Shown piece after piece: positions 1-64,000 of a stretch of 64,000 nucleotides of DNA. Position 1 is the first letter of the stretch. Every line of letters starts with the position of its first letter. The stretch lies in contig JAATGQ010000160.1 of the NCBI GenBank assembly GCA_015654595.1, positions 1 to 64,000 on the forward strand, given 5' to 3'. Below the pieces are notes generated by a model, which did not search any database, was not told the origin of the DNA, and saw only the letters and a program-made list of their open reading frames with translations. The translations under genes were made by a program, and so were the position numbers. Source of the DNA: Chitinophagales bacterium. Lineage in GTDB: Bacteria; Bacteroidota; Bacteroidia; Chitinophagales; Chitinophagaceae.

Positions 1-176
1 ATACCGATGACGATGGTGATCCGTTGAATGAAGACGATGATTATGATGGAGAGGATCTGGATGTTCCGGGTTCGGAAGATGACGATCCTGATGAGGAGTT
101 GGGGGAGGAAGATGAGGAGAATAATGACTACAGCCTGAGTGATGACGATGATCACGAAGAGCGGGAAGACATCTAA
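1..176 (+). CDS. C-terminal end of an acidic protein (partial)
   Basis: The reading frame enters from before the window (first whole codon at 3) and stops at 174-176. The 57 visible residues are overwhelmingly Asp and Glu with a few Gly, Pro and Asn, typical of a disordered acidic tail. A strong hairpin with a T-run follows 22 bases after the stop, supporting a real gene end. No family can be named from this tail alone; acidic tails occur on several unrelated DNA- or RNA-associated proteins. Confidence 0.75.
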   Translation, partial: TDDDGDPLNEDDDYDGEDLDVPGSEDDDPDEELGEEDEENNDYSLSDDDDHEEREDI

Positions 177-197
177 ACTTTCGAGGTTAAGTACGGG

Positions 198-224
198 GGC
201 TGGCGCTTTGCGCCGGCCTTTTTT
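198..224 (+). terminator. Rho-independent terminator
   Basis: A 9-bp stem (198-206 with 210-218, one G-T pair) around a TTT loop is followed by a T-run to 224. It ends the transcript of the acidic-tail gene. Confidence 0.85.
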
Positions 225-331
225 GTTTTGGGTCGCCGCTTTTGGACACTACAGGCCCCATGTGTCCGCCGATCGCCACGATCGCACCCCGATCGGTCTG
301 TGTCCCTGACTGGTTCACTTACTCTCCCCAC

Positions 332-1678
332 CTATCCCTTCGACTGTGGATTACCGTCCTCAACCGCCTTGCTTGCGCCATCGGCCAATTGCCCCGTAGT
401 GCTGACCGGGGCCGCATTGACCTTTTCGGCAGCTGCGACAGAAGGAGGCGCATCGATATGCGGCGCGGTGGCCTTTGGAGCGCTGGCATTATTGGATGCA
501 GGAGCGTTGGCCGTACCGGAGAAAGTAACAGCTGGATCGGGAGACGCGGTTTTGCCCGTTCCCGGTTTAGCTGCATCGGCATGGCTGATAGCGCCGGGCT
601 TGTTTTGGGCGGGTATTTCGATGATTGCCCGATTCTGCGGCAGACAATGGGGATAATATTCCTGTACAAAGTGTATCAGACCTTCCCGGATATCGCAGCG
701 GAGATCGAAGGCGTTGCCGCTGCTGCTTGCGCTGACGAGAGCGCGGACTTCGATGGTTCTTTCGCTGGCATTGGTGACCTGCAGTACTTTTACTCTCTTG
801 TCCCAGAGCGGATTTTTATCGAGCAGTCGCGTAAACTCTTGACGCAATGGCTCCAGCGGAATCGTATAGTCGAGATAGAGGAAGACGGTGCCGAGTATGT
901 CTGCCGTATTGCGGGTCCAGTTCTGGAAGGGCTTTTCTACAAAATAATTGATAGGCAGGATCAACCGGCGCTGGTCCCAGATATTAACTACCACATAGGT
1001 CAGCGTTATCTCTTCCACGCGTCCCCATTCGCCTTCTACGACGAGCACGTCGTCGATGCGAATGGGTTGGGTAAACGCAATCTGGAAGCCCGCCAGCAGG
1101 TTGCCCAGGGATTTTTGTGCCGCAAAACCGATGATGATACCGCCGACACCGACTCCTGTGATAAGACCGGTCCCTATTTTTCGGAGATTGTTAAAACTGA
1201 GCAAAATCACACAGCAGGTCAGTATAAGGATCAGGCTGATGGCAAGACGACGGATGAATTGCAGTTGGGTCCTGATCTTTCTTTCCTTGAGGTTGTCGGC
1301 TTTCTGTATGTCGAAGTGATGGTACACATAATCTTCAAAAACTTTTACGACGCCTATAAGTACGTTGGCAAAGGCCAGTGTCAGGAGGATCTCGACGGTC
1401 TTGTTAAAGGCAGGGATGACGTTGGACCGGATCTTCATCATCGGCAGCAGCAGGTTCAGCGTCAGCAGGGGCAGGAAATAACTGAAGGGCTGGCCAAGCC
1501 TGGACAGGATAGACCGGGTCGTGGAGAAGGCTGGTCTGTCGTCTTTTGGCTTCTTCTTCAGCAACAAGGACAGCATAAACTTTAGGATCAGTCCGATGAC
1601 GATCGATATGCCGATGAGAATAGCGTCCCAGATATAGTCGGGAAATCTGTCAAACTGGTCGAGAAACTGGTCTGGCAT
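332..1678 (-). CDS. MscS-family mechanosensitive ion channel
   Basis: A 448-residue inner-membrane channel that would release solutes on osmotic downshock. Hydrophobic segments lie near residues 18-40, 64-82, 92-112 and 143-162. They are followed by the Gly/Ala-rich pore helix at about 169-200 (GVGVGG then GFAAQKSLGN), the MscS hallmark. The beta domain follows (PIRIDD, WGRVEEI, PINYF). The last ~100 residues, from about 350, are an Ala/Pro/Ser/Thr-rich tail not needed for the fold and probably disordered. The ATG at 1678 fits the first membrane helix well. The gene diverges from the topoisomerase gene. Long open frames on the other strand here are shadows. Confidence 0.93.
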   Translation of the reverse strand: MPDQFLDQFDRFPDYIWDAILIGISIVIGLILKFMLSLLLKKKPKDDRPAFSTTRSILSRLGQPFSYFLPLLTLNLLLPMMKIRSNVIPAFNKTVEILLTLAFANVLIGVVKVFEDYVYHHFDIQKADNLKERKIRTQLQFIRRLAISLILILTCCVILLSFNNLRKIGTGLITGVGVGGIIIGFAAQKSLGNLLAGFQIAFTQPIRIDDVLVVEGEWGRVEEITLTYVVVNIWDQRRLILPINYFVEKPFQNWTRNTADILGTVFLYLDYTIPLEPLRQEFTRLLDKNPLWDKRVKVLQVTNASERTIEVRALVSASSSGNAFDLRCDIREGLIHFVQEYYPHCLPQNRAIIEIPAQNKPGAISHADAAKPGTGKTASPDPAVTFSGTANAPASNNASAPKATAPHIDAPPSVAAAEKVNAAPVSTTGQLADGASKAVEDGNPQSKG

Positions 1679-1852
1679 AAGTTGAAACTTGAGCTATAAT
1701 TTACAACGATTGAGCCAGATTTTTACCCGGTGCGTGGAAAAATGGAAACAGGCGGGCCTTGGGGTATGGCGGGACCGCGGCTGGCATGTGTTTTTCTGCA
1801 TTGTGATAAGAAAGATATTAAAATTGTGCGATAGAGGTTTAGGTTAATGGAT

Positions 1853-1881
1853 GCCCCCCCGGTTCCCCGGGGGGGCTTTTT
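1853..1881 (+). terminator. Strong hairpin plus T-run just upstream of the topoisomerase gene
   Basis: A GC-only stem (GCCCCCC.. with ..GGGGGGC, 1853-1876) is followed by TTTTT at 1877-1881. This has the full form of a plus-strand intrinsic terminator, yet the next ATG lies only 19 bases downstream and no plus-strand gene precedes it. It may be an attenuator for the topoisomerase gene or the end of a short unseen transcript from 1680-1850. Confidence 0.65.
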
Positions 1882-1899
1882 CTGATCAAATACATTTTT

Positions 1900-3000
1900 A
1901 TGTCGACTACTTCGGGTATAACTCCTGTTTTATCTCACCGGCAACTGTTACTGGCGGATCGGGATTATCAGCGGGCCGCTTCGGCCGCTCATCTGGTTTA
2001 TGTCAGCGATGCCTCACCTGGTATCTTGCGCAGAAAGAGCGGGAAGGGGTATTCTTTTGTATGGAATGGAACCCCGGTTAAGGATAAGGGAGAGCTGGAC
2101 AGGATCCGGCGGTTAGTGATCCCGCCTTCCTGGACAAAGGTCTGGATCTGTCCCAAAGCCAATGGGCATATCCAGGCGACAGGGTTGGATCTGAAGGGGC
2201 GCAAACAATACCGGTATCATGCCTCCTGGAATGCTTTTCGGAACGAGACAAAGTTTCACCGGCTTTATGAATTTGGAAAGGCATTGCCGCTCTTGCGGGA
2301 GCGGATAGCCGCGGATCTGTCTAAAAAGGGACTTCTTCGGGAAAAAGTACTGGCTACGGTGGTCAGCCTGATGGAGCGTACCTATATCCGGGTTGGGAAT
2401 AACGAATATGAAAGGACCAACGGCTCTTATGGATTGACGACCCTAAAGAATAAACATGTGGCCGTCACCGGGAAACGGATCAGTTTTTCGTTTACGGGCA
2501 AGAAAGGAGTACATCATTCTATTACGGTAAAGAATCAACGGCTTGCCCGTATTGTGCGTCAATGCCATGACCTGCCGGGTAAGGAGTTGTTCCAATATCA
2601 GGAAGAAGACGGATCCTTACACGCTATCGACTCCGGAATGGTCAATCATTATATCCACGATATCGCCGAGCAGGACTTTACGGCGAAGGATTTCCGGACC
2701 TGGGCAGGCTCGCTGCACGCACTGCTGGCCTTTCGCGCGATTGGCGAAGCGGAAAATGCTACAGCATGTAAGCGCAATGTGGCCGAGGTGCTGGACAAGG
2801 TAAGTCTCGAGCTTGGCAACACAAGAGCAGTTTGTAAAAAATATTATGTCCACCCGGGACTTATTCAGCTGTATGAGGAAGGAAAACTGATGGGCTACCT
2901 GCATGGCCTGGACGAAATGGATGATAAAGAGGAGGTGCAAGGATTGACCGCGGAAGAAGGGGTATTGATGAAGATATTGAAGAAATATATTCGGGGGTAA
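1900..3000 (+). CDS. DNA topoisomerase IB
   Basis: A 366-residue poxvirus/bacterial-type topoisomerase IB, which relaxes supercoils through a 3'-phosphotyrosine intermediate without ATP. Family signatures are in order: the RKQYRYH block (101-107), the ERTYIRVGN block (160-167) with a catalytic Arg, KDFRTW (263-268) with a second catalytic Arg, and the C-terminal KKYYVHP block, in which Tyr316 aligns with the nucleophile. Length is normal for the family. The ATG at 1900 begins a plausible N-terminus, but its ribosome-binding region is squeezed against the upstream hairpin. Bacterial copies of this enzyme are accessory and often lie near stress genes, as here (Ku, DUF5670, YihY). Confidence 0.93.
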   Translation: MSTTSGITPVLSHRQLLLADRDYQRAASAAHLVYVSDASPGILRRKSGKGYSFVWNGTPVKDKGELDRIRRLVIPPSWTKVWICPKANGHIQATGLDLKGRKQYRYHASWNAFRNETKFHRLYEFGKALPLLRERIAADLSKKGLLREKVLATVVSLMERTYIRVGNNEYERTNGSYGLTTLKNKHVAVTGKRISFSFTGKKGVHHSITVKNQRLARIVRQCHDLPGKELFQYQEEDGSLHAIDSGMVNHYIHDIAEQDFTAKDFRTWAGSLHALLAFRAIGEAENATACKRNVAEVLDKVSLELGNTRAVCKKYYVHPGLIQLYEEGKLMGYLHGLDEMDDKEEVQGLTAEEGVLMKILKKYIRG

Positions 3001-3036
3001 GTTGCGCGCATGCACGTCGCCCCTCGCATACAGGCA

Positions 3037-3064
3037 ATAAAAAAAGCCGGTCGTCTGACCGGCC
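3037..3064 (-). terminator. Terminator of the DUF5670-like gene
   Basis: On the minus strand a 7-bp stem (GCCGGTC with GACCGGC, 3046-3063) runs into seven T residues (A-run at 3039-3045 on plus). A second small hairpin lies at 3068-3088, just after the small gene. Confidence 0.8.
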
Positions 3065-3107
3065 ACGAATCTGTTTGCACAGATTCATTACCCCGAAACA
3101 AATAACG

Positions 3108-3254
3108 TCACGCTCTCCTGATTATCCCCAGGATCAGCGATATTATTGCCAATACGATCAATACATGGATGAGGCCGCCTACACTGTACACAAACACTCC
3201 AAGAAGCCAGCCTATGATAAGGATCACAGCGATCAGATAGAGTAAACCGCTCAT
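3108..3254 (-). CDS. Small lmo0937/DUF5670-like membrane peptide
   Basis: A 48-residue open frame with a good hydrophobic profile: two membrane helices (about 3-20 and 25-43) joined by a short Tyr-Ser-Val-Gly-Gly turn, ending in Arg-Arg-Ala. This matches the lmo0937-type small membrane proteins that are common in Bacteroidota near stress genes. The function is unknown and a role in envelope stress is only suggested by context. It has its own terminator at 3037-3064. The frame is too short for most gene callers, so it may be missing from automatic annotations. Confidence 0.8.
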   Translation of the reverse strand: MSGLLYLIAVILIIGWLLGVFVYSVGGLIHVLIVLAIISLILGIIRRA

Positions 3255-3518
3255 AAAATAGATATTTTAAGTATGAGGAAAATGTTGGTTGTTCTGTTGA
3301 ACCTATTGAAAAATGCTTGCCAGTTTTTCAGCGGTTATAAAGTCTGTATTTTTTAGGAACTTGGGGAAGATTGTCCCCATTTACAGCCTATTACGAGGAA
3401 AAGAGATGGGCGTCCGACATAATTGATATCGGCTTTTCAATGATCACGGATCTTCGGTAACTGCTTTCGGGTGACCATCGGAAAAGGGAATTGGCATAAT
3501 CTTCTTTATAACTTCTAT

Positions 3519-4433
3519 ATGAAGAAATTCAACCTGAAGGCCTTCTGGAAGGCGATCAAAAATGCAGCAAACGACTTTATAAACGACAACGGGTTTAAGT
3601 TGGCTGCGTCGTTGTCGTATTCCATGATCTTTTCTATTGGACCTTTGCTGATCCTGGTTATTTCGCTGGTCGGAATATTCTGGGGGCGTGATGCAGTAGA
3701 AGGACGGATCTATCAGCAGGTGAAGAACCTGGTTGGAAGCTCGGCTGCTTTACAGATACAAGACATCATACGATATACACAGCAGTCGAAGCACACCGTA
3801 ATGGGGGCGATCATCGGCGGCATCATCCTGGTGATCGGTGCAACGGGAGTCTTTACCGAGATCCAAAGCTCAATTAACTATATGTGGTCAATACAGGCAA
3901 AGCCAAAGAAGGGATGGCTCAAGTTATTGATGAATCGCCTGTTGAGTTTTTCCTTAATTATCAGCTTTGGATTTATATCGATGGTTGCGCTGTTGATCAA
4001 TTCGCTGATGGATGTATTGAGTGATTATCTGAAGCATTATTTTTCCGAGGCGACCGTCTACCTGTTTTATACAGTGAACCTGACACTGACGTTTGGCGCT
4101 GTCGTACTGCTGTTCATGATCGTCTTCCGCATCCTGCCGGATGCGATCATCAGTTGGCGGGATGCTTTTGTTGGGGCTATATTTACCGGCTTGTTGTTCC
4201 TGCTGGGGAAATTATTGATCGGTCTTTATCTGGGACATTCGAACATCGGACTGATGTATGGAGCGGCAGCCTCAATAATAGTGATCCTTACCTGGGTCTA
4301 TTATTCCTCCATCATACTTTATTTTGGGGCGGAGTTTACCAAGGCCTATGCGATTGGAAATGGATACGGCATCCGCCCGACGGATACCGCCGTATTCATT
4401 CTGAAACGCGAAGCGCGGGAACTGCCCGCTTAA
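3519..4433 (+). CDS. YihY/BrkB-family inner-membrane protein
   Basis: A 304-residue multi-spanning membrane protein. The N-terminus is a short amphipathic Lys/Phe-rich stretch, followed by about six hydrophobic helices. The family-typical features are visible: an early segment with SYSMIFSIGPLL, a central loop, and the C-terminal GLMYGAAASIIVILTWVYYS block followed by ILYFGAEFTKAYA. An upstream in-frame GTG at 3471 exists, but the ATG at 3519 gives the usual family start. The old name 'ribonuclease BN' is not supported for this family; a transport or envelope role is presumed. Confidence 0.9.
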   Translation: MKKFNLKAFWKAIKNAANDFINDNGFKLAASLSYSMIFSIGPLLILVISLVGIFWGRDAVEGRIYQQVKNLVGSSAALQIQDIIRYTQQSKHTVMGAIIGGIILVIGATGVFTEIQSSINYMWSIQAKPKKGWLKLLMNRLLSFSLIISFGFISMVALLINSLMDVLSDYLKHYFSEATVYLFYTVNLTLTFGAVVLLFMIVFRILPDAIISWRDAFVGAIFTGLLFLLGKLLIGLYLGHSNIGLMYGAAASIIVILTWVYYSSIILYFGAEFTKAYAIGNGYGIRPTDTAVFILKREARELPA

Positions 4434-4608
4434 CGCGCCGCACCCTGTTTGGGCCGCTGCTCATCGCCCGGCTCTCCCTGTATAGCCCGGCGGCATCCCA
4501 TATCACCCCGCCGCATCCTGCCAAGCCTTCACTGCCGTGCCTGCCGCCAAGCGCCAGCTTCCCAATACATCACCCCGCCGCTTAGCTGTTCCCCGCCCCC
4601 AGCCCCGC

Positions 4609-5391
4609 CTAAGACGCTTTTTTCCGAGGCTTGCTTCCGCCCTGCAAAGAGGCCTTGAGCTGCGAAAGCAGGTCTTTGCCCGCAGAGTGAACGATCCGAA
4701 GCGTGGGTGCCGGCGCCTTTTTGCCTTTTGCTTTTGCTTTGATCAGTTTCATCAGCTCATCCGTATAAGTGTCCTTATACTTCTCGATATCGAAAGTCCC
4801 CGAGAGCTGGTTGATCAGCTCTATAGCCATCTTCATTTCAGCGGGTTTACTGGTCGAGGTAGGGATCTTCAGGTCTTCGGTCGATCTTATTTCCTGTGCC
4901 CAACGAATGCGGTTTAAAACCAGGACATTTTCGTGCGGCTTTATCAGCACAAGCCCTTCTTTATTTCTAAGGACAAAACTTCCAAAGCCAACCTTACCCG
5001 TCTTTTCCAACGCATCGCGTAAAAGAGCATATGCTTTTGATCCGGATTTGTCGGGCTCGAGATAATAAGGTGTTTCGTAATACATGCCGTCGATCTCTTT
5101 CTCATCGACAAACTCTTCGATGGTAATGATCTTCGACTTTTCGGGGCTTGCTTCTGCAAAGTCTTCGTCGGTCAATACAACATAGCGTCCGTCGAGGTTG
5201 TAGCCTTTGACGATGCTTTCCCACGGAACTTCTTTGCCGGTGTTCTCATTGACCCTTTTGAATTTGATATGAGCGTGATCCTTCTTGTCGAGCATGTCGA
5301 GGTCAAGGTCGCTGTCCTGTACAGCGCTGTACATTTTTATGGGGATGTTCACCAGTCCAAAGCCGATGGCCCCCGTCCAGATTGATCGCAT
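4609..5391 (-). CDS. ku: Ku protein of bacterial non-homologous end joining
   Basis: A 260-residue protein with the bacterial Ku core. It starts with the conserved [20 protein letters not shown] block and continues through the [11 protein letters not shown] region, the [16 protein letters not shown] segment and the RWAQEIRS block. The last ~35 residues are Lys-rich ([12 protein letters not shown] and a final GSKPRKKAS), as in bacterial Ku tails that aid DNA binding and end threading. Ku homodimers bind double-strand ends and recruit LigD. No ligD is present in this window, so the partner must lie elsewhere. It is convergent with the YihY gene across a C-rich gap (4434-4608) in which I see nothing else. 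Confidence 0.95.
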
Positions 5392-5520
5392 AAAGGGATG
5401 TATTTATTATATATATATATAAGCGAATAAACTTCATGCCAGGGCGGGCACGACAATTGAAAGAGTGTAATCGGACATGTTTTCACACAAATTTAATCTG
5501 TAACGAAAAAACAACCGATT

Positions 5521-6243
5521 ATGAAATCGACGATTAACAACCGCACTAAAGAGACAGCTGTTTACAGCGGTAAAACGACAGGCATTGCACGGAAACTGAG
5601 TCTTTTCTTTGTGGGTGCTGCATTACTTTCTTCCACTTCACTTTTTGCTCAGCAACAAAAAACAAGTTCGGATAGCACATTGTCTCCAAAGTTCGGTATT
5701 AAAGGGGCACTGAATCTTACCTATCTCTATGACAACGACGCCAGCGACACCAAACATCTGAAGGCCGGATGGAACGCGGGCGTATTTGCAAAGTTACCGA
5801 TTACCAAGGGATTTTCGATTCAACCGGAAGTCTTGTATTCGGTAAAAGGAGCAAAAGAGAGCTACGACAACTTCATCCAGGGAAGCGGCGAATACCGGTT
5901 TAACCTCGGTTATATAGAAGTCCCGGTATTGGCTGTCGTAAACCTGACGCCTTGGTTTAATATCCAGGCAGGTGGTTACGCGGCTTACCTGACCAATGCT
6001 AATGTTAAGAATGTAGACAATAGCGGCGACATCCAGGGGGCTACAGATCTGAAAGCCGGCGATTTTAACCGTTGGGATTTCGGTCTGGCCGGCGGGGTAG
6101 GGTTCGACGTAGAGAACTTTACGATTGGCGCACGATACAATTATGGGCTTTCGCATATTGGAAAGAGCGGAAATCTCGCAGGAGATCTGACGACTAATTC
6201 AAAAAATGCGGGTTTATCGATTTATGTAGGATTCGGGTTTTAA
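5521..6243 (+). CDS. Outer-membrane beta-barrel (PorT-like) protein
   Basis: A 240-residue exported protein. After an unusually long polar N-terminus (about 25 residues) comes a hydrophobic signal core ending in SLFAQQQ near residue 45. The remainder alternates polar and aromatic residues with barrel-like strands (FGIKGALNLTYLY, KLPITKGFSIQPEVLYSVKGAK, LGYIEVPVLAVVNLTPWFNIQAGGYAAYL) and ends in GLSIYVGFGF, the terminal aromatic residue of an outer-membrane barrel. This matches the eight-strand 'outer membrane protein beta-barrel' family abundant in Bacteroidota, whose roles are mostly unknown. A Met inside the long leader is not available, so the start at 5521 is kept. Confidence 0.82.
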   Translation: MKSTINNRTKETAVYSGKTTGIARKLSLFFVGAALLSSTSLFAQQQKTSSDSTLSPKFGIKGALNLTYLYDNDASDTKHLKAGWNAGVFAKLPITKGFSIQPEVLYSVKGAKESYDNFIQGSGEYRFNLGYIEVPVLAVVNLTPWFNIQAGGYAAYLTNANVKNVDNSGDIQGATDLKAGDFNRWDFGLAGGVGFDVENFTIGARYNYGLSHIGKSGNLAGDLTTNSKNAGLSIYVGFGF

Positions 6244-6266
6244 AGGATTTTTGCTGAGCAACACCA

Positions 6267-6300
6267 AGGGCGCTGTCTAAAGTTGATAGACAGCGCCCTT
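6267..6300. repeat. Perfect 14-bp inverted repeat after the barrel gene
   Basis: AAGGGCGCTGTCTA (6267-6280) pairs perfectly with TAGACAGCGCCCTT (6287-6300) across a 6-base loop. It lies 24 bases after the stop of the barrel gene. It lacks a T-run but is a good 3'-end hairpin candidate. Confidence 0.7.
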
Positions 6301-6413
6301 GATCATTTATGTCCGGCCAGGCAACTTGCCGGTAGCCTCCACTGACCGGTGGGGCATTTTTTTCCCGGTTATGAACTGATTCACAAAGGCTAATGCCAGA
6401 AGTAAAAAAAGTG

Positions 6414-6445
6414 ATGTTATTAAATTTGCTTCGATTTAATAACAT
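6414..6445. promoter_or_regulatory. Palindrome A (operator candidate)
   Basis: ATGTTATTAAAT and its exact complement are separated by 8 bases. It shares its TGTTATTAAA core with palindrome B 94 bases downstream. It lies in the gene-free stretch 6244-6732. Confidence 0.5.
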
Positions 6446-6538
6446 TTGAACGTCACTCCCCATTATCGTTTCTTATTCATTATCAAGGTGAGGAGGGAAT
6501 TACAAGGTACAATGTTGAGGTAAAATGCGTAGGATTAA

Positions 6539-6568
6539 TGTTATTAAAATAGAAAAATTTTAATAACA
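6539..6568. promoter_or_regulatory. Palindrome B (operator candidate)
   Basis: TGTTATTAAAAT and its exact complement are separated by 6 bases, the same core as palindrome A. It lies 13 bases before an ATG that opens a 43-codon Lys-rich frame (6582-6713). That frame runs into the rpoN terminator and is not accepted as a gene. Confidence 0.5.
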
Positions 6569-6680
6569 CCCGCTTTTTGAAATGGCATACAATTACATAA
6601 ACCGATCGGTGAAAAAGGCGGTGAAAAAGGCAATACCAAAGCCCCGGTACGGAAAATTGTCGCTTAGCCAGGCTGTGCAA

Positions 6681-6707
6681 AGAAAAGCCCCGCTGGTAAA
6701 GCGGGGC
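6681..6707 (-). terminator. rpoN terminator
   Basis: On the minus strand an 8-bp GC-rich stem (6687-6694 with 6700-6707) is followed by TTTTCTTT. It lies 26 bases past the rpoN stop. Confidence 0.85.
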
Positions 6708-6732
6708 TGCTGATATGTGAACTGTCCAATTG

Positions 6733-8166
6733 TCAATTCCATAGTCCCCGCACCTGGGCGACAGGGATATTCATCAGTTCGCGATATTTCGCTACCGTGC
6801 GGCGGGCAATACTATACCCCTTTTCCGCAAGGATAGCCACCAGCTGGCGGTCGGTATAGGGCGTCTTTTTATCTTCGGCCTGGATCACCTCGCCGATGAT
6901 ATTCTGGATTACCTTATTGCTGATGTTAAGCCCTTCCTGGTTCATGATCCCTTCAGTAAAGAGGTCCTTAAGCAGGACTGTGCCAAACGGCGTTTCAGCA
7001 TACTTGTTACAGGTAAGCCGGGAGACAGTAGAAATATCGACCTTCACCTTGTCGGCAATATCTTTTAACTTCATCGGCTTGAGCATCAGGATATCTCCGT
7101 ATTTGAAATAGTCATACTGCATGTCTACGATAGCGCGCATGATCTTCAGCATATTGGATTCTCTTTGCTGGATGGCATTGATAAACCACTGTGCGGAAGA
7201 AAGCTTGCTGCGAAGATATTGTTTCGCGGATTTATCGAGGGCCGCGTTCTGGGAGGAATTTTGTACCATCTCCATCCAGGACTGGCTGATATGCAGATTG
7301 CTGCTGCGCTGACGATACAGGGCCAGTTCAAGCGTGTCGCCTTCGTCGATCACGACAAAATCGGGAAGGATAGAAGGATTGGCTTGGATGGAACTGGCGT
7401 CCGGGTTGAAAGGGCGCGTGCTTAGATGAGACAGAAGTTCGAGCACAATACGGATCTCTTCCTCATCAAGATTCATCTGCTTTCGCAGCTTGTCAAGATT
7501 ACAGCTGCGCAGATCCTGAAAATGGCCTTCAAGGAGAGCGATAGCGGTGCGCACATCGGGCCTTTTCGTATTCATATTCTTAAGCTGTAGCAGCATATAC
7601 TCCTGCACATTTCGGCATCCTGCTCCGACTGGCTCCAGCTGACGGATCAGTTTTAACGCCTCATCAAGCTCTTCGGGTTCGATCCATGTTTTCTTTTTAA
7701 ACGAGATCTCCGAGGCAAGTTCTTCGAGATCCTGCTCGAGAAAGCCATTTTCATTGATCGAATCGATCAGGAAATCAAAGAGGAACTGTTTGTCTTCAGG
7801 AACGTCCAGAAACCGGCATTGTCTCTTAAGCTCTTCCCGGAAATCGGGAACCTCTGCAATGGGTTTTTCCGGGACTTTTTCTGTGTTGATGTAGTTGTTG
7901 TATTCTGTTTTGTAGTCAGGAATATCATCATAACAATACTCTTCGTAACCTTGGTAATCTTGTACCGTGTCTTTTGAAAATTTGTCAGCAGCCCCGTCTT
8001 CGCCCGAAGACAACTCTTCGAGGGCGGGATTCTCGCTCAGCTCATCCTGTATACGTTGTTCCAACTCAAGGGTATTCAAGTGGAAAAGGTTAAGTAATTC
8101 TATCTGTTGCGGCAGGATGGTGTGTTGCTGCTTTTGCGTTTGCACTTGATTCAGCATAATACCCAA
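6733..8166 (-). CDS. rpoN: RNA polymerase sigma-54 factor RpoN
   Basis: A 477-residue sigma-54. Region I is the Gln/Leu-rich N-terminus (LNQVQTQKQQHTILPQQIELLNL, continuing into LSENPALE near 48), which contacts activators. An acidic region II linker follows (about 55-100), then the core-binding and promoter-binding region III, with the HTH around 365-395 and the near-invariant RpoN box ARRTVAKYRE at about 454-463, which reads the -24 element. Two Met residues (1 and 4) are possible starts. Sigma-54 directs transcription only with AAA+ activators; none is encoded in this window. Terminated at 6681-6707. Confidence 0.97.
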   Translation of the reverse strand: MGIMLNQVQTQKQQHTILPQQIELLNLFHLNTLELEQRIQDELSENPALEELSSGEDGAADKFSKDTVQDYQGYEEYCYDDIPDYKTEYNNYINTEKVPEKPIAEVPDFREELKRQCRFLDVPEDKQFLFDFLIDSINENGFLEQDLEELASEISFKKKTWIEPEELDEALKLIRQLEPVGAGCRNVQEYMLLQLKNMNTKRPDVRTAIALLEGHFQDLRSCNLDKLRKQMNLDEEEIRIVLELLSHLSTRPFNPDASSIQANPSILPDFVVIDEGDTLELALYRQRSSNLHISQSWMEMVQNSSQNAALDKSAKQYLRSKLSSAQWFINAIQQRESNMLKIMRAIVDMQYDYFKYGDILMLKPMKLKDIADKVKVDISTVSRLTCNKYAETPFGTVLLKDLFTEGIMNQEGLNISNKVIQNIIGEVIQAEDKKTPYTDRQLVAILAEKGYSIARRTVAKYRELMNIPVAQVRGLWN

Positions 8167-8453
8167 ATTTTGTAGATGTATATCCTTTACGACAAATCAG
8201 AAGCCAAAAGACAAGCGGTTGAGCCGAAACACAAAACGAGCGCCGCCACTTTTCTCCTGTAGAAAAATAGATACGTTCCTGGGGAAAAAAGGGTACAAAT
8301 CCGTTGAGCTACAATACTTTCCTTCAAAAAAACAACCCAAACGGGGCAGTCCGCACGGGTTTAAAGAAATATCTTTATTTGCCGTAATATGGTCTGTCTT
8401 TTGTCTAAAATAGCTTAATAACATAACTTAAACATTACTCAGAACTTTCACTT

Positions 8454-11400
8454 ATGAACGCAAGCCAACCCGCACATCCGAAAAGGAGAAGTCTTGTCCG
8501 CCGGTTGGTTAGAATATTTCTAAAGACGCTGCTGACCATTTTTATCATCCTGATCCTTGTTCTCTTCCTTGTTCAGACGCCTTTCATCCAGAATATCATC
8601 CGCGGGAAAGCAGAGGAATACCTTTCCCGAAAGCTGAATACGAGGGTCCGTATCGGACATCTGTATGTCGGATTCCCCAGGACGATAGAGCTAAAAGATA
8701 TTTATCTCGAAGACCGGAAGAAAGATACTTTGCTGTCCGCCGGTCTGATAGCCGTTGACCTGCGGATGTGGGGTCTGCTCCATCACGAAGTGGATATCAA
8801 GGAGATACATTTACAGTCCTTGACAGCCAAGGTCCTGCGGGTATTACCGGATACAACGTTCAACTTCCAGTTCATTATCGACTCTTTTGCGGGCGCCCCT
8901 TCGCAAAAAAAGACGGATACCACGGCTTCCACGCCGATGAAGATCGCTTTACACGACCTGCTGCTCGACAAGATCCGGGTGGTGTACAAGGATACGGTGA
9001 CAGGAAACGATGTGGAACTGTATATCGACCAGAGCGAAACAAAGATGGATGACCTGGATCTGACGGCAGGCAAGTATAATGTTAGCTCTTTCCGGTTGAA
9101 GGGGCTGAAGGCAAAGGTCTGGCAGGAAGCACCGCTGCCGACAGTCTCCAACACAACAGCTTCAAACACAACAGCTTCAAACACAACAGCCTCCAACACA
9201 ACAGCCTCCAACACCGCACCCTCCAACACGGCTGCCGCAAACACAACGGTCGCAGATACAGCCTCCACGCCTTTACAAATCCGCGTGGGTTCAATGGACC
9301 TGGAGAACAGTTCGGTTGACTACCGCAATACGGTCGGCGCGCTTTTCGCCGATATACAGCTGGGGTCGCTGTCGGGCGGGATAAAAAGCTTTGATCTGAC
9401 CAGACAGCTGGTTTTGCTGGATCAGCTGAAGCTGACGAATACCACGGCTGCGGTCAGAATGGGAAAGACGGCAACGCACACGGGGACCAGCGGATCAGGG
9501 ACGGCGTCCAAGCACAGCGCTCAGGCTGCAGTGAAAGGCGGAAGTCCACAGGGAGGGGCAGGCAATGCATCCGACAATGGCTGGCGCTTTCTCGCGGCAA
9601 GTCTCCGCCTTGACGACAACAATATCAAATATGACGACGACAACCAACCCCGGTTAAAAAAAGGGATGGACTACGGCCACCTTGGGCTCCAAAACCTCAC
9701 CATCGACGCGGATAGCCTTGTCTATGGCCCCGACACGATCTCGGGTCGAATCGATAAGGGACAGTTTGTCGAGCAGAGCGGATTTCGGTTGAACCAACTG
9801 CACACCCGGTTCCTCTATTCCAGTCACAGAACGATACTGCAAGACCTGTTGCTGGAAACGCCCGGCACCACACTGCGGCGCAGCGCGAGCCTGGAGTATA
9901 CCTCGCTTGCGGATATGCTGAAACGCCCGGACAAAACGAAACTGTCGATCGACCTCGCCAATAGCCGCATACAGGTAAAAGATATACTGACCTTTGTTCC
10001 CGATCTGGCTTCTCAGCCCATTTTTGGTCATCCGTCGGATGTCTGGAATATCAATGCCCGGCTCAACGGCACGCTGGATGCGCTGACGATACAGCAGCTC
10101 CAGTTCACAGGTATAAAAGACCTGCGGCTGGATGCTTCCGGGCGTATCCTTCATCCAATGAATATCCAGCGGATACAGGCCGCCTTGCAGCTGAAGGACC
10201 TTTCAGGCAGCCGCGCTGCCTTACTGAGCCTGCTGCCAAAGGGAACGATGCCTGTTAATCTCAATCTTCCGGCAAAGTTCAACCTTCATGGGCAATTAGC
10301 CGGCGGGATGGATGACCTGCAGTCCGACCTGGTGCTTTCCACCTCTTCCGGCGTCGTGCTGGTAAAAGGGTACGCGCATCATTTCAGGTCTACAACCAAC
10401 GCTGACTATGATTTGACCCTGCAGATAAAAAGGCTGAATCTGGGTCAGATCATGAAGGACAGCGCACAATACGGGTTGGTGACCTCTGCCTTCCGCATTC
10501 ATGGCAAGGGACTTGACCCGCATACTGCCAGTGCCGCCTTTAAAGGAACGGTACAGTCTGCTGTCTACCGGGGATATACCTACCAGGATTTTGCACTGGA
10601 CGGCACGGTTGCCGACCAGCATGCACAGCTGATATCTTCTATCAACAATACGGCCGTTCATTTCGAGCTGAAAGCCACGGCAGACATGGCCCGTAAATTT
10701 CCGTCGCTGCAGCTGGACTGGCAGATCGATACGGTGGACCTGCATGCGCTTCACCTGGTGACAGACACACTTCAGTTCAAGGGGCATCTTCATGCCGGCT
10801 TTGACGACACCAATCCGGACTCGCTGCAAGGTGCATTGAAGCTCTATAATTTATCCCTGGTCAAGGGTACACAGCTGCTGAAGACCGACAGCATCCTGCT
10901 GCAGGCTTCGAGATCGGAAGACGTAGAAGATATCCAGCTGCATTCCGAAATGGCCGACCTCGATTGGAAAGGACATTACAAGTTAACCGAGACGGCTGAA
11001 GCGCTCAAACAAACGATCAATGCCTATTACCATCTCGATCTGGGTAAGGATACTACCTTTACCGCCCAGGATTGGACGATGCAGCTGCATTTACGGGTAT
11101 CGCCACTGGTGCTGGCGCTGATGCCTTCCCTCAGAGGCACGGACAGCATAGGGATGAAAATGGCCTTTAACAGCGATCAGAAGGATTTGAACCTGCAGCT
11201 CCTGGCGCCGCATATCCGGATGGGAGATAATCATTTCAACGGACTCGCGGTAACGGCGGCAACCAGGGAAGGACAGCTCAGGTACGGGGTGAATATGAAA
11301 GATGGAAGGGGCAGCGGCTTTGACTTTTACCAGACTTCGCTTTACGGGGGACTACAGGATGATCACCTGACGACAACCTTGTTGTTAAAGGACATAAAAG

Positions 11401-13700
11401 GAAAGAATCGCTATCGGCTGGGCGGCCAGCTGGACAAGTTAAAGGACGGGATCAAGTTGGCATTCAACGCGGATAGCCTTTTATTGAATTATGATGCCTG
11501 GCAGGTTCGTAAAGATAACTTTATCCAATACGATTCTTCCGGCCTGATCGTACATCATTTTACGATCAGCCATAACAATGACTCTATGTCGGTCAGCAGC
11601 TCAGAAGATGCGGCTACCGCGCCGATCGACGTTCGGTTTGCCGACTTTCACCTCAGTACGATCAGTCACCTGATCGATCAGGACTCGCTGCTGGTGGAAG
11701 GGTTGCTGAATGGGAAGGCAGAAATAAAAAATCTTTTTTCCAGCCCCGTTTTTACATCTGATCTGACCATACAACACCTTAGTTATAAAACGGACAGCAT
11801 CGGAGACCTGGCGATAAAGGTCAACAATCAAACCGCCAATGCATTGTCTGCTGATATTTCATTGGAAGGCAGCGGCAATGATATAAAGATCAAGGGCCAA
11901 TACTATACCGGGGAGGGAAGAATGGATCTGAAGCTGATGCTGGGCCGGCTGAACCTCGGGTCTTTTGCCCGTGCCGCACAGGATGAAGTGGAAGCGATGT
12001 CGGGGGCGCTTAAGGGGCAGTTGTCGATTTCCGGCACGATGAATCAACCGCTGTTAAAAGGGAATCTGTACTTTGACAGCGCCCGGATCGTTCCGGTTAT
12101 TTCGGGCGAGCCCTTAAAGCTCTCCAATGACAAGATAGAGTTTGATGAGGACGGCTTCAACTTCAGCAAGTTCCGTTTGCAGGACTCTGCGGGCAACAAG
12201 CTGACCATCGACGGGAATGCGTTTACAAAGACATACAGAGACTATAGTTTCGACATATCCCTGAATGCGGGAAATTTCAGACTGGTCAACGCGCCGGAAG
12301 CCAGCAGCAGACAGTTTTATGGAACGCTTAATCTCGATGCGGCCATCAACCTGGAAGGGAACATGAATGCGCCTAAAGTGGATGGGGACGTCCGGATCAA
12401 CAAAAAAACAAACTTCTACTTTGTACTCCCCGGGGAAGACCCGGAACTGGTGAGCAGGGAAGGCGTCGTCCGTTTTGTAGACAAGGACCACCCCGGCGAT
12501 ACCTTGATAGACAGAGCGGCGCAAATCTTAAAAGCCAGGAAGGCGCCGGTGCAGGGGCTGGACGTCAGCATGAATATCCAGACGGACAGCAGCGCCATCC
12601 TGACAATGGTGATAGACGAGCGGACAGGGGAAGGTCTCACCGTACGGGGCCGAAGCAATCTCGTCTTTGGTATGGACAAGAGCGGCAAGATGGATCTGAC
12701 CGGTTCTTTCGAAGTGGAAAGCGGATCGTATAACCTTTCGCTGGATGTGTTGAAACGCAAGTTCGACATTCAGAGAGGCAGCACGATCACCTGGACGGGC
12801 GACCCCACCGCAGCGGTGCTGGACCTGACGGCTGCCTATACAGCCAATACGCCATCTCTGGATCTGATCGCCAATGAGGTGGCGGGCCGCAGCCAGACGG
12901 ATATCAACAAATTCAAACAAAAACTGCCTTTCCTGGTCTCGCTGAAGATGGAAGGCGAACTGATGAAGCCAAAGATCACTTTCGATATTACGCTGCCCCC
13001 CAATGTGCTTACCCTTTGGCCGGACGTCGATCAGAAGCTGCAGCAGATCAGGGCGGAAGAATCTGAACTTAACAAGCAGGTCTTTGCGCTGCTGCTGCTG
13101 AACAGGTTTGTGGGAGATGACCCGTTGCAAAGCGCTGCCGGCGGCGGTTCTACGGTTGGCAACATGGCCTTCCAGAGCGCCAGCCAGATATTGACCAACC
13201 AATTGGATCAACTCGCCGGAAGCCTGATCAAGGGCGTGGATATCAATTTCGATCTGAATAACCAGCAGGATTTCAGTACGGGTGCCGAGCAGGACTATAC
13301 GGAACTGAACGTTTCGGTATCGAAACAATTGTTCAACGACAGGATCAAGGTGAGCGTAGGCAGCGACTTTGACGTACAGGGAGAAAACAATCCCGGTCAG
13401 CAGACTTCGAATATTGCGGGCGATGTGGCGGTAGACTATAAACTGACAAAGGATGGCCGCTATATGCTTCGGGCCTATCGGAAGAACCAGTACGAAGCTG
13501 TGGTGGAAGGACAGGTCGTGGAATCGGGACTTAGCTTTATCTTGACCTTTGATTACAATAAGCTGAAAGAGATCTTCCAGAAGACAAGAGACGAAAAATT
13601 AAACGAGAGGAGTAGGTCAAAACCTGCCCAAAAAGCAACGCCGTCCAACTCCTCAACCCCAGCAAACTCCACAACTCCTAAGAATTCAAATCAACAGTAA
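8454..13700 (+). CDS. tamB: TamB-family translocation and assembly module protein
   Basis: A 1748-residue protein anchored by a single N-terminal helix (about 22-45). The remainder is repetitive beta-rich sequence typical of TamB/AsmA-like bridges that span the periplasm as a lipid-carrying beta groove. The conserved TamB (DUF490) domain occupies roughly the last 400-450 residues, ending with strands up to FILTFDYNKL; a polar Ser/Pro/Asn tail follows. A Ser-Asn-Thr-Thr-Ala tandem tract interrupts the N-terminal third (DNA 9147-9251). The stop overlaps the tamL start by one base, implying translational coupling. TamB proteins contribute to outer-membrane lipid homeostasis or protein assembly. 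Confidence 0.92.
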   Translation: MNASQPAHPKRRSLVRRLVRIFLKTLLTIFIILILVLFLVQTPFIQNIIRGKAEEYLSRKLNTRVRIGHLYVGFPRTIELKDIYLEDRKKDTLLSAGLIAVDLRMWGLLHHEVDIKEIHLQSLTAKVLRVLPDTTFNFQFIIDSFAGAPSQKKTDTTASTPMKIALHDLLLDKIRVVYKDTVTGNDVELYIDQSETKMDDLDLTAGKYNVSSFRLKGLKAKVWQEAPLPTVSNTTASNTTASNTTASNTTASNTAPSNTAAANTTVADTASTPLQIRVGSMDLENSSVDYRNTVGALFADIQLGSLSGGIKSFDLTRQLVLLDQLKLTNTTAAVRMGKTATHTGTSGSGTASKHSAQAAVKGGSPQGGAGNASDNGWRFLAASLRLDDNNIKYDDDNQPRLKKGMDYGHLGLQNLTIDADSLVYGPDTISGRIDKGQFVEQSGFRLNQLHTRFLYSSHRTILQDLLLETPGTTLRRSASLEYTSLADMLKRPDKTKLSIDLANSRIQVKDILTFVPDLASQPIFGHPSDVWNINARLNGTLDALTIQQLQFTGIKDLRLDASGRILHPMNIQRIQAALQLKDLSGSRAALLSLLPKGTMPVNLNLPAKFNLHGQLAGGMDDLQSDLVLSTSSGVVLVKGYAHHFRSTTNADYDLTLQIKRLNLGQIMKDSAQYGLVTSAFRIHGKGLDPHTASAAFKGTVQSAVYRGYTYQDFALDGTVADQHAQLISSINNTAVHFELKATADMARKFPSLQLDWQIDTVDLHALHLVTDTLQFKGHLHAGFDDTNPDSLQGALKLYNLSLVKGTQLLKTDSILLQASRSEDVEDIQLHSEMADLDWKGHYKLTETAEALKQTINAYYHLDLGKDTTFTAQDWTMQLHLRVSPLVLALMPSLRGTDSIGMKMAFNSDQKDLNLQLLAPHIRMGDNHFNGLAVTAATREGQLRYGVNMKDGRGSGFDFYQTSLYGGLQDDHLTTTLLLKDIKGKNRYRLGGQLDKLKDGIKLAFNADSLLLNYDAWQVRKDNFIQYDSSGLIVHHFTISHNNDSMSVSSSEDAATAPIDVRFADFHLSTISHLIDQDSLLVEGLLNGKAEIKNLFSSPVFTSDLTIQHLSYKTDSIGDLAIKVNNQTANALSADISLEGSGNDIKIKGQYYTGEGRMDLKLMLGRLNLGSFARAAQDEVEAMSGALKGQLSISGTMNQPLLKGNLYFDSARIVPVISGEPLKLSNDKIEFDEDGFNFSKFRLQDSAGNKLTIDGNAFTKTYRDYSFDISLNAGNFRLVNAPEASSRQFYGTLNLDAAINLEGNMNAPKVDGDVRINKKTNFYFVLPGEDPELVSREGVVRFVDKDHPGDTLIDRAAQILKARKAPVQGLDVSMNIQTDSSAILTMVIDERTGEGLTVRGRSNLVFGMDKSGKMDLTGSFEVESGSYNLSLDVLKRKFDIQRGSTITWTGDPTAAVLDLTAAYTANTPSLDLIANEVAGRSQTDINKFKQKLPFLVSLKMEGELMKPKITFDITLPPNVLTLWPDVDQKLQQIRAEESELNKQVFALLLLNRFVGDDPLQSAAGGGSTVGNMAFQSASQILTNQLDQLAGSLIKGVDINFDLNNQQDFSTGAEQDYTELNVSVSKQLFNDRIKVSVGSDFDVQGENNPGQQTSNIAGDVAVDYKLTKDGRYMLRAYRKNQYEAVVEGQVVESGLSFILTFDYNKLKEIFQKTRDEKLNERSRSKPAQKATPSNSSTPANSTTPKNSNQQ
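9147..9251 (+). repeat. 15-bp tandem repeat inside tamB
   Basis: About seven in-frame copies of a 15-base unit (TCCAACACAACAGCT and variants) encode repeated Ser-Asn-Thr-Thr-Ala. Central copies are nearly identical and the outer ones diverged. The unit keeps the frame, so copy-number change would only lengthen a linker. Confidence 0.9.
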
Positions 13701-15997
13701 TGGCCGGGAAACTAAGTATTATCCGACAGCTTGTGCCTTTATACCTGGTGCTGTTTTGTATAGCCTGCAACGAAGCCAAATATCTTGGCCCCGGCCAGGC
13801 CTTGTATGCGGGTAATACGACAAAGGTGGAATCTTCGGTTCCGATCACCAAAAAGCAGAAGAAAGAAGTGACGGGAGAGCTGTCGGGCTTGCTCCGGCCA
13901 AAGCTGAATGCAAAGATCCTGGGCTGGCGCTATAAACTTTGGATCTATAATATTTCGGGTACGCCAAAGAAGGATAAAGGATTTAAACACTGGCTGAAAT
14001 ATAAGGTCGGGGAACCGCCGGTGCTGGCGACGCCTACCCTGATCGACAAGAACCGTGCGATCATGCAGAATCACCTTGAGAATAAGGGCTATTTCAAGGA
14101 CACGGTAGTAACAGACACCAAAGTGAAGAACAAACATCTGACGGCGATTTACACGGCCCAGATAGGGTGGCGGTATACGATCCGGAAAGTGTGGTTCTAT
14201 AGCGACAGCGATGCGTTGAGCCATCGTATAGATACCACTATGCGTCGTACTATGTTACATAAGGGAGATCCCTTTGACCTGGATGTGGTCAAGAATGAGC
14301 GGACCCGTATCGATGCAAGATTAAAGAATAAGGGCTTTTATTTTTTCAGCCCGGATTATCTGCACTATGACCTTGATACCACGGTGGGAAATCACCAGCT
14401 GGATATGAGGATGAGCATAAAAGAGGAGACGCCCGACGTTGCAAGAAATCTTTATCATATCAACAATGTGGTGGTCTACGCTCAATACGATATACGCAGC
14501 GACACAAGTCTGAAGCGGGCGTATACTACGCCCGAGGGCTATCATATCCTGGATACAGCGCATTATCTGAAGCCGGTAGTCTTTAGAAAGACGCTGGTTT
14601 TCAAGCCGGGAAACGTTTACAAACGCGATGATCACAATCTTTCCCTGAGCAGACTGGTGAGTCTTGGCGTGTTTAAATTTGTAAAGGCCAGATTTGAGCC
14701 GGCCAATGATAATGACACCAACAGCCTGTTGAATGCTTATTATTATCTTACTCCGTCCCTGAAGCGGTCGATCCAGTTCGAAACGTCCGCGCTGACCAGG
14801 TCGGATAATACCACCGGAACGGAGGCGTCCATCAGCTGGAAGAATCGTAACCTGATGCGCGGCGCAGAACTGTTCACTGCCAGCCTTTATGGCGGTCTGG
14901 AAGAACAATCGATTGGCAATGGATTGAAAGTCGCTACACGCAGGGCCGGGATCGATCTTAACCTGTATGTGCCGCGGATCATTTCTCCTTTCAATTTAAA
15001 TACAAGCAGCGCCTTTGTCCCAAAGACCAGGATCGAGGCAGCGTATGATATCTTCGACCGAAGCGACGAGTACACGCTTACTTCCGCCAGGGCGAGCTTT
15101 GGCTATGTGTTCAAAAACAGGGTCACATCCGAGAATGCGATCACGATCCTGGGAATAAACTATGTACGGCCTACCAATATCTCTCCGGTTTACCGGTTGC
15201 TGCTGGATACCAATATCACACAGGCGAGAGCGATCGAGCGGCAATTCATCATCGGCCCCCAGTATAATTTTAACTATAACTCCCAGGCAAAGCCTAACCA
15301 CCGGGTAAATAACTATTACTTCAACGGGAATGTGGATCTCTCCAATAATCTGCTCGGGATATTGTCGGGAGCGAACATCAATAAAGGCAAAGAACGGGAG
15401 ATCTTCAACGTGCCTTTTGCCCAATATGTCCGGTTAGAAGCGGATTTCCGGCATTATCTGAGCTTTGGTAAGTATAGTACCCTTGTTTCGCGGATTACGG
15501 GAGGCATCGGTTATTCTTACGGTAACAGCAGTACGATGCCGTTTGTGAAGGAGTTTTTTGCGGGAGGGACCAATGATATCCGCGCTTTCCGGTCAAGAGC
15601 GCTTGGGCCGGGCAGCTACAATGTCGGCGATGTGAACAGGACACCCGCAATTCCTGATCAGCCGGGCGATATCAAGCTGGAAGCAAACCTCGAGTACCGC
15701 GCAAAACTCTTTTCTATCGTCAGATGGGCCATATTTGCAGATGCCGGCAACGTCTGGACACTGAGGACGGATTCCAGCCGTCCCGGATCGGTATTCACGC
15801 CGCACTTTGCAAACGATATTGCGGTAGGCGTAGGGACAGGGCTGCGCTTTGACCTCACTATTCTCGTACTTCGGCTGGATCTGGCTGTACCGGTAAGGTA
15901 TCCCTATAAACAGCCCGACGGATCGCAATGGACCTTTAACAAAGTGACAGATATAAGTGATCTGGTGCTAAACCTTGCTATAGGATATCCTTTCTAA
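13700..15997 (+). CDS. tamL: TamL: Omp85/BamA-family lipoprotein partner of TamB
   Basis: A 765-residue outer-membrane protein. The N-terminus is a signal sequence ending in a lipoprotein-type Cys (Cys23 after VLFCIA), the hallmark that separates the Bacteroidota TamL group from classical TamA. POTRA-like repeats occupy about 40-340 (for example IRKVWFYSDSDALSH and VVYAQYDIRSD). A 16-strand D15/surface-antigen barrel follows, with the conserved FFAGGTNDIRAFRSRALGPGSY block near 615-635 (the lid-lock VRGF-like motif) and a terminal strand LNLAIGYPF ending in Phe. It starts within the tamB stop codon (TAATG). Together the two genes would form the TAM complex. Confidence 0.92.
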   Translation: MAGKLSIIRQLVPLYLVLFCIACNEAKYLGPGQALYAGNTTKVESSVPITKKQKKEVTGELSGLLRPKLNAKILGWRYKLWIYNISGTPKKDKGFKHWLKYKVGEPPVLATPTLIDKNRAIMQNHLENKGYFKDTVVTDTKVKNKHLTAIYTAQIGWRYTIRKVWFYSDSDALSHRIDTTMRRTMLHKGDPFDLDVVKNERTRIDARLKNKGFYFFSPDYLHYDLDTTVGNHQLDMRMSIKEETPDVARNLYHINNVVVYAQYDIRSDTSLKRAYTTPEGYHILDTAHYLKPVVFRKTLVFKPGNVYKRDDHNLSLSRLVSLGVFKFVKARFEPANDNDTNSLLNAYYYLTPSLKRSIQFETSALTRSDNTTGTEASISWKNRNLMRGAELFTASLYGGLEEQSIGNGLKVATRRAGIDLNLYVPRIISPFNLNTSSAFVPKTRIEAAYDIFDRSDEYTLTSARASFGYVFKNRVTSENAITILGINYVRPTNISPVYRLLLDTNITQARAIERQFIIGPQYNFNYNSQAKPNHRVNNYYFNGNVDLSNNLLGILSGANINKGKEREIFNVPFAQYVRLEADFRHYLSFGKYSTLVSRITGGIGYSYGNSSTMPFVKEFFAGGTNDIRAFRSRALGPGSYNVGDVNRTPAIPDQPGDIKLEANLEYRAKLFSIVRWAIFADAGNVWTLRTDSSRPGSVFTPHFANDIAVGVGTGLRFDLTILVLRLDLAVPVRYPYKQPDGSQWTFNKVTDISDLVLNLAIGYPF

Positions 15998-16128
15998 GAC
16001 GGGTCTTACTTCTACAATTATAAGGAAAGAAACTCCACACGACCGCAATACGCCGCCATGGCATTATTTTTTAGGATAAATAGACATATAGGTAAACATT
16101 CATTATTAACGATCTTAAACTCAGCTAT

Positions 16129-16314
16129 ATGTCTAATCAAAAACACAAGCAGCCGCGGGATAAGATGGAAGATGAAATACCGCATAATCATGCCCGCAGG
16201 CCCAAATTGGGAATGAGCCACACCGATGATGTAAAGACCGGCATGGCTATCCGCGGCGCGACGGTGTTGAACACGGAGGACACCCAAAAGAAGACTCCGA
16301 AATTGTATAAATAG
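16129..16314 (+). CDS. Hypothetical 61-residue polar protein
   Basis: A 61-residue open frame rich in Lys, His, Asp and Thr with no hydrophobic stretch, so a soluble, perhaps disordered, cytoplasmic protein. It sits 25 bases upstream of the DUF2383 gene in the same direction and is probably co-transcribed with it. I do not recognise a family. Similar small polar proteins often accompany stress genes in Bacteroidota, but that is only context. Confidence 0.6.
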   Translation: MSNQKHKQPRDKMEDEIPHNHARRPKLGMSHTDDVKTGMAIRGATVLNTEDTQKKTPKLYK

Positions 16315-16339
16315 GATCGATTATAAAATAGACCTTCTT

Positions 16340-16876
16340 ATGAATCCGAAACTGCATAGTCACCAGGCTCCCGGGAAAGGATTAACGGTGCCGGCACGGT
16401 ATAAGAAAACACTCCACGTCCTCAACGACCTTGTCAGGATAAACATTGATCGTATCACCGGATATGAAAAAGCAGCTCATCAGGATAAGACCAAAGACCC
16501 GGATCTTAGGGATCTCTTTTATAAAATGGCGACAGAAAGCAGATCCTATGTAAACGACCTCCATGCGGAGATCATCCGCATGGGAGGAGCGCCGGTAACG
16601 CAGTCTACTATCACCGGGAAGATCTATCTTCATTGGCTTGATGGGAAAAATATGTACGACGGTGAAGATAACAGCCGGCTGTTTAGCGAATGTATGAAGA
16701 GTGAAGAAGGGATACAGCGATCCTATCACCAGGCATTGCAGGAAGGGCTTCCCGAAAACCTCCAACAGCTGGCTGAAAGTCAGCTCTGGGCGCTGGAAAG
16801 GGCGCAGCAACGGTTACAACAGACGAATCAGGTAAAACAACACGATGATCAATACGACAGACTTACAGGAATGTGA
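16340..16876 (+). CDS. PA2169/DUF2383 four-helix-bundle protein
   Basis: A 178-residue protein matching the ferritin-like PA2169 family. Helix 1 carries LNDLVRINIDRITGYEKAAHQ, helix 2 LRDLFYKMATESRSYVNDLHAEIIRMGG, helix 3 follows a Gly/Asp loop (LFSECMKSEEGIQRSYHQAL), and helix 4 contains QQLAESQLWALERAQQRL. The spaced Glu and His residues are those that bind metal in the ferritin fold, but the role of this family is not established; it is usually associated with stress conditions. The 3' end overlaps the next gene by 32 bases in another frame. Confidence 0.88.
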   Translation: MNPKLHSHQAPGKGLTVPARYKKTLHVLNDLVRINIDRITGYEKAAHQDKTKDPDLRDLFYKMATESRSYVNDLHAEIIRMGGAPVTQSTITGKIYLHWLDGKNMYDGEDNSRLFSECMKSEEGIQRSYHQALQEGLPENLQQLAESQLWALERAQQRLQQTNQVKQHDDQYDRLTGM

Positions 16877-17177
16877 GATACTGCTTCCAGGAAACTGGGA
16901 ACGGTTGGATAATAGAGACGTCTACTCTTTTACCAACGACCAGATGAAGGTCGATGACGACCGCCTTTTTAAGGAATTATACATCGATCACCCCGAAGGA
17001 AAAGGAAGAGACGCCTGGCGATACGCACTGATGATAAAAGATGATTATTGCGGCGTCGTGATCAATGAAGATGAGTTCATTATACGATCGATCACCCGAC
17101 ACCCGGATAAGTCCCTGACGATGGAGTGGAAGGATGAAGCGGGTGCGATAATAAGATTCAGGAAGGCCGCGGTATAA
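16845..17177 (+). CDS. Hypothetical 110-residue protein overlapping the DUF2383 gene
   Basis: A 110-residue frame beginning 32 bases before the DUF2383 stop, which suggests translational coupling. It is rich in Asp, Glu and aromatic residues with alternating strand-like segments (YALMIKDDYCGVVIN, EFIIRSITRHP, LTMEWKD, AIIRFRK), so probably a small beta-rich soluble domain. No signal peptide and no family recognised. The well-formed terminator at 17226-17260 supports a genuine gene end. Confidence 0.7.
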   Translation: MINTTDLQECEILLPGNWERLDNRDVYSFTNDQMKVDDDRLFKELYIDHPEGKGRDAWRYALMIKDDYCGVVINEDEFIIRSITRHPDKSLTMEWKDEAGAIIRFRKAAV

Positions 17178-17225
17178 CTGCGGCCTTCTCCCGGCAAACA
17201 AAGTGCTGCCGGACATAATCGAAAA

Positions 17226-17260
17226 AAACGCCGTCTACTTTTTGAGACGGCGTTTTTTAT
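17226..17260. terminator. Bidirectional terminator between convergent small genes
   Basis: A 9-10-bp stem (AACGCCGTCT with AGACGGCGTT, 17228-17254) is flanked by an A-run on the left and a T-run on the right. It can serve both the 110-residue gene (plus) and the 49-residue gene (minus), whose stop codon begins right beside it. Confidence 0.88.
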
Positions 17261-17409
17261 TAGTGGTGTTTGAAATATTGAATAGCCCTCTCATGTTTCT
17301 TCGCCTCCTCCATACTCTGGAAGGTTCCCAAATTTTTCCTCCGATTGGTCTTCGGATCTTTCTTCCTCGAATAGATCCGGTATTCTCCTGATTTTAACTT
17401 ACGTATCAT
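17260..17409 (-). CDS. Conserved 49-residue basic protein
   Basis: A 49-residue frame, too short for most gene callers. It opens with MIRKLKSGEYRIYSRKKDP, continues through a Lys/Arg-rich middle, and closes with an Ala-Lys-Lys-His-Glu helix and an aromatic-His end. I recognise this pattern as a small conserved protein found widely in Bacteroidota and Proteobacteria without known function. The layout of basic strands plus one helix suggests nucleic-acid binding, which is inference. It is convergent with the 110-residue gene and shares its terminator. Confidence 0.82.
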   Translation of the reverse strand: MIRKLKSGEYRIYSRKKDPKTNRRKNLGTFQSMEEAKKHERAIQYFKHH

Positions 17410-17731
17410 AATTTTTTGATTTTTGATTTATAAAATTAAAACCTCGTAGAAACGGGGTCTTGGATTCTTCTTTCAGGTTTATTGACGAACTTATGTATTA
17501 AATAATTATGCCAGACGAGGTAAATGCCGGCGGGAAGCCGCTGTGGTATAATTTCCTCACTCTTTTCCTGGAATTTTTCGCAAAACCACCTTAAAATGGT
17601 AGGTTAGTAGGAGGGGGAAAACTTGTTTTACATTGATAATGAGCCTTCCGGAATAAATGTCCGTTTTAATGGTATTTCGATAAAATGTAACTGGTATTGA
17701 TTTTGAAAAATTGAAGGTAAAATAGAATGTT
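17410..17731. other. 322-base gap without an accepted gene
   Basis: An AT-rich upstream region shared by the 49-residue gene (minus) and the split-barrel gene (plus). It holds only a 28-codon open frame (17508-17594) with no support. I see no clear promoter match or structured element. Confidence 0.5.
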
Positions 17732-18256
17732 ATGTTGAATCAATCAGACCTCCGTTTCTTGCAGGAGAAAATTCAGGACCTGAAAAACGCACTGTTTTTT
17801 GCACAAAATACTTCCTTACTTAGAATAGCCACTACAATTGTTTCCGTTCTAAAAGTGGATGAAATGGGACAAATGTGGTTTTTCGTACCCCGTCCACAGC
17901 AGACGCTGAATGAGTTTGACCAGGAATTTCCGGTTCGTCTGGAGTTCTTTAAGAAGGGCAGACAATTCTTTCTGCATGTCAGCGGAAAGGCATTTATCGT
18001 AACCGATCCGGAAGAGATCAACGGGCTGGTGCACGAGGACATCCGCGAACAAGTGGATAGTCACATGGTATTGATCCGGGTAAATATGCTGAAGGCCGAT
18101 TATTTTGAGGCGGGCCTGGAACATCAGACCGGTTGGTGGAAAGATATCCGCAATCAGCTGCACTCCTGGCTTTTCAATACACGTCCCGGCTATCGTCCTT
18201 ATTACCTGGCTGATCCCGCAATGCCGATGCTTTCTTCTTACCGCCCTGTAGCTTAG
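17732..18256 (+). CDS. Pyridoxamine 5'-phosphate oxidase-like (FMN split-barrel) protein
   Basis: A 174-residue protein resembling the general-stress-protein branch of the split-barrel flavin family. An N-terminal helix (SDLRFLQEKIQDL) precedes the barrel strands: SLLRIATTIVSVLKVDEMGQMWFFVPRP, then FPVRLEFFKKGRQFFLHVSGKAFIV and the DPEEI segment, then MVLIRVNMLKADYFEAG, the expected final strand with an aromatic loop. The last ~45 residues are Trp/Tyr/Pro-rich and partly extra. Members bind FMN or F420, and many have no known reaction. A single-gene unit facing the DUF4142 gene. Confidence 0.72.
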   Translation: MLNQSDLRFLQEKIQDLKNALFFAQNTSLLRIATTIVSVLKVDEMGQMWFFVPRPQQTLNEFDQEFPVRLEFFKKGRQFFLHVSGKAFIVTDPEEINGLVHEDIREQVDSHMVLIRVNMLKADYFEAGLEHQTGWWKDIRNQLHSWLFNTRPGYRPYYLADPAMPMLSSYRPVA

Positions 18257-18433
18257 TTTTTGTTGTAATGTTGTTCGCTCGTATCTCTTTTTCTTTTTCC
18301 TTCCGTATCCTGGACTACCCTCTGCTCTCCACTATCCCCTGATAAATCCCGCATCATCTAACCGTCCACACCTCCTTGGAATTACCTGTTTGCAATACTG
18401 CTGTTTCCCGTGGCATAGGAATTGAAGTTTTAC

Positions 18434-18450
18434 AAGAGAATGATTCTCTT
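18434..18450. promoter_or_regulatory. Fur/PerR-like 7-1-7 palindrome
   Basis: AAGAGAATGATTCTCTT is a perfect 17-bp palindrome with a single central base, of the same type as the GAGAATnATTCTC cores of Fur-family boxes. It lies 19 bases upstream of the ATG of the DUF4142 lipoprotein gene, a position suited to repression. Confidence 0.6.
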
Positions 18451-18468
18451 CATGAAAAACAGCTAATT

Positions 18469-19080
18469 ATGAAAATTGTAAAGTATTGCGCCATTGGATT
18501 GTTTGCTTTTGTATGTTTCAGTTGTAATAATAGCGGCCAGGCAGATAGCACGCAGGCCGCAAAAGACTCGAATGCGACCAGGATGGACAGCACCGGTGTT
18601 GCAAAAGATAGCAGCAATGGGCCCTCCTCCAGCGTTCCTTCTTCCGTGTCGAAATCTGACGGTGAATTTGTCGTGAACACTGCGAATGCAGGCATGACGG
18701 AGATCCAGGCCGGCCAGATAGCCGAACAGAAAGGCATGTCCAAAGAAGTGAAGGATTATGGTGCAATGATGGTAAAGGATCATACCGCCGCGGCGGCTAA
18801 ATTAAAGACGATCGCCTCTTCCAAGAACCTTACGCTGCCTTCTGCCGTCAGCCCCGAAATGCAGAAGAACCTGGACGATCTTAACCAAAAAACTGGTAAG
18901 GACTTTGACAAAGCCTATATAGATATGATGGTTTCGGATCATAAAAAGGTGATCAGTTCCTTTGAAGATGAAGCAAAGAATGGCTCTGACGCCGATATAA
19001 GAGGATTTGCCGATAGCACACTTCACATATTACGTCATCACCTGGACGAGGCGCAAAAGTGTCAGAAGATGATGAAATAA
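18469..19080 (+). CDS. DUF4142 lipoprotein (ferritin-like)
   Basis: A 203-residue protein. The signal sequence ends at Cys19 (FVCFSC), a Bacteroidota-type lipobox, so it is anchored to a membrane. A Ser/Thr/Asp-rich linker (20-65) leads to the DUF4142 domain. Its four helices contain NTANAGMTEIQAGQIAEQKG, VKDYGAMMVKDHTAAAAKL, a DKAYIDMMVSDHKKVISSFEDEA block and a final STLHILRHHLDEAQK helix. The His and Glu/Asp pairs resemble the di-metal site of ferritin-like proteins. An in-frame ATG at 18376 would add 31 residues before the signal peptide and is rejected. Iron or oxidative-stress control is suggested by the palindrome just upstream. Confidence 0.9.
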   Translation: MKIVKYCAIGLFAFVCFSCNNSGQADSTQAAKDSNATRMDSTGVAKDSSNGPSSSVPSSVSKSDGEFVVNTANAGMTEIQAGQIAEQKGMSKEVKDYGAMMVKDHTAAAAKLKTIASSKNLTLPSAVSPEMQKNLDDLNQKTGKDFDKAYIDMMVSDHKKVISSFEDEAKNGSDADIRGFADSTLHILRHHLDEAQKCQKMMK

Positions 19081-19135
19081 CTAAGAACAAACAACATCGA
19101 ATACCACACCCAAGGATACCTTACCCTTGAAGGGG

Positions 19136-19170
19136 CGGGCAGGATAAATCTTCTGCCCGTTTTTTATTTT
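19136..19170 (+). terminator. Terminator after the DUF4142 gene
   Basis: CGGGCAG (19136-19142) pairs with CTGCCCG (19153-19159), followed by a long T-rich run to 19170. Confidence 0.85.
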
Positions 19171-19246
19171 TGGGAGGGCTCATTTTTGTGTCGTGAGCCC
19201 GCTGTTGGCGCCTTGAGTATAATGACCGCAGCTGGATGACACAATC

Positions 19247-21721
19247 TCACTCTGCCCTCAGGCTTTTCGTTGGATTTGCAGTTGCCGCGCGTAGCGCCTG
19301 TATGCTGATGGTCGCCATCGCGATCCCCAGTGCGAGAAAGGCTGCAAACAGGAAAACCGAAGGATCAAGAGCGGTTCGGTACGCAAAATTCTCCAGCCAC
19401 CTCGTCATTCCCCAAGCGGCCAGCGGAAAGGCGATCAATGCAGATAATCCAATCAACTGCAGATATTCTCTGGAAAGCAGTCCCACTACACTCGGGACGG
19501 AAGCGCCCAGGATCTTGCGGATACCGATCTCCTTATTTCTTTTTTCTGCTGTATAGACAGACAGGCCGAAGAGGCCAAGACAAGCCACCACCAGCGAAAG
19601 ACCCGTAAAGAGGCCAAAGACGCTGCCCATTTTTTCTTCAGAGCGATAGAGGGCTTCGTAGTTTTTATCCAGGAAGGAATATTCGAAGGGAATGCCGGGG
19701 GCCAGTTTTTTCCATACGTCTGCAGCCGTCTGAAGAACCTCGGTCGTATGACGACTGTCGGTGCTGGCGACAAGATAATTGGACATGGGCCGAAAGGTCT
19801 TTGACGAAGTATAAAAAAGTGCCCAGGGGCTCACTTCGCTCTTTAGTGAGCGGGTATTAAAGTCTTTTACAACCCCAACGATGGTAAAGGTCTGATCGTC
19901 ATTGCCAGGATAGCGGATCTGCTTCCCGATAGCGTCTTTCCAGCCGGCCTGTTGAACCGCTTTTTCATTGACGATCACTGACGCCGAATCCGCGTATTCC
20001 TTTGAGAAATTGCGTCCTTTTACTATTTGCAGCTGCATCGCAGGAACGTAGTATTCATCCACGAGATAGGAGGCAAGAGTAAGATCTTTGGCCAGTGACT
20101 CTTTTACGTCGGTGGTCACCGGCTGATAAAAATCCTCGAAAATACTGTTGCTGTTGGCGGGCATCCCCGATGTTACGCTGACGTAGTGAATGCCGTTGAT
20201 CCGGCTGAGCTGCTGGCGGATGGTCTCCTCTTTTCCGCCCAGCTTTTCGAGGTTGGGGAGGATGAGGACATTTTCCTTATTGAATCCAAGGTCTTTTGTC
20301 CGGATGTATTGCAGCTGTCGGTAAACGACCAGGGTCGCGATGATCAGCGTGATAGAGACCGTGAACTGGAAGACGACCAGCCCGTTACGGATCAAACGGT
20401 TGCCGGTGTTGCGGCTGGCGCCTGTGCTGCCTTTCAGAACTTCTATCGGCTGAAAACTGGTCAGATAGAAGGCGGGGTAACTGCCGGACAACAGGCCTGC
20501 GAAGAGCAGGAGGGCGAGGAAGAGCACCCAGCGATAGCCGCGGAAGAGGTCCGCGAATCCGAGATGTTTTTCTGTGATCCCGTTGAAAGGCCCCATAAAC
20601 GCGTAAATAAGGGCAAGGGCCAGCACGCCGGCAAGACAGGTGTAGAGAAGCGCTTCAAACAAAAACTGGCGCGTCATCTGGCTTCGGAGCGACCCCATCA
20701 CCTTACGGATACCTACTTCTTTTGCCCTTTGCATGGCTCTTGCCGTCGCGATATTCATAAAATTGATACAAGCCAGCAAAATGATAAATACCGCGAGGAT
20801 GGAGAAGATATAGATATATTCCATATCGCTCAGATTTTCAATGGGGGTCCCGATCTGGCTGGAATTAAGATGTATTGCGGTTAGCGGCTGGAGATAGAAG
20901 TCCCATTTGCCGCCTTTCCGGATAAAGTCGTCGTAGTTCTGACCGATGCGGGCAAAGGCTTTTGCCGCGTCTCGCCGGACCATTGCCGGGAAGCGGGATT
21001 GCAGCTGCATGATAGCGGCTGGGCTGGCGGCCGTCTTTTTATTCAGCACGACATAAGCTGTCAGCTGCCCCCATATCCAGGACCAGCTGAAGTGATTGAC
21101 CAGACGGTTATCCCGTATGGATGTCAGTCCGTCGAATTGAAGAGATACGTTATTGGGCAGGTCCTTTAAAATGCCGGTGACGAGGAGCGGGCTGCTATTG
21201 GTGTCGATCAGAAGCGTTTTTCCGAGTGCCGGCTGGTCTCCGAAATACTTATGGGCCATCGTCTCGGTCAGGACGATGGAATGCGGCTGGCTGAGACAGG
21301 CTGCGGCATTGCCCGCCAGCAGCGGATAGGAAAAGACCTGTAAAAAGCTGGAGTCGACGGCCCAGATCCGTTTTTCCGTAAATGCGCGCGTATTGTTCTC
21401 GTTATGCAGCACACAGTTACCGGGGCGATAAATACGCGTATAGGCTTCTACTTCCGGAAAGGTATTATGAAGATCGATGGCTACGGGCGGCGGCGTAAAG
21501 GCGGTATTGTATTGCTGGCCGCCAAAATTGCCGTCGAGGTTTACTTCGTAGATCTGATCGCCATTGGCAAAGCACTTGTCAAAGCTGGTCTCATCCTGAA
21601 TATAGCTGGCGATAAAGACGACGCTGGCAATTCCAAGTGCGAGGCCGCCAATATTGATAAAGCTGTTGACCTTATTTCGAAGCAGGTTTCTCCAGGCGAT
21701 CTTGAGATAGGTGATGAACAT
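19247..21721 (-). CDS. FtsX/MacB-type ABC transporter permease
   Basis: An 824-residue permease of the duplicated Bacteroidota type. It has one N-terminal helix (INIGGLALGIASVVFIASYI), a large periplasmic MacB-like domain (about 50-285), three FtsX helices with the ARAMQRAKEVGIRKVMGS coupling motif, a central helix, a second periplasmic domain, and a last FtsX block with AEKRNKEIGIRKILGAS. The open frame extends to 21925, but the family start MFITYLKIAWRNLLRNK lies at 21721, only 10 bases after the stop of the upstream permease. No ATPase or membrane-fusion gene is present. The substrate is unknown; related systems handle peptides or toxic compounds. Confidence 0.92.
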   Translation of the reverse strand: MFITYLKIAWRNLLRNKVNSFINIGGLALGIASVVFIASYIQDETSFDKCFANGDQIYEVNLDGNFGGQQYNTAFTPPPVAIDLHNTFPEVEAYTRIYRPGNCVLHNENNTRAFTEKRIWAVDSSFLQVFSYPLLAGNAAACLSQPHSIVLTETMAHKYFGDQPALGKTLLIDTNSSPLLVTGILKDLPNNVSLQFDGLTSIRDNRLVNHFSWSWIWGQLTAYVVLNKKTAASPAAIMQLQSRFPAMVRRDAAKAFARIGQNYDDFIRKGGKWDFYLQPLTAIHLNSSQIGTPIENLSDMEYIYIFSILAVFIILLACINFMNIATARAMQRAKEVGIRKVMGSLRSQMTRQFLFEALLYTCLAGVLALALIYAFMGPFNGITEKHLGFADLFRGYRWVLFLALLLFAGLLSGSYPAFYLTSFQPIEVLKGSTGASRNTGNRLIRNGLVVFQFTVSITLIIATLVVYRQLQYIRTKDLGFNKENVLILPNLEKLGGKEETIRQQLSRINGIHYVSVTSGMPANSNSIFEDFYQPVTTDVKESLAKDLTLASYLVDEYYVPAMQLQIVKGRNFSKEYADSASVIVNEKAVQQAGWKDAIGKQIRYPGNDDQTFTIVGVVKDFNTRSLKSEVSPWALFYTSSKTFRPMSNYLVASTDSRHTTEVLQTAADVWKKLAPGIPFEYSFLDKNYEALYRSEEKMGSVFGLFTGLSLVVACLGLFGLSVYTAEKRNKEIGIRKILGASVPSVVGLLSREYLQLIGLSALIAFPLAAWGMTRWLENFAYRTALDPSVFLFAAFLALGIAMATISIQALRAATANPTKSLRAE

Positions 21722-21731
21722 AAGTAAGGTT

Positions 21732-24125
21732 TTATTCGGTCTTGAGACTCTTCGAAGGATTTGTTTTTGCGGCGATCCAGGCTTTTCCGCCGACGGTTGC
21801 CCCTGCGATCCCGGCCGCGGCTGCGCCTGCGGCGATGAACAGCCCGATAGAAAGCGGCATACGATAGGCAAAGGTTTGGAGCCATTTGTCCATGGTATAC
21901 CAGGCAATGGGGATGCTGATGGCAATCGCCAACAGGATCGGACGAGCCAGATCTTTGCCGATCAACAGCACGATGCTGGCAATGCTGGCGCCCAGTACTT
22001 TCCGTATACCGATCTCTTTTGTCCGCTGTCCTACGCTAAAAGTGACCAGACCGAATAATCCAAGACAGGCGATCAGGATGGCCAGCATCGTAAAAGCCAG
22101 GAGCAACTGGCCCTGATTTTTTTCCGACTGATATTGCTGCGAGAAATTCTCGTCGAGGAAATGGTAGTCGAATGCAGCGCCGGGGTCGAATTCGTGATAG
22201 ACGGCAGCGATATGAGTAAGGGCCTCGGCCGTACGCCGCGGATTGATACGCACATAAAGATTGTCCTGCTCCCTTGCTACCGGCGGCATCGCCAATACCA
22301 GGGGCTCGATCTTATGCTGCAGGGAGTAGATATTGAAATCGTTTACGACACCGATCACCGTGGACAATTGCGGCTGTCCCGCGGAGTCGGTTCCCGTCTG
22401 GACTTTTTTGCCGATCGGATCGGTCCATCCCAGCTCTTTGACCAGGGTTTCGTTGATGAGTACGGACTGATGAATATCGGTGGGCTGTGTTTTCGAAAAA
22501 TTGCGCCCTTCGGCAAGCTTCAGCTGGAGCGTCGGCAGGAAGTCTGCATCGACGTAAAAGCTTTGTACAATACGCGGTTTTCGGGAAAGGGCGCCCTTGT
22601 CTTCAAAATTCAGACTGACGGTCCCGATGTCGTTGTTGCCGATGGGGTTGCCTGCAGACGCTGCGGCTTCTATTGCCGTACTGGCAAGCAGCCTGGTTCT
22701 CAGGTCTTCTATACGCTCTCTGACCTTCTTGTCGTGGATATGGAATACCAGTGTCTGATCCTTGTTGAAGCCCATGTCCTTATTCTGCATGAAATGCAGC
22801 TGTCCGTAAAGGATAGCTGAGCCGGCGATCAGCAGCACGGTGATGATGAACTGAAAGGTGACCAGTCCCTTCCGGAAAAGGATGGTAGAATGCTGGTCTC
22901 CCTGCTGCCCTTTCAGCGCGGGTATGGTCTGGAAGCGGGAGAGAAAGAGGGCAGGATATATGCCTCCCGTGAGTCCCGTGAGTAAGGCAAATACCACCAA
23001 AAGAAAAAGCGTGGGCAGCATTCCAAACTGCCAGAGGGAAAGCGTCTTGCCTGCCAATATATTGAAGAGCGGCAGCAGCAGTCCCGCCAGTCCCAGCGCT
23101 ATAGCGGCTGCGAGAAAGGTATAACTGACCGATTCGGCGAGGAAAAGGAGGATCAATTGTCCGCGCCCGTAACCCACTACACGGCGGATGCCGATCTCTT
23201 TGATACGGACAGAAGAACGGGCTGTTGCAAGATTGATATAATTGATGACGGCGATACCAAGGATGAGGAGGGCGACGATAGAGAAGATCCAGATATAATT
23301 GATGTCTCCGTTGCGGCTGATCTCATAATCAAGCCGGGAGTGCAGGTGGATAGCCGTCAAAGGCTGCAGCTCCGCTTTATAATGAGCACCTTTGCCCATC
23401 GGGTCTTTTAACCAGCGATCGAAGAAGGCGGGGAGACGGGCTTCAAGGTCACTTGCGCTGGTCGTTTTTTTCAGCAGCACATACGTGTAGAGATAAGAGT
23501 TCATCCAGTCGTCGGGCTGGGGCGGCATATTGCGCAATGCGCTAAAAGTAAGATGACTGTTGACCGGGATATCGGCCATGACGCCCGTAACCTGGTAACT
23601 TGCATCGTGTTCGAAGGTAATAGATTTGTTGAGCGCGTCCTCGGGGCGGCCAAAAATATTTCGGGCAAGGGTTTCTGTTAGGACGATGGAATTGGGAGAG
23701 ACCAGCGCCGTATTGGGATTCCCAACGATGAATGGATAACGGAAGATAGTAAGCAGGCTGTTGTCTGCAAAGAAAATGTCCTCGGCCTTTATCTTTTTAT
23801 CGCCATAAAGGATCGTGCCGCCGCCTTCGGGAGAGATACGGGCAGCCTCTTCGATACCACTATACTCTTTTTTGAGCGTAGCGGCAAAGGGCGCAGGCGT
23901 AACGGCCAGATGAAAATTGCCGCCTGCCCATTCGCCGGAGTGGACCACGCGGTAGACCCTGCCGGCGTTAGGCGACTGCTGGTCATAGCTCAGCTCGTCG
24001 ATGATATAAAGAGACATCAACCAGAATACCGAGAGCCCTATGGCCAGACCGGTAATATTGATGGCGGAGTAGACCTTGTTTTTGGAAAGGCTTCGCCAGG
24101 CGATGAGGAAATAGTTCTTTATCAT
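21732..24125 (-). CDS. FtsX/MacB-type ABC transporter permease (paralogue)
   Basis: A 797-residue permease with the same architecture as its downstream neighbour: start block MIKNYFLIAWRSLSKNK, helix INITGLAIGLSVFWLMSLYI, MacB-like periplasmic domain, FtsX helices with SSVRIKEIGIRRVVGYG, a second periplasmic domain, and a final block with GQRTKEIGIRKVLGAS. A Met 11 residues earlier (24158) is less likely than the family start at 24125. The two genes form a minus-strand operon and probably arose by tandem duplication, though the sequences have diverged widely. A pair of 16-bp direct repeats lies 80-117 bases upstream. Confidence 0.92.
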   Translation of the reverse strand: MIKNYFLIAWRSLSKNKVYSAINITGLAIGLSVFWLMSLYIIDELSYDQQSPNAGRVYRVVHSGEWAGGNFHLAVTPAPFAATLKKEYSGIEEAARISPEGGGTILYGDKKIKAEDIFFADNSLLTIFRYPFIVGNPNTALVSPNSIVLTETLARNIFGRPEDALNKSITFEHDASYQVTGVMADIPVNSHLTFSALRNMPPQPDDWMNSYLYTYVLLKKTTSASDLEARLPAFFDRWLKDPMGKGAHYKAELQPLTAIHLHSRLDYEISRNGDINYIWIFSIVALLILGIAVINYINLATARSSVRIKEIGIRRVVGYGRGQLILLFLAESVSYTFLAAAIALGLAGLLLPLFNILAGKTLSLWQFGMLPTLFLLVVFALLTGLTGGIYPALFLSRFQTIPALKGQQGDQHSTILFRKGLVTFQFIITVLLIAGSAILYGQLHFMQNKDMGFNKDQTLVFHIHDKKVRERIEDLRTRLLASTAIEAAASAGNPIGNNDIGTVSLNFEDKGALSRKPRIVQSFYVDADFLPTLQLKLAEGRNFSKTQPTDIHQSVLINETLVKELGWTDPIGKKVQTGTDSAGQPQLSTVIGVVNDFNIYSLQHKIEPLVLAMPPVAREQDNLYVRINPRRTAEALTHIAAVYHEFDPGAAFDYHFLDENFSQQYQSEKNQGQLLLAFTMLAILIACLGLFGLVTFSVGQRTKEIGIRKVLGASIASIVLLIGKDLARPILLAIAISIPIAWYTMDKWLQTFAYRMPLSIGLFIAAGAAAAGIAGATVGGKAWIAAKTNPSKSLKTE

Positions 24126-24204
24126 AACCCAGGTCTTTCCTAATTCATGCCATATCATAAATAGTTGGTTGATAAACTTTTGGGTGATAAAGGCATAGGC
24201 GTAA

Positions 24205-24242
24205 GTCCGTTTTTAATACAAGAGTTGTCCGTTTTTGATACA
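24205..24242. promoter_or_regulatory. Direct repeat pair upstream of the permease operon
   Basis: GTCCGTTTTTAATACA (24205-24220) and GTCCGTTTTTGATACA (24227-24242) match in 15 of 16 bases with a 22-bp period, that is two helical turns. They lie in the 184-base gap between the amidase stop and the permease start, fitting a dimeric activator site for the minus-strand permeases. Confidence 0.6.
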
Positions 24243-24309
24243 GGACCCGGCAGTCTCGGGCCGGGGATTTGGACCGGCGGCTTGCCAAGAATGCACGGCG
24301 GGACAGCAG

Positions 24310-26031
24310 CTATTCGAATCGTTTTGGATGCTGTTTGTTATAAGGCGTCGCATCCTGGAATATTTTGGCAAAAGCCAGCAGCTGCGCTTCTCCATAGAGC
24401 TGACCGATAAAGCTGATGGAGCCGGGGCTGCCATCGGGACGATAGCCGACGGGTAAAGTAACGGAGGGATGCCCCGTCAGGTTGGTAATGGCCAGCTGAT
24501 CCCCGGTCTCGGGGGGAGCGATGATGATATCGTACCGGCTGATCAGCGGATCTACTTTTTGCATGATGGCCGTCCTTGCGCGACAGGCGTTGACGTATTC
24601 TACGGCAGGAATAAAACGCGCTGTACGAAAAGTGTTGGGCCAGCGGTCTTTGTTTTGTTGTACCATTTCGTCGTCCCGGTTGGAACGGGTAAGCTGATCG
24701 AAAGCGGCGGCTGATTCGACCGACACGATGAGGGACAGTATGTCGTTTCCACGAAGGTCTTCGGGGAAATCGATAGGAGTGAGGCGGGCGCCCAGCTTAC
24801 GCAGGATCAGCAGCGTTTGTTTTTCGGGACTGTTGTCTGACAGACTGTCGATATAATTTCGGGTGTACGCGACCTTTAACTTGCGCAGATCGATCTTGCC
24901 GGTATAGTTAAAGGGCATCGACCGGGAAGACTGATCGATACTATCCTGGCCGTGTATATAGGCGAAGACATAGGCAGCGTCCTCCGCGCTGCGACAGATG
25001 GGGCCGACCTTATCGGAGCTCCAGCAAAGCGCCATACAGCCGGTGCGGGCAATGCTGCCAAAAGTAGGACGCAGACCGGTAGCGCCGCAGCGCATGGATG
25101 GATCTACGATGGAACCATAGGTCTCCGTACCTATGGCAAACGGCAGAAGACCAGCAGCGGTAGCGGATGCCGAGCCGGCGCTGCTGCCCCCCGACCCCTG
25201 AGCCAGGTTCCACGGATTACGGGTCTGACCGCCAAACCAAACGTCGTCCATCGCCAGCTCTCCCAGCGATAGTTTGGCGACGAGAATAGCGCCGGCGCCG
25301 GCAAGCCGCTGCGCAACATAGGAGGTCCGTTCGATCACCTGATCTTTATAGGGAGGCGTACCCCAGGTGGTATGAGAACCTTTGACGGCAAAGAGATCTT
25401 TTATCCCGTACGGAATGCCTTGTAACGGACTGCGGTAAATGCCTTTGGCGAAGTCGGCATCAGCCCGGGCTGCCTGGGCAAGGGCGCTGTCTTCGGTTAG
25501 TTCGATCACGCAGTGAAGTATGGGGCCGTACTTCTTCAACCGGGCAATAAAGAAAGTCGTCAGCTGGACCGAGCTGATCTTTTTGTGTTTCAGCAGCGAC
25601 GCCAGTTCCGGTATCGAATACCAGGCCAGTGCATCCGGATTGGACGGCAGAGGGACGGCCGAAGGAATATCCCAGGTGATAGGCTTTTGCTGGCGGCTAT
25701 AGTCGGTTCCCGGTAACAGCGGGTCGAAATGCATGGATAGGGCGACGTCGTTGGATAACGGATGCTGATGCAGATATTGATAAAGGTGGAGGTGGTCGAT
25801 GAGCCCGCTGAGGATGGAATCTTCTTTGGCAGGGGTAAATTTCAGGTCGAACAGCTGTTCGGCGGCGGTCAGCTCGGTGCGGCCGATGGTGTCCGGGACG
25901 CCGGAAACGGGGCTCTTGGCGGAGGCAGGGTTAGCCGCCGACTGGTTTTGCGCGGAGGCGGCCAATGGCCGCGATAAGGCGGCGGCAATAAACAGCAGTA
26001 AGAGGTACGGTAAGAGCTTTTTCAGGCGCAT
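24310..26031 (-). CDS. Exported amidase (amidase-signature family)
   Basis: A 573-residue amidase with a signal peptide (KKLLPYLLLLFIAAAL, cleaved near AASAQ at 28). The amidase-signature domain starts near 135. The Ser-cisSer-Lys triad is intact: Lys211 in GIPYGIKDLF, Ser284 in the QGSGGSSAGS block, and the nucleophile Ser307 in TETYGSIVDP. The preceding ~100 residues form an extension with low conservation. It would hydrolyse an amide in the periplasm or outside the cell; the substrate cannot be told from sequence (this family includes peptide, aryl-amide and fatty-amide hydrolases). It is divergent from the ECF sigma gene. Confidence 0.92.
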   Translation of the reverse strand: MRLKKLLPYLLLLFIAAALSRPLAASAQNQSAANPASAKSPVSGVPDTIGRTELTAAEQLFDLKFTPAKEDSILSGLIDHLHLYQYLHQHPLSNDVALSMHFDPLLPGTDYSRQQKPITWDIPSAVPLPSNPDALAWYSIPELASLLKHKKISSVQLTTFFIARLKKYGPILHCVIELTEDSALAQAARADADFAKGIYRSPLQGIPYGIKDLFAVKGSHTTWGTPPYKDQVIERTSYVAQRLAGAGAILVAKLSLGELAMDDVWFGGQTRNPWNLAQGSGGSSAGSASATAAGLLPFAIGTETYGSIVDPSMRCGATGLRPTFGSIARTGCMALCWSSDKVGPICRSAEDAAYVFAYIHGQDSIDQSSRSMPFNYTGKIDLRKLKVAYTRNYIDSLSDNSPEKQTLLILRKLGARLTPIDFPEDLRGNDILSLIVSVESAAAFDQLTRSNRDDEMVQQNKDRWPNTFRTARFIPAVEYVNACRARTAIMQKVDPLISRYDIIIAPPETGDQLAITNLTGHPSVTLPVGYRPDGSPGSISFIGQLYGEAQLLAFAKIFQDATPYNKQHPKRFE

Positions 26032-26120
26032 AGCGGTTTTTGCGTTTTGGTTAATTTAAATTAGGAAAAAAAAGGCAGGGTCTGTAACATTCTTCCTGAC
26101 CTGCCGTCATTTTCGTAAGA

Positions 26121-26636
26121 ATGTCACTGGATATCTTTAAACAGCAGATTTTGCCGATGAAGGACAAGCTTTTTCGGTTTGCCGTAGGTCTCTTACGGAA
26201 TGTCGAGGAGGCGGAGGATGCTGTCCAGGATGTAATGGTGAATATGTGGGCAAAACGTGAACAATGGGGGGAGTTGAACAACCTGGCAGCCTATTGTATG
26301 ACGGCTGTACGCAACAGCTGCCTGGACCGCCTGCGGAAGAGGCGTATCGTATCGGTACAGGAAGACAGCGCCAGCGGGCTAAGCAGCCCGGAAAAAAATC
26401 CCCAGGAGTCGATGATGGACAAAGAAATGGTACAACGGATAAGGGCCTGTATGGAACTGCTGCCTGCAAATCAACAACAGGTGATCCGGCTTCGGGAGAT
26501 GGAAGGGTTCAGTTACAACGAGATCGCGGAGATCCTGGGGCTGAGTCTTGACCAGGTAAAGGTAAATCTGTTCCGGGCGCGGACCACTATAAAAAAATTG
26601 ATCACCAAAGAAGAGGGAATATGGGATCCGAAGTGA
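26121..26636 (+). CDS. ECF-type RNA polymerase sigma factor
   Basis: A 171-residue sigma-70-family factor with only the two ECF domains. Region 2 (about 10-70) carries FAVGLLRNVEEAEDAVQDVMVNMW, the core-binding and -10-reading helices. Region 4 (about 110-160) carries QVIRLREMEGFSYNEIAEILGLSLDQVKVNLFRARTTIKK, the -35-reading HTH. Its last 16 bases overlap the following gene, a common arrangement of an ECF sigma factor with its regulator. The downstream genes encode two DUF4252-type exported proteins, likely targets or partners. Confidence 0.95.
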   Translation: MSLDIFKQQILPMKDKLFRFAVGLLRNVEEAEDAVQDVMVNMWAKREQWGELNNLAAYCMTAVRNSCLDRLRKRRIVSVQEDSASGLSSPEKNPQESMMDKEMVQRIRACMELLPANQQQVIRLREMEGFSYNEIAEILGLSLDQVKVNLFRARTTIKKLITKEEGIWDPK

Positions 26637-27229
26637 TAAAACAATTGCTTGAAAAGTACTGGCAGGCGGAAACCAGCCTGGAGGAAGAGCGGATACTGAC
26701 GGAATACTTTCGCGGGCAGGACGTGGCGGAGGAACTGGAGTCCTACCGCTCCCTGTTTGACTGGATCGGCGAGGAAGCTGCCCTGACAGCGCCTTTGGGC
26801 CTCCAGGAAAGGATACTGCAGCAGATCGGGACGAGCGAACCAATGGCTGATGAGAAAGAAAGGCAGGGCGGCTATCATTTAAACGCCGGGAGGCACGTCG
26901 AACGCCGAATGCCGGCCAGGGGGATGCGGTATGCAGCCGCCGCCGCACTGTTGCTCTGTGTTGTGAGTACGTTCCTGGTAGCCAGGATAGGAGGAAGAAC
27001 GACAACAGAACCCGACCCGGGGATCGCGCAGCATTCAGGCATACCTGCCGGGCAGCATCCGGCCCCACAACCCTCGATAAAAGACACCTATGACGATCCC
27101 GAAAAAGCGCTGGCCGTAGTCCGGCAGGCCTTGCTGAGGGTTTCGGTCAGTATGAACGAAGGCAGACGAATTACGCAAAAGAATATGCGCTTAATGGATC
27201 ATAGCTGGCAGGCAGCTGTCAGCCATTGA
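26621..27229 (+). CDS. Putative anti-sigma factor (single-pass membrane protein)
   Basis: A 202-residue protein overlapping the ECF gene by 16 bases. The N-terminal cytoplasmic part (about 1-100) is acidic and helical (LLEKYWQAETSLEEERILTEYF), as in many Bacteroidota anti-sigma factors. One membrane helix follows (about 104-124, YAAAAALLLCVVSTFLVARI), then a ~75-residue outer region with a KALAVVRQALLRVSVSMNEG segment. It lacks a clear zinc-binding HxxxCxxC motif, so it would be a non-zinc type. The role is inferred from position and topology. Confidence 0.75.
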   Translation: MGSEVIKQLLEKYWQAETSLEEERILTEYFRGQDVAEELESYRSLFDWIGEEAALTAPLGLQERILQQIGTSEPMADEKERQGGYHLNAGRHVERRMPARGMRYAAAAALLLCVVSTFLVARIGGRTTTEPDPGIAQHSGIPAGQHPAPQPSIKDTYDDPEKALAVVRQALLRVSVSMNEGRRITQKNMRLMDHSWQAAVSH

Positions 27230-27248
27230 TACGTATAAAAAACAAATT

Positions 27249-27758
27249 ATGCAACGTACACTTTTTTTATTGCCGCTGCTGCTCTTGTCGACAGGCTTGC
27301 TGGCGCAGGATGACGCAATAGGCAAATTCTTTGGGAAATATGTCGACGACAACCGGTTTACCGTGGTTTCGGTCAGTCCTAAAATGTTCCGGCTTTTGTC
27401 AAAGATCAGCTGGGACTCTATCCCTTCCGACCTGAAACAGACGGTCAGCAGGATCACCAGTCTGCGTATCCTGAGTACGGACGTGACGCCGATGGTCTTC
27501 TTTAAAGAAGCCATGACGCATATCGACCGGAAAGAATATGAAGAGTTGATCACGGTTCGCAGCAGTAAGGACAATGTCCGGTTTATGGTAAAGGAGACGG
27601 ACGGACATGTACACGAGCTATTGATGATAGCGGTGGACAACGATGGCTTTACGCTGATGAGTTTTGTCGGAGATATCGATCTGGACAAGCTTTCCCGGCT
27701 TTCATCTTCGATGGGGATCAAGGGGATGGACAATCTGAAAAATGCCAAACAAAAATAA
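27249..27758 (+). CDS. DUF4252-family exported protein
   Basis: A 169-residue protein with a signal peptide (QRTLFLLPLLLLSTGLLAQ, cleaved near residue 20) and a DUF4252 domain. It starts with the family-like FFGKYVDDNRFTVVSVSPKMFRLLSKI, continues with ITSLRILSTD and an MTHIDRKEYEELITVRSS segment, and ends with the LMIAVDNDGFTLMSFVGDIDLDKLSRLSSSM block. The domain is Bacteroidota-specific and its function is not known. It lies 19 bases after the putative anti-sigma gene, and the DUF4252 genes typically share an operon with an ECF sigma factor, as here. Confidence 0.9.
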   Translation: MQRTLFLLPLLLLSTGLLAQDDAIGKFFGKYVDDNRFTVVSVSPKMFRLLSKISWDSIPSDLKQTVSRITSLRILSTDVTPMVFFKEAMTHIDRKEYEELITVRSSKDNVRFMVKETDGHVHELLMIAVDNDGFTLMSFVGDIDLDKLSRLSSSMGIKGMDNLKNAKQK

Positions 27759-27764
27759 ACGGAT

Positions 27765-28244
27765 ATGAAAAAGATCATACTGCCTTTGGCGGTCCTGCTT
27801 TCACTGAGCGCTTGCGCGCAGTCTTCTCATCTGGACCAATACTTCAGCCGTTATAATACTGACGGAGTACAGGTCGAGCTGTCTTCATTTATGCTTACGA
27901 TGCAGTTTAGCGACAAGCCTTCTGATAAAGACGGAGATTGGCTGAAGAAGGTGTCCTATGTGCGCTGCTGGTCGATCGATTCGGCAAGGAATCTGTCAGG
28001 TGAAGAATTGGCTGCACTCGACAAATCCCTGAAGCTGGATAACTTTGAAGAGTGGTTTACCGCGCGCAAAGGAAAGTCGAGGCTCGAACTGGTGTCCAGG
28101 AAAGAAAAGAGCGGTCAGGAAGACATCGTTTGTGTCATCGCCGGTGAAAATGGCAGCGGTTTGTGTTTTCATATAAAAGGTCATTTTACAGCAAAAGACC
28201 TTGCGCAAATGGAACATTCATTTGCGGATAAGGCACAGGATTAG
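27765..28244 (+). CDS. DUF4252-like lipoprotein
   Basis: A 159-residue protein following the DUF4252 gene with a 6-base gap. The signal sequence ends in a lipobox (LSLSAC, Cys17), so it is membrane anchored. The body resembles its neighbour in layout: an initial LDQYFSRYNTDGVQVELSS, a central SIDSARNLSGEEL stretch, and a final VIAGENGSGLCFHIKGHFTAKDLAQMEHSF segment aligning with the closing block of DUF4252. Similarity is weaker, so this is a divergent member or relative of the family. Confidence 0.75.
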   Translation: MKKIILPLAVLLSLSACAQSSHLDQYFSRYNTDGVQVELSSFMLTMQFSDKPSDKDGDWLKKVSYVRCWSIDSARNLSGEELAALDKSLKLDNFEEWFTARKGKSRLELVSRKEKSGQEDIVCVIAGENGSGLCFHIKGHFTAKDLAQMEHSFADKAQD

Positions 28245-28283
28245 AGCGGCTAACGTTCGGCGTATCAACGTGAATCCTGCAAC

Positions 28284-28297
28284 TTGACAATTGTCAA
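28284..28297. promoter_or_regulatory. 14-bp palindrome upstream of the receiver gene
   Basis: TTGACAATTGTCAA is perfectly palindromic, 40 bases past the DUF4252-like stop and 156 bases before the receiver gene. Possible operator; nothing else in the gap (28245-28452) is clear. Confidence 0.35.
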
Positions 28298-28452
28298 TAA
28301 TTACCTTGAATAAGTGTTTTTACTTAACTGCCTGATCTTGCATTCTAAACAATTCCTATTATCTTGTCCTTCTGTTACCTCTCTGGATAAGGTTTCTCTG
28401 TAGCACCCCTTTTGACCTGTCTCAGCTATTGATAACTTAATGACAATGAATT

Positions 28453-28851
28453 ATGATCAGGATTCTATTGGCTGATGATTATACAATCATCAGGAAGGGA
28501 GTCAGGCAGATTTTAACCCAGGCATACCCAAATGCAGAGATTGAGGAGATTGAAGAGGGAGAGGAGTGGACGGAGAAACTAAAAGCAAGTACCTGGGATA
28601 TGATCATCTCCGATGTTCCATGCGTGGAAAGAGGCGGTTTTAATGTGCTGGAACATATCCGACAGGAGTTTCCAGGTCTTCCTGTATTGATCTTAAGTCT
28701 TTACACCAAGGAACATTATGCTTTTAAGGCGTTGCAGGCGGGGGCATCCGGCTATTTGGGCAAGGATGCGGCGCCCGACGAGTTATTGTGGGCCGTAAGG
28801 CAGATCCTTGCCGGCAAGAAATGCATTGCTATTCCTGCGGAATATAATTGA
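28453..28851 (+). CDS. Stand-alone response-regulator receiver domain
   Basis: A 132-residue protein that is a NarL/FixJ-type receiver with no output domain. The acidic pair (Asp8, Asp9), the phospho-acceptor Asp54 (IISD), Ser82 and Lys104 (YLGKDA) are all present, so it should be phosphorylatable. The usual MP after the acceptor is replaced by PCVERGG. The sequence stops at a point where a NarL-type protein would begin its linker to the LuxR HTH; the bases after the stop do not encode an HTH in any frame I checked. It is therefore a single-domain regulator or an old truncation. No kinase adjoins it. Confidence 0.85.
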   Translation: MIRILLADDYTIIRKGVRQILTQAYPNAEIEEIEEGEEWTEKLKASTWDMIISDVPCVERGGFNVLEHIRQEFPGLPVLILSLYTKEHYAFKALQAGASGYLGKDAAPDELLWAVRQILAGKKCIAIPAEYN

Positions 28852-28971
28852 TCCTGAATGACGTGTGCTGGCTGCGCCGGAGATTAAAAGTGACCGGCGG
28901 CAGGTTAGAGAAGTCTTTTTTCCCTATTTTTAAAGGAGAGACTTTCTTTAACCTGCTAAATATGACTAGCC

Positions 28972-30432
28972 ATGTCGAAAAAGACTACACATTCCGATTC
29001 CCGTCGTGATTTTCTGAAAAAAGGTTTATTGGCCGCAGCTGGATTTTACATCGTCCCCAGACATGTTTTGGGCGGCACAGGATACATTGCCCCAAGCGAC
29101 CGTCTGGTCATCGCGTCGATCGGCGCCGGCGGGAAAGGAGAGACCGATGTTAACTTCCTTGCCGGCAGCGGAAAGGCAGACATTGCGTATCTGTGTGATG
29201 TGGATGATCGCCGTGCAGCCAATACCCGCAACAAATTTTCCAAGGCAAAATATTACAAGGATTATCGGGAACTGCTGGATAAGGAACACAAGCATTTTGA
29301 CGCGGTGTCCATTTCCACGCCGGACAATCAGCATGCGGTGATAGGCATGGCTTGTATGCAGCTGGGAAAACACGTATACATTCAAAAACCACTGGCGCAT
29401 GATATCTATGAGACCCGTATGCTGACACAGGGAGCTGCGCGTTACAAGGTGGTGACGCAGATGGGCAACCAGGGCGCCTCGGGAGATGGCGTACGGCAGC
29501 TGGTCGATTGGTATCGGGCCGGGGTATTAGGCGATATCACCGAAGTGCTTTGTTTCACAGATCGCCCGGTATGGCCCCAGGGTATCCAGTGGCCTGCCCA
29601 GAAGGCCGCGGTTCCCGCGGAACTCACCTGGGATCTCTGGCTGGGAACCGCGCCCTATCGGGACTATGTAGACAATCTGGTCCCCTTTAACTGGCGGGGC
29701 TGGTGGGATTATGGTACAGGGGCGCTGGGAGATATGGGTTGTCATATCGTTGCGCCCGCCTTTCAGGTGCTGGAACTAGGCTATCCTACAGAGGCAGAGT
29801 GCAGCGTAGGAAGCGTCTATGTTGGGGAATTCAAACGCGGTTATTTTCCCGATAGCTGTCTGCCATCGAGTCATATCACCTTAAAATTCAAGGGGGCCGC
29901 GGGCAAGCCTGATATCAAATTGCATTGGATGGATGGAGGCATACAACCTGAACGGCCGGCAGAACTGGGACCAAATGAGGTCTTTGGCGATGGAGGCAAT
30001 GGAACGCTCTTTATCGGAACAAAGGGAAAGATGATGTGCGGAACCTATGGCCGTGATCCCAAATTACTGCCTACTTCGCTGACGGCGCAGACGACGGTGC
30101 CGCAGACGATCGCCCGGGTGCCAGGCGCAGATATCTCCGGTCACTACAATGCCTGGGTGGATGCATGTATCGCAGGATATGGCAGCCCACAGGAGAAAGC
30201 GTTGAGCTCAAACTTCAAAGTGGCTGGCCCATTGACAGAGACGGTATTGATGGGGAATCTCGCCATCCGCAGCTATGACGTGCGCAAACCAAAGGCTGAT
30301 GGAGGATTTGACTATCCCGGAAGACATATCAAACTGCTTTGGGACGGCGACAATATGAAGGTGACGAACTTTGATGATGCCAACCAGTTTGTAAAACGGA
30401 CCTACCGGCAAGGCTGGTCTCTTGGTATTTAG
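28972..30432 (+). CDS. Tat-exported Gfo/Idh/MocA-family oxidoreductase
   Basis: A 486-residue protein. The N-terminus carries a twin-arginine signal (SRRDFLKKGLLAAAGF, residues 10-25). The Rossmann domain follows (RLVIASIGAGGKGETDVNFL, then DVDDRRA binding the cofactor), with the family motif HVYIQKPLAHD containing the catalytic Lys of the EKP-like triad. The C-terminal domain has WRGWWDYGTGALGDMGCHI, the His-containing block of bacterial glycoside-type dehydrogenases. Such proteins carry a tightly bound NAD(P) and act on sugars, sometimes as cofactor-recycling hydrolases; the substrate is unknown. No sugar genes adjoin it. Confidence 0.93.
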   Translation: MSKKTTHSDSRRDFLKKGLLAAAGFYIVPRHVLGGTGYIAPSDRLVIASIGAGGKGETDVNFLAGSGKADIAYLCDVDDRRAANTRNKFSKAKYYKDYRELLDKEHKHFDAVSISTPDNQHAVIGMACMQLGKHVYIQKPLAHDIYETRMLTQGAARYKVVTQMGNQGASGDGVRQLVDWYRAGVLGDITEVLCFTDRPVWPQGIQWPAQKAAVPAELTWDLWLGTAPYRDYVDNLVPFNWRGWWDYGTGALGDMGCHIVAPAFQVLELGYPTEAECSVGSVYVGEFKRGYFPDSCLPSSHITLKFKGAAGKPDIKLHWMDGGIQPERPAELGPNEVFGDGGNGTLFIGTKGKMMCGTYGRDPKLLPTSLTAQTTVPQTIARVPGADISGHYNAWVDACIAGYGSPQEKALSSNFKVAGPLTETVLMGNLAIRSYDVRKPKADGGFDYPGRHIKLLWDGDNMKVTNFDDANQFVKRTYRQGWSLGI

Positions 30433-30479
30433 CAATTCGATTGCGTATTCTATCAGGCTGCTGAACCGCGTCTGCCGCA

Positions 30480-31523
30480 TTACGTCTCCTGGTCGAAATA
30501 GATCTTGTAGTAATATTTTCCCAACGCATCATCATATCCCTTTTCGATCAGCTCGCGGTCCCCGTGTACATAGATATGAAAGTTGCGATCCAGCTTGATC
30601 ACGCTTTTAAAGACGCGCGCCTGCTTTTTTACGGCTACGCTTGAGATCTCGAAATTATCCATCGGATCCATCGCATTGGCCGCGCGATAACTTTCGTCGT
30701 ACTGACGAAAGGAATTGATCAGCTCTTCATGGTGAAGCACCTCGCTCTCGAACTCTTCCTTGTCGAAGCTGCCGTGGGTCTTGAAATAGTCTATACTGCG
30801 GTTCAGCAGATCGATCTGCTCCGGCTTTGACATTTCAAATTCTTCGGTAAGCCGGTTGGTCACATAATTCTTTGTGATCGTCAGAACCCCCTGTGTCTGC
30901 AGGAATTCGTTCTGGCGGATGATGACGCTCAGGAACTTGTCTTTCCAGTAAAGCGCCTCTTCCCCTTTGCCGTTGGCATCGTAAATAAGCAGCTCGTAAC
31001 CGCCGGCTTCCTCCCTGTTCAGGATGAGACAGCCTTTGTCTATCTTTGTCAGCTCGACACCCTCCTTTAGCTGCAGGTCCAGATCTTCGGCGGATTGAAT
31101 GAGATCGGCAAACATCGCCTTTGTCTCGGCCTTGAACAGACCAATAGCTTCCACAGGCTGGTCGTCGAGAAGAATATTGCTGAAATAGGCGACATACAGC
31201 TCGCCCGGTTTTATCTTTGGATGCATGGATACCTGGTACAGGTGATTGACGAGCTTGACGGACTGGTCATAAAAGGAATCCAGATCCTGAAAGGTATCGC
31301 GGACAAAATTATATACTTCGTTGTAGTCGAGAGAGGATGTATGGTGAAAGGCATATCGCTCGTGGCAGTTGGAAAAACGCTGCAGCAAAGCCTCGGTGGT
31401 CTTTGGCCGGATCTCGTCGTCAAGGGGGATCTGCTTTTTGGACAGGAGGACTGAACCACCGTTTTGTTTGTTTCCCGTATAATGAACAGCCAGTTTATCT
31501 AAAGAAGCGTCTGTAAAAAGCAT
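30480..31523 (-). CDS. Nucleoid-associated protein (NA37/YejK-like)
   Basis: A 347-residue protein of the nucleoid-associated family. The start MLFTDASLDKLAVHYTGNKQ at 31523 is the usual family beginning; the frame extends 23 residues upstream to 31592 but without family support. The domain includes the SNILLDDQPVEAIGLFKAETK stretch, the YELLIYDANGKGEEALYWKDKFLSV block, and a C-terminal RVFKSVIKLDRNFHIYVHG segment. The E. coli YejK relative binds the nucleoid and topoisomerase IV; the Bacteroidota branch has not been studied in detail to my knowledge. Divergent from the next gene. Confidence 0.88.
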   Translation of the reverse strand: MLFTDASLDKLAVHYTGNKQNGGSVLLSKKQIPLDDEIRPKTTEALLQRFSNCHERYAFHHTSSLDYNEVYNFVRDTFQDLDSFYDQSVKLVNHLYQVSMHPKIKPGELYVAYFSNILLDDQPVEAIGLFKAETKAMFADLIQSAEDLDLQLKEGVELTKIDKGCLILNREEAGGYELLIYDANGKGEEALYWKDKFLSVIIRQNEFLQTQGVLTITKNYVTNRLTEEFEMSKPEQIDLLNRSIDYFKTHGSFDKEEFESEVLHHEELINSFRQYDESYRAANAMDPMDNFEISSVAVKKQARVFKSVIKLDRNFHIYVHGDRELIEKGYDDALGKYYYKIYFDQET

Positions 31524-31563
31524 TTTGTAAAAATCGTAAAGATATATCAAATCAACTGCTGAT

Positions 31564-31947
31564 ATGAAGTGGAGCCGGTCCTTTTTACTCACACTGATCT
31601 ATGGTCTTTTCACCATCCTTTATACGGTTTATATTATTAGCCATCCAGGGTATTTTCATTGGAAGAAAGGCCCCCATTGGGGATATTACCTGAAATTCCT
31701 GCTGATCGGCAACTATCTCTACTTCATTTTCCAGGGACTGATCCTGAAATCCCGTAACTGGGGTATCCTGTTATTGCTGCCCCCGGCCTTGCTGCTGGCA
31801 TCCATCCTCGTCGGTTATCTGCTGGTCGGACTGGTCCGGTTAGGCGGAGGCGATCTGTTAAATTGGGATAGTACGGATATGATGTTAGAAACCCTTTTAC
31901 TGGTAGGAGGAAGCTGGTTTTGTCTGCGCTACATTGATCAAAAATAA
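31564..31947 (+). CDS. Hypothetical four-helix membrane protein
   Basis: A 127-residue hydrophobic protein with about four membrane segments (residues 8-27, 43-62, 66-92 and 108-122), with a Trp/His/Lys loop (PGYFHWKKGPHWGYY) between the first two. No family recognised. It lies 40 bases from the divergent nucleoid-protein start and is probably a single-gene unit. Confidence 0.75.
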   Translation: MKWSRSFLLTLIYGLFTILYTVYIISHPGYFHWKKGPHWGYYLKFLLIGNYLYFIFQGLILKSRNWGILLLLPPALLLASILVGYLLVGLVRLGGGDLLNWDSTDMMLETLLLVGGSWFCLRYIDQK

Positions 31948-32353
31948 AATAAAGGAGCCAAATCGGACAAATTTATTGTTTATCAATCATCTACATACGA
32001 ATAAAAATGACAATGGATAATTCCCGCAAAATTATCCAACCGGCCATACAATAAAACCCTTTTTTAATCTTTTATAATAGATTAACTACAATAGATCCCA
32101 ATATCCATTAAAAGACTATACTAAAACCCAATTATTTATGAAACCCAACCCTTACACACCTACTTTACCGACTACACTGGCTATCACAGCGTGACGACAA
32201 AGCGTACAGTTCCCTTCATAATGCTGTAACAATAAAAAAATAAGTGCTTTTGTCACGGTGGCATCGCTTTGCCGTTAGATAGCCCTTTTCGACCACTATT
32301 GTATGGCGATATGAGCAGACTGTCCTGGTGTGCCGGGGTTAATCCCGTGTGCT
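31948..32353. other. 406-base gene-free leader of the adhesin gene
   Basis: A markedly AT-rich upstream region. It contains an 18-codon frame (32138-32194) with no support and several weak promoter-like stretches, but no clear TAnnTTTG match. A long leader of this kind suits a regulated surface-protein gene. Nothing else seen. Confidence 0.45.
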
Positions 32354-35300
32354 ATGATTCCGACAATGTTTGCTAATAAGACACGCAGTACCGTTCCGAA
32401 GCGTATTCGTTCAGGCTGGAACTGGTGGCGTGCCTATGCTGGTCTGCCGGCTATAGGGATACTTTTTCTTTTAGGGTTTTCTCTTTCCGCATGGGCGGAT
32501 AAGGGCTCGGATCTTCCGGGCCATTCGGGTTTTGAAGGAACGCCTGTGAAACCGGTTACTTATAATTTTACTCCTACCATTATTGTCAATTATGCCATCG
32601 CGGGCAGCGGAGCCAGCGACGAGGTCGAGGTACTGGTGACGGATGCTTCCACAGGTCTCCCCGCATCAAACGTGAGCGTCACCTTTACGATACAGGGGAC
32701 TTCCATCAGTCCTTCGCAACAGACGGATGCCAACGGCAAAACTGATTTCTATGTACAGGGCTCCGCCCCTGGTTCTACCAATATCATCATTAAAGTCAAC
32801 GGCCAGACCCAGACGGTGACGCTGACCTTTATTGCGGGACCACCCGACGTCAATTCATCGGGGACCTACCTGCAGGTGGATGTGCCTGCCGCACCAGCGG
32901 ACGGAACTTCGAAGACTACGCTCCATGCGCATGTAGAAGATGGATATGGCAATGTGTTATCTGGTCTCCAGGTTACATTTGCAATCGCCGGCGGCACAGC
33001 GTCGGGTACGGCCGTTACTACGCCGGGTACCTTGCAGGCAACGACAGATGGCAGCGGCAACGCGACCATCAACATCACCAATCTGAAGGCGGGTACGGTC
33101 CAATATACGGCGACGGTCAACAGCGCCCTGATCGTCAATGGCAGCCCTGCCACAGTGACCTTTACAGCGCTGACGCCTTCTGTTTCCAATCCTTTGACCA
33201 CGCTGGTAGTGGATGTTGCGCAGGCTGCCCCGGATGGGACTTCGACGACAAAGGTGCATGCACACGTCGTGGATGTCAACGGAAACGTCGTTCCCAATGC
33301 GACGATCGTGTTTTCCAATAACGGAGGTTCAGCCTCTGCGACGGCGGGCTTTAATCCGTCATCGATGATGGCAACAACGGATGCCGGCGGCAATGCGACG
33401 ATCACCATCACCAATACAAAAGCGGGAACGGTTCAGTTGACGGCGACTGTCAACGGTACGGCGATCACCAACGGCAGCCCTGCCACGGTAACCTTTGTAG
33501 CGACCACACCGGATGTAACCAATTCTCAGACCAAGCTGGTCGTGCAGACAGCGTCGGCGCCTGCGGATGGGACTTCGGCGGCAGTGGTATATGCCCATGT
33601 CGTGGATGCGAATGGCAACCCGGTGCCCAATGCGACGGTGACTTATACGATCAGCGGCGGAACGGCTTCGGCCGCCGGTACGCTGAGCTCGATCACCGTA
33701 ACGACGGATGCGAATGGCAATGCGACGGTAGATATATATGATACAAAAGCGGGAACGGTCCAGCTGACTGCTACGGTAAGCACTGCGTCGATGACCGCCA
33801 AGGCGATCACCAATGGCAGCCCTGCCACGGTCACCTTTGTAGCGACCAACCCCGATGTCACCAATGCCGCTACGGCCCTGGTTGTAGACGTACCGCAGGC
33901 TGCTCCGGATGGGACTTCGACGACAGTGGTGCATGCGCATATCGTAGATGCAAATGGTAACGCCGTTCAGGGTGCTGCAGTAAGCTTTACGATCAATGGC
34001 GGTACGGCATCGGCGACGGCTTCGGTCATCGTTATCAATGCAACAACAGACGCCAGCGGCAACGCTGTTATTAATATTACGAACACCAGATCGGGTACGG
34101 TCACGCTGACGGCTACGGTAAGCACGGCAACGATGACTGCTACGGCGATCACGAATGGCAGCCCTGCCACGGTAACCTTCGTGGCGACAACACCGGACGT
34201 GACCAACCCGCAGACAAAGCTGGTTGTTTCTGTGCCAACGGCCCCTGCGGACGGATCGACAAATACGACGGTGTATGCCCATGTCGTGGATGCCAATGGC
34301 AACCCGGTGCCCAATGCTGCCGTGACCTTTACGATCAGCGGCGGTTCTGCATCTGCTACAGCGGCTGTTACGCCGTCCACATTGACGGTGACGACGGATG
34401 CCAGCGGCAACGCGCAGATCACGATCACCAACACTAAATCGGGAACGGTTTCCTTTACTGCAAAGGTTGGCGGCAACGCGATCACCAATGGCAGCCCGGC
34501 GACGGTAACGTTTACGGCGATCACGCCCGACGTGACCAATTCACAAACCAAACTGGTGGTGGATGTCGCATCGGCTCCCGCCGATGGAACGTCTACCACA
34601 CAGATCCATGCGCATATCGTGGATGCCAGCGGCAACCCCGTTCAAAATGCAACGGTCATCTTTACGATCAACGGCGGTACTGCTTCTGGTACGGCAGCTG
34701 TTACGCCTTCCAATCTGACGGTAACGACGGATGCGAATGGCAACGCACAGATCACGATCACGGATACAAAATCGGGAACGGTGACCTTTACGGCAACTGT
34801 CAACGGTACTGCAATTACCAACGGCAGCCCGGCGACGGTGACGTTTACGGCAATCACGCCTGACATAACCAACCCAAGTACATCGTTGATCGTGGATGTT
34901 GCGCAAGCTGCGCCGGATGGAACGTCGACGACACAGATCCATGCGCATGTCGTGGATGCCAGCGGCAACCCGGTACAAGGCGCCACAGTGACGTTTACGG
35001 TAAGCGGGGGAACTGCTTCGACGACGGCTGTCGTTGCACCCGGCCTGTCCGGAACGACGGATGCCAATGGCAATGTAACGATCACGATCACCAATACAAA
35101 GGCGGGTACGGTTCAATTTAAGGCTGCCGTAAGTACGGCTGCGATGGCAGCCACGTCGATCACCAATGGAAGCCCGGCAACGGTAACCTTTGTGGCGACA
35201 ACGCCTGATGTAACCAACTCCGCTACGGCCCTGGTAGTACAGGTGCCTTCTGCTCCTGCCGATGGCGCTTCTGTTACCGTAGTTTATGCCCACGTCGTGG

Positions 35301-37126
35301 ATGCGAATGGCAATCCGGTCCCCAATGCAACAGTGACCTTTACGATCAGTGGCGGTACGGCTTCCGCTACTGCGAGTGTTACCCCGTCCACGTTGACGGT
35401 AACAACGGACGCGAACGGCAACGCACAGATCATGATCACCAATACCAACCCGGGAACGGTTTCCTTTACGGCTGCGGTAGGCGGTCAGGCGATTACACAT
35501 GGCAGCCCTGCTACGGTAATGTTTACAGGAACGGTGCCCGATGTCACCAACGCACAGACCCAGCTGGTCGTTGATGTGGCTTCGGCTCCTGCGGACGGAA
35601 CCTCGACGACTAAGATACACGCACATATAGTAGACGCTACGGGCAACCCGGTTCAAGGGGCCACGGTTGTCTTTACGAACAGCGGCGGTACGGCAACGGC
35701 AACAGCATCGATTTCTCCTGCTTTGACCGGTACGACAGACGCCAATGGCAACGTGACCATTACGATCACCAATACAAAGATCGGAACGGTAACCTTTACG
35801 GCAACGGTAAGCTCGGCGACGACGCCCGCCGCTGCCATCACCAACGGCAGTCCGGCAACGGTGACCTTTACGGTCAGCAATCCCTCCACAACGAACCCGG
35901 CAACCACGCTGGTGGTGGATGTTGCAACGGCGCCTGCCGACGGCTCTACAAAGACGCAGATCCACGCCCACGTAGTAGATGCGGGCGGGAATGTGATTCC
36001 CGGCGCTTCGGTTGTCTTTACGATCAGCGGCGGTACGGCATTGGCTACGGCGTCCGTAACGCCGTCGATGACGGTGACGACGGATGCGAATGGGGACGCG
36101 ACGATCTATATTACGAATACCAAGGTAGGCACGGTCAGCTTCACCGCGACCGTAGGCGGCAGCCCGATCACCAATGGCAGCCCGGCAACGGTCAGCTTTA
36201 GCTCGGGGAATCCTGCTCCTACCGGCGGCAATACAAAACTGACGGTGACATTGGACAACAGCGTCGACAATGGCACGAATACGGATAATCTGCAGGCACA
36301 GATCACGGATGCCAATGGCAACCCCGTTCAGGGCGCCTCTGTAACCTTTACGATCGAAGCAGGCGGCACTGCCGGCAACACGGCAGCCTTCAACGGAACG
36401 GCTACGGTGACGACGGATGCCAACGGTATCGCTACGATCGGGGTAACCAATACAGCTGTCGGTACGGTAGAGATCGGCGCCTATGTCAACGGCGTCGCCA
36501 TCACCGGAAGTCCCGCAGAGATCACCTTCGTAAATGCGCCGGACGTAACCAATTCGCAGACGCAGTTGGTCGTCATTACCTATGAAGCCCTGGCCGATGG
36601 AAAGAGTACCACCCAGGTGAAGGCGCATATCGTCGACGTGACCGGTACGCCGATCTCCGGCGAAGAGGTGATCTTCAAGATCGATTCGGGTACGGCCCAG
36701 ATCGTTACAGCCGGACCATGGACGACGGATGCCAATGGCGATGTCTATATCAACATCAGCAGCAGTACGGTGGGTGCAGTGCTGATCACGGCTACGGTCA
36801 ATGGCCAGGCGATCACCTTTGGCAGCCCGGCGCGGGTATACTTTGCCGGCATCAATATTTACGTGCCAAAAGTATTCACGCCCAACAACGACGGTACCAA
36901 CGATGTCCTGAAACCGATCCTGGTGGGTATGTCGGCCTTCCATTACTTCAATGTCTACAACCGATGGGGTAACCTGATCTATTCGACACAGGATCCAAAC
37001 CAGGGATGGGATGGTACCTGGAAGGGGATAGCACAGCCGGTGGAAACCTATCTGTGGCTGTCTGAAGGGGTGGATATCAATGGAAAGAAAGTGGTTGCAA
37101 AAGGAACCGTGTCATTAGTCAGATAA
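32354..37126 (+). CDS. Giant T9SS-secreted adhesin with Ig-like (Big_1) repeats
   Basis: About 1590 residues. A signal peptide (LPAIGILFLLGFSLSAWA) follows a positively charged Trp-rich lead. One diverged Ig-like domain is followed by twelve ~110-residue invasin-type repeats (DNA 32846-36859). Their consensus runs LVVDVASAPADGTSTT, then HAHVVDANGNPV, then VTTDANGNA, and ends NGSPATVTF. The C-terminal ~90 residues form a type B T9SS sorting domain (VPKVFTPNNDGTNDV, then FNVYNRWGNLIYST, GWDGTWKG and a final VSLVR). The protein should be exported and attached to or released from the cell surface as a long rod. The start is uncertain: the frame opens with GTG at 32330, with ATGs at 32354 and 32366. 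Followed by its probable PorP/SprF partner. Confidence 0.93.
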   Translation: MIPTMFANKTRSTVPKRIRSGWNWWRAYAGLPAIGILFLLGFSLSAWADKGSDLPGHSGFEGTPVKPVTYNFTPTIIVNYAIAGSGASDEVEVLVTDASTGLPASNVSVTFTIQGTSISPSQQTDANGKTDFYVQGSAPGSTNIIIKVNGQTQTVTLTFIAGPPDVNSSGTYLQVDVPAAPADGTSKTTLHAHVEDGYGNVLSGLQVTFAIAGGTASGTAVTTPGTLQATTDGSGNATINITNLKAGTVQYTATVNSALIVNGSPATVTFTALTPSVSNPLTTLVVDVAQAAPDGTSTTKVHAHVVDVNGNVVPNATIVFSNNGGSASATAGFNPSSMMATTDAGGNATITITNTKAGTVQLTATVNGTAITNGSPATVTFVATTPDVTNSQTKLVVQTASAPADGTSAAVVYAHVVDANGNPVPNATVTYTISGGTASAAGTLSSITVTTDANGNATVDIYDTKAGTVQLTATVSTASMTAKAITNGSPATVTFVATNPDVTNAATALVVDVPQAAPDGTSTTVVHAHIVDANGNAVQGAAVSFTINGGTASATASVIVINATTDASGNAVINITNTRSGTVTLTATVSTATMTATAITNGSPATVTFVATTPDVTNPQTKLVVSVPTAPADGSTNTTVYAHVVDANGNPVPNAAVTFTISGGSASATAAVTPSTLTVTTDASGNAQITITNTKSGTVSFTAKVGGNAITNGSPATVTFTAITPDVTNSQTKLVVDVASAPADGTSTTQIHAHIVDASGNPVQNATVIFTINGGTASGTAAVTPSNLTVTTDANGNAQITITDTKSGTVTFTATVNGTAITNGSPATVTFTAITPDITNPSTSLIVDVAQAAPDGTSTTQIHAHVVDASGNPVQGATVTFTVSGGTASTTAVVAPGLSGTTDANGNVTITITNTKAGTVQFKAAVSTAAMAATSITNGSPATVTFVATTPDVTNSATALVVQVPSAPADGASVTVVYAHVVDANGNPVPNATVTFTISGGTASATASVTPSTLTVTTDANGNAQIMITNTNPGTVSFTAAVGGQAITHGSPATVMFTGTVPDVTNAQTQLVVDVASAPADGTSTTKIHAHIVDATGNPVQGATVVFTNSGGTATATASISPALTGTTDANGNVTITITNTKIGTVTFTATVSSATTPAAAITNGSPATVTFTVSNPSTTNPATTLVVDVATAPADGSTKTQIHAHVVDAGGNVIPGASVVFTISGGTALATASVTPSMTVTTDANGDATIYITNTKVGTVSFTATVGGSPITNGSPATVSFSSGNPAPTGGNTKLTVTLDNSVDNGTNTDNLQAQITDANGNPVQGASVTFTIEAGGTAGNTAAFNGTATVTTDANGIATIGVTNTAVGTVEIGAYVNGVAITGSPAEITFVNAPDVTNSQTQLVVITYEALADGKSTTQVKAHIVDVTGTPISGEEVIFKIDSGTAQIVTAGPWTTDANGDVYINISSSTVGAVLITATVNGQAITFGSPARVYFAGINIYVPKVFTPNNDGTNDVLKPILVGMSAFHYFNVYNRWGNLIYSTQDPNQGWDGTWKGIAQPVETYLWLSEGVDINGKKVVAKGTVSLVR
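32846..36859 (+). repeat. Array of twelve ~330-bp Ig-like repeats
   Basis: Twelve in-frame units of about 107-115 codons. Units 6 to 10 are the most alike and the last two the most diverged. The regular composition leaves long stop-free frames on the opposite strand (for example 34541-36943), which are shadows. Recombination between units could change the length of the adhesin. Confidence 0.93.
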
Positions 37127-37159
37127 ACAAACGAGTAAGAGCGATAAAATATAAATCCA

Positions 37160-38137
37160 ATGTTCCAGATGAGAAAGAAGCTATTTGCCATATTGGTCCT
37201 CTTTTGTATCACCGGCTTTGCCCGGGGACAGGAGATCAACTTTTCGAGGGTGCAGGACATGACGATCTGGTACAACCAGTCCCTCACTACGGAGAAGGAT
37301 AATGTTCTGCGTATGAACTATCGTAGTGTAAGATATGGGGGAGACATCGCCTACAACAGTGTCGCTGCCCTCTTCAGCACACCCCTGTTGTCCAAAGAGG
37401 CGCGGACAAGAACCAATTCGGGTTATTTCAGTCTCAGCGCCGGCGCCGCTTCTGATAAGACCAATGATGGTATACTCAATAATTCGCTGGGGATGCTCGG
37501 TATCTCCTACGCCGTTCCGATCGGCGGCCATAATACCTACCTGGGCGTTGGCTTCCAGGGACAGTATTATCAGAGCAATTTGAATGTGGCAGGCGTTGCA
37601 AACGCTTTTGGCGATCAGTTCAATAACTACGGCCCCATCGAAGGAGTGCCAAGTGCTGACCGTCTGGCGAATGGCTGGTCTTATGGCCACTTCAACATAA
37701 ACACCGGGGTATCTTTATTCAGTAATGGAGAAACGGAAAAATGGTATGTCGGCGGCTCGGTAATGCAGGTGAACGAACCCTATAGCTATAAAGTAAAAGC
37801 AGACTCTACACGACTCAAAGCAACTATCGGCTTTCAGGGCGGCTATCGGTATAAGACAAAGACGGATGACGAAGTAGGGATCTTTGCCTCTATGAGCTGG
37901 CAGGGACCAGCTTACCGTCATTACTTCGATCTCTCTTACACAAAAGCCATACCAGGATCGGACGCCTCGGTAGGGTTGGGCTTGGGGTATCGGTATGATG
38001 ACGCACTGGTCCCAAACCTGGAGATCCGGTATCAGAAGCTGATCATTGCTGTACTATATGATGTGAATATTTCTTCGATCAACGCCGCCGGTATCGACCG
38101 GGATGGAATAGAATTGTCACTGCGGCTTGACTTTTAA
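37160..38137 (+). CDS. PorP/SprF-family T9SS membrane protein
   Basis: A 325-residue outer-membrane barrel. The signal peptide (KKLFAILVLFCITGFARGQ) ends near residue 23. The mature start EINFSRVQDMTIWYNQSLT is the usual PorP/SprF opening, in which the plug-like N-terminus is followed by strands with many Gly/Tyr residues (YFSLSAGAASDKTNDG, GMLGISYAVPIGGHNTYLGVGFQGQYYQ), a late block with VGLGLGYRYDDALVPNLEIRYQK, and the final strand ISLRLDF-like ending in Phe. SprF-type proteins assist secretion or anchoring of type B-sorted adhesins such as SprB, and the gene directly follows such an adhesin. An alternative start is Met4 (37169). Confidence 0.92.
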   Translation: MFQMRKKLFAILVLFCITGFARGQEINFSRVQDMTIWYNQSLTTEKDNVLRMNYRSVRYGGDIAYNSVAALFSTPLLSKEARTRTNSGYFSLSAGAASDKTNDGILNNSLGMLGISYAVPIGGHNTYLGVGFQGQYYQSNLNVAGVANAFGDQFNNYGPIEGVPSADRLANGWSYGHFNINTGVSLFSNGETEKWYVGGSVMQVNEPYSYKVKADSTRLKATIGFQGGYRYKTKTDDEVGIFASMSWQGPAYRHYFDLSYTKAIPGSDASVGLGLGYRYDDALVPNLEIRYQKLIIAVLYDVNISSINAAGIDRDGIELSLRLDF

Positions 38138-38147
38138 AACTAACCCC

Positions 38148-39749
38148 ATGAAAAAGCTATTTATTTGTTTGATTGGTTGTGTGCTGCTGGCGGGGACGTC
38201 GGTAATGGCGCAGAATAAGATAAAGGCCGACCCGGCTAAGTCGCCAGCGGATACGGCAGGACAAGGGCAGGGGGGCTCGGTCATATCGAGAGACACGGCT
38301 ACAGTGACGCCAACGGCAAAAGATACGGCGATAACGCCGGCAAAGGCTGCGGACACCACGATCCGGCTGAGAGATACAACGGTACAGGTGAAGGATACGG
38401 TGATCTCGCTGGCCGACGATGTCGATAAAAAGCCTGCCGTAGATACGACGACAAAGAAGCCTGTCGTAGCGTCTGCAAAGACGGACAGCGCGCTGGCGAA
38501 GACGGATAAACCGGCGGAGGATTCGACCGGCGCGGCCAAGGGAAAAGTCGATAACAGATGGTTCATCGCACCGGCAACCCGTTTTCAATACCAGGACTTT
38601 GGCATGATCGAGAAGAACAGAAAGGGATACCTGAGCGACGCGGATAAACTGCCTTTATCCAAGCGAGGCAACGGCTCATTCGCGGTCTCCGCCTACCGTA
38701 ATATTACCCAGCGTCTTTCGCTGAGCGCGGACATCGGGCTCAGTTTCGGACATGCGACCACCGACAATGTGCTGATCAGCCAGACAAAGTCTAAGACCTT
38801 TAACCTGCTGAACGCGGCACTGTATTATCACCTGCTGGATCAGAGCGCAAAAGTCCAGCCTTATATTACTGTCGGGATCAACGATATCGTCAACGATAAG
38901 TCGTATACCAGTATCCCGGTTGGCATAGGCGCCAAGTATACGGGAAAGAAGGTAATGGTCACCGGTCAGCTGACCTATGGCGCTGCGATGAACAAGGGCG
39001 TCGCCAATTCGACGATGTATTCATTGGGCGTATATATTCCGATCAAAAACAACTACAAGCACAAGCCAAAACAAAAGAACGGCAAAGATTCGCTGGATAA
39101 CTCTCCGTATAATCGCAAGAGCAAGGATGACGACAAGAAGAAGGATAGCACGTCGAAGGGCGGTGTGACAAACAATATCTACATTACGATCAATATGGAC
39201 TCTGTGCTGAAGGCGAAGGGGCTGCTGGACGACAACGGCAAACCACGCCACAGCAGCGGTGACGACGACGATGACGATGGCAGCGAGAGCGGCCGCAAGA
39301 GAAGGTCCCGCAAACCGTTCCGCTCCCTCGGGCTGGATGACTACGGCGACGACGAATACCGGATCGATTCGATGGGCGGCAAACCAACCTTACGATTCGT
39401 TGTCTACTTTGAATTCAACGAATATGGATTGAACTCTTCAGCCTTTGGTAAGATCGATAAGGTGATCGAGCACCTGCGCCGCAGCCAGGAATTCTATATC
39501 GAGATAAAGGGCTATACGGACTCTATCGGTAACAACACTTACAACAACTGGTTGTCGAGGAGAAGAGCCAATATGGTAAAAGACTATATCAATAGCAGAG
39601 GCGTACCCCACGAATGGATGAAGGCAAAAGCCTATGGCAGCGACAACCCGGTAGGGGATAACAGCGATCCAAACCAGCAGTGGTTGAACAGGCGCGCCGA
39701 GATCATCGTACATCGCAAGGACGCTCTGGAGGAGGGAAGCGAAAAATAG
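38148..39749 (+). CDS. OmpA-family outer-membrane protein with Asp-rich linker
   Basis: A 533-residue protein with a signal peptide (KKLFICLIGCVLLAGTSVMAQ). A Thr/Asp/Lys-rich stretch (about 25-130) is followed by a barrel-like segment (about 135-300) with RFQYQDFGMIEKNRKGY and YYHLLDQSAKVQPYITVGIND. A charged linker with six consecutive Asp and a basic patch (about 370-400) precedes the OmpA peptidoglycan-binding domain (about 415-530), with the GYTDSIGNNTYNNWLSRRRA signature and the RRAEIIVHRK end. It would tie the outer membrane to the cell wall near the adhesin machinery. The ATG at 38148 is used; an upstream TTG is not. It follows the PorP/SprF gene by 10 bases. Confidence 0.9.
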   Translation: MKKLFICLIGCVLLAGTSVMAQNKIKADPAKSPADTAGQGQGGSVISRDTATVTPTAKDTAITPAKAADTTIRLRDTTVQVKDTVISLADDVDKKPAVDTTTKKPVVASAKTDSALAKTDKPAEDSTGAAKGKVDNRWFIAPATRFQYQDFGMIEKNRKGYLSDADKLPLSKRGNGSFAVSAYRNITQRLSLSADIGLSFGHATTDNVLISQTKSKTFNLLNAALYYHLLDQSAKVQPYITVGINDIVNDKSYTSIPVGIGAKYTGKKVMVTGQLTYGAAMNKGVANSTMYSLGVYIPIKNNYKHKPKQKNGKDSLDNSPYNRKSKDDDKKKDSTSKGGVTNNIYITINMDSVLKAKGLLDDNGKPRHSSGDDDDDDGSESGRKRRSRKPFRSLGLDDYGDDEYRIDSMGGKPTLRFVVYFEFNEYGLNSSAFGKIDKVIEHLRRSQEFYIEIKGYTDSIGNNTYNNWLSRRRANMVKDYINSRGVPHEWMKAKAYGSDNPVGDNSDPNQQWLNRRAEIIVHRKDALEEGSEK

Positions 39750-39836
39750 TCCCCCGATGCCGGCGAAAGAAAAAACAGCCGTTGTACAGCGTTCCGAAGA
39801 AAGTGCGAAATAGTAAGAACGCGTTAAATAAAATAA

Positions 39837-39881
39837 AATATAATGAAATAATTTCCTTTTAGGAAGTTATTTCATTATATT
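39837..39881. repeat. Long AT-rich hairpin (20-bp stem)
   Basis: AATATAATGAAATAATTTCC (39837-39856) pairs with 39862-39881 across a 5-base loop, with one G-T pair as the only deviation. It starts 88 bases past the OmpA stop and ends 34 bases before the next ATG. It could end the adhesin operon transcript or act in the leader of the 77-residue gene. Confidence 0.75.
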
Positions 39882-39914
39882 GCGAGAAGTTAAAGTTTTT
39901 AAATCCTATAATCC

Positions 39915-40148
39915 ATGTATAACCCGCAAACAACCCAACTTTGGGGCCACTTACCCTCAAACATCAAGATCCGGCTCATCGACGAAGCAGGTAATTTTAT
40001 CGATCCATTACACATCAAAGAAGTAGATTATCTTTCCCGTTTCCAGAATAAGTGCGTAGTGAACAAAGTGTACAACCAGATGCTGGCCGATAACCGTTCC
40101 GGCGTTATCGAAGTTTATTCCGACAAGATCATCGTAAAAGACAACTAA
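39915..40148 (+). CDS. Hypothetical 77-residue protein
   Basis: A 77-residue soluble protein with no signal peptide. Alternating hydrophobic and charged segments (IKIRLIDEAGNFIDPLHIKEVDYL and SGVIEVYSDKIIVKD) suggest a small beta fold. Not recognised. It has a clean start 34 bases after the long hairpin and its own inverted repeat after the stop (40157-40187), which supports an independent gene. Confidence 0.68.
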   Translation: MYNPQTTQLWGHLPSNIKIRLIDEAGNFIDPLHIKEVDYLSRFQNKCVVNKVYNQMLADNRSGVIEVYSDKIIVKDN

Positions 40149-40156
40149 TATTTTCC

Positions 40157-40187
40157 GGATTCTTCCGATCTATGATCGGATGAATCC
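40157..40187. terminator. Interrupted inverted repeat after the 77-residue gene
   Basis: GGATTC-TT-CCGATC pairs with GATCGG-AT-GAATCC around a TAT loop (40157-40187). No T-run follows, so it is a weak terminator or a 3' protective hairpin. Confidence 0.5.
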
Positions 40188-40421
40188 AAGGGATGTTTAG
40201 TGATTCGGGACAGTTCTGCGCTATAGCCTGATCCGACGCGTATCTGACCATAACCACTTTTTATAAACAGGTCTTCGGGCGCGAACGGCGCCGGCTTCAC
40301 CGGCGAGGCATATTATCGTTACGAGTATCAGTTCATGTTCCCACCACCTGGGCGTTGTGCGGCCGGACAGGGCGGGATTTGCTTCTGCGGTAAATGTGAT
40401 GAAAGTGCCCAAAAAAGTGAT

Positions 40422-42071
40422 CTATCTCCCCCCATTGTCGCTGCTGGCCCCCGCGGAAGCCTGGGCCGACTTTGAAAGGCTCTTTTTCAGAATACCGATA
40501 TAGCGCTGGGCATCGCTGTTTTCAGGATCAAGGGCAAGCAACCGTTGGAAGTAATCGATAGCGCCGGCGTAATCCTTTTGGGTATTGGCCTTATAGGCCG
40601 CTATATAGCCATAGGATTCGATAAGGTGTTTACGGTTCGTCTTTTCGGTGGAGTCCTTACTGTCGATATCAACGATCTTCAGGTAGTCGGGTATAGCCAG
40701 ACCGGTCATCGTCGTATCGATGGCGGCTGCGCTGCGAGCCCGCCAGTAATAACCAAAGCATTGGTCGGGGTACTTGCTGACATACAGGGTGAATACCGTG
40801 TCGGCCAACGGAAACTCCTTTGCCATATAGTGGGCGAGTCCCCAGTTGAACAGATCGAGGTTGGTTGCCCGGTCATTCCCCTGGTAATAGCGGCCAAGCC
40901 AGATGGCCTGATTGGAATAGTCTTTTTGCCCCTTGTACAGACCCGCCAGCTTCTTGGCATAGTTGCGTTGCTGCAGGCTGTCTTTTTCGAGATTGCCTGC
41001 CTTTATATAATAGGCGATCGCCGAGTCGGGCTGGTGCAGTTCATCATAAATTTCGGCCATCGTTGAATAGTCTTTTACGACAAAGCCGGAGTCGGGCTGT
41101 TGCTGGAAATATTGTTTCATATAATCCAGCGCTTTTGTCGAATCGTGCAGCTCTTTGTAGGAGTAGGCGATGAGTTTATAAAGACGAGGCTCGGATTTGC
41201 CTGCCTGCTGTCCGATCAGGTGCCGGGCGTGATCGATCGCAGATTGATATTGACGGGAAGAATAAAGCAGGTCGGTAACGAGGTAGTCGTTTTTGATACC
41301 GGGATCGTCGTTGGCAATATAATGATTGAGGTATTCCATTGCCTTGTTGACGTCGTGGAAGTAATAGTGGTAATACAGCTCGAACCAGGCCGGTGCAAAG
41401 GTAGAATCGGCTGCCACGGCGTCGTTGAAATACTTCAGGTACATCTCGGGATTGTCCTGGGTAACAAAGATCTTTCCGAGCCGGTACATCGCATCCACAT
41501 TGCGATCGTCAAGGGCAAGGGCGTCCTGGTAAGCCTTATAGGAGTTGGTGCCATCCATCAGCTTACGATAAGCATTACCGAGCGCGACGTAAAGACCCGG
41601 CGTGTGTTTGTCTCTTTTTATCGCTTTGTTCAGCAGTTCGATCGCGTAGTTGGCATCACCGGAGTCGGCTTCCTGGTGGGCAGTAGCTACGGCAAGCAGA
41701 ATCATGGGGTCTTTTTCTTTTGTGTCCGTGAGCGCTTTTGTAAAGAGGGTTGCGGCACTGTCCTTCTTTTGTTGTTCAAGCAGCACAGCCCCATAAGCGC
41801 AGAGTGCGAAGGGCTGCTGGCTTGTCGCGGCGGGCAGCAGCAGGAGCATGTCGTGTGCGGCTTGTACCCGGTGATCGTGCAGCATGACCCGCGTCAGCAG
41901 CCACCAGGCTTGTGCGTCGTCTGGGTTAGTGTGGAGCAGGACCGTCAGCTCTTTGAAGGCGCTTTCATAGCGCTGATAGGTGAGGTCTTGCTGGGCTTTG
42001 GTCAGAGATTGAGCCTTTGGCTGGTAGTAGAAGGCGATTAGCAGAGTTGCCGCCAACAACGTTTTTTTCAT
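40422..42071 (-). CDS. Exported TPR-repeat protein
   Basis: A 549-residue protein. The signal peptide (KKTLLAATLLIAFYYQPKAQ) starts at the ATG at 42071; the frame extends far upstream through the USP gene in another frame and that part is an artefact. The body is a run of about ten tetratricopeptide repeats, seen as 34-residue helical pairs with the W/L/G/Y-A pattern (for example NPDDAQAWWLLTRVMLHDHRV and GNAYRKLMDGTNSYKAYQDALALDDRNVDAMYRLG). The end is Ser/Ala-rich. TPR proteins hold partners together in the periplasm. It lies 29 bases after the universal stress gene stop and is probably the second gene of that operon. Confidence 0.88.
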   Translation of the reverse strand: MKKTLLAATLLIAFYYQPKAQSLTKAQQDLTYQRYESAFKELTVLLHTNPDDAQAWWLLTRVMLHDHRVQAAHDMLLLLPAATSQQPFALCAYGAVLLEQQKKDSAATLFTKALTDTKEKDPMILLAVATAHQEADSGDANYAIELLNKAIKRDKHTPGLYVALGNAYRKLMDGTNSYKAYQDALALDDRNVDAMYRLGKIFVTQDNPEMYLKYFNDAVAADSTFAPAWFELYYHYYFHDVNKAMEYLNHYIANDDPGIKNDYLVTDLLYSSRQYQSAIDHARHLIGQQAGKSEPRLYKLIAYSYKELHDSTKALDYMKQYFQQQPDSGFVVKDYSTMAEIYDELHQPDSAIAYYIKAGNLEKDSLQQRNYAKKLAGLYKGQKDYSNQAIWLGRYYQGNDRATNLDLFNWGLAHYMAKEFPLADTVFTLYVSKYPDQCFGYYWRARSAAAIDTTMTGLAIPDYLKIVDIDSKDSTEKTNRKHLIESYGYIAAYKANTQKDYAGAIDYFQRLLALDPENSDAQRYIGILKKSLSKSAQASAGASSDNGGR

Positions 42072-42100
42072 AAACACTCCTTTTCTTTTATTTGCTGTAC

Positions 42101-42925
42101 TTAGTTGTATGGTTGTAGATCGAGGATCTGGATCTTCGAGTCGCGCGTCAGCAAATCGCTGATATGCCGGGAACCGGTGATGCCGGACAGATCGCTTTCT
42201 GTAGCTGCGTTCAGCAGGATCATGTCGGCCATGATCTTTTCTGCATAGCGGAGAGCCGCTTTTGCCGGGTGCCGCCTGGTCACGGATGTGTATTCGATAG
42301 GATGGTGGAGGTGTTCGCGAAGATGGTGGTAGGCTCTCAGGAAGATCTGGGGAAGCCCATTCTCTTTTGGCGCAGCCTGCTGCTGGATGGCCAGCAGATG
42401 GATCTGGGCCTTGAATTTCCTCGCCAGCAGCACGCCCCATTCCAGCTTACGATCCGGCATCGAATCGCGGATCGGGATGACGATGATACGGGTCCTTGTC
42501 TCGAGGGCTCCGGGTTTGGCCGTCCATACGGGACAATTTGTTTTTCGGGCTAGGGTTGCAGGCGACAGATGTTTCAGGGACAGCCAGCGCCGCTTGTTAT
42601 TTTGTTTGCCGATGATGATCAGATCGGGCTTTAACATCGAAGCGCAGCTTGTTATCAGTTTTTGAACCGAAGCCCCGTGCAGGATATGTATCCTGACCTT
42701 GATGGCGGGATGGCTGACGGCGAGGCGGTCAACCCATACCTTTAAGGCAGTCTCCGCTTCCTGGGAAAGAAAGCCCGTGGCGCTCCTTTGGCTGCCCTTT
42801 ATAATATGAATAAGGTGCAGGGTAGACTCCTCCCAACCGATGAGACCGGCGGCTTTTGTGATCGCCAGTTCGGTGTTCAGCGAGAAATCCACCGGGATGA
42901 GTATTTTATTGAATGCAGCCGCCAT
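42101..42925 (-). CDS. Universal stress protein (tandem UspA domains)
   Basis: A 274-residue protein with two UspA-like domains. The first (about 1-140) has the opening KILIPVDFSLNTELAITKA, an LHGASVQK segment and PDLIIIGKQN. The second (about 148-274) begins RIIVIPIRDS, has the ADMILLNAA strand and a final RDSKIQILDLQP. The ATP-binding GxxGxxxxS loop is degenerate in both domains, so binding is uncertain. It is the first gene of a minus-strand operon with the TPR gene. It diverges from the response regulator gene across an ATTAGA repeat, which may control both directions. Confidence 0.88.
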   Translation of the reverse strand: MAAAFNKILIPVDFSLNTELAITKAAGLIGWEESTLHLIHIIKGSQRSATGFLSQEAETALKVWVDRLAVSHPAIKVRIHILHGASVQKLITSCASMLKPDLIIIGKQNNKRRWLSLKHLSPATLARKTNCPVWTAKPGALETRTRIIVIPIRDSMPDRKLEWGVLLARKFKAQIHLLAIQQQAAPKENGLPQIFLRAYHHLREHLHHPIEYTSVTRRHPAKAALRYAEKIMADMILLNAATESDLSGITGSRHISDLLTRDSKIQILDLQPYN

Positions 42926-42969
42926 AAACTCTCTTTAATCCCAAGCTAAGGACCCGACATTAGCTGCTT

Positions 42970-42997
42970 ATTAGAGCCGTATTAGAATTATATTAGA
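42970..42997 (+). promoter_or_regulatory. Three ATTAGA direct repeats, 11-bp period
   Basis: ATTAGA begins at 42970, 42981 and 42992, exactly 11 bases apart. The site is between the divergent USP/TPR and response-regulator/kinase operons. The spacing is the one used by OmpR-family dimers binding head-to-tail. Confidence 0.78.
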
Positions 42998-43060
42998 GCC
43001 TGGGGTTTGGAACGTAAAACTTTGATAATTCGGGGATTGTTGGATAATATTGTATTAGAA

Positions 43061-43765
43061 ATGAATATGACGGAGGAAAGAAAAATATTAGTTGTCGAGG
43101 ACGAGAAGAAAATTGCCGATACCCTGAAGATGGGTTTGTCGGAAAATGGCTTTGAGGTCGATGTGGCCTATGACGGCAAGATCGGCTATCAACTGCTGAT
43201 GTCAAGGGATTTTGACCTGGTCATCCTGGATATCAATCTGCCAGGGATGAACGGCTATGATCTGTGTAAGGCGATCCGGTATCGCAATATGGGCATGCTG
43301 GTGATCATGCTGACGTCGATGTCTTCGCTGGACGACAAGATCGAAGGGTATGATGCAGGGGCGGATGATTATATCGTCAAGCCGTTTGAGTTCCGCGAAC
43401 TCCTCTTAAAGATACGCGCCTTATTAAAGAGGACGGCCGGGCAGGCAATGCCGGTAGGCAATATACTCCGCGCGGCTGACCTCGAAATGAACCTCGACAA
43501 CAAAGAAGTGCATCGGGCGGGGCAGAAGATCAGGCTGACGGCCAAGGAGTTTCAGCTGTTGGAATACCTCATGCGCAACAAGAACAGGGTAGTCTCAAGG
43601 GCCGACCTGGCGATCAATGTATGGGATGTGGACTTTAATACGAACACCAACGTGATAGACGTCTATATCAGTTATGTCCGGAACAAGGTGGACAAGGATT
43701 TTGAACAGAAATTGATCCAGACCCAGGTTGGGATGGGCTATATTCTAAAAACCAGCGGCAGCTGA
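43061..43765 (+). CDS. OmpR-family response regulator
   Basis: A 234-residue two-domain regulator. The receiver (about 8-120) has the acidic pair in VVEDEKK, the phospho-acceptor Asp57 (LVILDINLPGMNG), the Thr/Ser of MLTSMSSLDD and the Lys of YIVKPF. The winged-helix trans_reg_C domain (about 135-232) has VHRAGQKIRLTAKEFQLLEYL, RVVSRADLAINVWD and VGMGYIL. The frame opens earlier with a TTG at 43007, but ATGs at 43061 and 43067 give the normal N-terminus. It overlaps the histidine kinase gene by one base (TGATG). Its probable DNA site is the ATTAGA triple repeat just upstream. Confidence 0.96.
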   Translation: MNMTEERKILVVEDEKKIADTLKMGLSENGFEVDVAYDGKIGYQLLMSRDFDLVILDINLPGMNGYDLCKAIRYRNMGMLVIMLTSMSSLDDKIEGYDAGADDYIVKPFEFRELLLKIRALLKRTAGQAMPVGNILRAADLEMNLDNKEVHRAGQKIRLTAKEFQLLEYLMRNKNRVVSRADLAINVWDVDFNTNTNVIDVYISYVRNKVDKDFEQKLIQTQVGMGYILKTSGS

Positions 43766-45159
43766 TGCCCGTTAAAATACGCATAACACTTTTATTCACC
43801 CTGCTGGTGGTAGGGATACTCTCACTGGTATGCGGTTCTGCTTATTACTTTTCTTATACGAACAGGATAAAAGATATCCAGACGAGACTGACAAACCGGG
43901 CGATTACGACCGGCCGTCTTTTGAGCCAGGGTGGAATAGTGGATCAGGCCTTTATCCGGAAGATTGACGCTTCGACTTCTGTTGCGATGAAAGAAAAAGT
44001 GGTGCAGGTCTATGACGAGCAGGGCCGGCGTATTTACTGGTCGACGGACTATGCGACGGATACGCCGCATATCGATCGGGCGATCCTGGTGCAGGCCCGG
44101 CAAGAGAAGACTCCGCCTTATTACTTTACCTTGAATGACAAAGATGCGATTGCCTATACCTATAAGGATGAGCATGTATCCTATGTCATTGTCGCGTCGG
44201 CTTATGATGAATCGGGGAAGGAAAAGATGCGGCATTTACGGCTGGTCCTGACGCTGAGTTTTATTGGCGGCATTCTTTCTTCTGTTATCGGTGGATACTT
44301 ATTCTCGATCAGCCTGCTCTATCCGCTGCGGCGGATAGCAGATGAGGCGGGAGAGATATCGGCGCGTAACCTGACGCGTCGTATCCGCAGTACGGGTACG
44401 CATCCCAATGACGAATGGCATCATCTTTCCGATACGTTGAATCGGCTGCTGGACCGGCTCCAGGAGAGTTTTGAGATACAGGGCCGGTTTATCGCCAACG
44501 CTTCACACGAGCTGTCGACGCCGTTGACTTCGATATCCAGCCAGTTGGAAGTGGCTCTGCAACGAACCAGGACGGTCGATGAATACCGCCAGGTCATCCA
44601 GTCAGCCTACCAGGACGCCCGGCAGCTCGGCAAGCTGACCCAGACGCTGCTGGAGTTTGCAAGGGCCTCTGGAACTGCTTCGGGGATCGAGATCGACCTG
44701 ATCCGGATCGATGAGATATTGCTGCGTCTGCCGGGTGAGATCCCACGGATGAATACGTTGTTTTCGGTCACGCTGGATTTTGACCGGCTGCCGGAAGCGG
44801 AAGAAGAGCTGCTGGTGTTTGGGAATGAGGGATTGTTGTTTACTGCTATCCGGAATATCGTGATCAATGCCTGTAAGTATTCGGATGATCATCACGCCAC
44901 AGTACGGTTATCGGTGGAGGGTCAGGAGATCCGGATTGCGGTGGAAGATAAGGGGAGGGGGATTCCGAGGGAGGAGTGGGAGAGGATCTTTCAACCGTTT
45001 TACCGGACGGAGGACGGTTTCGTCAGCGGGCATGGTTTAGGGCTTTCTTTGTCGAGGCGAATAATACAGCTGCATAAAGGCAGGATCGAGGTCGACTCGG
45101 CCTTAGGTAAGGGTTCGACGTTCGTGCTGCGGCTTCCGATGGCTGGAGCCCCGGGTTGA
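43765..45159 (+). CDS. Sensor histidine kinase of the OmpR-type pair
   Basis: A 464-residue membrane kinase. Two membrane helices (about 7-30 and 159-186) frame a ~125-residue periplasmic sensor region with no recognised domain. A HAMP linker follows (about 186-240), then the HisKA domain with the phosphorylated His248 in FIANASHELSTPLTS. The ATPase domain (about 350-460) has the N box (IVINACKYSDD), the G1 box (VEDKGRGIP), the F box (IFQPFYRTED) and the G2 box (GHGLGLSLSRRI). Coupled by one overlapping base to the response regulator gene. Confidence 0.96.
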   Translation: MPVKIRITLLFTLLVVGILSLVCGSAYYFSYTNRIKDIQTRLTNRAITTGRLLSQGGIVDQAFIRKIDASTSVAMKEKVVQVYDEQGRRIYWSTDYATDTPHIDRAILVQARQEKTPPYYFTLNDKDAIAYTYKDEHVSYVIVASAYDESGKEKMRHLRLVLTLSFIGGILSSVIGGYLFSISLLYPLRRIADEAGEISARNLTRRIRSTGTHPNDEWHHLSDTLNRLLDRLQESFEIQGRFIANASHELSTPLTSISSQLEVALQRTRTVDEYRQVIQSAYQDARQLGKLTQTLLEFARASGTASGIEIDLIRIDEILLRLPGEIPRMNTLFSVTLDFDRLPEAEEELLVFGNEGLLFTAIRNIVINACKYSDDHHATVRLSVEGQEIRIAVEDKGRGIPREEWERIFQPFYRTEDGFVSGHGLGLSLSRRIIQLHKGRIEVDSALGKGSTFVLRLPMAGAPG

Positions 45160-45175
45160 TCGCCCGCCGCAAAAA

Positions 45176-45192
45176 TCTAATACAATTCTAAT
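45176..45192 (-). promoter_or_regulatory. Two reversed ATTAGA repeats, 11-bp period
   Basis: TCTAAT begins at 45176 and 45187 (ATTAGA on minus), with a weaker third match (TTTAAG) at 45198. It starts 17 bases past the kinase stop and lies immediately before the OmpA-like remnant. Confidence 0.62.
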
Positions 45193-45213
45193 CCCGGTTT
45201 AAGCCGCTATTAA

Positions 45214-45384
45214 TCTTGCGATCCAATCTTGTTGGACAATTCCGCTCAGAGTATCCGGCAGTCGCTGGACAACCTGGGCGCCAAGGATGCTTATATTCAG
45301 GAGCTGCAGGCGGCGATGGCGCACAAGGATTCGCTGAACATGCCGCAGCTGGATCAATTCTTTAAATTACTCGAAAGAAAATAA
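45214..45384 (+). pseudogene. OmpA-family coding remnant (no start codon)
   Basis: An open frame without ATG encodes 49 clear residues before the stop at 45382-45384, including SIRQSLDNLGAKDAYIQELQ and HKDSLNM. That resembles the coiled-coil stretch that precedes the OmpA domain in Bacteroidota OmpA-family lipoproteins (SIKKSLEAL.. then KDSLNLALV). The resemblance breaks at MPQLDQFF, where the OmpA domain should begin. It looks like an internal piece left by deletion, still flanked by an ATTAGA site and a terminator. A short functional gene from a TTG start (45229 or 45232) is possible but unsupported. Confidence 0.65.
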
Positions 45385-45430
45385 AGAGCTGTCTGTAGTT
45401 AGGTTTAGTCCGTGCTTCATGTACAAATGG

Positions 45431-45460
45431 CCTCCTGCCGACGGCAGGGGGTTTTTTATT
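45431..45460 (+). terminator. Plus-strand terminator after the remnant
   Basis: CCTGCC and GGCAGG form the core stem around GAC, extended by CC/GG pairs, and run into GTTTTTTATTT. It marks the end of a plus-strand transcript through the remnant. Confidence 0.82.
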
Positions 45461-45493
45461 TAAAGTTAAAGGCCCCGCCGTAAAGGCGAGGCC
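45458..45493 (-). terminator. Minus-strand terminator of the coiled-coil gene
   Basis: On the minus strand GGCCTCGCC and GGCGGGGCC (45471-45493) form a near-perfect GC stem, followed by TTTAACTTT. It lies just past the stop at 45500. Confidence 0.75.
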
Positions 45494-45499
45494 TGTGTA

Positions 45500-46696
45500 T
45501 TAATTTACGAGATACATTCTCGTGGCTGAATTGATGTATTCTATCGGATCAAAAGCGCTGTCGAAAGTGTCGCTGAGGGCATCGAGTTTGACTTCGAGCG
45601 ATTGTACCTTCAGGCCGATTTCGGGGTCGCTTTTGTACTTAAAAACGAGTTCGTTGTATTTGGAGATGATACCGCGGATATCGAAGGTAAGTTCGCCAAA
45701 ACGGGTCTTGAGCGACTGGACATCCATCAATTCGAAATAGATAGGCTGTTTCCAGGATTTGAGATCGGCTTCGCGGCGTTCTGCAACGAGGACCGCGGCC
45801 TTTTTACGGATCTCGGTCAGGAACTCGTAGCGCTGTTCGGCGTCTGTCTCCTTCGCAAAACGGTGGATATACTCTTCGCGGGGGACTCTCAGCAGGGCCA
45901 GGTTTTGATTCAGGATGGTGTCATAATGGATCTGAAGTTTTTCCAGTTCCTTTGTAACGATCTCCCATTGTTGCTGGACGAGGTCCTTGTCGTAGTTGAA
46001 CTGGCTCAGTTTGGCGGTCAGCAGGAACATTTTCTGACTCTGCTCCTTCAACTCTTTGCGCTTTGCGCCGATATTCTGGATAAAATCGTTGATGCCGATA
46101 AAGAAGGCCTGTGCGATAGGACCGGTAAGGGCAGCGCCGGTAGCCAGGTTGCTGGTCGTCTGCAGCATGTCATGCAGGACATTGAGAGCGGGCTCCTGGT
46201 CCTTTTGTTTTTCAATAAAGTCGTAGAACTTCTTATACCATTCCTGGTAGCCGGGGTATTTCATCGGGTCTCCCGTCTCGCCCAGCGTCGCGAAGAAGTT
46301 CTTGGCGGCATTGAACAGGACCAGCGGTTTTATTTCCTTGTCCATCGAAACCAGGTTGATGATAGCGGATTGGTAGTTGGCCTGGTAGACGTATAGCTCG
46401 TTTTCTTCGATCGTTTGTTGTTTCTTCTCGAGCGCCTGTACGCGGAGGATCAGTTTGTCCACCTTGTCTTTGGCATCCCGGGATAAAGCGATCTGCTGGT
46501 CGAGAGAGTCTACCTTCTGATCCAGCTTGGACAGGGTAGCGTCGATCGTCTTTGTCTTTTTGTCCAGATTGTCCTGGATGTCGCTAAGAACTTTGTTACG
46601 GATGTTTTTGTCGGAAGACAGCGTCGTGTCGGGCGCTTGGGCAGATGCAAGCAGGATGCTGATCAATCCTAGCGAGGTGAAAAGGAATTTTTTCAA
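45500..46696 (-). CDS. Exported coiled-coil protein of unknown function
   Basis: A 398-residue protein. The signal peptide (KKFLFTSLGLISILLASAQ) is cleaved near residue 20. Residues about 30-105 carry strong heptads (IRNKVLSDIQDNLDKKTKTIDATLSKLDQKVDSLDQQIAL), followed by a helical middle with a Gly/Ala stretch (SNLATGAALTGPIAQAFFIGINDF, possibly membrane-active or buried) and further coils up to the C-terminus. No enzymatic motif. Not recognised. It faces away from the ATTAGA triple repeat 127 bases upstream of its ATG, so it may belong to the neighbouring two-component regulon. It contains no Cys in the mature part that I noticed. Confidence 0.85.
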   Translation of the reverse strand: MKKFLFTSLGLISILLASAQAPDTTLSSDKNIRNKVLSDIQDNLDKKTKTIDATLSKLDQKVDSLDQQIALSRDAKDKVDKLILRVQALEKKQQTIEENELYVYQANYQSAIINLVSMDKEIKPLVLFNAAKNFFATLGETGDPMKYPGYQEWYKKFYDFIEKQKDQEPALNVLHDMLQTTSNLATGAALTGPIAQAFFIGINDFIQNIGAKRKELKEQSQKMFLLTAKLSQFNYDKDLVQQQWEIVTKELEKLQIHYDTILNQNLALLRVPREEYIHRFAKETDAEQRYEFLTEIRKKAAVLVAERREADLKSWKQPIYFELMDVQSLKTRFGELTFDIRGIISKYNELVFKYKSDPEIGLKVQSLEVKLDALSDTFDSAFDPIEYINSATRMYLVN

Positions 46697-46822
46697 GTGA
46701 TTTCGATTTTGGAAATTAAAACGGTTTCCCAGGGTGTAGACAGGTTAGCAGCCACGGATCGCTGGAGTTTTGACCAGGGTTTCCGGCAATAATTGAAAAT
46801 AACGTCATAAAGATAAAACGGT

Positions 46823-46850
46823 ATTAGAAAAAAATTAGAAAGTTATTAGA
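46823..46850 (+). promoter_or_regulatory. Three ATTAGA direct repeats, 11-bp period (second full site)
   Basis: ATTAGA begins at 46823, 46834 and 46845. The arrangement copies the site at 42970. It lies upstream of the coiled-coil gene (minus) and of the candidate small RNA (plus). Confidence 0.78.
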
Positions 46851-46911
46851 ATCGTAGAACTACGATTAAAAATAGAGGGATTTTGCTCTTTTTTAACAAA
46901 GCAAATGGTTA

Positions 46912-46919
46912 TACTTTTG
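46912..46919 (+). promoter_or_regulatory. TAnnTTTG promoter element
   Basis: TACTTTTG matches the Bacteroidota primary-sigma -7 element exactly. The -33 region is not clear: TTTTG at 46881-46885 lies too far upstream. No plus-strand gene follows, only the candidate small RNA. Confidence 0.45.
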
Positions 46920-46925
46920 ACTTAT

Positions 46926-47037
46926 CCAATACTTATGAAGTCCGAATAGAAAAATCCAGAAAAACCAGCTTCGAAAAGAAGCAAAATTCAATCCAATTTT
47001 CTTTTGAAAAGCCCCTGACTAATCTTGGGGGTTTTTT
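46926..47037 (+). ncRNA. Candidate small RNA ending at an intrinsic terminator
   Basis: Between the TACTTTTG element and a terminator at 47008-47037 there is no open frame longer than a few codons, and the whole gap 46697-47219 lacks a plus-strand gene. A transcript of about 110 bases would contain a small hairpin (GCTTC-GAAAA-GAAGC, 46969-46983) and end at CCCC..GGGG plus TTTTTT. The 5' end is a guess. The ATTAGA site upstream would place it under the two-component system. Function unknown. Confidence 0.4.
47008..47037 (+). terminator. Terminator with no upstream gene
   Basis: AAAAGCCCC and GGGGGTTTTTT (one mismatch) enclose an 11-base loop (47007-47037). Plus-strand orientation, although the nearest plus-strand gene is more than 1.8 kb upstream. 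Confidence 0.6.
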
Positions 47038-47169
47038 CGTTTAGGACCTGCCTGTGAGCCGGTCGGCCAAACAAGGCCCCCTCTGCCATTTATCATCCGG
47101 CCTGAATTACCTCTGAACATTTCCCCCTTTACAACCCGCCTTGTATTCTTCTTTTTGATTTATAGAATG

Positions 47170-47206
47170 AAAAAAATCCTGTTGGCATGCCAACAGGATT
47201 TTTTTA
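47170..47206. terminator. Perfectly palindromic bidirectional terminator
   Basis: AAAAAATCCTGTTGG, CATG and its exact complement: a 15-bp stem ending in T-runs in both directions. It lies 14 bases past the minus-strand PmbA stop. Confidence 0.92.
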
Positions 47207-47219
47207 TGATTTTCACCCT

Positions 47220-48557
47220 TTATACTGCGTCAGAAAGAGAAGAAAAAGTAAAGTCACGGATCTTCATCGGCGGTATAAGCGCTGTGGTTCCGCTTTCTCC
47301 GCTGATCGTCCTTTCCGGATAGCCCAGCGCCTCAAGATTATTGAGCATAATAATAGGACTCTCGTTGAAGCGGAAATTCTTGATCGGAAATTTGATCTTT
47401 CCGTTCTCGATATAAAAGGTACCGTCCCTGGTAAGGCCGGTATACAGCAAGGTCTGGGGATCAACTTCCCGGATATACCACAGGTGTGTAACAAGGACGC
47501 CCTTCTCGGTTCCCTTGATCAGGTCTTCGAGGGTCTGACGCCCGCCGGACATGAAAAAGGAATCCCCGGCGGGAAGTGGCTGCACTCCCTTTTTCTCAGC
47601 CCAGTAACGCGAGTAAAAGAGGTTTTTTACAACGCCTTTTTCGATCCACATCGTTTTATTCAGGGGCAGCCCCTCGCCGGTATAGTTGCGGCTGGGGATT
47701 TGTGGATTCCAGGGATCGGACCAGATGGACACCTGCGGGTCGACTAACTGTTCGCCAAGCCGGGTCTTGCCGCCGGGAAGACTGAGGAAGCTGCGGCCTT
47801 CATCGGCACTGCGCGCGTCGAGCGCGCCGTATAGATTTTCGAGCAGCACGATACCGGCTGCGGGTTCGAGTATCACGGTATACTTGCCGGGTTCGATCGC
47901 CTGGGCCTTCGCCGAATTGGTTGCCTTCCATGCGGCCGTACTGGCGGCTTTGGTCATGTCGAGCAGACCGGCGTCATTGTAGCTGCCCGAAGTATAGCCT
48001 GATCCGGTGCCGTCGCTCGTACGAAGGGTCAGCGAATAATTGATGTCGGTCGCCGTATGATAGGCAAAGAGCCCATGGCTGTTCATCATCGCGCTGAACC
48101 CGGCGGAGTTTTCGAGATAGCCGGCAGCGGTGATGTTCCCGGCCCTGGCAATGTCCAGACTTTGTTTTGTCCAGTCTGCCCGCTGGGCGTTGGTGACGCC
48201 GGCTGTAGCCTCGAAAAAGCATTGCGCAGGCTGAGCATAGGTCTGGGGCGGCAGCATCGGCATATATTCGGGATTTTCCGGCGCCAGCCTTGCCAGCTCT
48301 TCGTAACGTCTCATGGCCTTCAGCAGGCTCGCATCGTCGTACTCGTTGATGGTGGAGATCCCTTGCTTCTTACCAAAAGTAGAGGCTATCGCCAATTCGG
48401 TTGAATTGATCGAAGCGCTGGTAGAAACGGCGTTGATGGCCCAGCGGATATTGCCTGTCTGACCGCCGCCGATCGACACCTGGCATTCGTCGGCTTTGGA
48501 CAGATCCAGAACTTTCTTTAAGAGGGTTTGGGCTTCGTCTTTTGTCAGGATGGGCAT
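47220..48557 (-). CDS. pmbA: TldE/PmbA-family metalloprotease subunit
   Basis: A 445-residue member of the PmbA/TldE group, the subunit without a zinc site in TldD/TldE proteases. The N-terminal domain has LLKKVLDLSKADECQVSIGGG and an NAVSTSASINSTELAIAS stretch, the middle FSAMMNSHGLFAYHTATDINYSLTLR, and the C-terminal domain has TVILEPAAGIVLLENLYGALD, GDSFFMSGGRQTLEDLIKGTEKG and a final GTTALIPPMKIRDFTF block. The frame extends 47 residues before the ATG at 48557, but that part runs in the TldD gene and is not used. The start lies one base after the TldD stop (TGATATG), so the two are coupled. Confidence 0.93.
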   Translation of the reverse strand: MPILTKDEAQTLLKKVLDLSKADECQVSIGGGQTGNIRWAINAVSTSASINSTELAIASTFGKKQGISTINEYDDASLLKAMRRYEELARLAPENPEYMPMLPPQTYAQPAQCFFEATAGVTNAQRADWTKQSLDIARAGNITAAGYLENSAGFSAMMNSHGLFAYHTATDINYSLTLRTSDGTGSGYTSGSYNDAGLLDMTKAASTAAWKATNSAKAQAIEPGKYTVILEPAAGIVLLENLYGALDARSADEGRSFLSLPGGKTRLGEQLVDPQVSIWSDPWNPQIPSRNYTGEGLPLNKTMWIEKGVVKNLFYSRYWAEKKGVQPLPAGDSFFMSGGRQTLEDLIKGTEKGVLVTHLWYIREVDPQTLLYTGLTRDGTFYIENGKIKFPIKNFRFNESPIIMLNNLEALGYPERTISGESGTTALIPPMKIRDFTFSSLSDAV

Positions 48558-48558
48558 A

Positions 48559-50214
48559 TCAGATTTTTCTTGCAGTGTTGATAACATTGATACCATTAAA
48601 ACGAGCGGTCGAAGAGCCGTGGCTGACGGCGCTGACCTGTTCGGGCTGTCCCTTTCCATCGAAGAAAGAACCGCCGAGACGGTAGTCTTTTTCATCACAG
48701 ACCGCCGTGCAGGAATTCCAGAACTCCTGGGTATTGGCCTGGTATGCTCCGTCCTTGAGCATGCCGGTTATCTTGCCATTGCGGATCTCATAGAAAAGCT
48801 GGCCGCTGAACTGGAAATTGTACCGTTGCTGGTCGATGGAATAGGAACTGTTGCCGATGATATAGATCCCCTTTTCGACGTTTTTGATCAGGTCATTGGG
48901 TGACAGCGGCGCCTTGCCGGGACGCAGCGAAATATTGGGCATACGCTGGAACTGCACGTCGCGCCAGCTCTGAGCATAGCAGCAGCCTTGGGATTCGTTA
49001 AGACCGATGATCTTTGCCTGATCCCGGATAGCCTGGTAATTGACGAGAACACCGTCTTTTATGATATCCCATTCCTTTGTCTGGACGCCTTCGTCGTCAT
49101 AGCCGACGGCGCCAAGAGAACCGGGCTGGAGCTTATCCGCGACGATATTGACATGCGGGCTTCCATAATTGAATTTTTTTGATTCCCATTTATCGAGGGT
49201 CAGGAAGCTGGTGCCGGCGAAGTTGGCTTCGTAGCCAAGGACGCGGTCGAGTTCGGTTGGATGGCCCGAAGACTCGTGGATCGTCAGCCAGAGATTGGTC
49301 GGGTCCAGGATAAGATCGTATTTCCCCGCTTCGACGGAGCGGGCCGTCTGCTTTTCCTGAGCCTGCTGCGCAGCAAGTCTTGCGTCTTCGAGCATATCGT
49401 AGCGATCCCGATACAGCGTAGTGACCGTCTTTATCTTTTTCTGTTCGTCCGGTGTCAGGTATTCAAAACCCATCCCCATCGGAGCACTGAGCGAGTCCCT
49501 TGTTTCGAACTTGCCTGTCTTCGGATCTATATGCGTGACGGTAAAGGTGGGCCAGATGCGATGAATATCCTGGTCGATATAGGAGCCATCGGTAGAGGCA
49601 AAATACTTCTGCTCGTTGACGAGAAAGAGATTGGAATTGACAAAGCTGGCGCCGCCTTTCAACGCTGCCGCATTGACTTCGAGCAGCAGATCTGCTTTTT
49701 CTTTTATCGGGATATCGAAGCTGTTCTTTTGTATGGGCGTCTTCCAGCTTACCTCGCCATAACCTTTTTGGGGCACCAGCTCTACGGGCCGGGTGAGCAG
49801 ACGGGCGTTTTCTTTGGCGATGGAGACAGCTTCTGCAGCAGTCCTGGCAATGCTGTCGGCATCCATACGGTCGGTAGCGGCAAAACCCCAACAGCCGCCC
49901 GCGATCACCCGGATACCGATACCATACGACTCGGTGTCGACGGTGTTCAGGACCTTATCTTCCCGGGTTATAACGAACTGATTGCGATAGCGTCCAATAC
50001 GGGCGTCGGCATAGGTGGCGCCTTTGGACCGGGCCGCATTGAGCGCGATATCGGCCAGCCTCTTTTTCTGCTGGACATCCATATAGGTTAAGGGCGTGTC
50101 AGGGGACAGAGGCGAACCCAGAACCGGTATCCGGCTTAGCAGCGCGCCGCCCAGACCCATGCCTGTCAGATAGAGAAAGTCTTTTCTTTTCACGAGCGTG
50201 AGATTTACGCTCAA
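48559..50214 (-). CDS. tldD: TldD-family metalloprotease with N-terminal leader
   Basis: A 551-residue TldD-type subunit. The zinc motif HESSGH (His313, Glu314, His318) is present in the LTIHESSGHPTELDRVLGYEA block, and the C-terminus has GGSFFDGKGQPEQVSAVSHGSSTARFNGINVINTARKI, the usual end. Before the domain (about 45 onward) there is a Lys/Arg-Lys-Asp-Phe and Gly-rich hydrophobic leader (KRKDFLYLTGMGLGGALL), a Tat-like or lipoprotein-free signal, which would place the protease outside the cytoplasm, unlike the E. coli enzyme. TldD/E proteases cut unfolded peptides and mature RiPPs. No RiPP precursor was seen next to it. Confidence 0.92.
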   Translation of the reverse strand: MSVNLTLVKRKDFLYLTGMGLGGALLSRIPVLGSPLSPDTPLTYMDVQQKKRLADIALNAARSKGATYADARIGRYRNQFVITREDKVLNTVDTESYGIGIRVIAGGCWGFAATDRMDADSIARTAAEAVSIAKENARLLTRPVELVPQKGYGEVSWKTPIQKNSFDIPIKEKADLLLEVNAAALKGGASFVNSNLFLVNEQKYFASTDGSYIDQDIHRIWPTFTVTHIDPKTGKFETRDSLSAPMGMGFEYLTPDEQKKIKTVTTLYRDRYDMLEDARLAAQQAQEKQTARSVEAGKYDLILDPTNLWLTIHESSGHPTELDRVLGYEANFAGTSFLTLDKWESKKFNYGSPHVNIVADKLQPGSLGAVGYDDEGVQTKEWDIIKDGVLVNYQAIRDQAKIIGLNESQGCCYAQSWRDVQFQRMPNISLRPGKAPLSPNDLIKNVEKGIYIIGNSSYSIDQQRYNFQFSGQLFYEIRNGKITGMLKDGAYQANTQEFWNSCTAVCDEKDYRLGGSFFDGKGQPEQVSAVSHGSSTARFNGINVINTARKI

Positions 50215-50289
50215 AATAGAACAATGCCAAGGTTAAAAAGCGCCGTTCATCAAGAAATTGATATTTTTATCCCCTTAATCAAAACTTGC

Positions 50290-52491
50290 ATGGTAAAATT
50301 TAAAGTGGCCGGACTGGCTTTTTCTCTTTTTTTACTGGTAGAAGCGCAAGCGCAAACGCAATACGACAACATCGCACAAGCGCTCCAATCCTCCTCCTCT
50401 CTCAGGGGAAAGTCAGGGCCCGGCAGCGTCAACTGGATCAATGGCGGCGAACAGTATTCTTTTATCTCGGGCAACGAAATTCATACGCTGGACGTAAAGA
50501 CGCTCACGGAGAAAACTGTTTTCAGCAACCAGGGTATGAAGATCCCGGGGACCGATAAGGCCTTCGACTACTTGTCTTTTCAATGGTCGCAAGACTCGAA
50601 ACATCTGGTTTTCCGCAATAACTTCCGCCATATCTTCCGGCGCAGCGGCATTTCCGATTACTATATCTATGATGTCGATTCGCGTCAACTGCGTCAGGCG
50701 GCTAAGGATGCCCGTTCGGCTGAGCTGTCCCCGGATGGACAGAAGGTCGGAATAGAGCGGAACGGCAATTTGTTTGTATACGACTTCGCCAGCGGACAGG
50801 AGCGGCAGCTGACCAGCGACTCCACCAGCGAGACGGGCATATTCAACGGACACTACGACTGGGTCTATGAAGAGGAGTTTGGACAGGGCCAGGCCTGGAG
50901 CTGGTCAAAAGACAGCCGCTATATTGCGTTCTGGCAGTTCGACGATCGGCCGGTGCCCGTCTTCCAGATGACGAATTACGAAGGGTTTCATCCCGAACAG
51001 GTCAACATTTCCATCCCACAGCCGGGCGACGCCAATCCCCTGGTGAAGATCGGCGTACTGGATATAGCTTCAGGGAAGAAAGTCTGGCTGGCCCCGGACG
51101 AGACGGGAGACTATTATATCCCTCGCATCTATTGGACAAGCAATCCCGATGAGCTGGCGGTCATGACGCTCAACCGGTCGCAGAATCACATGCGGCTGTA
51201 TATTTTCAATGTGAAGACCGGCGAACATCGCGTTGTACTGGAAGAACAGAACAGCACCTGGGTTGCCATCTTCAACTTCTACACGAATGTCAATGACATG
51301 GTCTATTTCCCGGAGAAGACCAAGGAGTTCTTCTGGGTATCCGACCGTTCGGGCTATTATCATATCTATCGCTATGGCTACGACGGCAAACTGATCAACC
51401 AGGTGACAAAAGGTAACTGGGATCTGATCAAGGTAACGGGGATCAACCCGGATACAAAGTCGATCTTCTATCTGTCGGCGGAGGCGTCCCCGCTGGAACA
51501 GCAGTTCTATTCCATAAAGTTCGACGGAGGGGCAAAAAAGAAGCTTTCCGAAGTGCCCGGATTCCACGACATCGATATGTCCACGAATGCGGCTTACTAT
51601 ATCGACGAATACAGCAATACGACGACACCTACGCAGGTTGGGATTTACAATTCGCAGGGTAAGCTGTTGAAGCAGCTGGAAGACAATCATGGGGTAAAGG
51701 ATTTTGTAAAGACGCATGCCTACTCGCCGGTGCAGCTGTTCCATTTCAAGACGACGGATGGTGTGGAACTGGATGGATCGATGATCAAGCCTTTCAACTT
51801 TGATTCTACAAAAAAATACCCCGTGGTAATGGCGGTCTATGGCGGCCCCGAATCCCATGGCGTCTTCAACCGCTGGGAGTCCAACGGCTTTCATCAGTGG
51901 CTGGCGCAGAACGGCTATATCGTTGTCGATGTCAACAACCGCGGTATCGCCAACTATGGCAGCGCCTTTATGAAGATCGTATACAAGCAGCTGGGCAAGT
52001 GGGAAAGTCATGACTTCGTGGAGACGGCGCACTATCTTGCATCGCTGTCTTTTGTCGACGGAAACAATATGGCGATCATGGGCGGCAGCTATGGGGGATA
52101 TAGCACAACCTATACTTTGCTGACGCATCCCGGCGTCTTTAAGGTGGGCATCGCCAACTCCCCGGTGACAGACTGGCGTTTGTATGATGACGTGTACACC
52201 GAACGGTATATGGGAACACTGGCCGACAACGCCGAGGGATATAAGAACAGTTCGGATATGACGCACGCCGCCAATCTGAAAGATCACCTTTTCCTGATCC
52301 ATTCCATGAGCGATGACAACGTGCATCCTGCGCAGACCATGCAGCTGCTGACGGCGCTGACCAATGCCGGTAAGGATGCCGATCTCCGCATCTATCCTCT
52401 CGGCGCGCATGGCGCGGCTTATAACTGGCAGAGCTATCTGCTGATCAATACGGTTAGCTTTGATTATCTTCAAAAATACCTGAAGAAATAA
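50290..52491 (+). CDS. Dipeptidyl peptidase IV-type S9 peptidase
   Basis: A 733-residue exported serine peptidase. The signal peptide starts at the ATG at 50290 (VKFKVAGLAFSLFLLVEAQAQ); the upstream in-frame ATG at 50224 is unlikely. An eight-bladed propeller domain (about 30-480) includes the DYVYEEEF-like DWVYEEEFGQGQAWSWS block that binds the N-terminus of substrates in DPP4. The alpha/beta-hydrolase domain has the nucleophile Ser600 in GGSYGGYS, Asp675 in SDDNVHPAQ and His707 in GAHGAA. It removes Xaa-Pro-type dipeptides in the periplasm. It diverges from the TldD gene, with which it may form a peptide-degradation locus. Confidence 0.95.
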   Translation: MVKFKVAGLAFSLFLLVEAQAQTQYDNIAQALQSSSSLRGKSGPGSVNWINGGEQYSFISGNEIHTLDVKTLTEKTVFSNQGMKIPGTDKAFDYLSFQWSQDSKHLVFRNNFRHIFRRSGISDYYIYDVDSRQLRQAAKDARSAELSPDGQKVGIERNGNLFVYDFASGQERQLTSDSTSETGIFNGHYDWVYEEEFGQGQAWSWSKDSRYIAFWQFDDRPVPVFQMTNYEGFHPEQVNISIPQPGDANPLVKIGVLDIASGKKVWLAPDETGDYYIPRIYWTSNPDELAVMTLNRSQNHMRLYIFNVKTGEHRVVLEEQNSTWVAIFNFYTNVNDMVYFPEKTKEFFWVSDRSGYYHIYRYGYDGKLINQVTKGNWDLIKVTGINPDTKSIFYLSAEASPLEQQFYSIKFDGGAKKKLSEVPGFHDIDMSTNAAYYIDEYSNTTTPTQVGIYNSQGKLLKQLEDNHGVKDFVKTHAYSPVQLFHFKTTDGVELDGSMIKPFNFDSTKKYPVVMAVYGGPESHGVFNRWESNGFHQWLAQNGYIVVDVNNRGIANYGSAFMKIVYKQLGKWESHDFVETAHYLASLSFVDGNNMAIMGGSYGGYSTTYTLLTHPGVFKVGIANSPVTDWRLYDDVYTERYMGTLADNAEGYKNSSDMTHAANLKDHLFLIHSMSDDNVHPAQTMQLLTALTNAGKDADLRIYPLGAHGAAYNWQSYLLINTVSFDYLQKYLKK

Positions 52492-52493
52492 GG

Positions 52494-53054
52494 ATGACTC
52501 TCTTTATAAAAAATATGGTATGTAACCGCTGCCGGATGGCGGTGCAGGCCGAGCTTGAAAAAGCCGGTCTGCATCCCCTCACGGTGGAACTGGGGGAGGT
52601 AGAGCTTGGAGTGACGCCATCCCGCCGGCAGCTGGAGGAGATCGATGCGGCGTTGAAGAAACTGGGATTTGAGTTGATCGATGACAAACGGAGCCGGATC
52701 ATCGCAAAGATGAAGAAGGTGATCATCGAGCTTGTCCATCACAGCGAGGACAAGCTGACCGTTAAACTTTCCGAACGCCTTTCACAGGCCCTGCATTATG
52801 ACTATTCCTATCTGAGCAATCTTTTCTCCGAAGTAGAAGGTACGACCATCGAAAAATATTTTATTTCGCAGCGTATCGAAAGAGCAAAGGAGCTGCTTGT
52901 CTATGACGAGCTTTCCCTGTCTGAAATTGCCGACCGGCTGGGATACAGCGGGGTGGCGCATTTGTCTGCGCAATTCAAAAAGGTGACGGGACTTACGCCG
53001 ACCTATTACAAGTCCCTGAAGCAACATAGGCGTCGTAATATCGATGAGCTATGA
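52494..53054 (+). CDS. AraC-family regulator with an HMA-like N-terminus
   Basis: A 186-residue protein starting 2 bases after the peptidase stop. Residues 1-65 look like a heavy-metal-associated domain with an altered site (KNMVCNRCRMAVQAELEKAG, Cys10 and Cys13), and residues about 80-182 are a complete AraC-type double HTH (LSQALHYDYSYLSNLFSEVEG, then LSLSEIADRLGYSGVAHLSAQFKKVTGLTPTYYK). This suggests direct sensing of copper or another soft metal by the CxxC pair. It is followed by an HMA-MauE-like gene, consistent with metal response. The combination occurs in other Bacteroidota as far as I recall, but its ligand has not been defined to my knowledge. Confidence 0.85.
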   Translation: MTLFIKNMVCNRCRMAVQAELEKAGLHPLTVELGEVELGVTPSRRQLEEIDAALKKLGFELIDDKRSRIIAKMKKVIIELVHHSEDKLTVKLSERLSQALHYDYSYLSNLFSEVEGTTIEKYFISQRIERAKELLVYDELSLSEIADRLGYSGVAHLSAQFKKVTGLTPTYYKSLKQHRRRNIDEL

Positions 53055-53118
53055 ATTTTACAAATCATTTCCAGAATTTGATAAACAGGAGGGTAGAAGT
53101 GCGGTGTAGCTTTGTAGC

Positions 53119-53952
53119 ATGACACACACTTATACGATAACCGGCATGACCTGCAATGGTTGTGCGGCAAAGATACAGAAGCTGCTATCCCAGGTGGATG
53201 GGATAGATGGCGTTAGAATCAACCTGGAGAAGAACGAGGCCGAAGTGGATATGCGGACGCATGTGGAAACGGAAGTATTAAAGGCGGCGTTAAAGGATCA
53301 CCCGAAATATGTTCTTGCGGAGGCCGCGGCTCCTGCGCATACACACCTTGGTCCGGCAGCCGCAAGCTCCACGCCCGGCAGTTCCTCGCATGCGCTCCGG
53401 CCAGCGGCTCACCCGGTGAACGGCGCCATGGCGGTCCGCCCCACGGATAAGACCATTGGCCCGGCTGAGCCTGTTCCTGCGATCAGTCTGCGCGTCTATA
53501 AGCCTCTCTTGCTGGTCTTTGGCTATATCCTGCTCGTGACCCTGCTAACCTCCGCCGGCGACTGGATGCGCGGGATGCATGTCTTTATGGGCGGCTTCTT
53601 CCTGACCTTCTCCTTCTTCAAGCTGCTGGACCTGAAAGGTTTCGCGGAGAGCTATGCCATGTATGATATCGTCGCGCAGCGCTGGACGGGATGGGGCTAT
53701 GTGTATACAATGATCGAACTATTGCTGGGCGTAGCCTATGTGACGGGCTTTGAACCCCTGCTGACGAACGCGCTGACTTTTGTGGTGATGACAGTGAGTA
53801 TCGTGGGAGTGATCCAAAGCCGGCTAAAGAAACAGGCTATCCGCTGCGCTTGTCTTGGAGCGGTGTTTAACCTGCCGATGAGCACCGTAACGATTATTGA
53901 GGATGGGCTGATGATCGCGATGAGCGGGATAAGCTGGTGGCTGCTGCGCTAG
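53119..53952 (+). CDS. HMA domain fused to a MauE/DoxX-like membrane region
   Basis: A 277-residue protein. Residues 3-65 are a typical HMA domain (ITGMTCNGCAAKIQKLL, Cys12 and Cys15). A poorly conserved Ala/Pro/Ser/His linker (about 75-125) follows. Then come four membrane helices of the MauE/DoxX redox-associated type (about 127-148, 153-172, 198-220 and 225-245) and a final helix after CACLGAVFNLPMSTVTIIED, in which a Cys-Ala-Cys pair may be redox active or bind metal. It would bind a soft metal in the cytoplasm or periplasm and pass electrons or metal across the membrane. It follows the HMA-AraC gene by 64 bases. Confidence 0.85.
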   Translation: MTHTYTITGMTCNGCAAKIQKLLSQVDGIDGVRINLEKNEAEVDMRTHVETEVLKAALKDHPKYVLAEAAAPAHTHLGPAAASSTPGSSSHALRPAAHPVNGAMAVRPTDKTIGPAEPVPAISLRVYKPLLLVFGYILLVTLLTSAGDWMRGMHVFMGGFFLTFSFFKLLDLKGFAESYAMYDIVAQRWTGWGYVYTMIELLLGVAYVTGFEPLLTNALTFVVMTVSIVGVIQSRLKKQAIRCACLGAVFNLPMSTVTIIEDGLMIAMSGISWWLLR

Positions 53953-54120
53953 ACGGGTCGAGCCCCGGTTTTGCGCGTCGGCGGCGCGATCAGGGTTTCC
54001 GCCCGATAAGCGCCATTACATTTCGATGAATGATGAATTTACCTAATTTGGGCAGAGCCCAACTCATGCTTGGGCCCCGAAGGCCGAAAGCACAGATATC
54101 ATGCTTGGGGGATAAAAAAA

Positions 54121-54128
54121 TATTTTTG
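54121..54128 (+). promoter_or_regulatory. TAnnTTTG element upstream of the CDGSH gene
   Basis: TATTTTTG matches the -7 consensus exactly and lies 46 bases before the ATG. A TTG at 54105-54107 is closer than the usual -33 spacing. Set in a GATAAAAAA..TTTTTTATC inverted repeat. Confidence 0.5.
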
Positions 54129-54174
54129 TTCAATTTTTTATCTACACATATTTTCGCGGCGATAAAACAAACAC

Positions 54175-54396
54175 ATGGCTACAACCAGGATTACGGTAAA
54201 CAACAATGGCTCGCTGAAGATAGAAGGCGACTTTGAGATCGTGGATCGCAATGGCAATCCTTATGGTTTGGGGGGCAGAGAGATTGTCAGCATTTGCCGC
54301 TGTGGTCTGTCTCAGAACAAACCTTTTTGCGATGGCGCTCACAAGGGGCATTTCGAGCATGACGCGGTAGCGTTTGATCTTCCTCCCAAAAAGTAA
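54175..54396 (+). CDS. CDGSH iron-sulfur protein
   Basis: A 73-residue protein consisting of one CDGSH domain. The cluster ligands are intact: Cys41, Cys43, Cys52 and His56 in CRCGLSQNKPFCDGAH, the 3-Cys-1-His pattern of [2Fe-2S] mitoNEET-like proteins. The first 35 residues form two strands (RITVNNNGSLKIEGDFEIVD). The role is electron or cluster transfer, or sensing; not more specific. A single-gene unit with its own promoter element. Confidence 0.95.
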   Translation: MATTRITVNNNGSLKIEGDFEIVDRNGNPYGLGGREIVSICRCGLSQNKPFCDGAHKGHFEHDAVAFDLPPKK

Positions 54397-54405
54397 GTGA
54401 GTCAT

Positions 54406-54428
54406 CCGATGGGCCCTGAGCCCATCGG
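54406..54428. terminator. Hairpin between the CDGSH and PAP2 genes
   Basis: CCGATGGG (54406-54413) pairs with CCCATCGG (54421-54428). It lies between two convergent genes; the T-run is poor on both sides. Confidence 0.55.
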
Positions 54429-54438
54429 AGACATCCTT

Positions 54439-55389
54439 TTATCCCATCTTATACAATAAGGAAAGTCCTTTTCCAGTCGGGCCGAACGGCAGCAGCGTCA
54501 ATTTTTTCGATTTCATCAGCTTTGTTCTGTGCAGGATCGGTGTCAGCAAACCAGAAGCGACACCCACGACAGTCCCAACGGCGATGTCGCTTGGAAAGTG
54601 TTCGCCTGCAAGGCTGCGCCAGTAGGCGGTAAGGCCGGTCATCACAGCAGCTCCACTGTAAAAGGCCCATTTATACTTTGAATCGGGGTGATAGTCTGCA
54701 TAGGTCTGTGCGATCAGAAAGGTCGAAGTGCCTACCAGTGCGACATGGCCCGCAAAGAATGAATTCCGTGAGTTCGACGAGATCCTTTGTGCCATCGGGC
54801 TGGCCGATTCGTAGGTCAACGGCCGCAGGCGGCTGACCCAGTGTACGCCGGAGGTGTAAAGCACACCCGTCAGGATCATCGCCTCGCCGTAGAGGTAGGT
54901 GAGGTCCCAGTAGTCCTGGCGCATCTTACGGTCGATGCCAAATACGATCAGGGGCAGGGGCATCGCTATAAAAAAGGGCTTATAGCTCAACTGGTCGATG
55001 CTATGCGAATACTTGTGTACCCCCCAGCGGTCGAACCAGTCGAGATGGCTGATCTTAAGACTTTGCAGTCTTTCCAGGGAGGTGGAGTTCTTTTTTCCTA
55101 TTTCCACGAAATTATACAGATCGAGGGCGGTTCCGCCGACAACGAGCGGGATATCCACGGAAGGTTTGATGGTGTAAATACGGCTATGCCTGGGAAAGAG
55201 GGCATGCCGGGGCAAGGAGGAATCATGGAAAGCGGCCGCGTCGCTGGAAGCCCCATGATCGCCGGCATATGGTGTTGCTGTCAGATCCGCGGTCTGCGCC
55301 ATACAGGGGACCGCGATGGCGATTCCGGCGGTAGACAGTAAAGGCAATAAAAGACGGCTTAAAAGCAAATTGGCTACTATGTTTCTCAT
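54439..55389 (-). CDS. PAP2-family phosphatase
   Basis: A 316-residue exported or membrane PAP2 protein. It has a signal-like start (LLLSRLLLPLLSTAGIAIAVPCMAQ). The acid-phosphatase motifs are: motif 1 seen as VHWVSRLRPL (Arg-Pro kept, the usual Lys not present at the expected place), motif 2 SFFAGH with the catalytic His, and motif 3 WRSLAGEHFPSDIAVG with Arg, His and Asp intact. It would dephosphorylate lipid or isoprenyl pyrophosphates, or a secreted substrate. The altered motif 1 could weaken phosphate binding. Convergent with the CDGSH gene. Confidence 0.88.
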   Translation of the reverse strand: MRNIVANLLLSRLLLPLLSTAGIAIAVPCMAQTADLTATPYAGDHGASSDAAAFHDSSLPRHALFPRHSRIYTIKPSVDIPLVVGGTALDLYNFVEIGKKNSTSLERLQSLKISHLDWFDRWGVHKYSHSIDQLSYKPFFIAMPLPLIVFGIDRKMRQDYWDLTYLYGEAMILTGVLYTSGVHWVSRLRPLTYESASPMAQRISSNSRNSFFAGHVALVGTSTFLIAQTYADYHPDSKYKWAFYSGAAVMTGLTAYWRSLAGEHFPSDIAVGTVVGVASGLLTPILHRTKLMKSKKLTLLPFGPTGKGLSLLYKMG

Positions 55390-55531
55390 ACAGTGTTTCT
55401 TATGGTAAAGGTCCGGCGGAAAAGTACAGAAAAAAATGTATAAATGAGGGTTTCGAATGTAGATATAATAGGGACTGTAGACAGTTTCAAAATCTTAAAC
55501 TAGGTTAATGGACCAGGGCCCTTTGTGATAG

Positions 55532-55539
55532 TAGTTTTG
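55532..55539 (+). promoter_or_regulatory. TAnnTTTG element of the pirin gene
   Basis: TAGTTTTG fits the -7 consensus exactly, 20 bases before the ATG. The leader after it matches the tetR leader in 28 of 35 bases. No convincing -33 element. Confidence 0.5.
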
Positions 55540-55559
55540 TGTTATCAAAAGCAAACAAT

Positions 55560-56486
55560 ATGAGCAGAACGATCTTACATAAAGCAAACACAAGGGGACA
55601 CGCCGATCATGGATGGCTCGACAGTTTTCACACGTTCAGCTTTGCCGGATACTATAATCCTGATCGTGTTCAGTTTGGTACTCTTCGGGTATTGAATGAC
55701 GATAGAATAGAAGGGGGCCGCGGTTTTGGCGCACACCCACACGACAATATGGAGATCATTAGTATTCCCCTGGAAGGAGGGCTGGTGCACGAAGACAACC
55801 TGGGACACAAGCAAGTGACCAGCGCGGGAGAAATACAGGTCATGAGTACAGGGCAGGGCGTCTTCCACAGCGAATACAACAGCAGCAAGGACAAACCCGC
55901 CAGCTTTCTGCAGATCTGGGTATTCCCAAACAAGCTGAATGTTACGCCCCGGTATGAGCAGGTCTCGATCGACCCGGCCAAAGGGCACAACCGGCTTCAG
56001 CAGCTGATCTCGCCCAGAGCGGATCACGCGGCGGCATCCGGCAAGGACAAGACGGGCAGTACGGCGGCATCCGACGGCGCATGGCAAGACAAGGCGTTCA
56101 GTACGGCAACATCCGACGGCGCATGGCAAGACAAGGCGTTCAGTACGGCAACATCCGGCGACGGCACGCTGGAATCCCGCGACGGCGGCAGCGCGATGAC
56201 ATCCGGTAACGGTGCTGCGCTCACGGAAGGGACATGGATCTACCAGGATGCCTGGTTTAGCAGCGGTCGTTTTGATGAAGGGAAGGAAGAGACCTATACG
56301 ATCCGCAAACAAGGCAACGGCGCCTATGTATTTGTGATCAAAGGTTCTTTCGAAGTAGACGGGCAGCAACTGGCAGCTAGGGATGGATTGGGGATCAGCG
56401 ACACCGATGCCTTTGTGTTCCGGTCGCTGGAACCCGGTTCCGAACTGCTGATCATGGATGTTCCAATGCAAAACAAACTTCAATAA
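55560..56486 (+). CDS. Pirin-family protein with a repetitive insert
   Basis: A 308-residue bicupin. The metal-binding residues of the first cupin are all present: His59, His61, His103 and Glu105 (GAHPHDNMEIISI and GQGVFHSEY), matching iron pirins, some of which act as quercetin 2,3-dioxygenases. Between the first and second cupin lies an insert of ~70 residues of Ala/Ser/Thr/Asp-rich sequence with a 14-residue unit repeated in tandem (DNA 56059-56158), not usual in the family. The second cupin is at about 220-300. The frame opens at 55539, but the ATG at 55560 gives the normal MSRTILHKA start. First gene of a probable oxidative or electrophile-defence operon. Confidence 0.92.
   Translation: MSRTILHKANTRGHADHGWLDSFHTFSFAGYYNPDRVQFGTLRVLNDDRIEGGRGFGAHPHDNMEIISIPLEGGLVHEDNLGHKQVTSAGEIQVMSTGQGVFHSEYNSSKDKPASFLQIWVFPNKLNVTPRYEQVSIDPAKGHNRLQQLISPRADHAAASGKDKTGSTAASDGAWQDKAFSTATSDGAWQDKAFSTATSGDGTLESRDGGSAMTSGNGAALTEGTWIYQDAWFSSGRFDEGKEETYTIRKQGNGAYVFVIKGSFEVDGQQLAARDGLGISDTDAFVFRSLEPGSELLIMDVPMQNKLQ
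56059..56158 (+). repeat. 42-bp tandem repeat in the pirin gene
   Basis: Two nearly identical 42-base units (56059-56100 and 56101-56142) and a partial third encode SDGAWQDKAFSTAT-like repeats. The two full units differ at only two adjacent bases, so the duplication is young and in frame. Confidence 0.92.
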
Positions 56487-56487
56487 A

Positions 56488-56802
56488 ATGTCCAACGAAA
56501 AATTGCAGATCATGGCGGTCGGACGCGTGGAAGCCATAATGCAGGTGGTGGAGCGTCTGATCAATTCTCACGAAGGCTGGGAGGCCACAATTGCGCTCTC
56601 TGAGGCCGAAGCGCTGGCTGCTTTTGAACAGAGGCGGATGTCGATCGTGCTGGTTGGGGCTGGTTTTTCTGCGGAAGATGAAGAATCGCTGCGAAACAAG
56701 CTGCAGGAAATAGAACCCACGGTTATTGTGACCCGGCATTACGGGGGCGGCAGCGGCCTTTTAGAAAATGAAATTCTTGGTATACTTCAAATGAGGAAAT
56801 AA
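56488..56802 (+). CDS. Hypothetical 104-residue protein with a receiver-like fold pattern
   Basis: A 104-residue soluble protein two bases after the pirin stop and four bases before the dioxygenase gene, clearly in the operon. Alternating strand and helix segments (LQIMAVGRVEAIMQVVERLI, WEATIALSEAEALAAFEQ, MSIVLVGAGFSAEDEESLRNKL, PTVIVTRHYGGG) look like a flavodoxin/receiver-type alpha-beta fold. No phospho-acceptor Asp is at the usual place. An in-frame ATG at 56458 within the pirin gene is less likely than 56488. Function unknown. Confidence 0.78.
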   Translation: MSNEKLQIMAVGRVEAIMQVVERLINSHEGWEATIALSEAEALAAFEQRRMSIVLVGAGFSAEDEESLRNKLQEIEPTVIVTRHYGGGSGLLENEILGILQMRK

Positions 56803-56805
56803 ATT

Positions 56806-57741
56806 ATGACAAACAAAATACTCGGCTTACACCATATCACCGCCATTGCGGGAAATGCAAAACGCAATCTTGATTTTTATACACGTGTATTGGGGCTCAG
56901 ACTGGTAAAAAAGACGGTCAATTTCGACGACCCCGGAACCTACCACTTTTACTATGGAAATGAAAATGGCGCCCCTGGTACCATCCTTACCTTCTTCCCC
57001 TGGGAAGGGATTGTCAAAGGAAAGAACGGAACGGGGATGGCAACGGAGATAGATTATTCCGTCGCGGCTGGAAGTCTTGACTTCTGGAAGGATCGGTTCC
57101 AGTCCCTGAATGTAAAGCATGGGGAAGTAGCTGAAAGGCTCGGGGAAACCTATCTTCCTTTTGAAGATCCGGATGGGCTCAGACTGAACCTGGTCGTCTC
57201 CAAAAATTCCGATGAACGCAAGCCCTGGACAACGGCCGATCTGAACGCCGATCAGGCTGCTAAAGGCTTTCACAATGTGACCCTAAACCTGAGAAGTATA
57301 AAGCCTACAGCCACGATCCTGACGGATATCTTCGGCTATGAGCTGAAGGAACAGGAGGGAAATCGTTACCGGTTTGCGACAGACGCCGTTCCGACGGCTT
57401 CGATCATCGACCTCGTCGAGTCTCCTTCGGAAGGCCGCGGCATCAACGGCAGCGGTACCAATCACCACGTTGCATTCCGGGTGCCCAATGAAGACGTACA
57501 AATGGAGTTCAGAGAAAAGATCCTGAGCAAGGGAGTTCATATCACACCAAAGATCAACCGGGACTACTTCTATTCCCTGTATTTCCGGGAACCAGGCGGG
57601 GTGTTGTTCGAACTGGCTACCGATAATCCTGGCTTTACTGTAGACGAGCCATTGGATCAACTGGGTTCCGCATTGAAGCTGCCGGAACAGTATGAAGCAA
57701 TGAGAGAAAAGATCGAGAAATCCTTACCCCAACTCAGTTAA
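56806..57741 (+). CDS. Ring-cleaving dioxygenase (VOC family, MhqO-like)
   Basis: A 311-residue glyoxalase-fold protein with two VOC halves. The first half has GLHHITAIAGNAKRNLDFYTRVLGLRLVKKTVNFDDPGTYHFYYG, whose His10 is a predicted iron ligand. The second half has KGFHNVTLNLRS and GTNHHVAFRV, with the second His, and GGVLFELATD with the Glu ligand. This matches extradiol-type 'ring-cleaving dioxygenase' proteins such as Bacillus MhqO, which are induced by hydroquinone and catechol stress. It precedes an esterase in the same order as in mhqO-mhqD, supporting that reading. The substrate was not tested. Confidence 0.9.
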   Translation: MTNKILGLHHITAIAGNAKRNLDFYTRVLGLRLVKKTVNFDDPGTYHFYYGNENGAPGTILTFFPWEGIVKGKNGTGMATEIDYSVAAGSLDFWKDRFQSLNVKHGEVAERLGETYLPFEDPDGLRLNLVVSKNSDERKPWTTADLNADQAAKGFHNVTLNLRSIKPTATILTDIFGYELKEQEGNRYRFATDAVPTASIIDLVESPSEGRGINGSGTNHHVAFRVPNEDVQMEFREKILSKGVHITPKINRDYFYSLYFREPGGVLFELATDNPGFTVDEPLDQLGSALKLPEQYEAMREKIEKSLPQLS

Positions 57742-57755
57742 AGGAGGCTTTATTT

Positions 57756-58373
57756 ATGCATAGCAACAACTATATCTATAGCGGAAAGGAATTGTCGGAA
57801 GCAAAGAAAGCACTGATCCTTTTGCACGGTCGGGGCGGTTCCGCTGAAGACATCCTTTCGCTGGCGGAAGAATTGCCGGTTGCGGACTTCGCCTGGGTGG
57901 CGCCGCAGGCTGCCGGACATTCCTGGTATCCATCTTCTTTTCTGGCTCCTCCCATGCAAAACGAACCCTCGCTGACTACTGCGCTCGAAATGTTGAAGGG
58001 ACTGGTGAACGAACTGAAAGCCGCGGGCCTCAAAGACAAAGACATTTACTTCACGGGCTTCTCACAGGGCGCATGTCTGACCCTTGAATATGTTACGCGC
58101 AACGCGGCCCGTTATGGCGGAGTCATGGCATTCACTGGCGGACTGATCGGCGACCGTTTGTATCCGGAGCGTTATCAGGGTGATTTTGTAGGCACGCCGG
58201 TCTTTATCGGGACAAGTGATCCCGATATGCATGTGCCGGTAGAGCGGGTGAAAGAGACGACGCAGCTGCTGCAGCAAAAGCATGCGGTAGTGACGGAGCG
58301 GATCTATCCCCGGATGGGGCATACGATTACGCGGGAAGAGTTGAAGGACGCAGTTACCGCAATTTTCGGATAA
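57756..58373 (+). CDS. Phospholipase/carboxylesterase-type hydrolase (MhqD-like)
   Basis: A 205-residue alpha/beta hydrolase. The catalytic triad is visible: Ser103 in TGFSQGAC, Asp157 in TSDPDMHVP and His189 in RMGHTI. The oxyanion region is LLHGRGGSAEDIL (23-35). It belongs to the small serine esterases that include YhbH/MhqD-like enzymes associated with quinone stress. It lies 14 bases after the dioxygenase gene and ends before a GC-rich repeat region, so it is probably the last gene of the pirin operon. Confidence 0.9.
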   Translation: MHSNNYIYSGKELSEAKKALILLHGRGGSAEDILSLAEELPVADFAWVAPQAAGHSWYPSSFLAPPMQNEPSLTTALEMLKGLVNELKAAGLKDKDIYFTGFSQGACLTLEYVTRNAARYGGVMAFTGGLIGDRLYPERYQGDFVGTPVFIGTSDPDMHVPVERVKETTQLLQQKHAVVTERIYPRMGHTITREELKDAVTAIFG

Positions 58374-58730
58374 GGCCCCAATGCGCCGCAGTGGCCGGAT
58401 GTTCTGCCGCCGCCGGATGCGCCGCTGCTGCCTGATCCTTCGCTGCCGCATATGTTCTGCCGCCGCCTGACGCTCTGTTGCCGCTGCCGCCGCAGGGCGC
58501 GCAGTTGCCAAATGCACTGCCGCTGCTTGATGTCTTGCCGCCGCCGGATGCGCCGCTGCTGCCTGATCCTTCGCTGCCGCATATGTTCTGCCGCCGCTGA
58601 ATGCTCCGCTGCCGCCTGATCCTCCGCCGCCTGATGCACTGCTGCCGCGGATGTCCTGCTGTTCCGCGATGTCGTTCGATCTTCGCGCAGCTTTTCCCGG
58701 TTTTCGCGCCGATTTTCCAACGGCCGCCGA
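58374..58730. repeat. CCG-rich, gene-free region with a 62-bp exact direct repeat
   Basis: 58405-58466 and 58536-58597 are identical over 62 bases (start-to-start 131 bases), embedded in degenerate CTGCCGCCG-type units across 357 bases. Every frame on the plus strand is interrupted; on the minus strand short frames read Gly/Ser- or Arg/Gln-rich sequence without any domain. I take it as a decayed or expanding low-complexity tract, not a gene. It separates the esterase gene from the convergent Crp/Fnr gene. Confidence 0.8.
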
Positions 58731-59312
58731 CTAATGTTTTTTATAAAGCGTGCTCCGGACCTTGCTTAAAAATTCCGGCGAAACGCCGATATAACGGGCG
58801 ATCTGATGCTGAGGTACCCGCTGAGCAATCAGCGGGTATTTTTCCATGAATTGTATGTAGCGTTCTTCGGCTGTCTGCGAGACGGAGGCGTAGAAGCGCT
58901 GTTGGAGTACGCCAAGAGAGCGCTGGACCATCAGTCGGAACATACGCTCGAAGGCCGGGATCTTTTCGAACAACAGCGACTTGTTCTTGAAATCGATGAA
59001 GAGCAGCTCTGTGTCTTCGATCGTCTCGATAAAGAGATTGGATGGTTTCTGTTCCGAGAAGCTGGTAAGATCACTGACCCACCACTCTTCGACGGCGAAG
59101 AGAAGGATGGTTTCGACGCCATTCTTGTCGAGATAATAGGACCGGATACAACCTTTTATAATAAAGGCTTCAAAATTACATACTTCTCCCTCCTGCAGCA
59201 GAAAATTCTTTTTCTTGACCTTGCGGGATCTAAGCAGGGAGTGGAAAAAGGTCCTTTCTTCTTCCGTGAGTGGAATGTATTTGGAGACAAAGCGGTCTAT
59301 TTCTTCGTACAT
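58731..59312 (-). CDS. Crp/Fnr-family transcriptional regulator
   Basis: A 193-residue regulator. The cyclic-nucleotide-binding-like domain (about 15-120) has KKKNFLLQEGEVCNFEAFIIKGCIRSYYLDKNGVETILLF, in which the usual cNMP-contact Arg is absent, so it probably senses something else or nothing. The C-terminal part (about 140-193) has AEERYIQFMEKYPLIAQRVPQHQIARYIGVSPEFLSKVRS, the HTH of this group. No Cys cluster for an iron-sulfur centre. It lies between the pirin operon (convergent) and tetR (divergent); the target is unknown. Confidence 0.92.
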   Translation of the reverse strand: MYEEIDRFVSKYIPLTEEERTFFHSLLRSRKVKKKNFLLQEGEVCNFEAFIIKGCIRSYYLDKNGVETILLFAVEEWWVSDLTSFSEQKPSNLFIETIEDTELLFIDFKNKSLLFEKIPAFERMFRLMVQRSLGVLQQRFYASVSQTAEERYIQFMEKYPLIAQRVPQHQIARYIGVSPEFLSKVRSTLYKKH

Positions 59313-59396
59313 ACTGGCGAAAATAAGCTATATCCGCTTTCCGGCGGCAGAGATGACCGCGTCAGATCGCTGCGTTCCATCCCATTCGGCCCGTTC

Positions 59397-59476
59397 GGTT
59401 TCCCCGCATTCCGCCCCTTTCGCTCTTCCCGGTTTCCCGCGTTCCGCCCCCTTTCGTCCCGTTTCCGGTTTCCCAC
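59397..59476. repeat. Pyrimidine-rich minisatellite upstream of the Crp gene
   Basis: About 2.3 copies of a 34-36-base unit beginning GGTTTCCC and containing TTCCGCCCC. It lies in the gap between the divergent Crp and TetR genes. No coding signal. Confidence 0.7.
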
Positions 59477-59509
59477 TTGCACCCCCGCAAAAAAGAAAAA
59501 TTTGGAGAA

Positions 59510-59527
59510 GTATACCGATCGGTATAC
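59510..59527. promoter_or_regulatory. TetR operator 1 (upstream of tetR)
   Basis: GTATACCGATCGGTATAC, a perfect 18-bp palindrome with core ATACCGATCGGTAT. It lies 24 bases before the tetR ATG and abuts the putative promoter element ..TTTG, so binding would block transcription (autorepression). Confidence 0.85.
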
Positions 59528-59551
59528 TTTGTGTTGTCAAAAGCGGGCAAT

Positions 59552-60136
59552 ATGAGCAAAGCAGAAAGAACACGGGCATTTATCGTCGAGAAGACGGCGC
59601 AGATCTTTAACAAGAAAGGTTATGCCGGTACTTCTTTGTCGGATATGACCGAGGCGACGGGTTTGACGAAGGGAAGCATTTACGGCAACTTTGCGGATAA
59701 GGACGAAGTGGCGCTGGCGGCCCTGGATTATAATCTGAAAAAGATTTCCCAGATGGTTAGCGCGGAAATGGAAAAGCGTGCTTCCTACCGGGACAAATTG
59801 AAGGTCTATGTTGAGGTATACGGCAATGAGACAAAGTATCCCTTTTTTGGTTCGGGCTGCCCGATCATGAATGCTACGACAGAATGCGACGATACGAATC
59901 CGGCATTGGCCAGAAAGGCTGGCCAGGCTCTACTGGATTGGAAGAATAAGGTTGTCGGATTGATCGAGTCCGGCAAAAAGACGGGGGAGTTCAAAGCGGA
60001 AACCAATCCCGAACAGGCGGCGCTGACGATCATCTCTTTGATCGAGGGAGCTATCCTTTTTACAAGAGCCGGCTACCAGGCAGAGACCCGAAAGATGATC
60101 ATTAATAGCGTTGAACAAGCGATAAACCAATTATAA
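59552..60136 (+). CDS. TetR/AcrR-family repressor
   Basis: A 194-residue regulator. The HTH (about 5-50) contains ERTRAFIVEKTAQIFNKKGYAGTSLSDMTEATGLTKGSIYGNFADKDEVA, the conserved TetR core. The ligand domain has the GCPIMNATTECDDTNPALARKAGQALLDWKN block of the YxaF/AcrR-type subgroup. The frame starts 25 residues earlier, but the ATG at 59552 fits the family start MSKAERTR. It most likely represses itself and the SDR-MFS genes through two ATACCGATCGGTAT operators. Confidence 0.95.
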   Translation: MSKAERTRAFIVEKTAQIFNKKGYAGTSLSDMTEATGLTKGSIYGNFADKDEVALAALDYNLKKISQMVSAEMEKRASYRDKLKVYVEVYGNETKYPFFGSGCPIMNATTECDDTNPALARKAGQALLDWKNKVVGLIESGKKTGEFKAETNPEQAALTIISLIEGAILFTRAGYQAETRKMIINSVEQAINQL

Positions 60137-60154
60137 TTTTTTTTGTCAAAAAAA

Positions 60155-60168
60155 ATACCGATCGGTAT
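60155..60168. promoter_or_regulatory. TetR operator 2 (between tetR and the SDR gene)
   Basis: ATACCGATCGGTAT, the same 14-bp palindrome as in operator 1, 18 bases before the SDR ATG. It implies a second promoter for the SDR-MFS pair under the same repressor. Confidence 0.85.
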
Positions 60169-60186
60169 AAAATAAAAACAAGTAAA

Positions 60187-60936
60187 ATGAAAACGTCGAA
60201 TAACAAGATCCTGATCACTGGCGGAAGTGCCGGTATCGGTTTAGAATTAGCAAAGCAGTTAAGCGCAGGCAACAAGGTCATTATTACCGGACGCAACAAA
60301 GAAAGACTGGATAAGGCGGTGGTTCAGCTGGGCGGCAATGTAACGGGTATTGTAGGGGATGTATCGGATGAGAAGGATGTAGACAAGCTCGTAGAGACCC
60401 TGTACAAGGAGCATCCTGATCTCAACGTGGTGATCAACAATGCCGGCGCTGCGTATGGCCCTTACAGCCTGGGTGATCCAAAGGCGGGCGCCTTTAAGAA
60501 AGCAGAGGCCGAGATGCTCACTAACTATCTTTCGATCATCCGGCTTAACGAAAAATTACTCGACCTGCTCTCTGCCCGGCAATCCTCGGCGATCGTAACG
60601 GTGACCTCGATCGTATCTATCGTACCTTCTGTCGCATTGCCGACCTATAGCGCAAGTAAGGCTGCGTTACATTTTTATACAGAAGCGCTGCGGTATCAGT
60701 TGAAGGATGGTCCGATCAAAGTATATGAGCTGAGACCGCCGTTGGTAGCTACAGAATTTTCCAGCGGCATCGGTGGATTGGAAAACGGTATCCCCGCATC
60801 GCAGGTAGCAGAAGACCTGATAAAGGGGCTGGCGGAAGATCGTTATGATATTCATGTCGGAATGACGGCTGATCTGTATAAGCTCAACCAGGCTTCTCCC
60901 GAACAGGCATTTTTGACTTTGAACGGCGGAAGATGA
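60187..60936 (+). CDS. SDR-family oxidoreductase
   Basis: A 249-residue short-chain dehydrogenase of the DltE/YqjQ-like sort. The nucleotide-binding motif TGGSAGIG (11-18), NNAG (84-87), the catalytic Ser141 in TVTSIVS, and Tyr154 and Lys158 in the YSASK motif are all in place. Arg36 after the second strand (TGRNKER) favours NADP(H). It would reduce a carbonyl compound, plausibly a toxic aldehyde or quinone given its regulator. The stop codon overlaps the MFS start by four bases (ATGA). Confidence 0.92.
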   Translation: MKTSNNKILITGGSAGIGLELAKQLSAGNKVIITGRNKERLDKAVVQLGGNVTGIVGDVSDEKDVDKLVETLYKEHPDLNVVINNAGAAYGPYSLGDPKAGAFKKAEAEMLTNYLSIIRLNEKLLDLLSARQSSAIVTVTSIVSIVPSVALPTYSASKAALHFYTEALRYQLKDGPIKVYELRPPLVATEFSSGIGGLENGIPASQVAEDLIKGLAEDRYDIHVGMTADLYKLNQASPEQAFLTLNGGR

Positions 60937-62471
60937 GAAGGACGGTACTGATGATCACCGTCATAGCGGCGGCGATCATGGAGTTGATCGATACGTCGAT
61001 CGTGAATGTAGCCTTGTCGTATATGAGCGGAAATCTGGGGGCGACGCTGGAAGACACTTCCTGGGTGATCACGGCTTATGCCATTGCGAATGTGATCGTC
61101 ATCCCGATCACCAGTTTTCTGGCGGCTAAGCTGGGGCGTAAGAACTACTATATCGGTTCGGTGATCATGTTCACCTTCTTTTCCTTTCTCTGCGGACAGG
61201 CCTCGAATATATGGATGCTGGTGGCTTGTCGGTTCTTTCAGGGAATGGGCGGAGGAGCGTTGCTCTCGGTTTCGGCATCGATCGTGTATGAACTGTTTCC
61301 AAGGGAGAAGCAGAACGTCGCCAGCGCATTATTCGGTGTCGGAATTTTTGTCGGGCCTACGATTGGCCCTACGCTTGGCGGTTTTATCACCGAGAATTTC
61401 TCCTGGCCCTGGATCTTTTATATCAACGTTCCTATAGGAATAGCCGTGGCGCTTATCTGCGCTAAAATGTTGGGTGAACCCGCGATAAAACAACAGGCAG
61501 GAAAGATCGACTGGTGGGGGATACTTCTGCTGGCAGTTGGTGTAGGGGCTTTGCAGACGGTATTGGAAAGAGGGGAGACCGATGACTGGTTTTCGGCCAA
61601 CTACATCGTGATATTGACGGTGGTCGCAGTACTGGGTTTGAGTTTGTTTGTCTGGTGGGAGTTGAAGGTGGCGGGGCCGGTGGTGAATCTAAGGGTCTTG
61701 AAGAGTAAGAACCTGAGCATTGCGGCGGTGTTGACCTTTGTGTCCGGGATAGGATTGTTCAGTTCGGTGTTTCTTACGCCTGTCTTTGCGCAGCGTCTCC
61801 TGGGATTTACGCCAACCCAGACAGGGCTGTTGCTTTTACCGGGAGCCCTGTTCGCTATCGCGGGTTTGATCATGACCGCAAGGCTGTTGCAGCGAGGTGT
61901 ACCTCCTGTAGCAATGATAACGGCTGGGATGCTCCTCTTCATGCTCTTCGCCTGGAAAATGTCGAAGATCGATCTGGATGCAGGAAGCGGCGATTTTTAT
62001 GTGCCGTTGATCTACCGGGCGATAGGAATTGCGATCATTACGGTCCCATTGTCGACGCTGGCAATCTCGGGGCTGCCGCCGAAGGATATACCACAGGGAA
62101 CGGCTTTGAACAATATGATGCGGCAGTTGGGCGGCTCGTTTGGGATTGCGATGGTCAACACCTACCTGACGCGGCGGAATGCGGTGCACCGGACCGATCT
62201 GGTTGCCCATATCACGCCGGGTGATCCGTTGGTGGCGAACCGGATAGCAGGCTATTCGAACTATTTTGTCAGCAAGGGCGCAACGGGATATGAGGCACAG
62301 CGTCAGGCTGTTGGATTATTGGATGCGGTAGTGTCGAAGCAGTCCAACGCCCTTAGTTTTGGCGATACCTATCTGCTGCTGGGCGTGATCTTTATGCTGA
62401 GTCTGCCTTTGTTGTTGTTGTCGTCGCAGAAAAAGACCGGCAAGCCCGTAGTGGCGGCTTTGGATCACTAG
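60933..62471 (+). CDS. MFS multidrug efflux pump (DHA2/EmrB type)
   Basis: A 512-residue, 14-helix transporter. Motif markers: MELIDTSIVNVALSYMSGNLGA at helix 1 (motif D1), ITSFLAAKLGRKNYY (motif A), the ACRFFQGMGGGALLS block (motif B) and GVGIFVGPTIGPTLGGFI (motif C, typical of drug antiporters). It would export hydrophobic compounds using the proton gradient. As a Gram-negative EmrB-like pump it usually needs an EmrA-type adaptor, none of which is encoded here. Translation is coupled to the SDR gene by a four-base overlap; the pair is under TetR control. Confidence 0.95.
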   Translation: MRRTVLMITVIAAAIMELIDTSIVNVALSYMSGNLGATLEDTSWVITAYAIANVIVIPITSFLAAKLGRKNYYIGSVIMFTFFSFLCGQASNIWMLVACRFFQGMGGGALLSVSASIVYELFPREKQNVASALFGVGIFVGPTIGPTLGGFITENFSWPWIFYINVPIGIAVALICAKMLGEPAIKQQAGKIDWWGILLLAVGVGALQTVLERGETDDWFSANYIVILTVVAVLGLSLFVWWELKVAGPVVNLRVLKSKNLSIAAVLTFVSGIGLFSSVFLTPVFAQRLLGFTPTQTGLLLLPGALFAIAGLIMTARLLQRGVPPVAMITAGMLLFMLFAWKMSKIDLDAGSGDFYVPLIYRAIGIAIITVPLSTLAISGLPPKDIPQGTALNNMMRQLGGSFGIAMVNTYLTRRNAVHRTDLVAHITPGDPLVANRIAGYSNYFVSKGATGYEAQRQAVGLLDAVVSKQSNALSFGDTYLLLGVIFMLSLPLLLLSSQKKTGKPVVAALDH

Positions 62472-62552
62472 GTGCCGGGGCCCAAGGCCGGCGTGGTTCC
62501 TGCCGGAGATGGACCGCGGCGGGAAGTTGCTCTTTTTTCGTAACTTTATGGG

Positions 62553-63116
62553 ATGAACGTGTTACTATTTAATGGCTGCAGCGACACCCGCCCGGAAACA
62601 ACCGGCCGCAAGTTGTCGGCGTATCTGCAGGAGCAGCTCGGGGAGAAAGGATATACCGTTACACAGGTCAATGTTTCCGAAGGGCATATTCCATTTTTTG
62701 AATTGCGTCAGCCCCATCCCCCGCAGTCGGTGCTGCAGATGGTGGATGTTTTTCTGCAGTCTGATCTGCAGATCTGGTTGACTCCCTTATATCACGGTGG
62801 GATGACGGGAGCGATGAAGAATTGTCTGGACTGGCTGGAACTGACCGCGAGGAATGAAAAACCTTATCTGACGGACAAAGTGGTTGGTCTGGTTAGCTGG
62901 GCGGATGGCGGACAGGCGATGCAGGGCATCAATGCGATGGATGCGGTGGCAAAGGCGCTTCGTGCCTGGGTGCTCCCTTATTCCGTGCCGCTGGTAAAAA
63001 GTCTGTTGTATACGGATGCGCAAGGCCGCCAGTTCTCTGCCGAACACAGACACAAGCTGGACAGGCTGGTCAGCCTGCTGGGAAATGCACGTCAATCGCT
63101 GGCATTAATTTCCTGA
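62553..63116 (+). CDS. NADPH-dependent FMN reductase (flavodoxin fold)
   Basis: A 187-residue protein with the flavodoxin-like alpha/beta pattern: strand 1 MNVLLFNGCSDTRPETTGRKL (phosphate-binding loop), LQIWLTPLYHGGMTGAMKNCLDWLE (second FMN loop and helix of the NADPH-dependent FMN reductase group) and KVVGLVSWADGGQAMQGINAM (third loop). It would reduce flavins, quinones or azo compounds with NAD(P)H. It follows the MFS gene by 81 bases and likely has its own promoter or reads through; the adjacent genes suit quinone reduction. Terminated at 63145-63188. Confidence 0.87.
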   Translation: MNVLLFNGCSDTRPETTGRKLSAYLQEQLGEKGYTVTQVNVSEGHIPFFELRQPHPPQSVLQMVDVFLQSDLQIWLTPLYHGGMTGAMKNCLDWLELTARNEKPYLTDKVVGLVSWADGGQAMQGINAMDAVAKALRAWVLPYSVPLVKSLLYTDAQGRQFSAEHRHKLDRLVSLLGNARQSLALIS

Positions 63117-63144
63117 CCGTTGCAATGGTCGGGTATAAAATAGA

Positions 63145-63188
63145 AAGGATCGCTCCGGCAAAAAAGACGGAGCGATCCTTTTTGTTTG
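63145..63188 (+). terminator. Strong terminator after the FMN reductase gene
   Basis: AAAGGATCGCTCCG (63145-63158) pairs perfectly with 63169-63182, followed by TTTGTTTG. Confidence 0.88.
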
Positions 63189-63222
63189 CTGAACTTGTTT
63201 ATAATAAAAAAATCGCCGACAA

Positions 63223-63714
63223 ATGAAATTGATTTTTTCTTTGCTGCTATGCCTTACCGTGAGCGTTTCCCTCTTTGCTCAAACAGCAGATACAAGCGCG
63301 GTAAAAGTCACCGGTGAGGTGCTGCATCCTTTGACATTAAAGGCATCCGACCTGATGGCGATGCCAAGGACAACCGTTTCCGCCAGAGATAAGCAAGGCG
63401 TTCCCCATGAGTATACCGGCGTAGCCTTGTCGGAAATTTTTTCCCAGGCGGGTGTGACGACAGGGCCGCAGTTAAGAGGCAAGAACCTGGCGAAGTATCT
63501 GCTGGTCACCTGCGCGGATGGATACCAGGTAGTTTTCTCGCTGGCTGAGCTGGATTCCGCGTTTACCGACCGCGTCGTCATCCTGGCCGATCACACGGAA
63601 GGAAAACCACTGCCCGCGGGAATGGGCCCTTTTCGCGTGATCGTGCCCGGGGAAAAGAAGCCGGCACGGAGCGCCTTTCAGGTGGTGGCGTTGGAAGTGA
63701 GGTTCGCTAAATAG
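63223..63714 (+). CDS. Molybdopterin-dependent oxidoreductase-like exported protein
   Basis: A 163-residue protein with a signal peptide (KLIFSLLLCLTVSVSLFAQ). The mature part resembles the sulfite-oxidase-type molybdopterin fold in a minimal form: VTGEVLHPLTLKASDLMAMPRTTV, then YTGVALSEIFSQAGV, LVTCADGYQVVFSLAELD and PAGMGPFRVIVPGEKKPARSAFQVVALEV. The catalytic Cys of true sulfite oxidases is not at an obvious place, although a Cys is found in LVTCADGY. Small members like this are common and usually of unknown function. A single-gene unit. Confidence 0.85.
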   Translation: MKLIFSLLLCLTVSVSLFAQTADTSAVKVTGEVLHPLTLKASDLMAMPRTTVSARDKQGVPHEYTGVALSEIFSQAGVTTGPQLRGKNLAKYLLVTCADGYQVVFSLAELDSAFTDRVVILADHTEGKPLPAGMGPFRVIVPGEKKPARSAFQVVALEVRFAK

Positions 63715-63858
63715 CCCGCGATCATTGTGCTCGTTCCCGCTAAAATTTTGATGGAGGTGAGTGACCTGCAGCTTGCGCAATCTGCGAAAGCCCATTGCCG
63801 GTCTGCGAATGGGACGCGTGAAATTATGAAGGACAGGGGATAAGAAATAGTTTTGGGC

Positions 63859-64000
63859 ATGCGAAAAAATCTGATTTGGCCGGGAGTAGGATTCTTAATC
63901 CTCTACTATTTATTGCGGGTGGCGTATCGTCTGCCCGTCCTGATCCATCATTCCGGTATAGGGCGGTATGGGTGGCTGCATGGCTCGCTGTACGGCGTTT
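63859..64000 (+). CDS. Start of a possible membrane-protein gene (partial)
   Basis: An open frame from ATG at 63859 (alternative TTG at 63853) to the window end. The 47 visible residues start with Arg-Lys and a hydrophobic helix (about 6-24), followed by VLIHHSGIGRYGWLHGSLYG. The gene continues beyond the window, so no family can be assigned and the call rests on the hydrophobic start only. Confidence 0.5.
   Translation, partial: MRKNLIWPGVGFLILYYLLRVAYRLPVLIHHSGIGRYGWLHGSLYGV

Follow-up and report, generated by a model that had tools for sequence, protein, structure and literature searches.

Eleven-base-pair ATTAGA arrays as predicted operators of an OmpR-type two-component regulator in a Chitinophagales bacterium, and a Tyr/Phe residue that covaries with the repeat letter

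The window analysed here is the whole 64,000-nucleotide stretch of contig JAATGQ010000160.1 from a Chitinophagales bacterium, and the features discussed are listed below. Neighbouring genes were called with a simple custom codon-usage script, so some of the gene start positions are approximate.

40422..42071, minus strand: TPR protein with a signal-like start (Pfam), downstream of the USP gene and predicted to lie in the same operon
42101..42925, minus strand: universal stress protein (USP; Pfam), predicted target of array 1
42959..42997, plus strand: predicted operator array 1, ATTAGC followed by three ATTAGA, between the USP (minus) and regulator (plus) genes
43061..43765, plus strand: OmpR/PhoB-type response regulator (Pfam Response_reg and Trans_reg_C)
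43673-43675, plus strand: codon of the proposed specificity residue Tyr, "residue 202" if counted from codon 43070
43765..45159, plus strand: the regulator's partner, a sensor kinase of HAMP/HisKA/HATPase type (Pfam)
45176..45214, minus strand: predicted operator array 2, directly 3' of the kinase stop
45232..45384, plus strand: remnant of an OmpA-type lipoprotein gene behind array 2, start and OmpA domain missing
45500..46696, minus strand: coiled-coil-like protein with a signal-like start, predicted target of array 3
46823..46850, plus strand: predicted operator array 3, ATTAGA in three exact copies, ahead of the coiled-coil gene (minus)
46851..46866, no strand: palindrome ATCGTA-N4-TACGAT, adjoining the end of array 3
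46923..47040, plus strand: small-RNA candidate with its own TAnnTTTG box (46912-46919) and terminator

Both the receiver domain (PF00072, 3.7e-30) and the Trans_reg_C winged helix (PF00486, 1e-25) are present in the regulator, and the HAMP match of the kinase lies just below its Pfam cut-off. Orthologues of the kinase, 55-77 % identical, were found in 10 of the 57 relatives searched. Puia dinghuensis (L364), of which a strain is in cultivation, has an orthologous regulator with a kinase 76 % identical to the one here. The coiled-coil-like protein has no match in Pfam or NCBIfam. The gene behind array 2, taken as an OmpA remnant in the initial annotation, is indeed truncated here and full length in relatives, where the orthologue has the OmpA domain; when the 287-residue orthologue from L049 was used in tblastn, only its residues 93-131 and 274-287 matched the remnant.

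On re-reading of the sequence, the ATTAGA coordinates given earlier were all found to be correct, namely 42970, 42981 and 42992 in array 1 and 46823, 46834 and 46845 in array 3 on the plus strand, and 45176 and 45187 in array 2, where the plus strand reads TCTAAT. The third copy of array 2 at 45198, described as weaker, is TTTAAG on the plus strand, and two further copies extend the list, ATTAGC at 42959 in array 1 and ATTAAT (plus-strand letters) at 45209 in array 2. The half-sites keep an exact 11-bp period in all three arrays of the window; a lone ATTAGA at 43054 is without an exact partner at that period. Judged from sequence comparison, the arrays are very probably bound by the two-component regulator whose gene lies between them.

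Functionless repeats in AT-rich intergenic DNA could also arise by chance or from base composition. Searched with two mismatches or fewer, the pair pattern matches the 64 kb 11 times against 4.33 expected, a number reached by none of 100 shuffles. In the genome's own assembly (6.03 Mb, 87 % complete) exact pairs number 7 and matches of the reversed pattern 2, five of the seven pairs lying inside the 3.9-kb block, and the exact three-copy pattern TTAN8TTAGN7TTAG matches six times, with four matches in the window (three arrays) and the others at C234 and C264. When one mismatch is allowed, 18 pairs stand against 15 for the reversed control and 43 three-copy matches against 100, which speaks for chance; this search was dropped as too noisy, and calling from sequence is confined to near-exact arrays, because such counts are not clearly above the control, or are below it. 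Among genomes, exact pairs are enriched where the kinase has an orthologue: the 11 such genomes (E<=1e-150, own genome included) have 61 exact pairs against 12 reversed-control matches, whereas the 47 other genomes have 38 against 38. G029 and G031, which are among these 47, contribute 13 of the 38 pairs, and the regulator there, located at contig ends, is 85-86 % identical. A chance origin, contradicted by this dependence on the two-component system, by placement and orientation kept across genomes and by a period of 11 that holds for TTAGA and predominantly for TTAAA, is hardly conceivable.

Comparison with relatives showed that the arrays recur beside orthologues, with position and orientation unchanged. 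Array 1 is at the same place and on the same strand in all nine orthologue loci (of ten) with the upstream region on the contig, array 2 is found in 6/10 loci with its orientation retained, and array 3 is present as a strict pair upstream of the same coiled-coil gene in four genomes including this one; a TTAGA pair is also seen in L050 at the same place as in L182. The USP gene has an array upstream in seven genomes, always in the same orientation, and the TPR orthologue has its own in G013, G029 and G034. Target clustering left out six stretches from other genomes (L175-L180). Per target, arrays are forward-oriented at response regulators (12/13) and ClC channels (6/6), and reverse-oriented at USP (7/7), OmpA-type (9/9), coiled-coil (4/4) and TPR (3/3) genes. 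The proposal that the block forms one regulon is borne out for the regulator operon, the USP gene and the coiled-coil gene, which keep arrays in relatives, and for the TPR gene in three genomes. A strictly local regulon is ruled out by arrays beyond the block, both in the own genome and in relatives, where they occur at the genes for ClC channels, a second OmpA-type lipoprotein and MscS, among others.

The arrays might instead belong to another regulator, which the local one merely adjoins. Cross-binding is possible since the same genomes encode another group of regulators, which, with kinases about 30-38 % identical and loci near MgtA/MgtC-type genes, has the same Tyr and also TTAGA arrays, mostly at or just past the kinase stop. 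However, with 28 out of 80 candidates scored in an assembly that is 87 % complete, only the local kinase reaches E<=1e-40 in the own genome. Orthologues of the local regulator have array 1 at every testable locus (9/9), and Phe-bearing sister pairs carry TTAAA arrays at their own operons. Ownership by another regulator is thus quite improbable, and the arrays are best read as operators of the regulator at 43061..43765.

The letter of the repeat covaries with one residue of the regulator, which by alignment is the recognition-helix equivalent of Tyr220 in Mycobacterium tuberculosis PhoP. Among 182 regulators of the clade, TTAGA pairs accompany 59/101 Tyr regulators and none of 72 Phe regulators, and TTAAA pairs 12/101 and 59/72, respectively. 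At other periods TTAGA pairs occur with at most 2 of the 101 Tyr regulators; TTAAA pairs in the Phe group are seen at period 10 (15/72) and 12 (10/72), and elsewhere in at most 2. Three duplicate regulators were dropped from the set. Thirteen Tyr loci of the discovery set had come through ATTAGA hits, and on a recount without them TTAGA is found in 40/62 Tyr and 0/40 Phe loci (p 1e-12). The rule, fixed earlier on one order, also held in a fresh set from other orders, with Fisher p values of 8e-4 and 4e-6; neither pair is found there for 15/26 Tyr and 9/32 Phe regulators. A search for other period-11 5-mers in the 35 Tyr regulators with neither pair gave nothing convincing. Seven of the 61 Tyr regulators with a single motif class have TTAAA pairs only, and six of these seven have mixed TTAGA/TTAAA pairs. 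Tyr and Phe regulators of the clade occur together in 20/140 genomes, and in 12 of these each of the two is found with its own type of array.

Such a correlation could reflect shared ancestry only, with old subfamilies differing in many residues as well as in motif. Supported independent changes are few: on the tree there are six supported independent pairs, about five in the same direction and none opposite (sign test p 0.0625), and on a tree of the regulators alone two. In the fresh set alone (37 rows), moreover, three other columns outscore residue 202. Against this, residue 202 is far ahead over 123 regulators (mutual information 0.734; next column 0.304) and also first among 81 rows of less than 60 % identity, loci with both or neither pair being left out of these and the tree counts, and parsimony on the two trees requires 7-11 changes of the Tyr/Phe residue. 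The PhoP-DNA crystal structure (PMC4832192) independently shows an equivalent contact, in which Tyr220 hydrogen-bonds the C of the TCACAGC half-site. We therefore regard ancestry alone as unlikely. A one-residue code in this Bacteroidota clade appears probable, in which Tyr would read TCTAAT and tolerate TTTAAT, Phe would read only TTTAAT, and a single hydroxyl would separate the 11-bp-period operators of duplicated two-component systems.

By analogy, the operator type appears to be PhoB/CiaR/PmrA-like. The streptococcal CiaRH operator TTTAAG-N5-TTTAAG consists of 6-bp direct repeats with a 5-bp spacer and has the same 11-bp period, and, according to PMC3091779, CiaR is likewise an OmpR-type regulator with an array near -10 and several scattered targets; it differs in having Lys (VVEVYVSKVRKKL) where the regulator here has Tyr, and it reads T there. 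The PmrA/BasR box of Klebsiella, CTTAAT / CCTAAG, has head-to-tail half-sites of near-identical sequence (PMC3973317); PmrA is related in sequence to the regulator here but has Asn at the Tyr position. Tandem recognition is also known for E. coli PhoB, whose Arg201 at the equivalent position contacts guanine (PMC3973317). PhoB differs in this Arg and in its pho box, CTGTCAT (PMC4832192). M. tuberculosis PhoP shares the residue itself, with Tyr220 contacting C at position 2, and its 7-bp motifs with a 4-bp spacer (TCACAGC-N4-TCACAGC) therefore also give an 11-bp repeat (PMC4832192), although the rest of the half-site is unlike that here and the phylum is far. Among the best 25 of 99 matching NCBIfam families, the regulator scores below cut-off with PmrA (160.8 bits; 330), PhoB (176.5; 296.2) and RprY (NF051850, 139.2; 370). 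The top-scoring named subfamily for both regulator and kinase among the matches listed is the CusR/CzcR/SilR heavy-metal group, also below cut-off (cztR_silR_copR, TIGR01387, 237.1 bits against 279.2; kinase with TIGR01386, 182 against 293).

Site conservation, the orientation rule, dependence on the two-component system and the one-residue covariation are established by computation; binding by the regulator at 43061..43765, activation over repression and the half-site register are inferred. The initial annotation's view of the repeats as operators is well supported, as predicted sites, since they are conserved beside orthologues and covary with the regulator, and since the PhoP Tyr220-C contact in the published structure agrees. 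Regulator domains would sit head to tail, one per half-site and 11 bp apart, and the strand read like PhoB and PhoP boxes would be TCTAAT (ATTAGA on the opposite strand), with the recognition-helix Tyr (codon 43673-43675) contacting the C at position 2. Once activated by the kinase, the regulator may control its own operon, USP-TPR, OmpA-type lipoproteins and the coiled-coil protein, and in relatives also ClC channels. It is highly likely that the arrays serve as operators by which this regulator controls its own operon together with envelope and stress genes.

In the TCTAAT orientation an array would probably lie just upstream of, or replace, the -33 region and recruit RNA polymerase as with CiaR and PhoB. 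Reverse-oriented targets have TTG at +36 in 8/26 (mean per offset 0.44), and TAnnTTTG is found at +44 in 6/55 reverse-oriented genes. The 18 forward-oriented targets showed no clear peak in -7 distance and no sharp promoter spacing. The sites might alternatively repress by overlapping the promoter and blocking RNA polymerase, as the C264 array only ~20 bp ahead of a start codon suggests; forward sites 49-128 bp ahead of the regulator gene could mean negative autoregulation. Repression is nevertheless somewhat unlikely, because a -7-like box recurs at a fixed distance past the array among the reverse targets, in part of them, like in CiaR-activated promoters (PMC3091779), and activation is preferred.

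A literature search of partial coverage found no account of this operator or of the Tyr/Phe rule in Bacteroidota. The rule ties one side chain to one base across a large regulator clade, is consistent with the published complex structure (PMC4832192), can be tested by single changes in protein and DNA, and offers a possible way for sibling regulators to hold their targets apart. Since near-exact arrays are visible in raw sequence, they allow regulons to be proposed for many genomes.

The small-RNA candidate had been counted as a member of the regulon, and as a dedicated member it is ruled out. It is a separate element conserved in same-genus genomes, where the array is mostly absent: 5/19 element loci have a TTAGA pair in the 70 bp preceding them, and with a stricter element pattern 2 of 15. 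This differs from CiaR, for which small RNAs are true targets. Rfam gave no result at the gathering threshold over the whole window, and at a low threshold all matches near the candidate were below curated scores. Conservation of the palindrome at 46851..46866 follows the RNA candidate, not the array, and the consensus fold of the candidate consists of the terminator hairpin only.

The three ATTAGA-type arrays described in the initial annotation were found at the positions it gave, with half-sites at an 11-bp period. The regulator (43061-43765, +) carries receiver and winged-helix domains and the kinase (43765-45159, +) carries HAMP, HisKA and HATPase domains; the nearest named subfamily for both is the heavy-metal type, under whose cut-offs both score.

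Arrays in the window
42959-42997, + strand: array 1, four half-sites, ATTAGC followed by three ATTAGA
45176-45214, read on the + strand: array 2, TCTAAT, TCTAAT, TTTAAG, ATTAAT
46823-46850, + strand: array 3, three exact ATTAGA copies

The USP and TPR genes are transcribed away from array 1, and a coiled-coil-like gene, whose product had no match in Pfam or NCBIfam, is transcribed away from array 3. Behind array 2, the open frame 45232-45384 aligns with its 287-residue orthologue in a relative (L049) only at residues 93-131 and 274-287, so that the start and the OmpA domain are missing. The OmpA-type lipoprotein gene is full length in relatives, and judged by sequence the frame is a truncated remnant, as the initial annotation had it. 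The block is preceded by a PorP/SprF-type T9SS protein gene (37160-38137) and followed by a TldD/PmbA-type gene pair (47220-50214), both ordinary by Pfam.

The pair pattern, with up to two mismatches, has 11 matches in the 64-kb window against 4.33 expected, a number reached in none of 100 shuffles. The own assembly (6.03 Mb, 87% complete) contains seven exact pairs against two of the reversed control pattern, five of the seven lying inside the array block, and exact three-copy arrays occur at the three window sites and at C234 and C264. With one mismatch allowed, the genome holds 18 pairs against 15 controls and 43 three-copy matches against 100 controls, and therefore looser sites are not callable there. 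One ATTAGA-N5-ATTAAA pair of the own genome (L171, G000:C206) ends roughly 13 bp upstream of a called gene that, judged by eye, is ECF-sigma-like.

Full-length kinase orthologues (55-77% identity) occur in 10 of 57 relatives, own genome not counted; among those with a named record are Puia dinghuensis and further Chitinophagaceae. On inspection of 5-16 kb around all 10 orthologues, the comparison of intergenic regions proposed initially showed an array of 3-4 half-sites on the same strand upstream of the regulator in all nine loci where the region is on the contig. In most of these arrays the ATTAGA pair comes after TTAA or TTAG half-sites, and one (L055) has ATTAGA in its last copy only. A reverse-oriented array follows the kinase in 6 of the 10 loci. 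Across 58 genomes, the 11 with the kinase contain 61 exact pairs against 12 reversed controls and the other 47 contain 38 against 38; among the latter, G029 and G031, which have a regulator 85-86% identical at contig ends, account for 13 pairs, and excluding them leaves 25 against 38.

Recognition helices were compared with the type of the adjoining array for 115 regulators of the window's order (three duplicates dropped); at the position bracketed in VYIS[Y]VRNK, 75 of them carry Tyr and 40 carry Phe. TTAGA-TTAGA pairs at period 11 accompany 51/75 Tyr and 0/40 Phe regulators, and TTAAA pairs 9/75 and 36/40, respectively. Thirteen Tyr loci had originally been fetched through ATTAGA pairs in their stretches; without them, TTAGA pairs stand at 40/62 against 0/40 (p 1e-12). 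The rule was fixed before testing 67 regulators of the same class from other orders, 27 from the search's own loci and 40 picked among the matches listed, spread over genomes. In this fresh set TTAGA pairs were found for 8/26 Tyr and 0/32 Phe regulators (Fisher p 8e-4) and TTAAA pairs for 3/26 and 23/32 (p 4e-6); 15 of the 26 Tyr regulators had neither pair. The remaining residues were Leu (five, TTAAA in two), Ile (one, with TTAAA) and His (three; neither pair found at L307, L319 and L345).

In an unbiased count of repeated 5-mers, the top entry is TTAGA for Tyr regulators and TTAAA for Phe regulators. TTAGA pairs at other periods occur in at most 2/101 Tyr regulators, and TTAAA pairs of Phe regulators lie at period 11 in 59/72, period 10 in 15/72 and period 12 in 10/72. 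Across the 123 regulators assigned a single array class, mutual information peaks at this column (0.734, against 0.304 for the runner-up); in the 37 fresh regulators alone it ranks fourth. Both kinds of regulator are present in 20/140 genomes, and in 12 of these the Tyr regulator has TTAGA and the Phe regulator TTAAA. Parsimony gives 11 changes of the residue on the regulator tree and 7-9 on the regulator-plus-kinase tree; supported branches give only 6 independent pairs, about 5 in the same direction and none opposite (p 0.0625). Since only TTAAA pairs accompany seven of the Tyr regulators, and six of the seven have mixed TTAGA/TTAAA pairs, Tyr seems, from these sites, to tolerate both letters and Phe only one.

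The recognition region aligns without gaps to M. tuberculosis PhoP and, using the residue numbers of PMC4832192, the window Tyr (codon 43673-43675) coincides with PhoP Tyr220, which in that complex hydrogen-bonds the C of the TCACAGC half-site. TCTAAT, the other strand of ATTAGA, matches the PhoP half-site in having C at the place contacted by Tyr220, whereas TTTAAT has T. PhoB Arg201 bonds a guanine, and the equivalent PmrA residue, Asn196, made no contact in the model of the same study (PMC3973317). CiaR differs in having Lys at the Tyr position, and its site is TTTAAG-N5-TTTAAG (PMC3091779). We infer the half-site register between the window regulator, PhoP, PhoB, PmrA and CiaR. The conserved LRXK motif adjoining the residue is the subject of PMC4867592, which, in the portion available, does not concern base specificity. 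Literature searches on the motif, RprY, recognition-helix specificity and Mg-type two-component systems in the phylum found no paper on the operator or the rule, with partial coverage that leaves absence unproven.

Predicted targets were sought in the window and 57 fetched stretches, which cover the loci of the kinase orthologues, most of the exact matches belonging to the window's family and three stretches of the own genome where the pairs are looser. Together they contain 78 arrays, and 94 genes with the 5' end facing an array within 400 bp were clustered, with domain names from Pfam on cluster representatives.

Predicted target clusters and array orientation relative to the gene
Response regulators, either group: 12 genomes, 12/13 genes forward
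USP: 7 genomes, all reverse
OmpA-type lipoproteins: 6 genomes, 9 genes, all reverse
ClC channel: 5 genomes, 6 genes, all forward
Coiled-coil protein: 4 genomes, reverse
Membrane kinase-like family: 4 genomes, 4/5 genes reverse
TPR: 3 genomes, reverse
Small membrane protein (no Pfam domain in representative): 3 genomes, reverse
MgtC-type: 3 genomes, reverse
Cation P-type ATPase: 3 genomes, reverse

Clusters found in just one or two genomes may include chance sites. In four genomes (L147, L150, L152, L155) the ClC channel gene shares its array with a divergently oriented gene for a membrane histidine-kinase-like protein. A second two-component group (L133, L136-L143, L145) has kinases that, where matched, are 30-36% identical to the window's, and its TTAGA arrays lie mostly at the kinase stop or directly after. 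Arrays of this group's type also lie upstream of MgtC-type and cation P-type ATPase genes, clusters which by neighbourhood belong to the second group, and this suggests that Bacteroidota have a magnesium response similar to that of PhoPQ.

The -7 box of this phylum is TAnnTTTG. Among reverse targets, TTG stands at +36 after the array in 8/26 (mean 0.44 per offset), with further degenerate half-sites in between, and TAnnTTTG at +44 in 6/55 reverse-oriented genes, those inspected being of the second group. The TTG spacing and the intervening half-sites resemble promoters with an activator in place of the -33 element, and the array-bound regulator would probably act as activator. Forward-oriented targets, the regulator itself included, showed no sharp promoter-spacing peak, so autoregulation could be of either sign.

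The stretch after array 3 (46851-47040) has its own TAnnTTTG box, an ATCGTA-N4-TACGAT palindrome, a conserved TGAA and a terminator hairpin, and no Rfam match at the gathering threshold. Here and in L181-L204 the conserved element combines the palindrome, TAnnTTTG, TATCCAAT, TGAA, GAAAAACCA and the terminator; in several loci TGAA is part of ATGAAR with a stop immediately after. Similar DNA occurs in many same-genus genomes, some of them without the window's kinase. This small-RNA candidate had been counted as a regulon member, but only 5/19 loci with the element have a TTAGA pair just upstream; it is therefore better read as a neighbour of array 3, which would belong with the coiled-coil gene.
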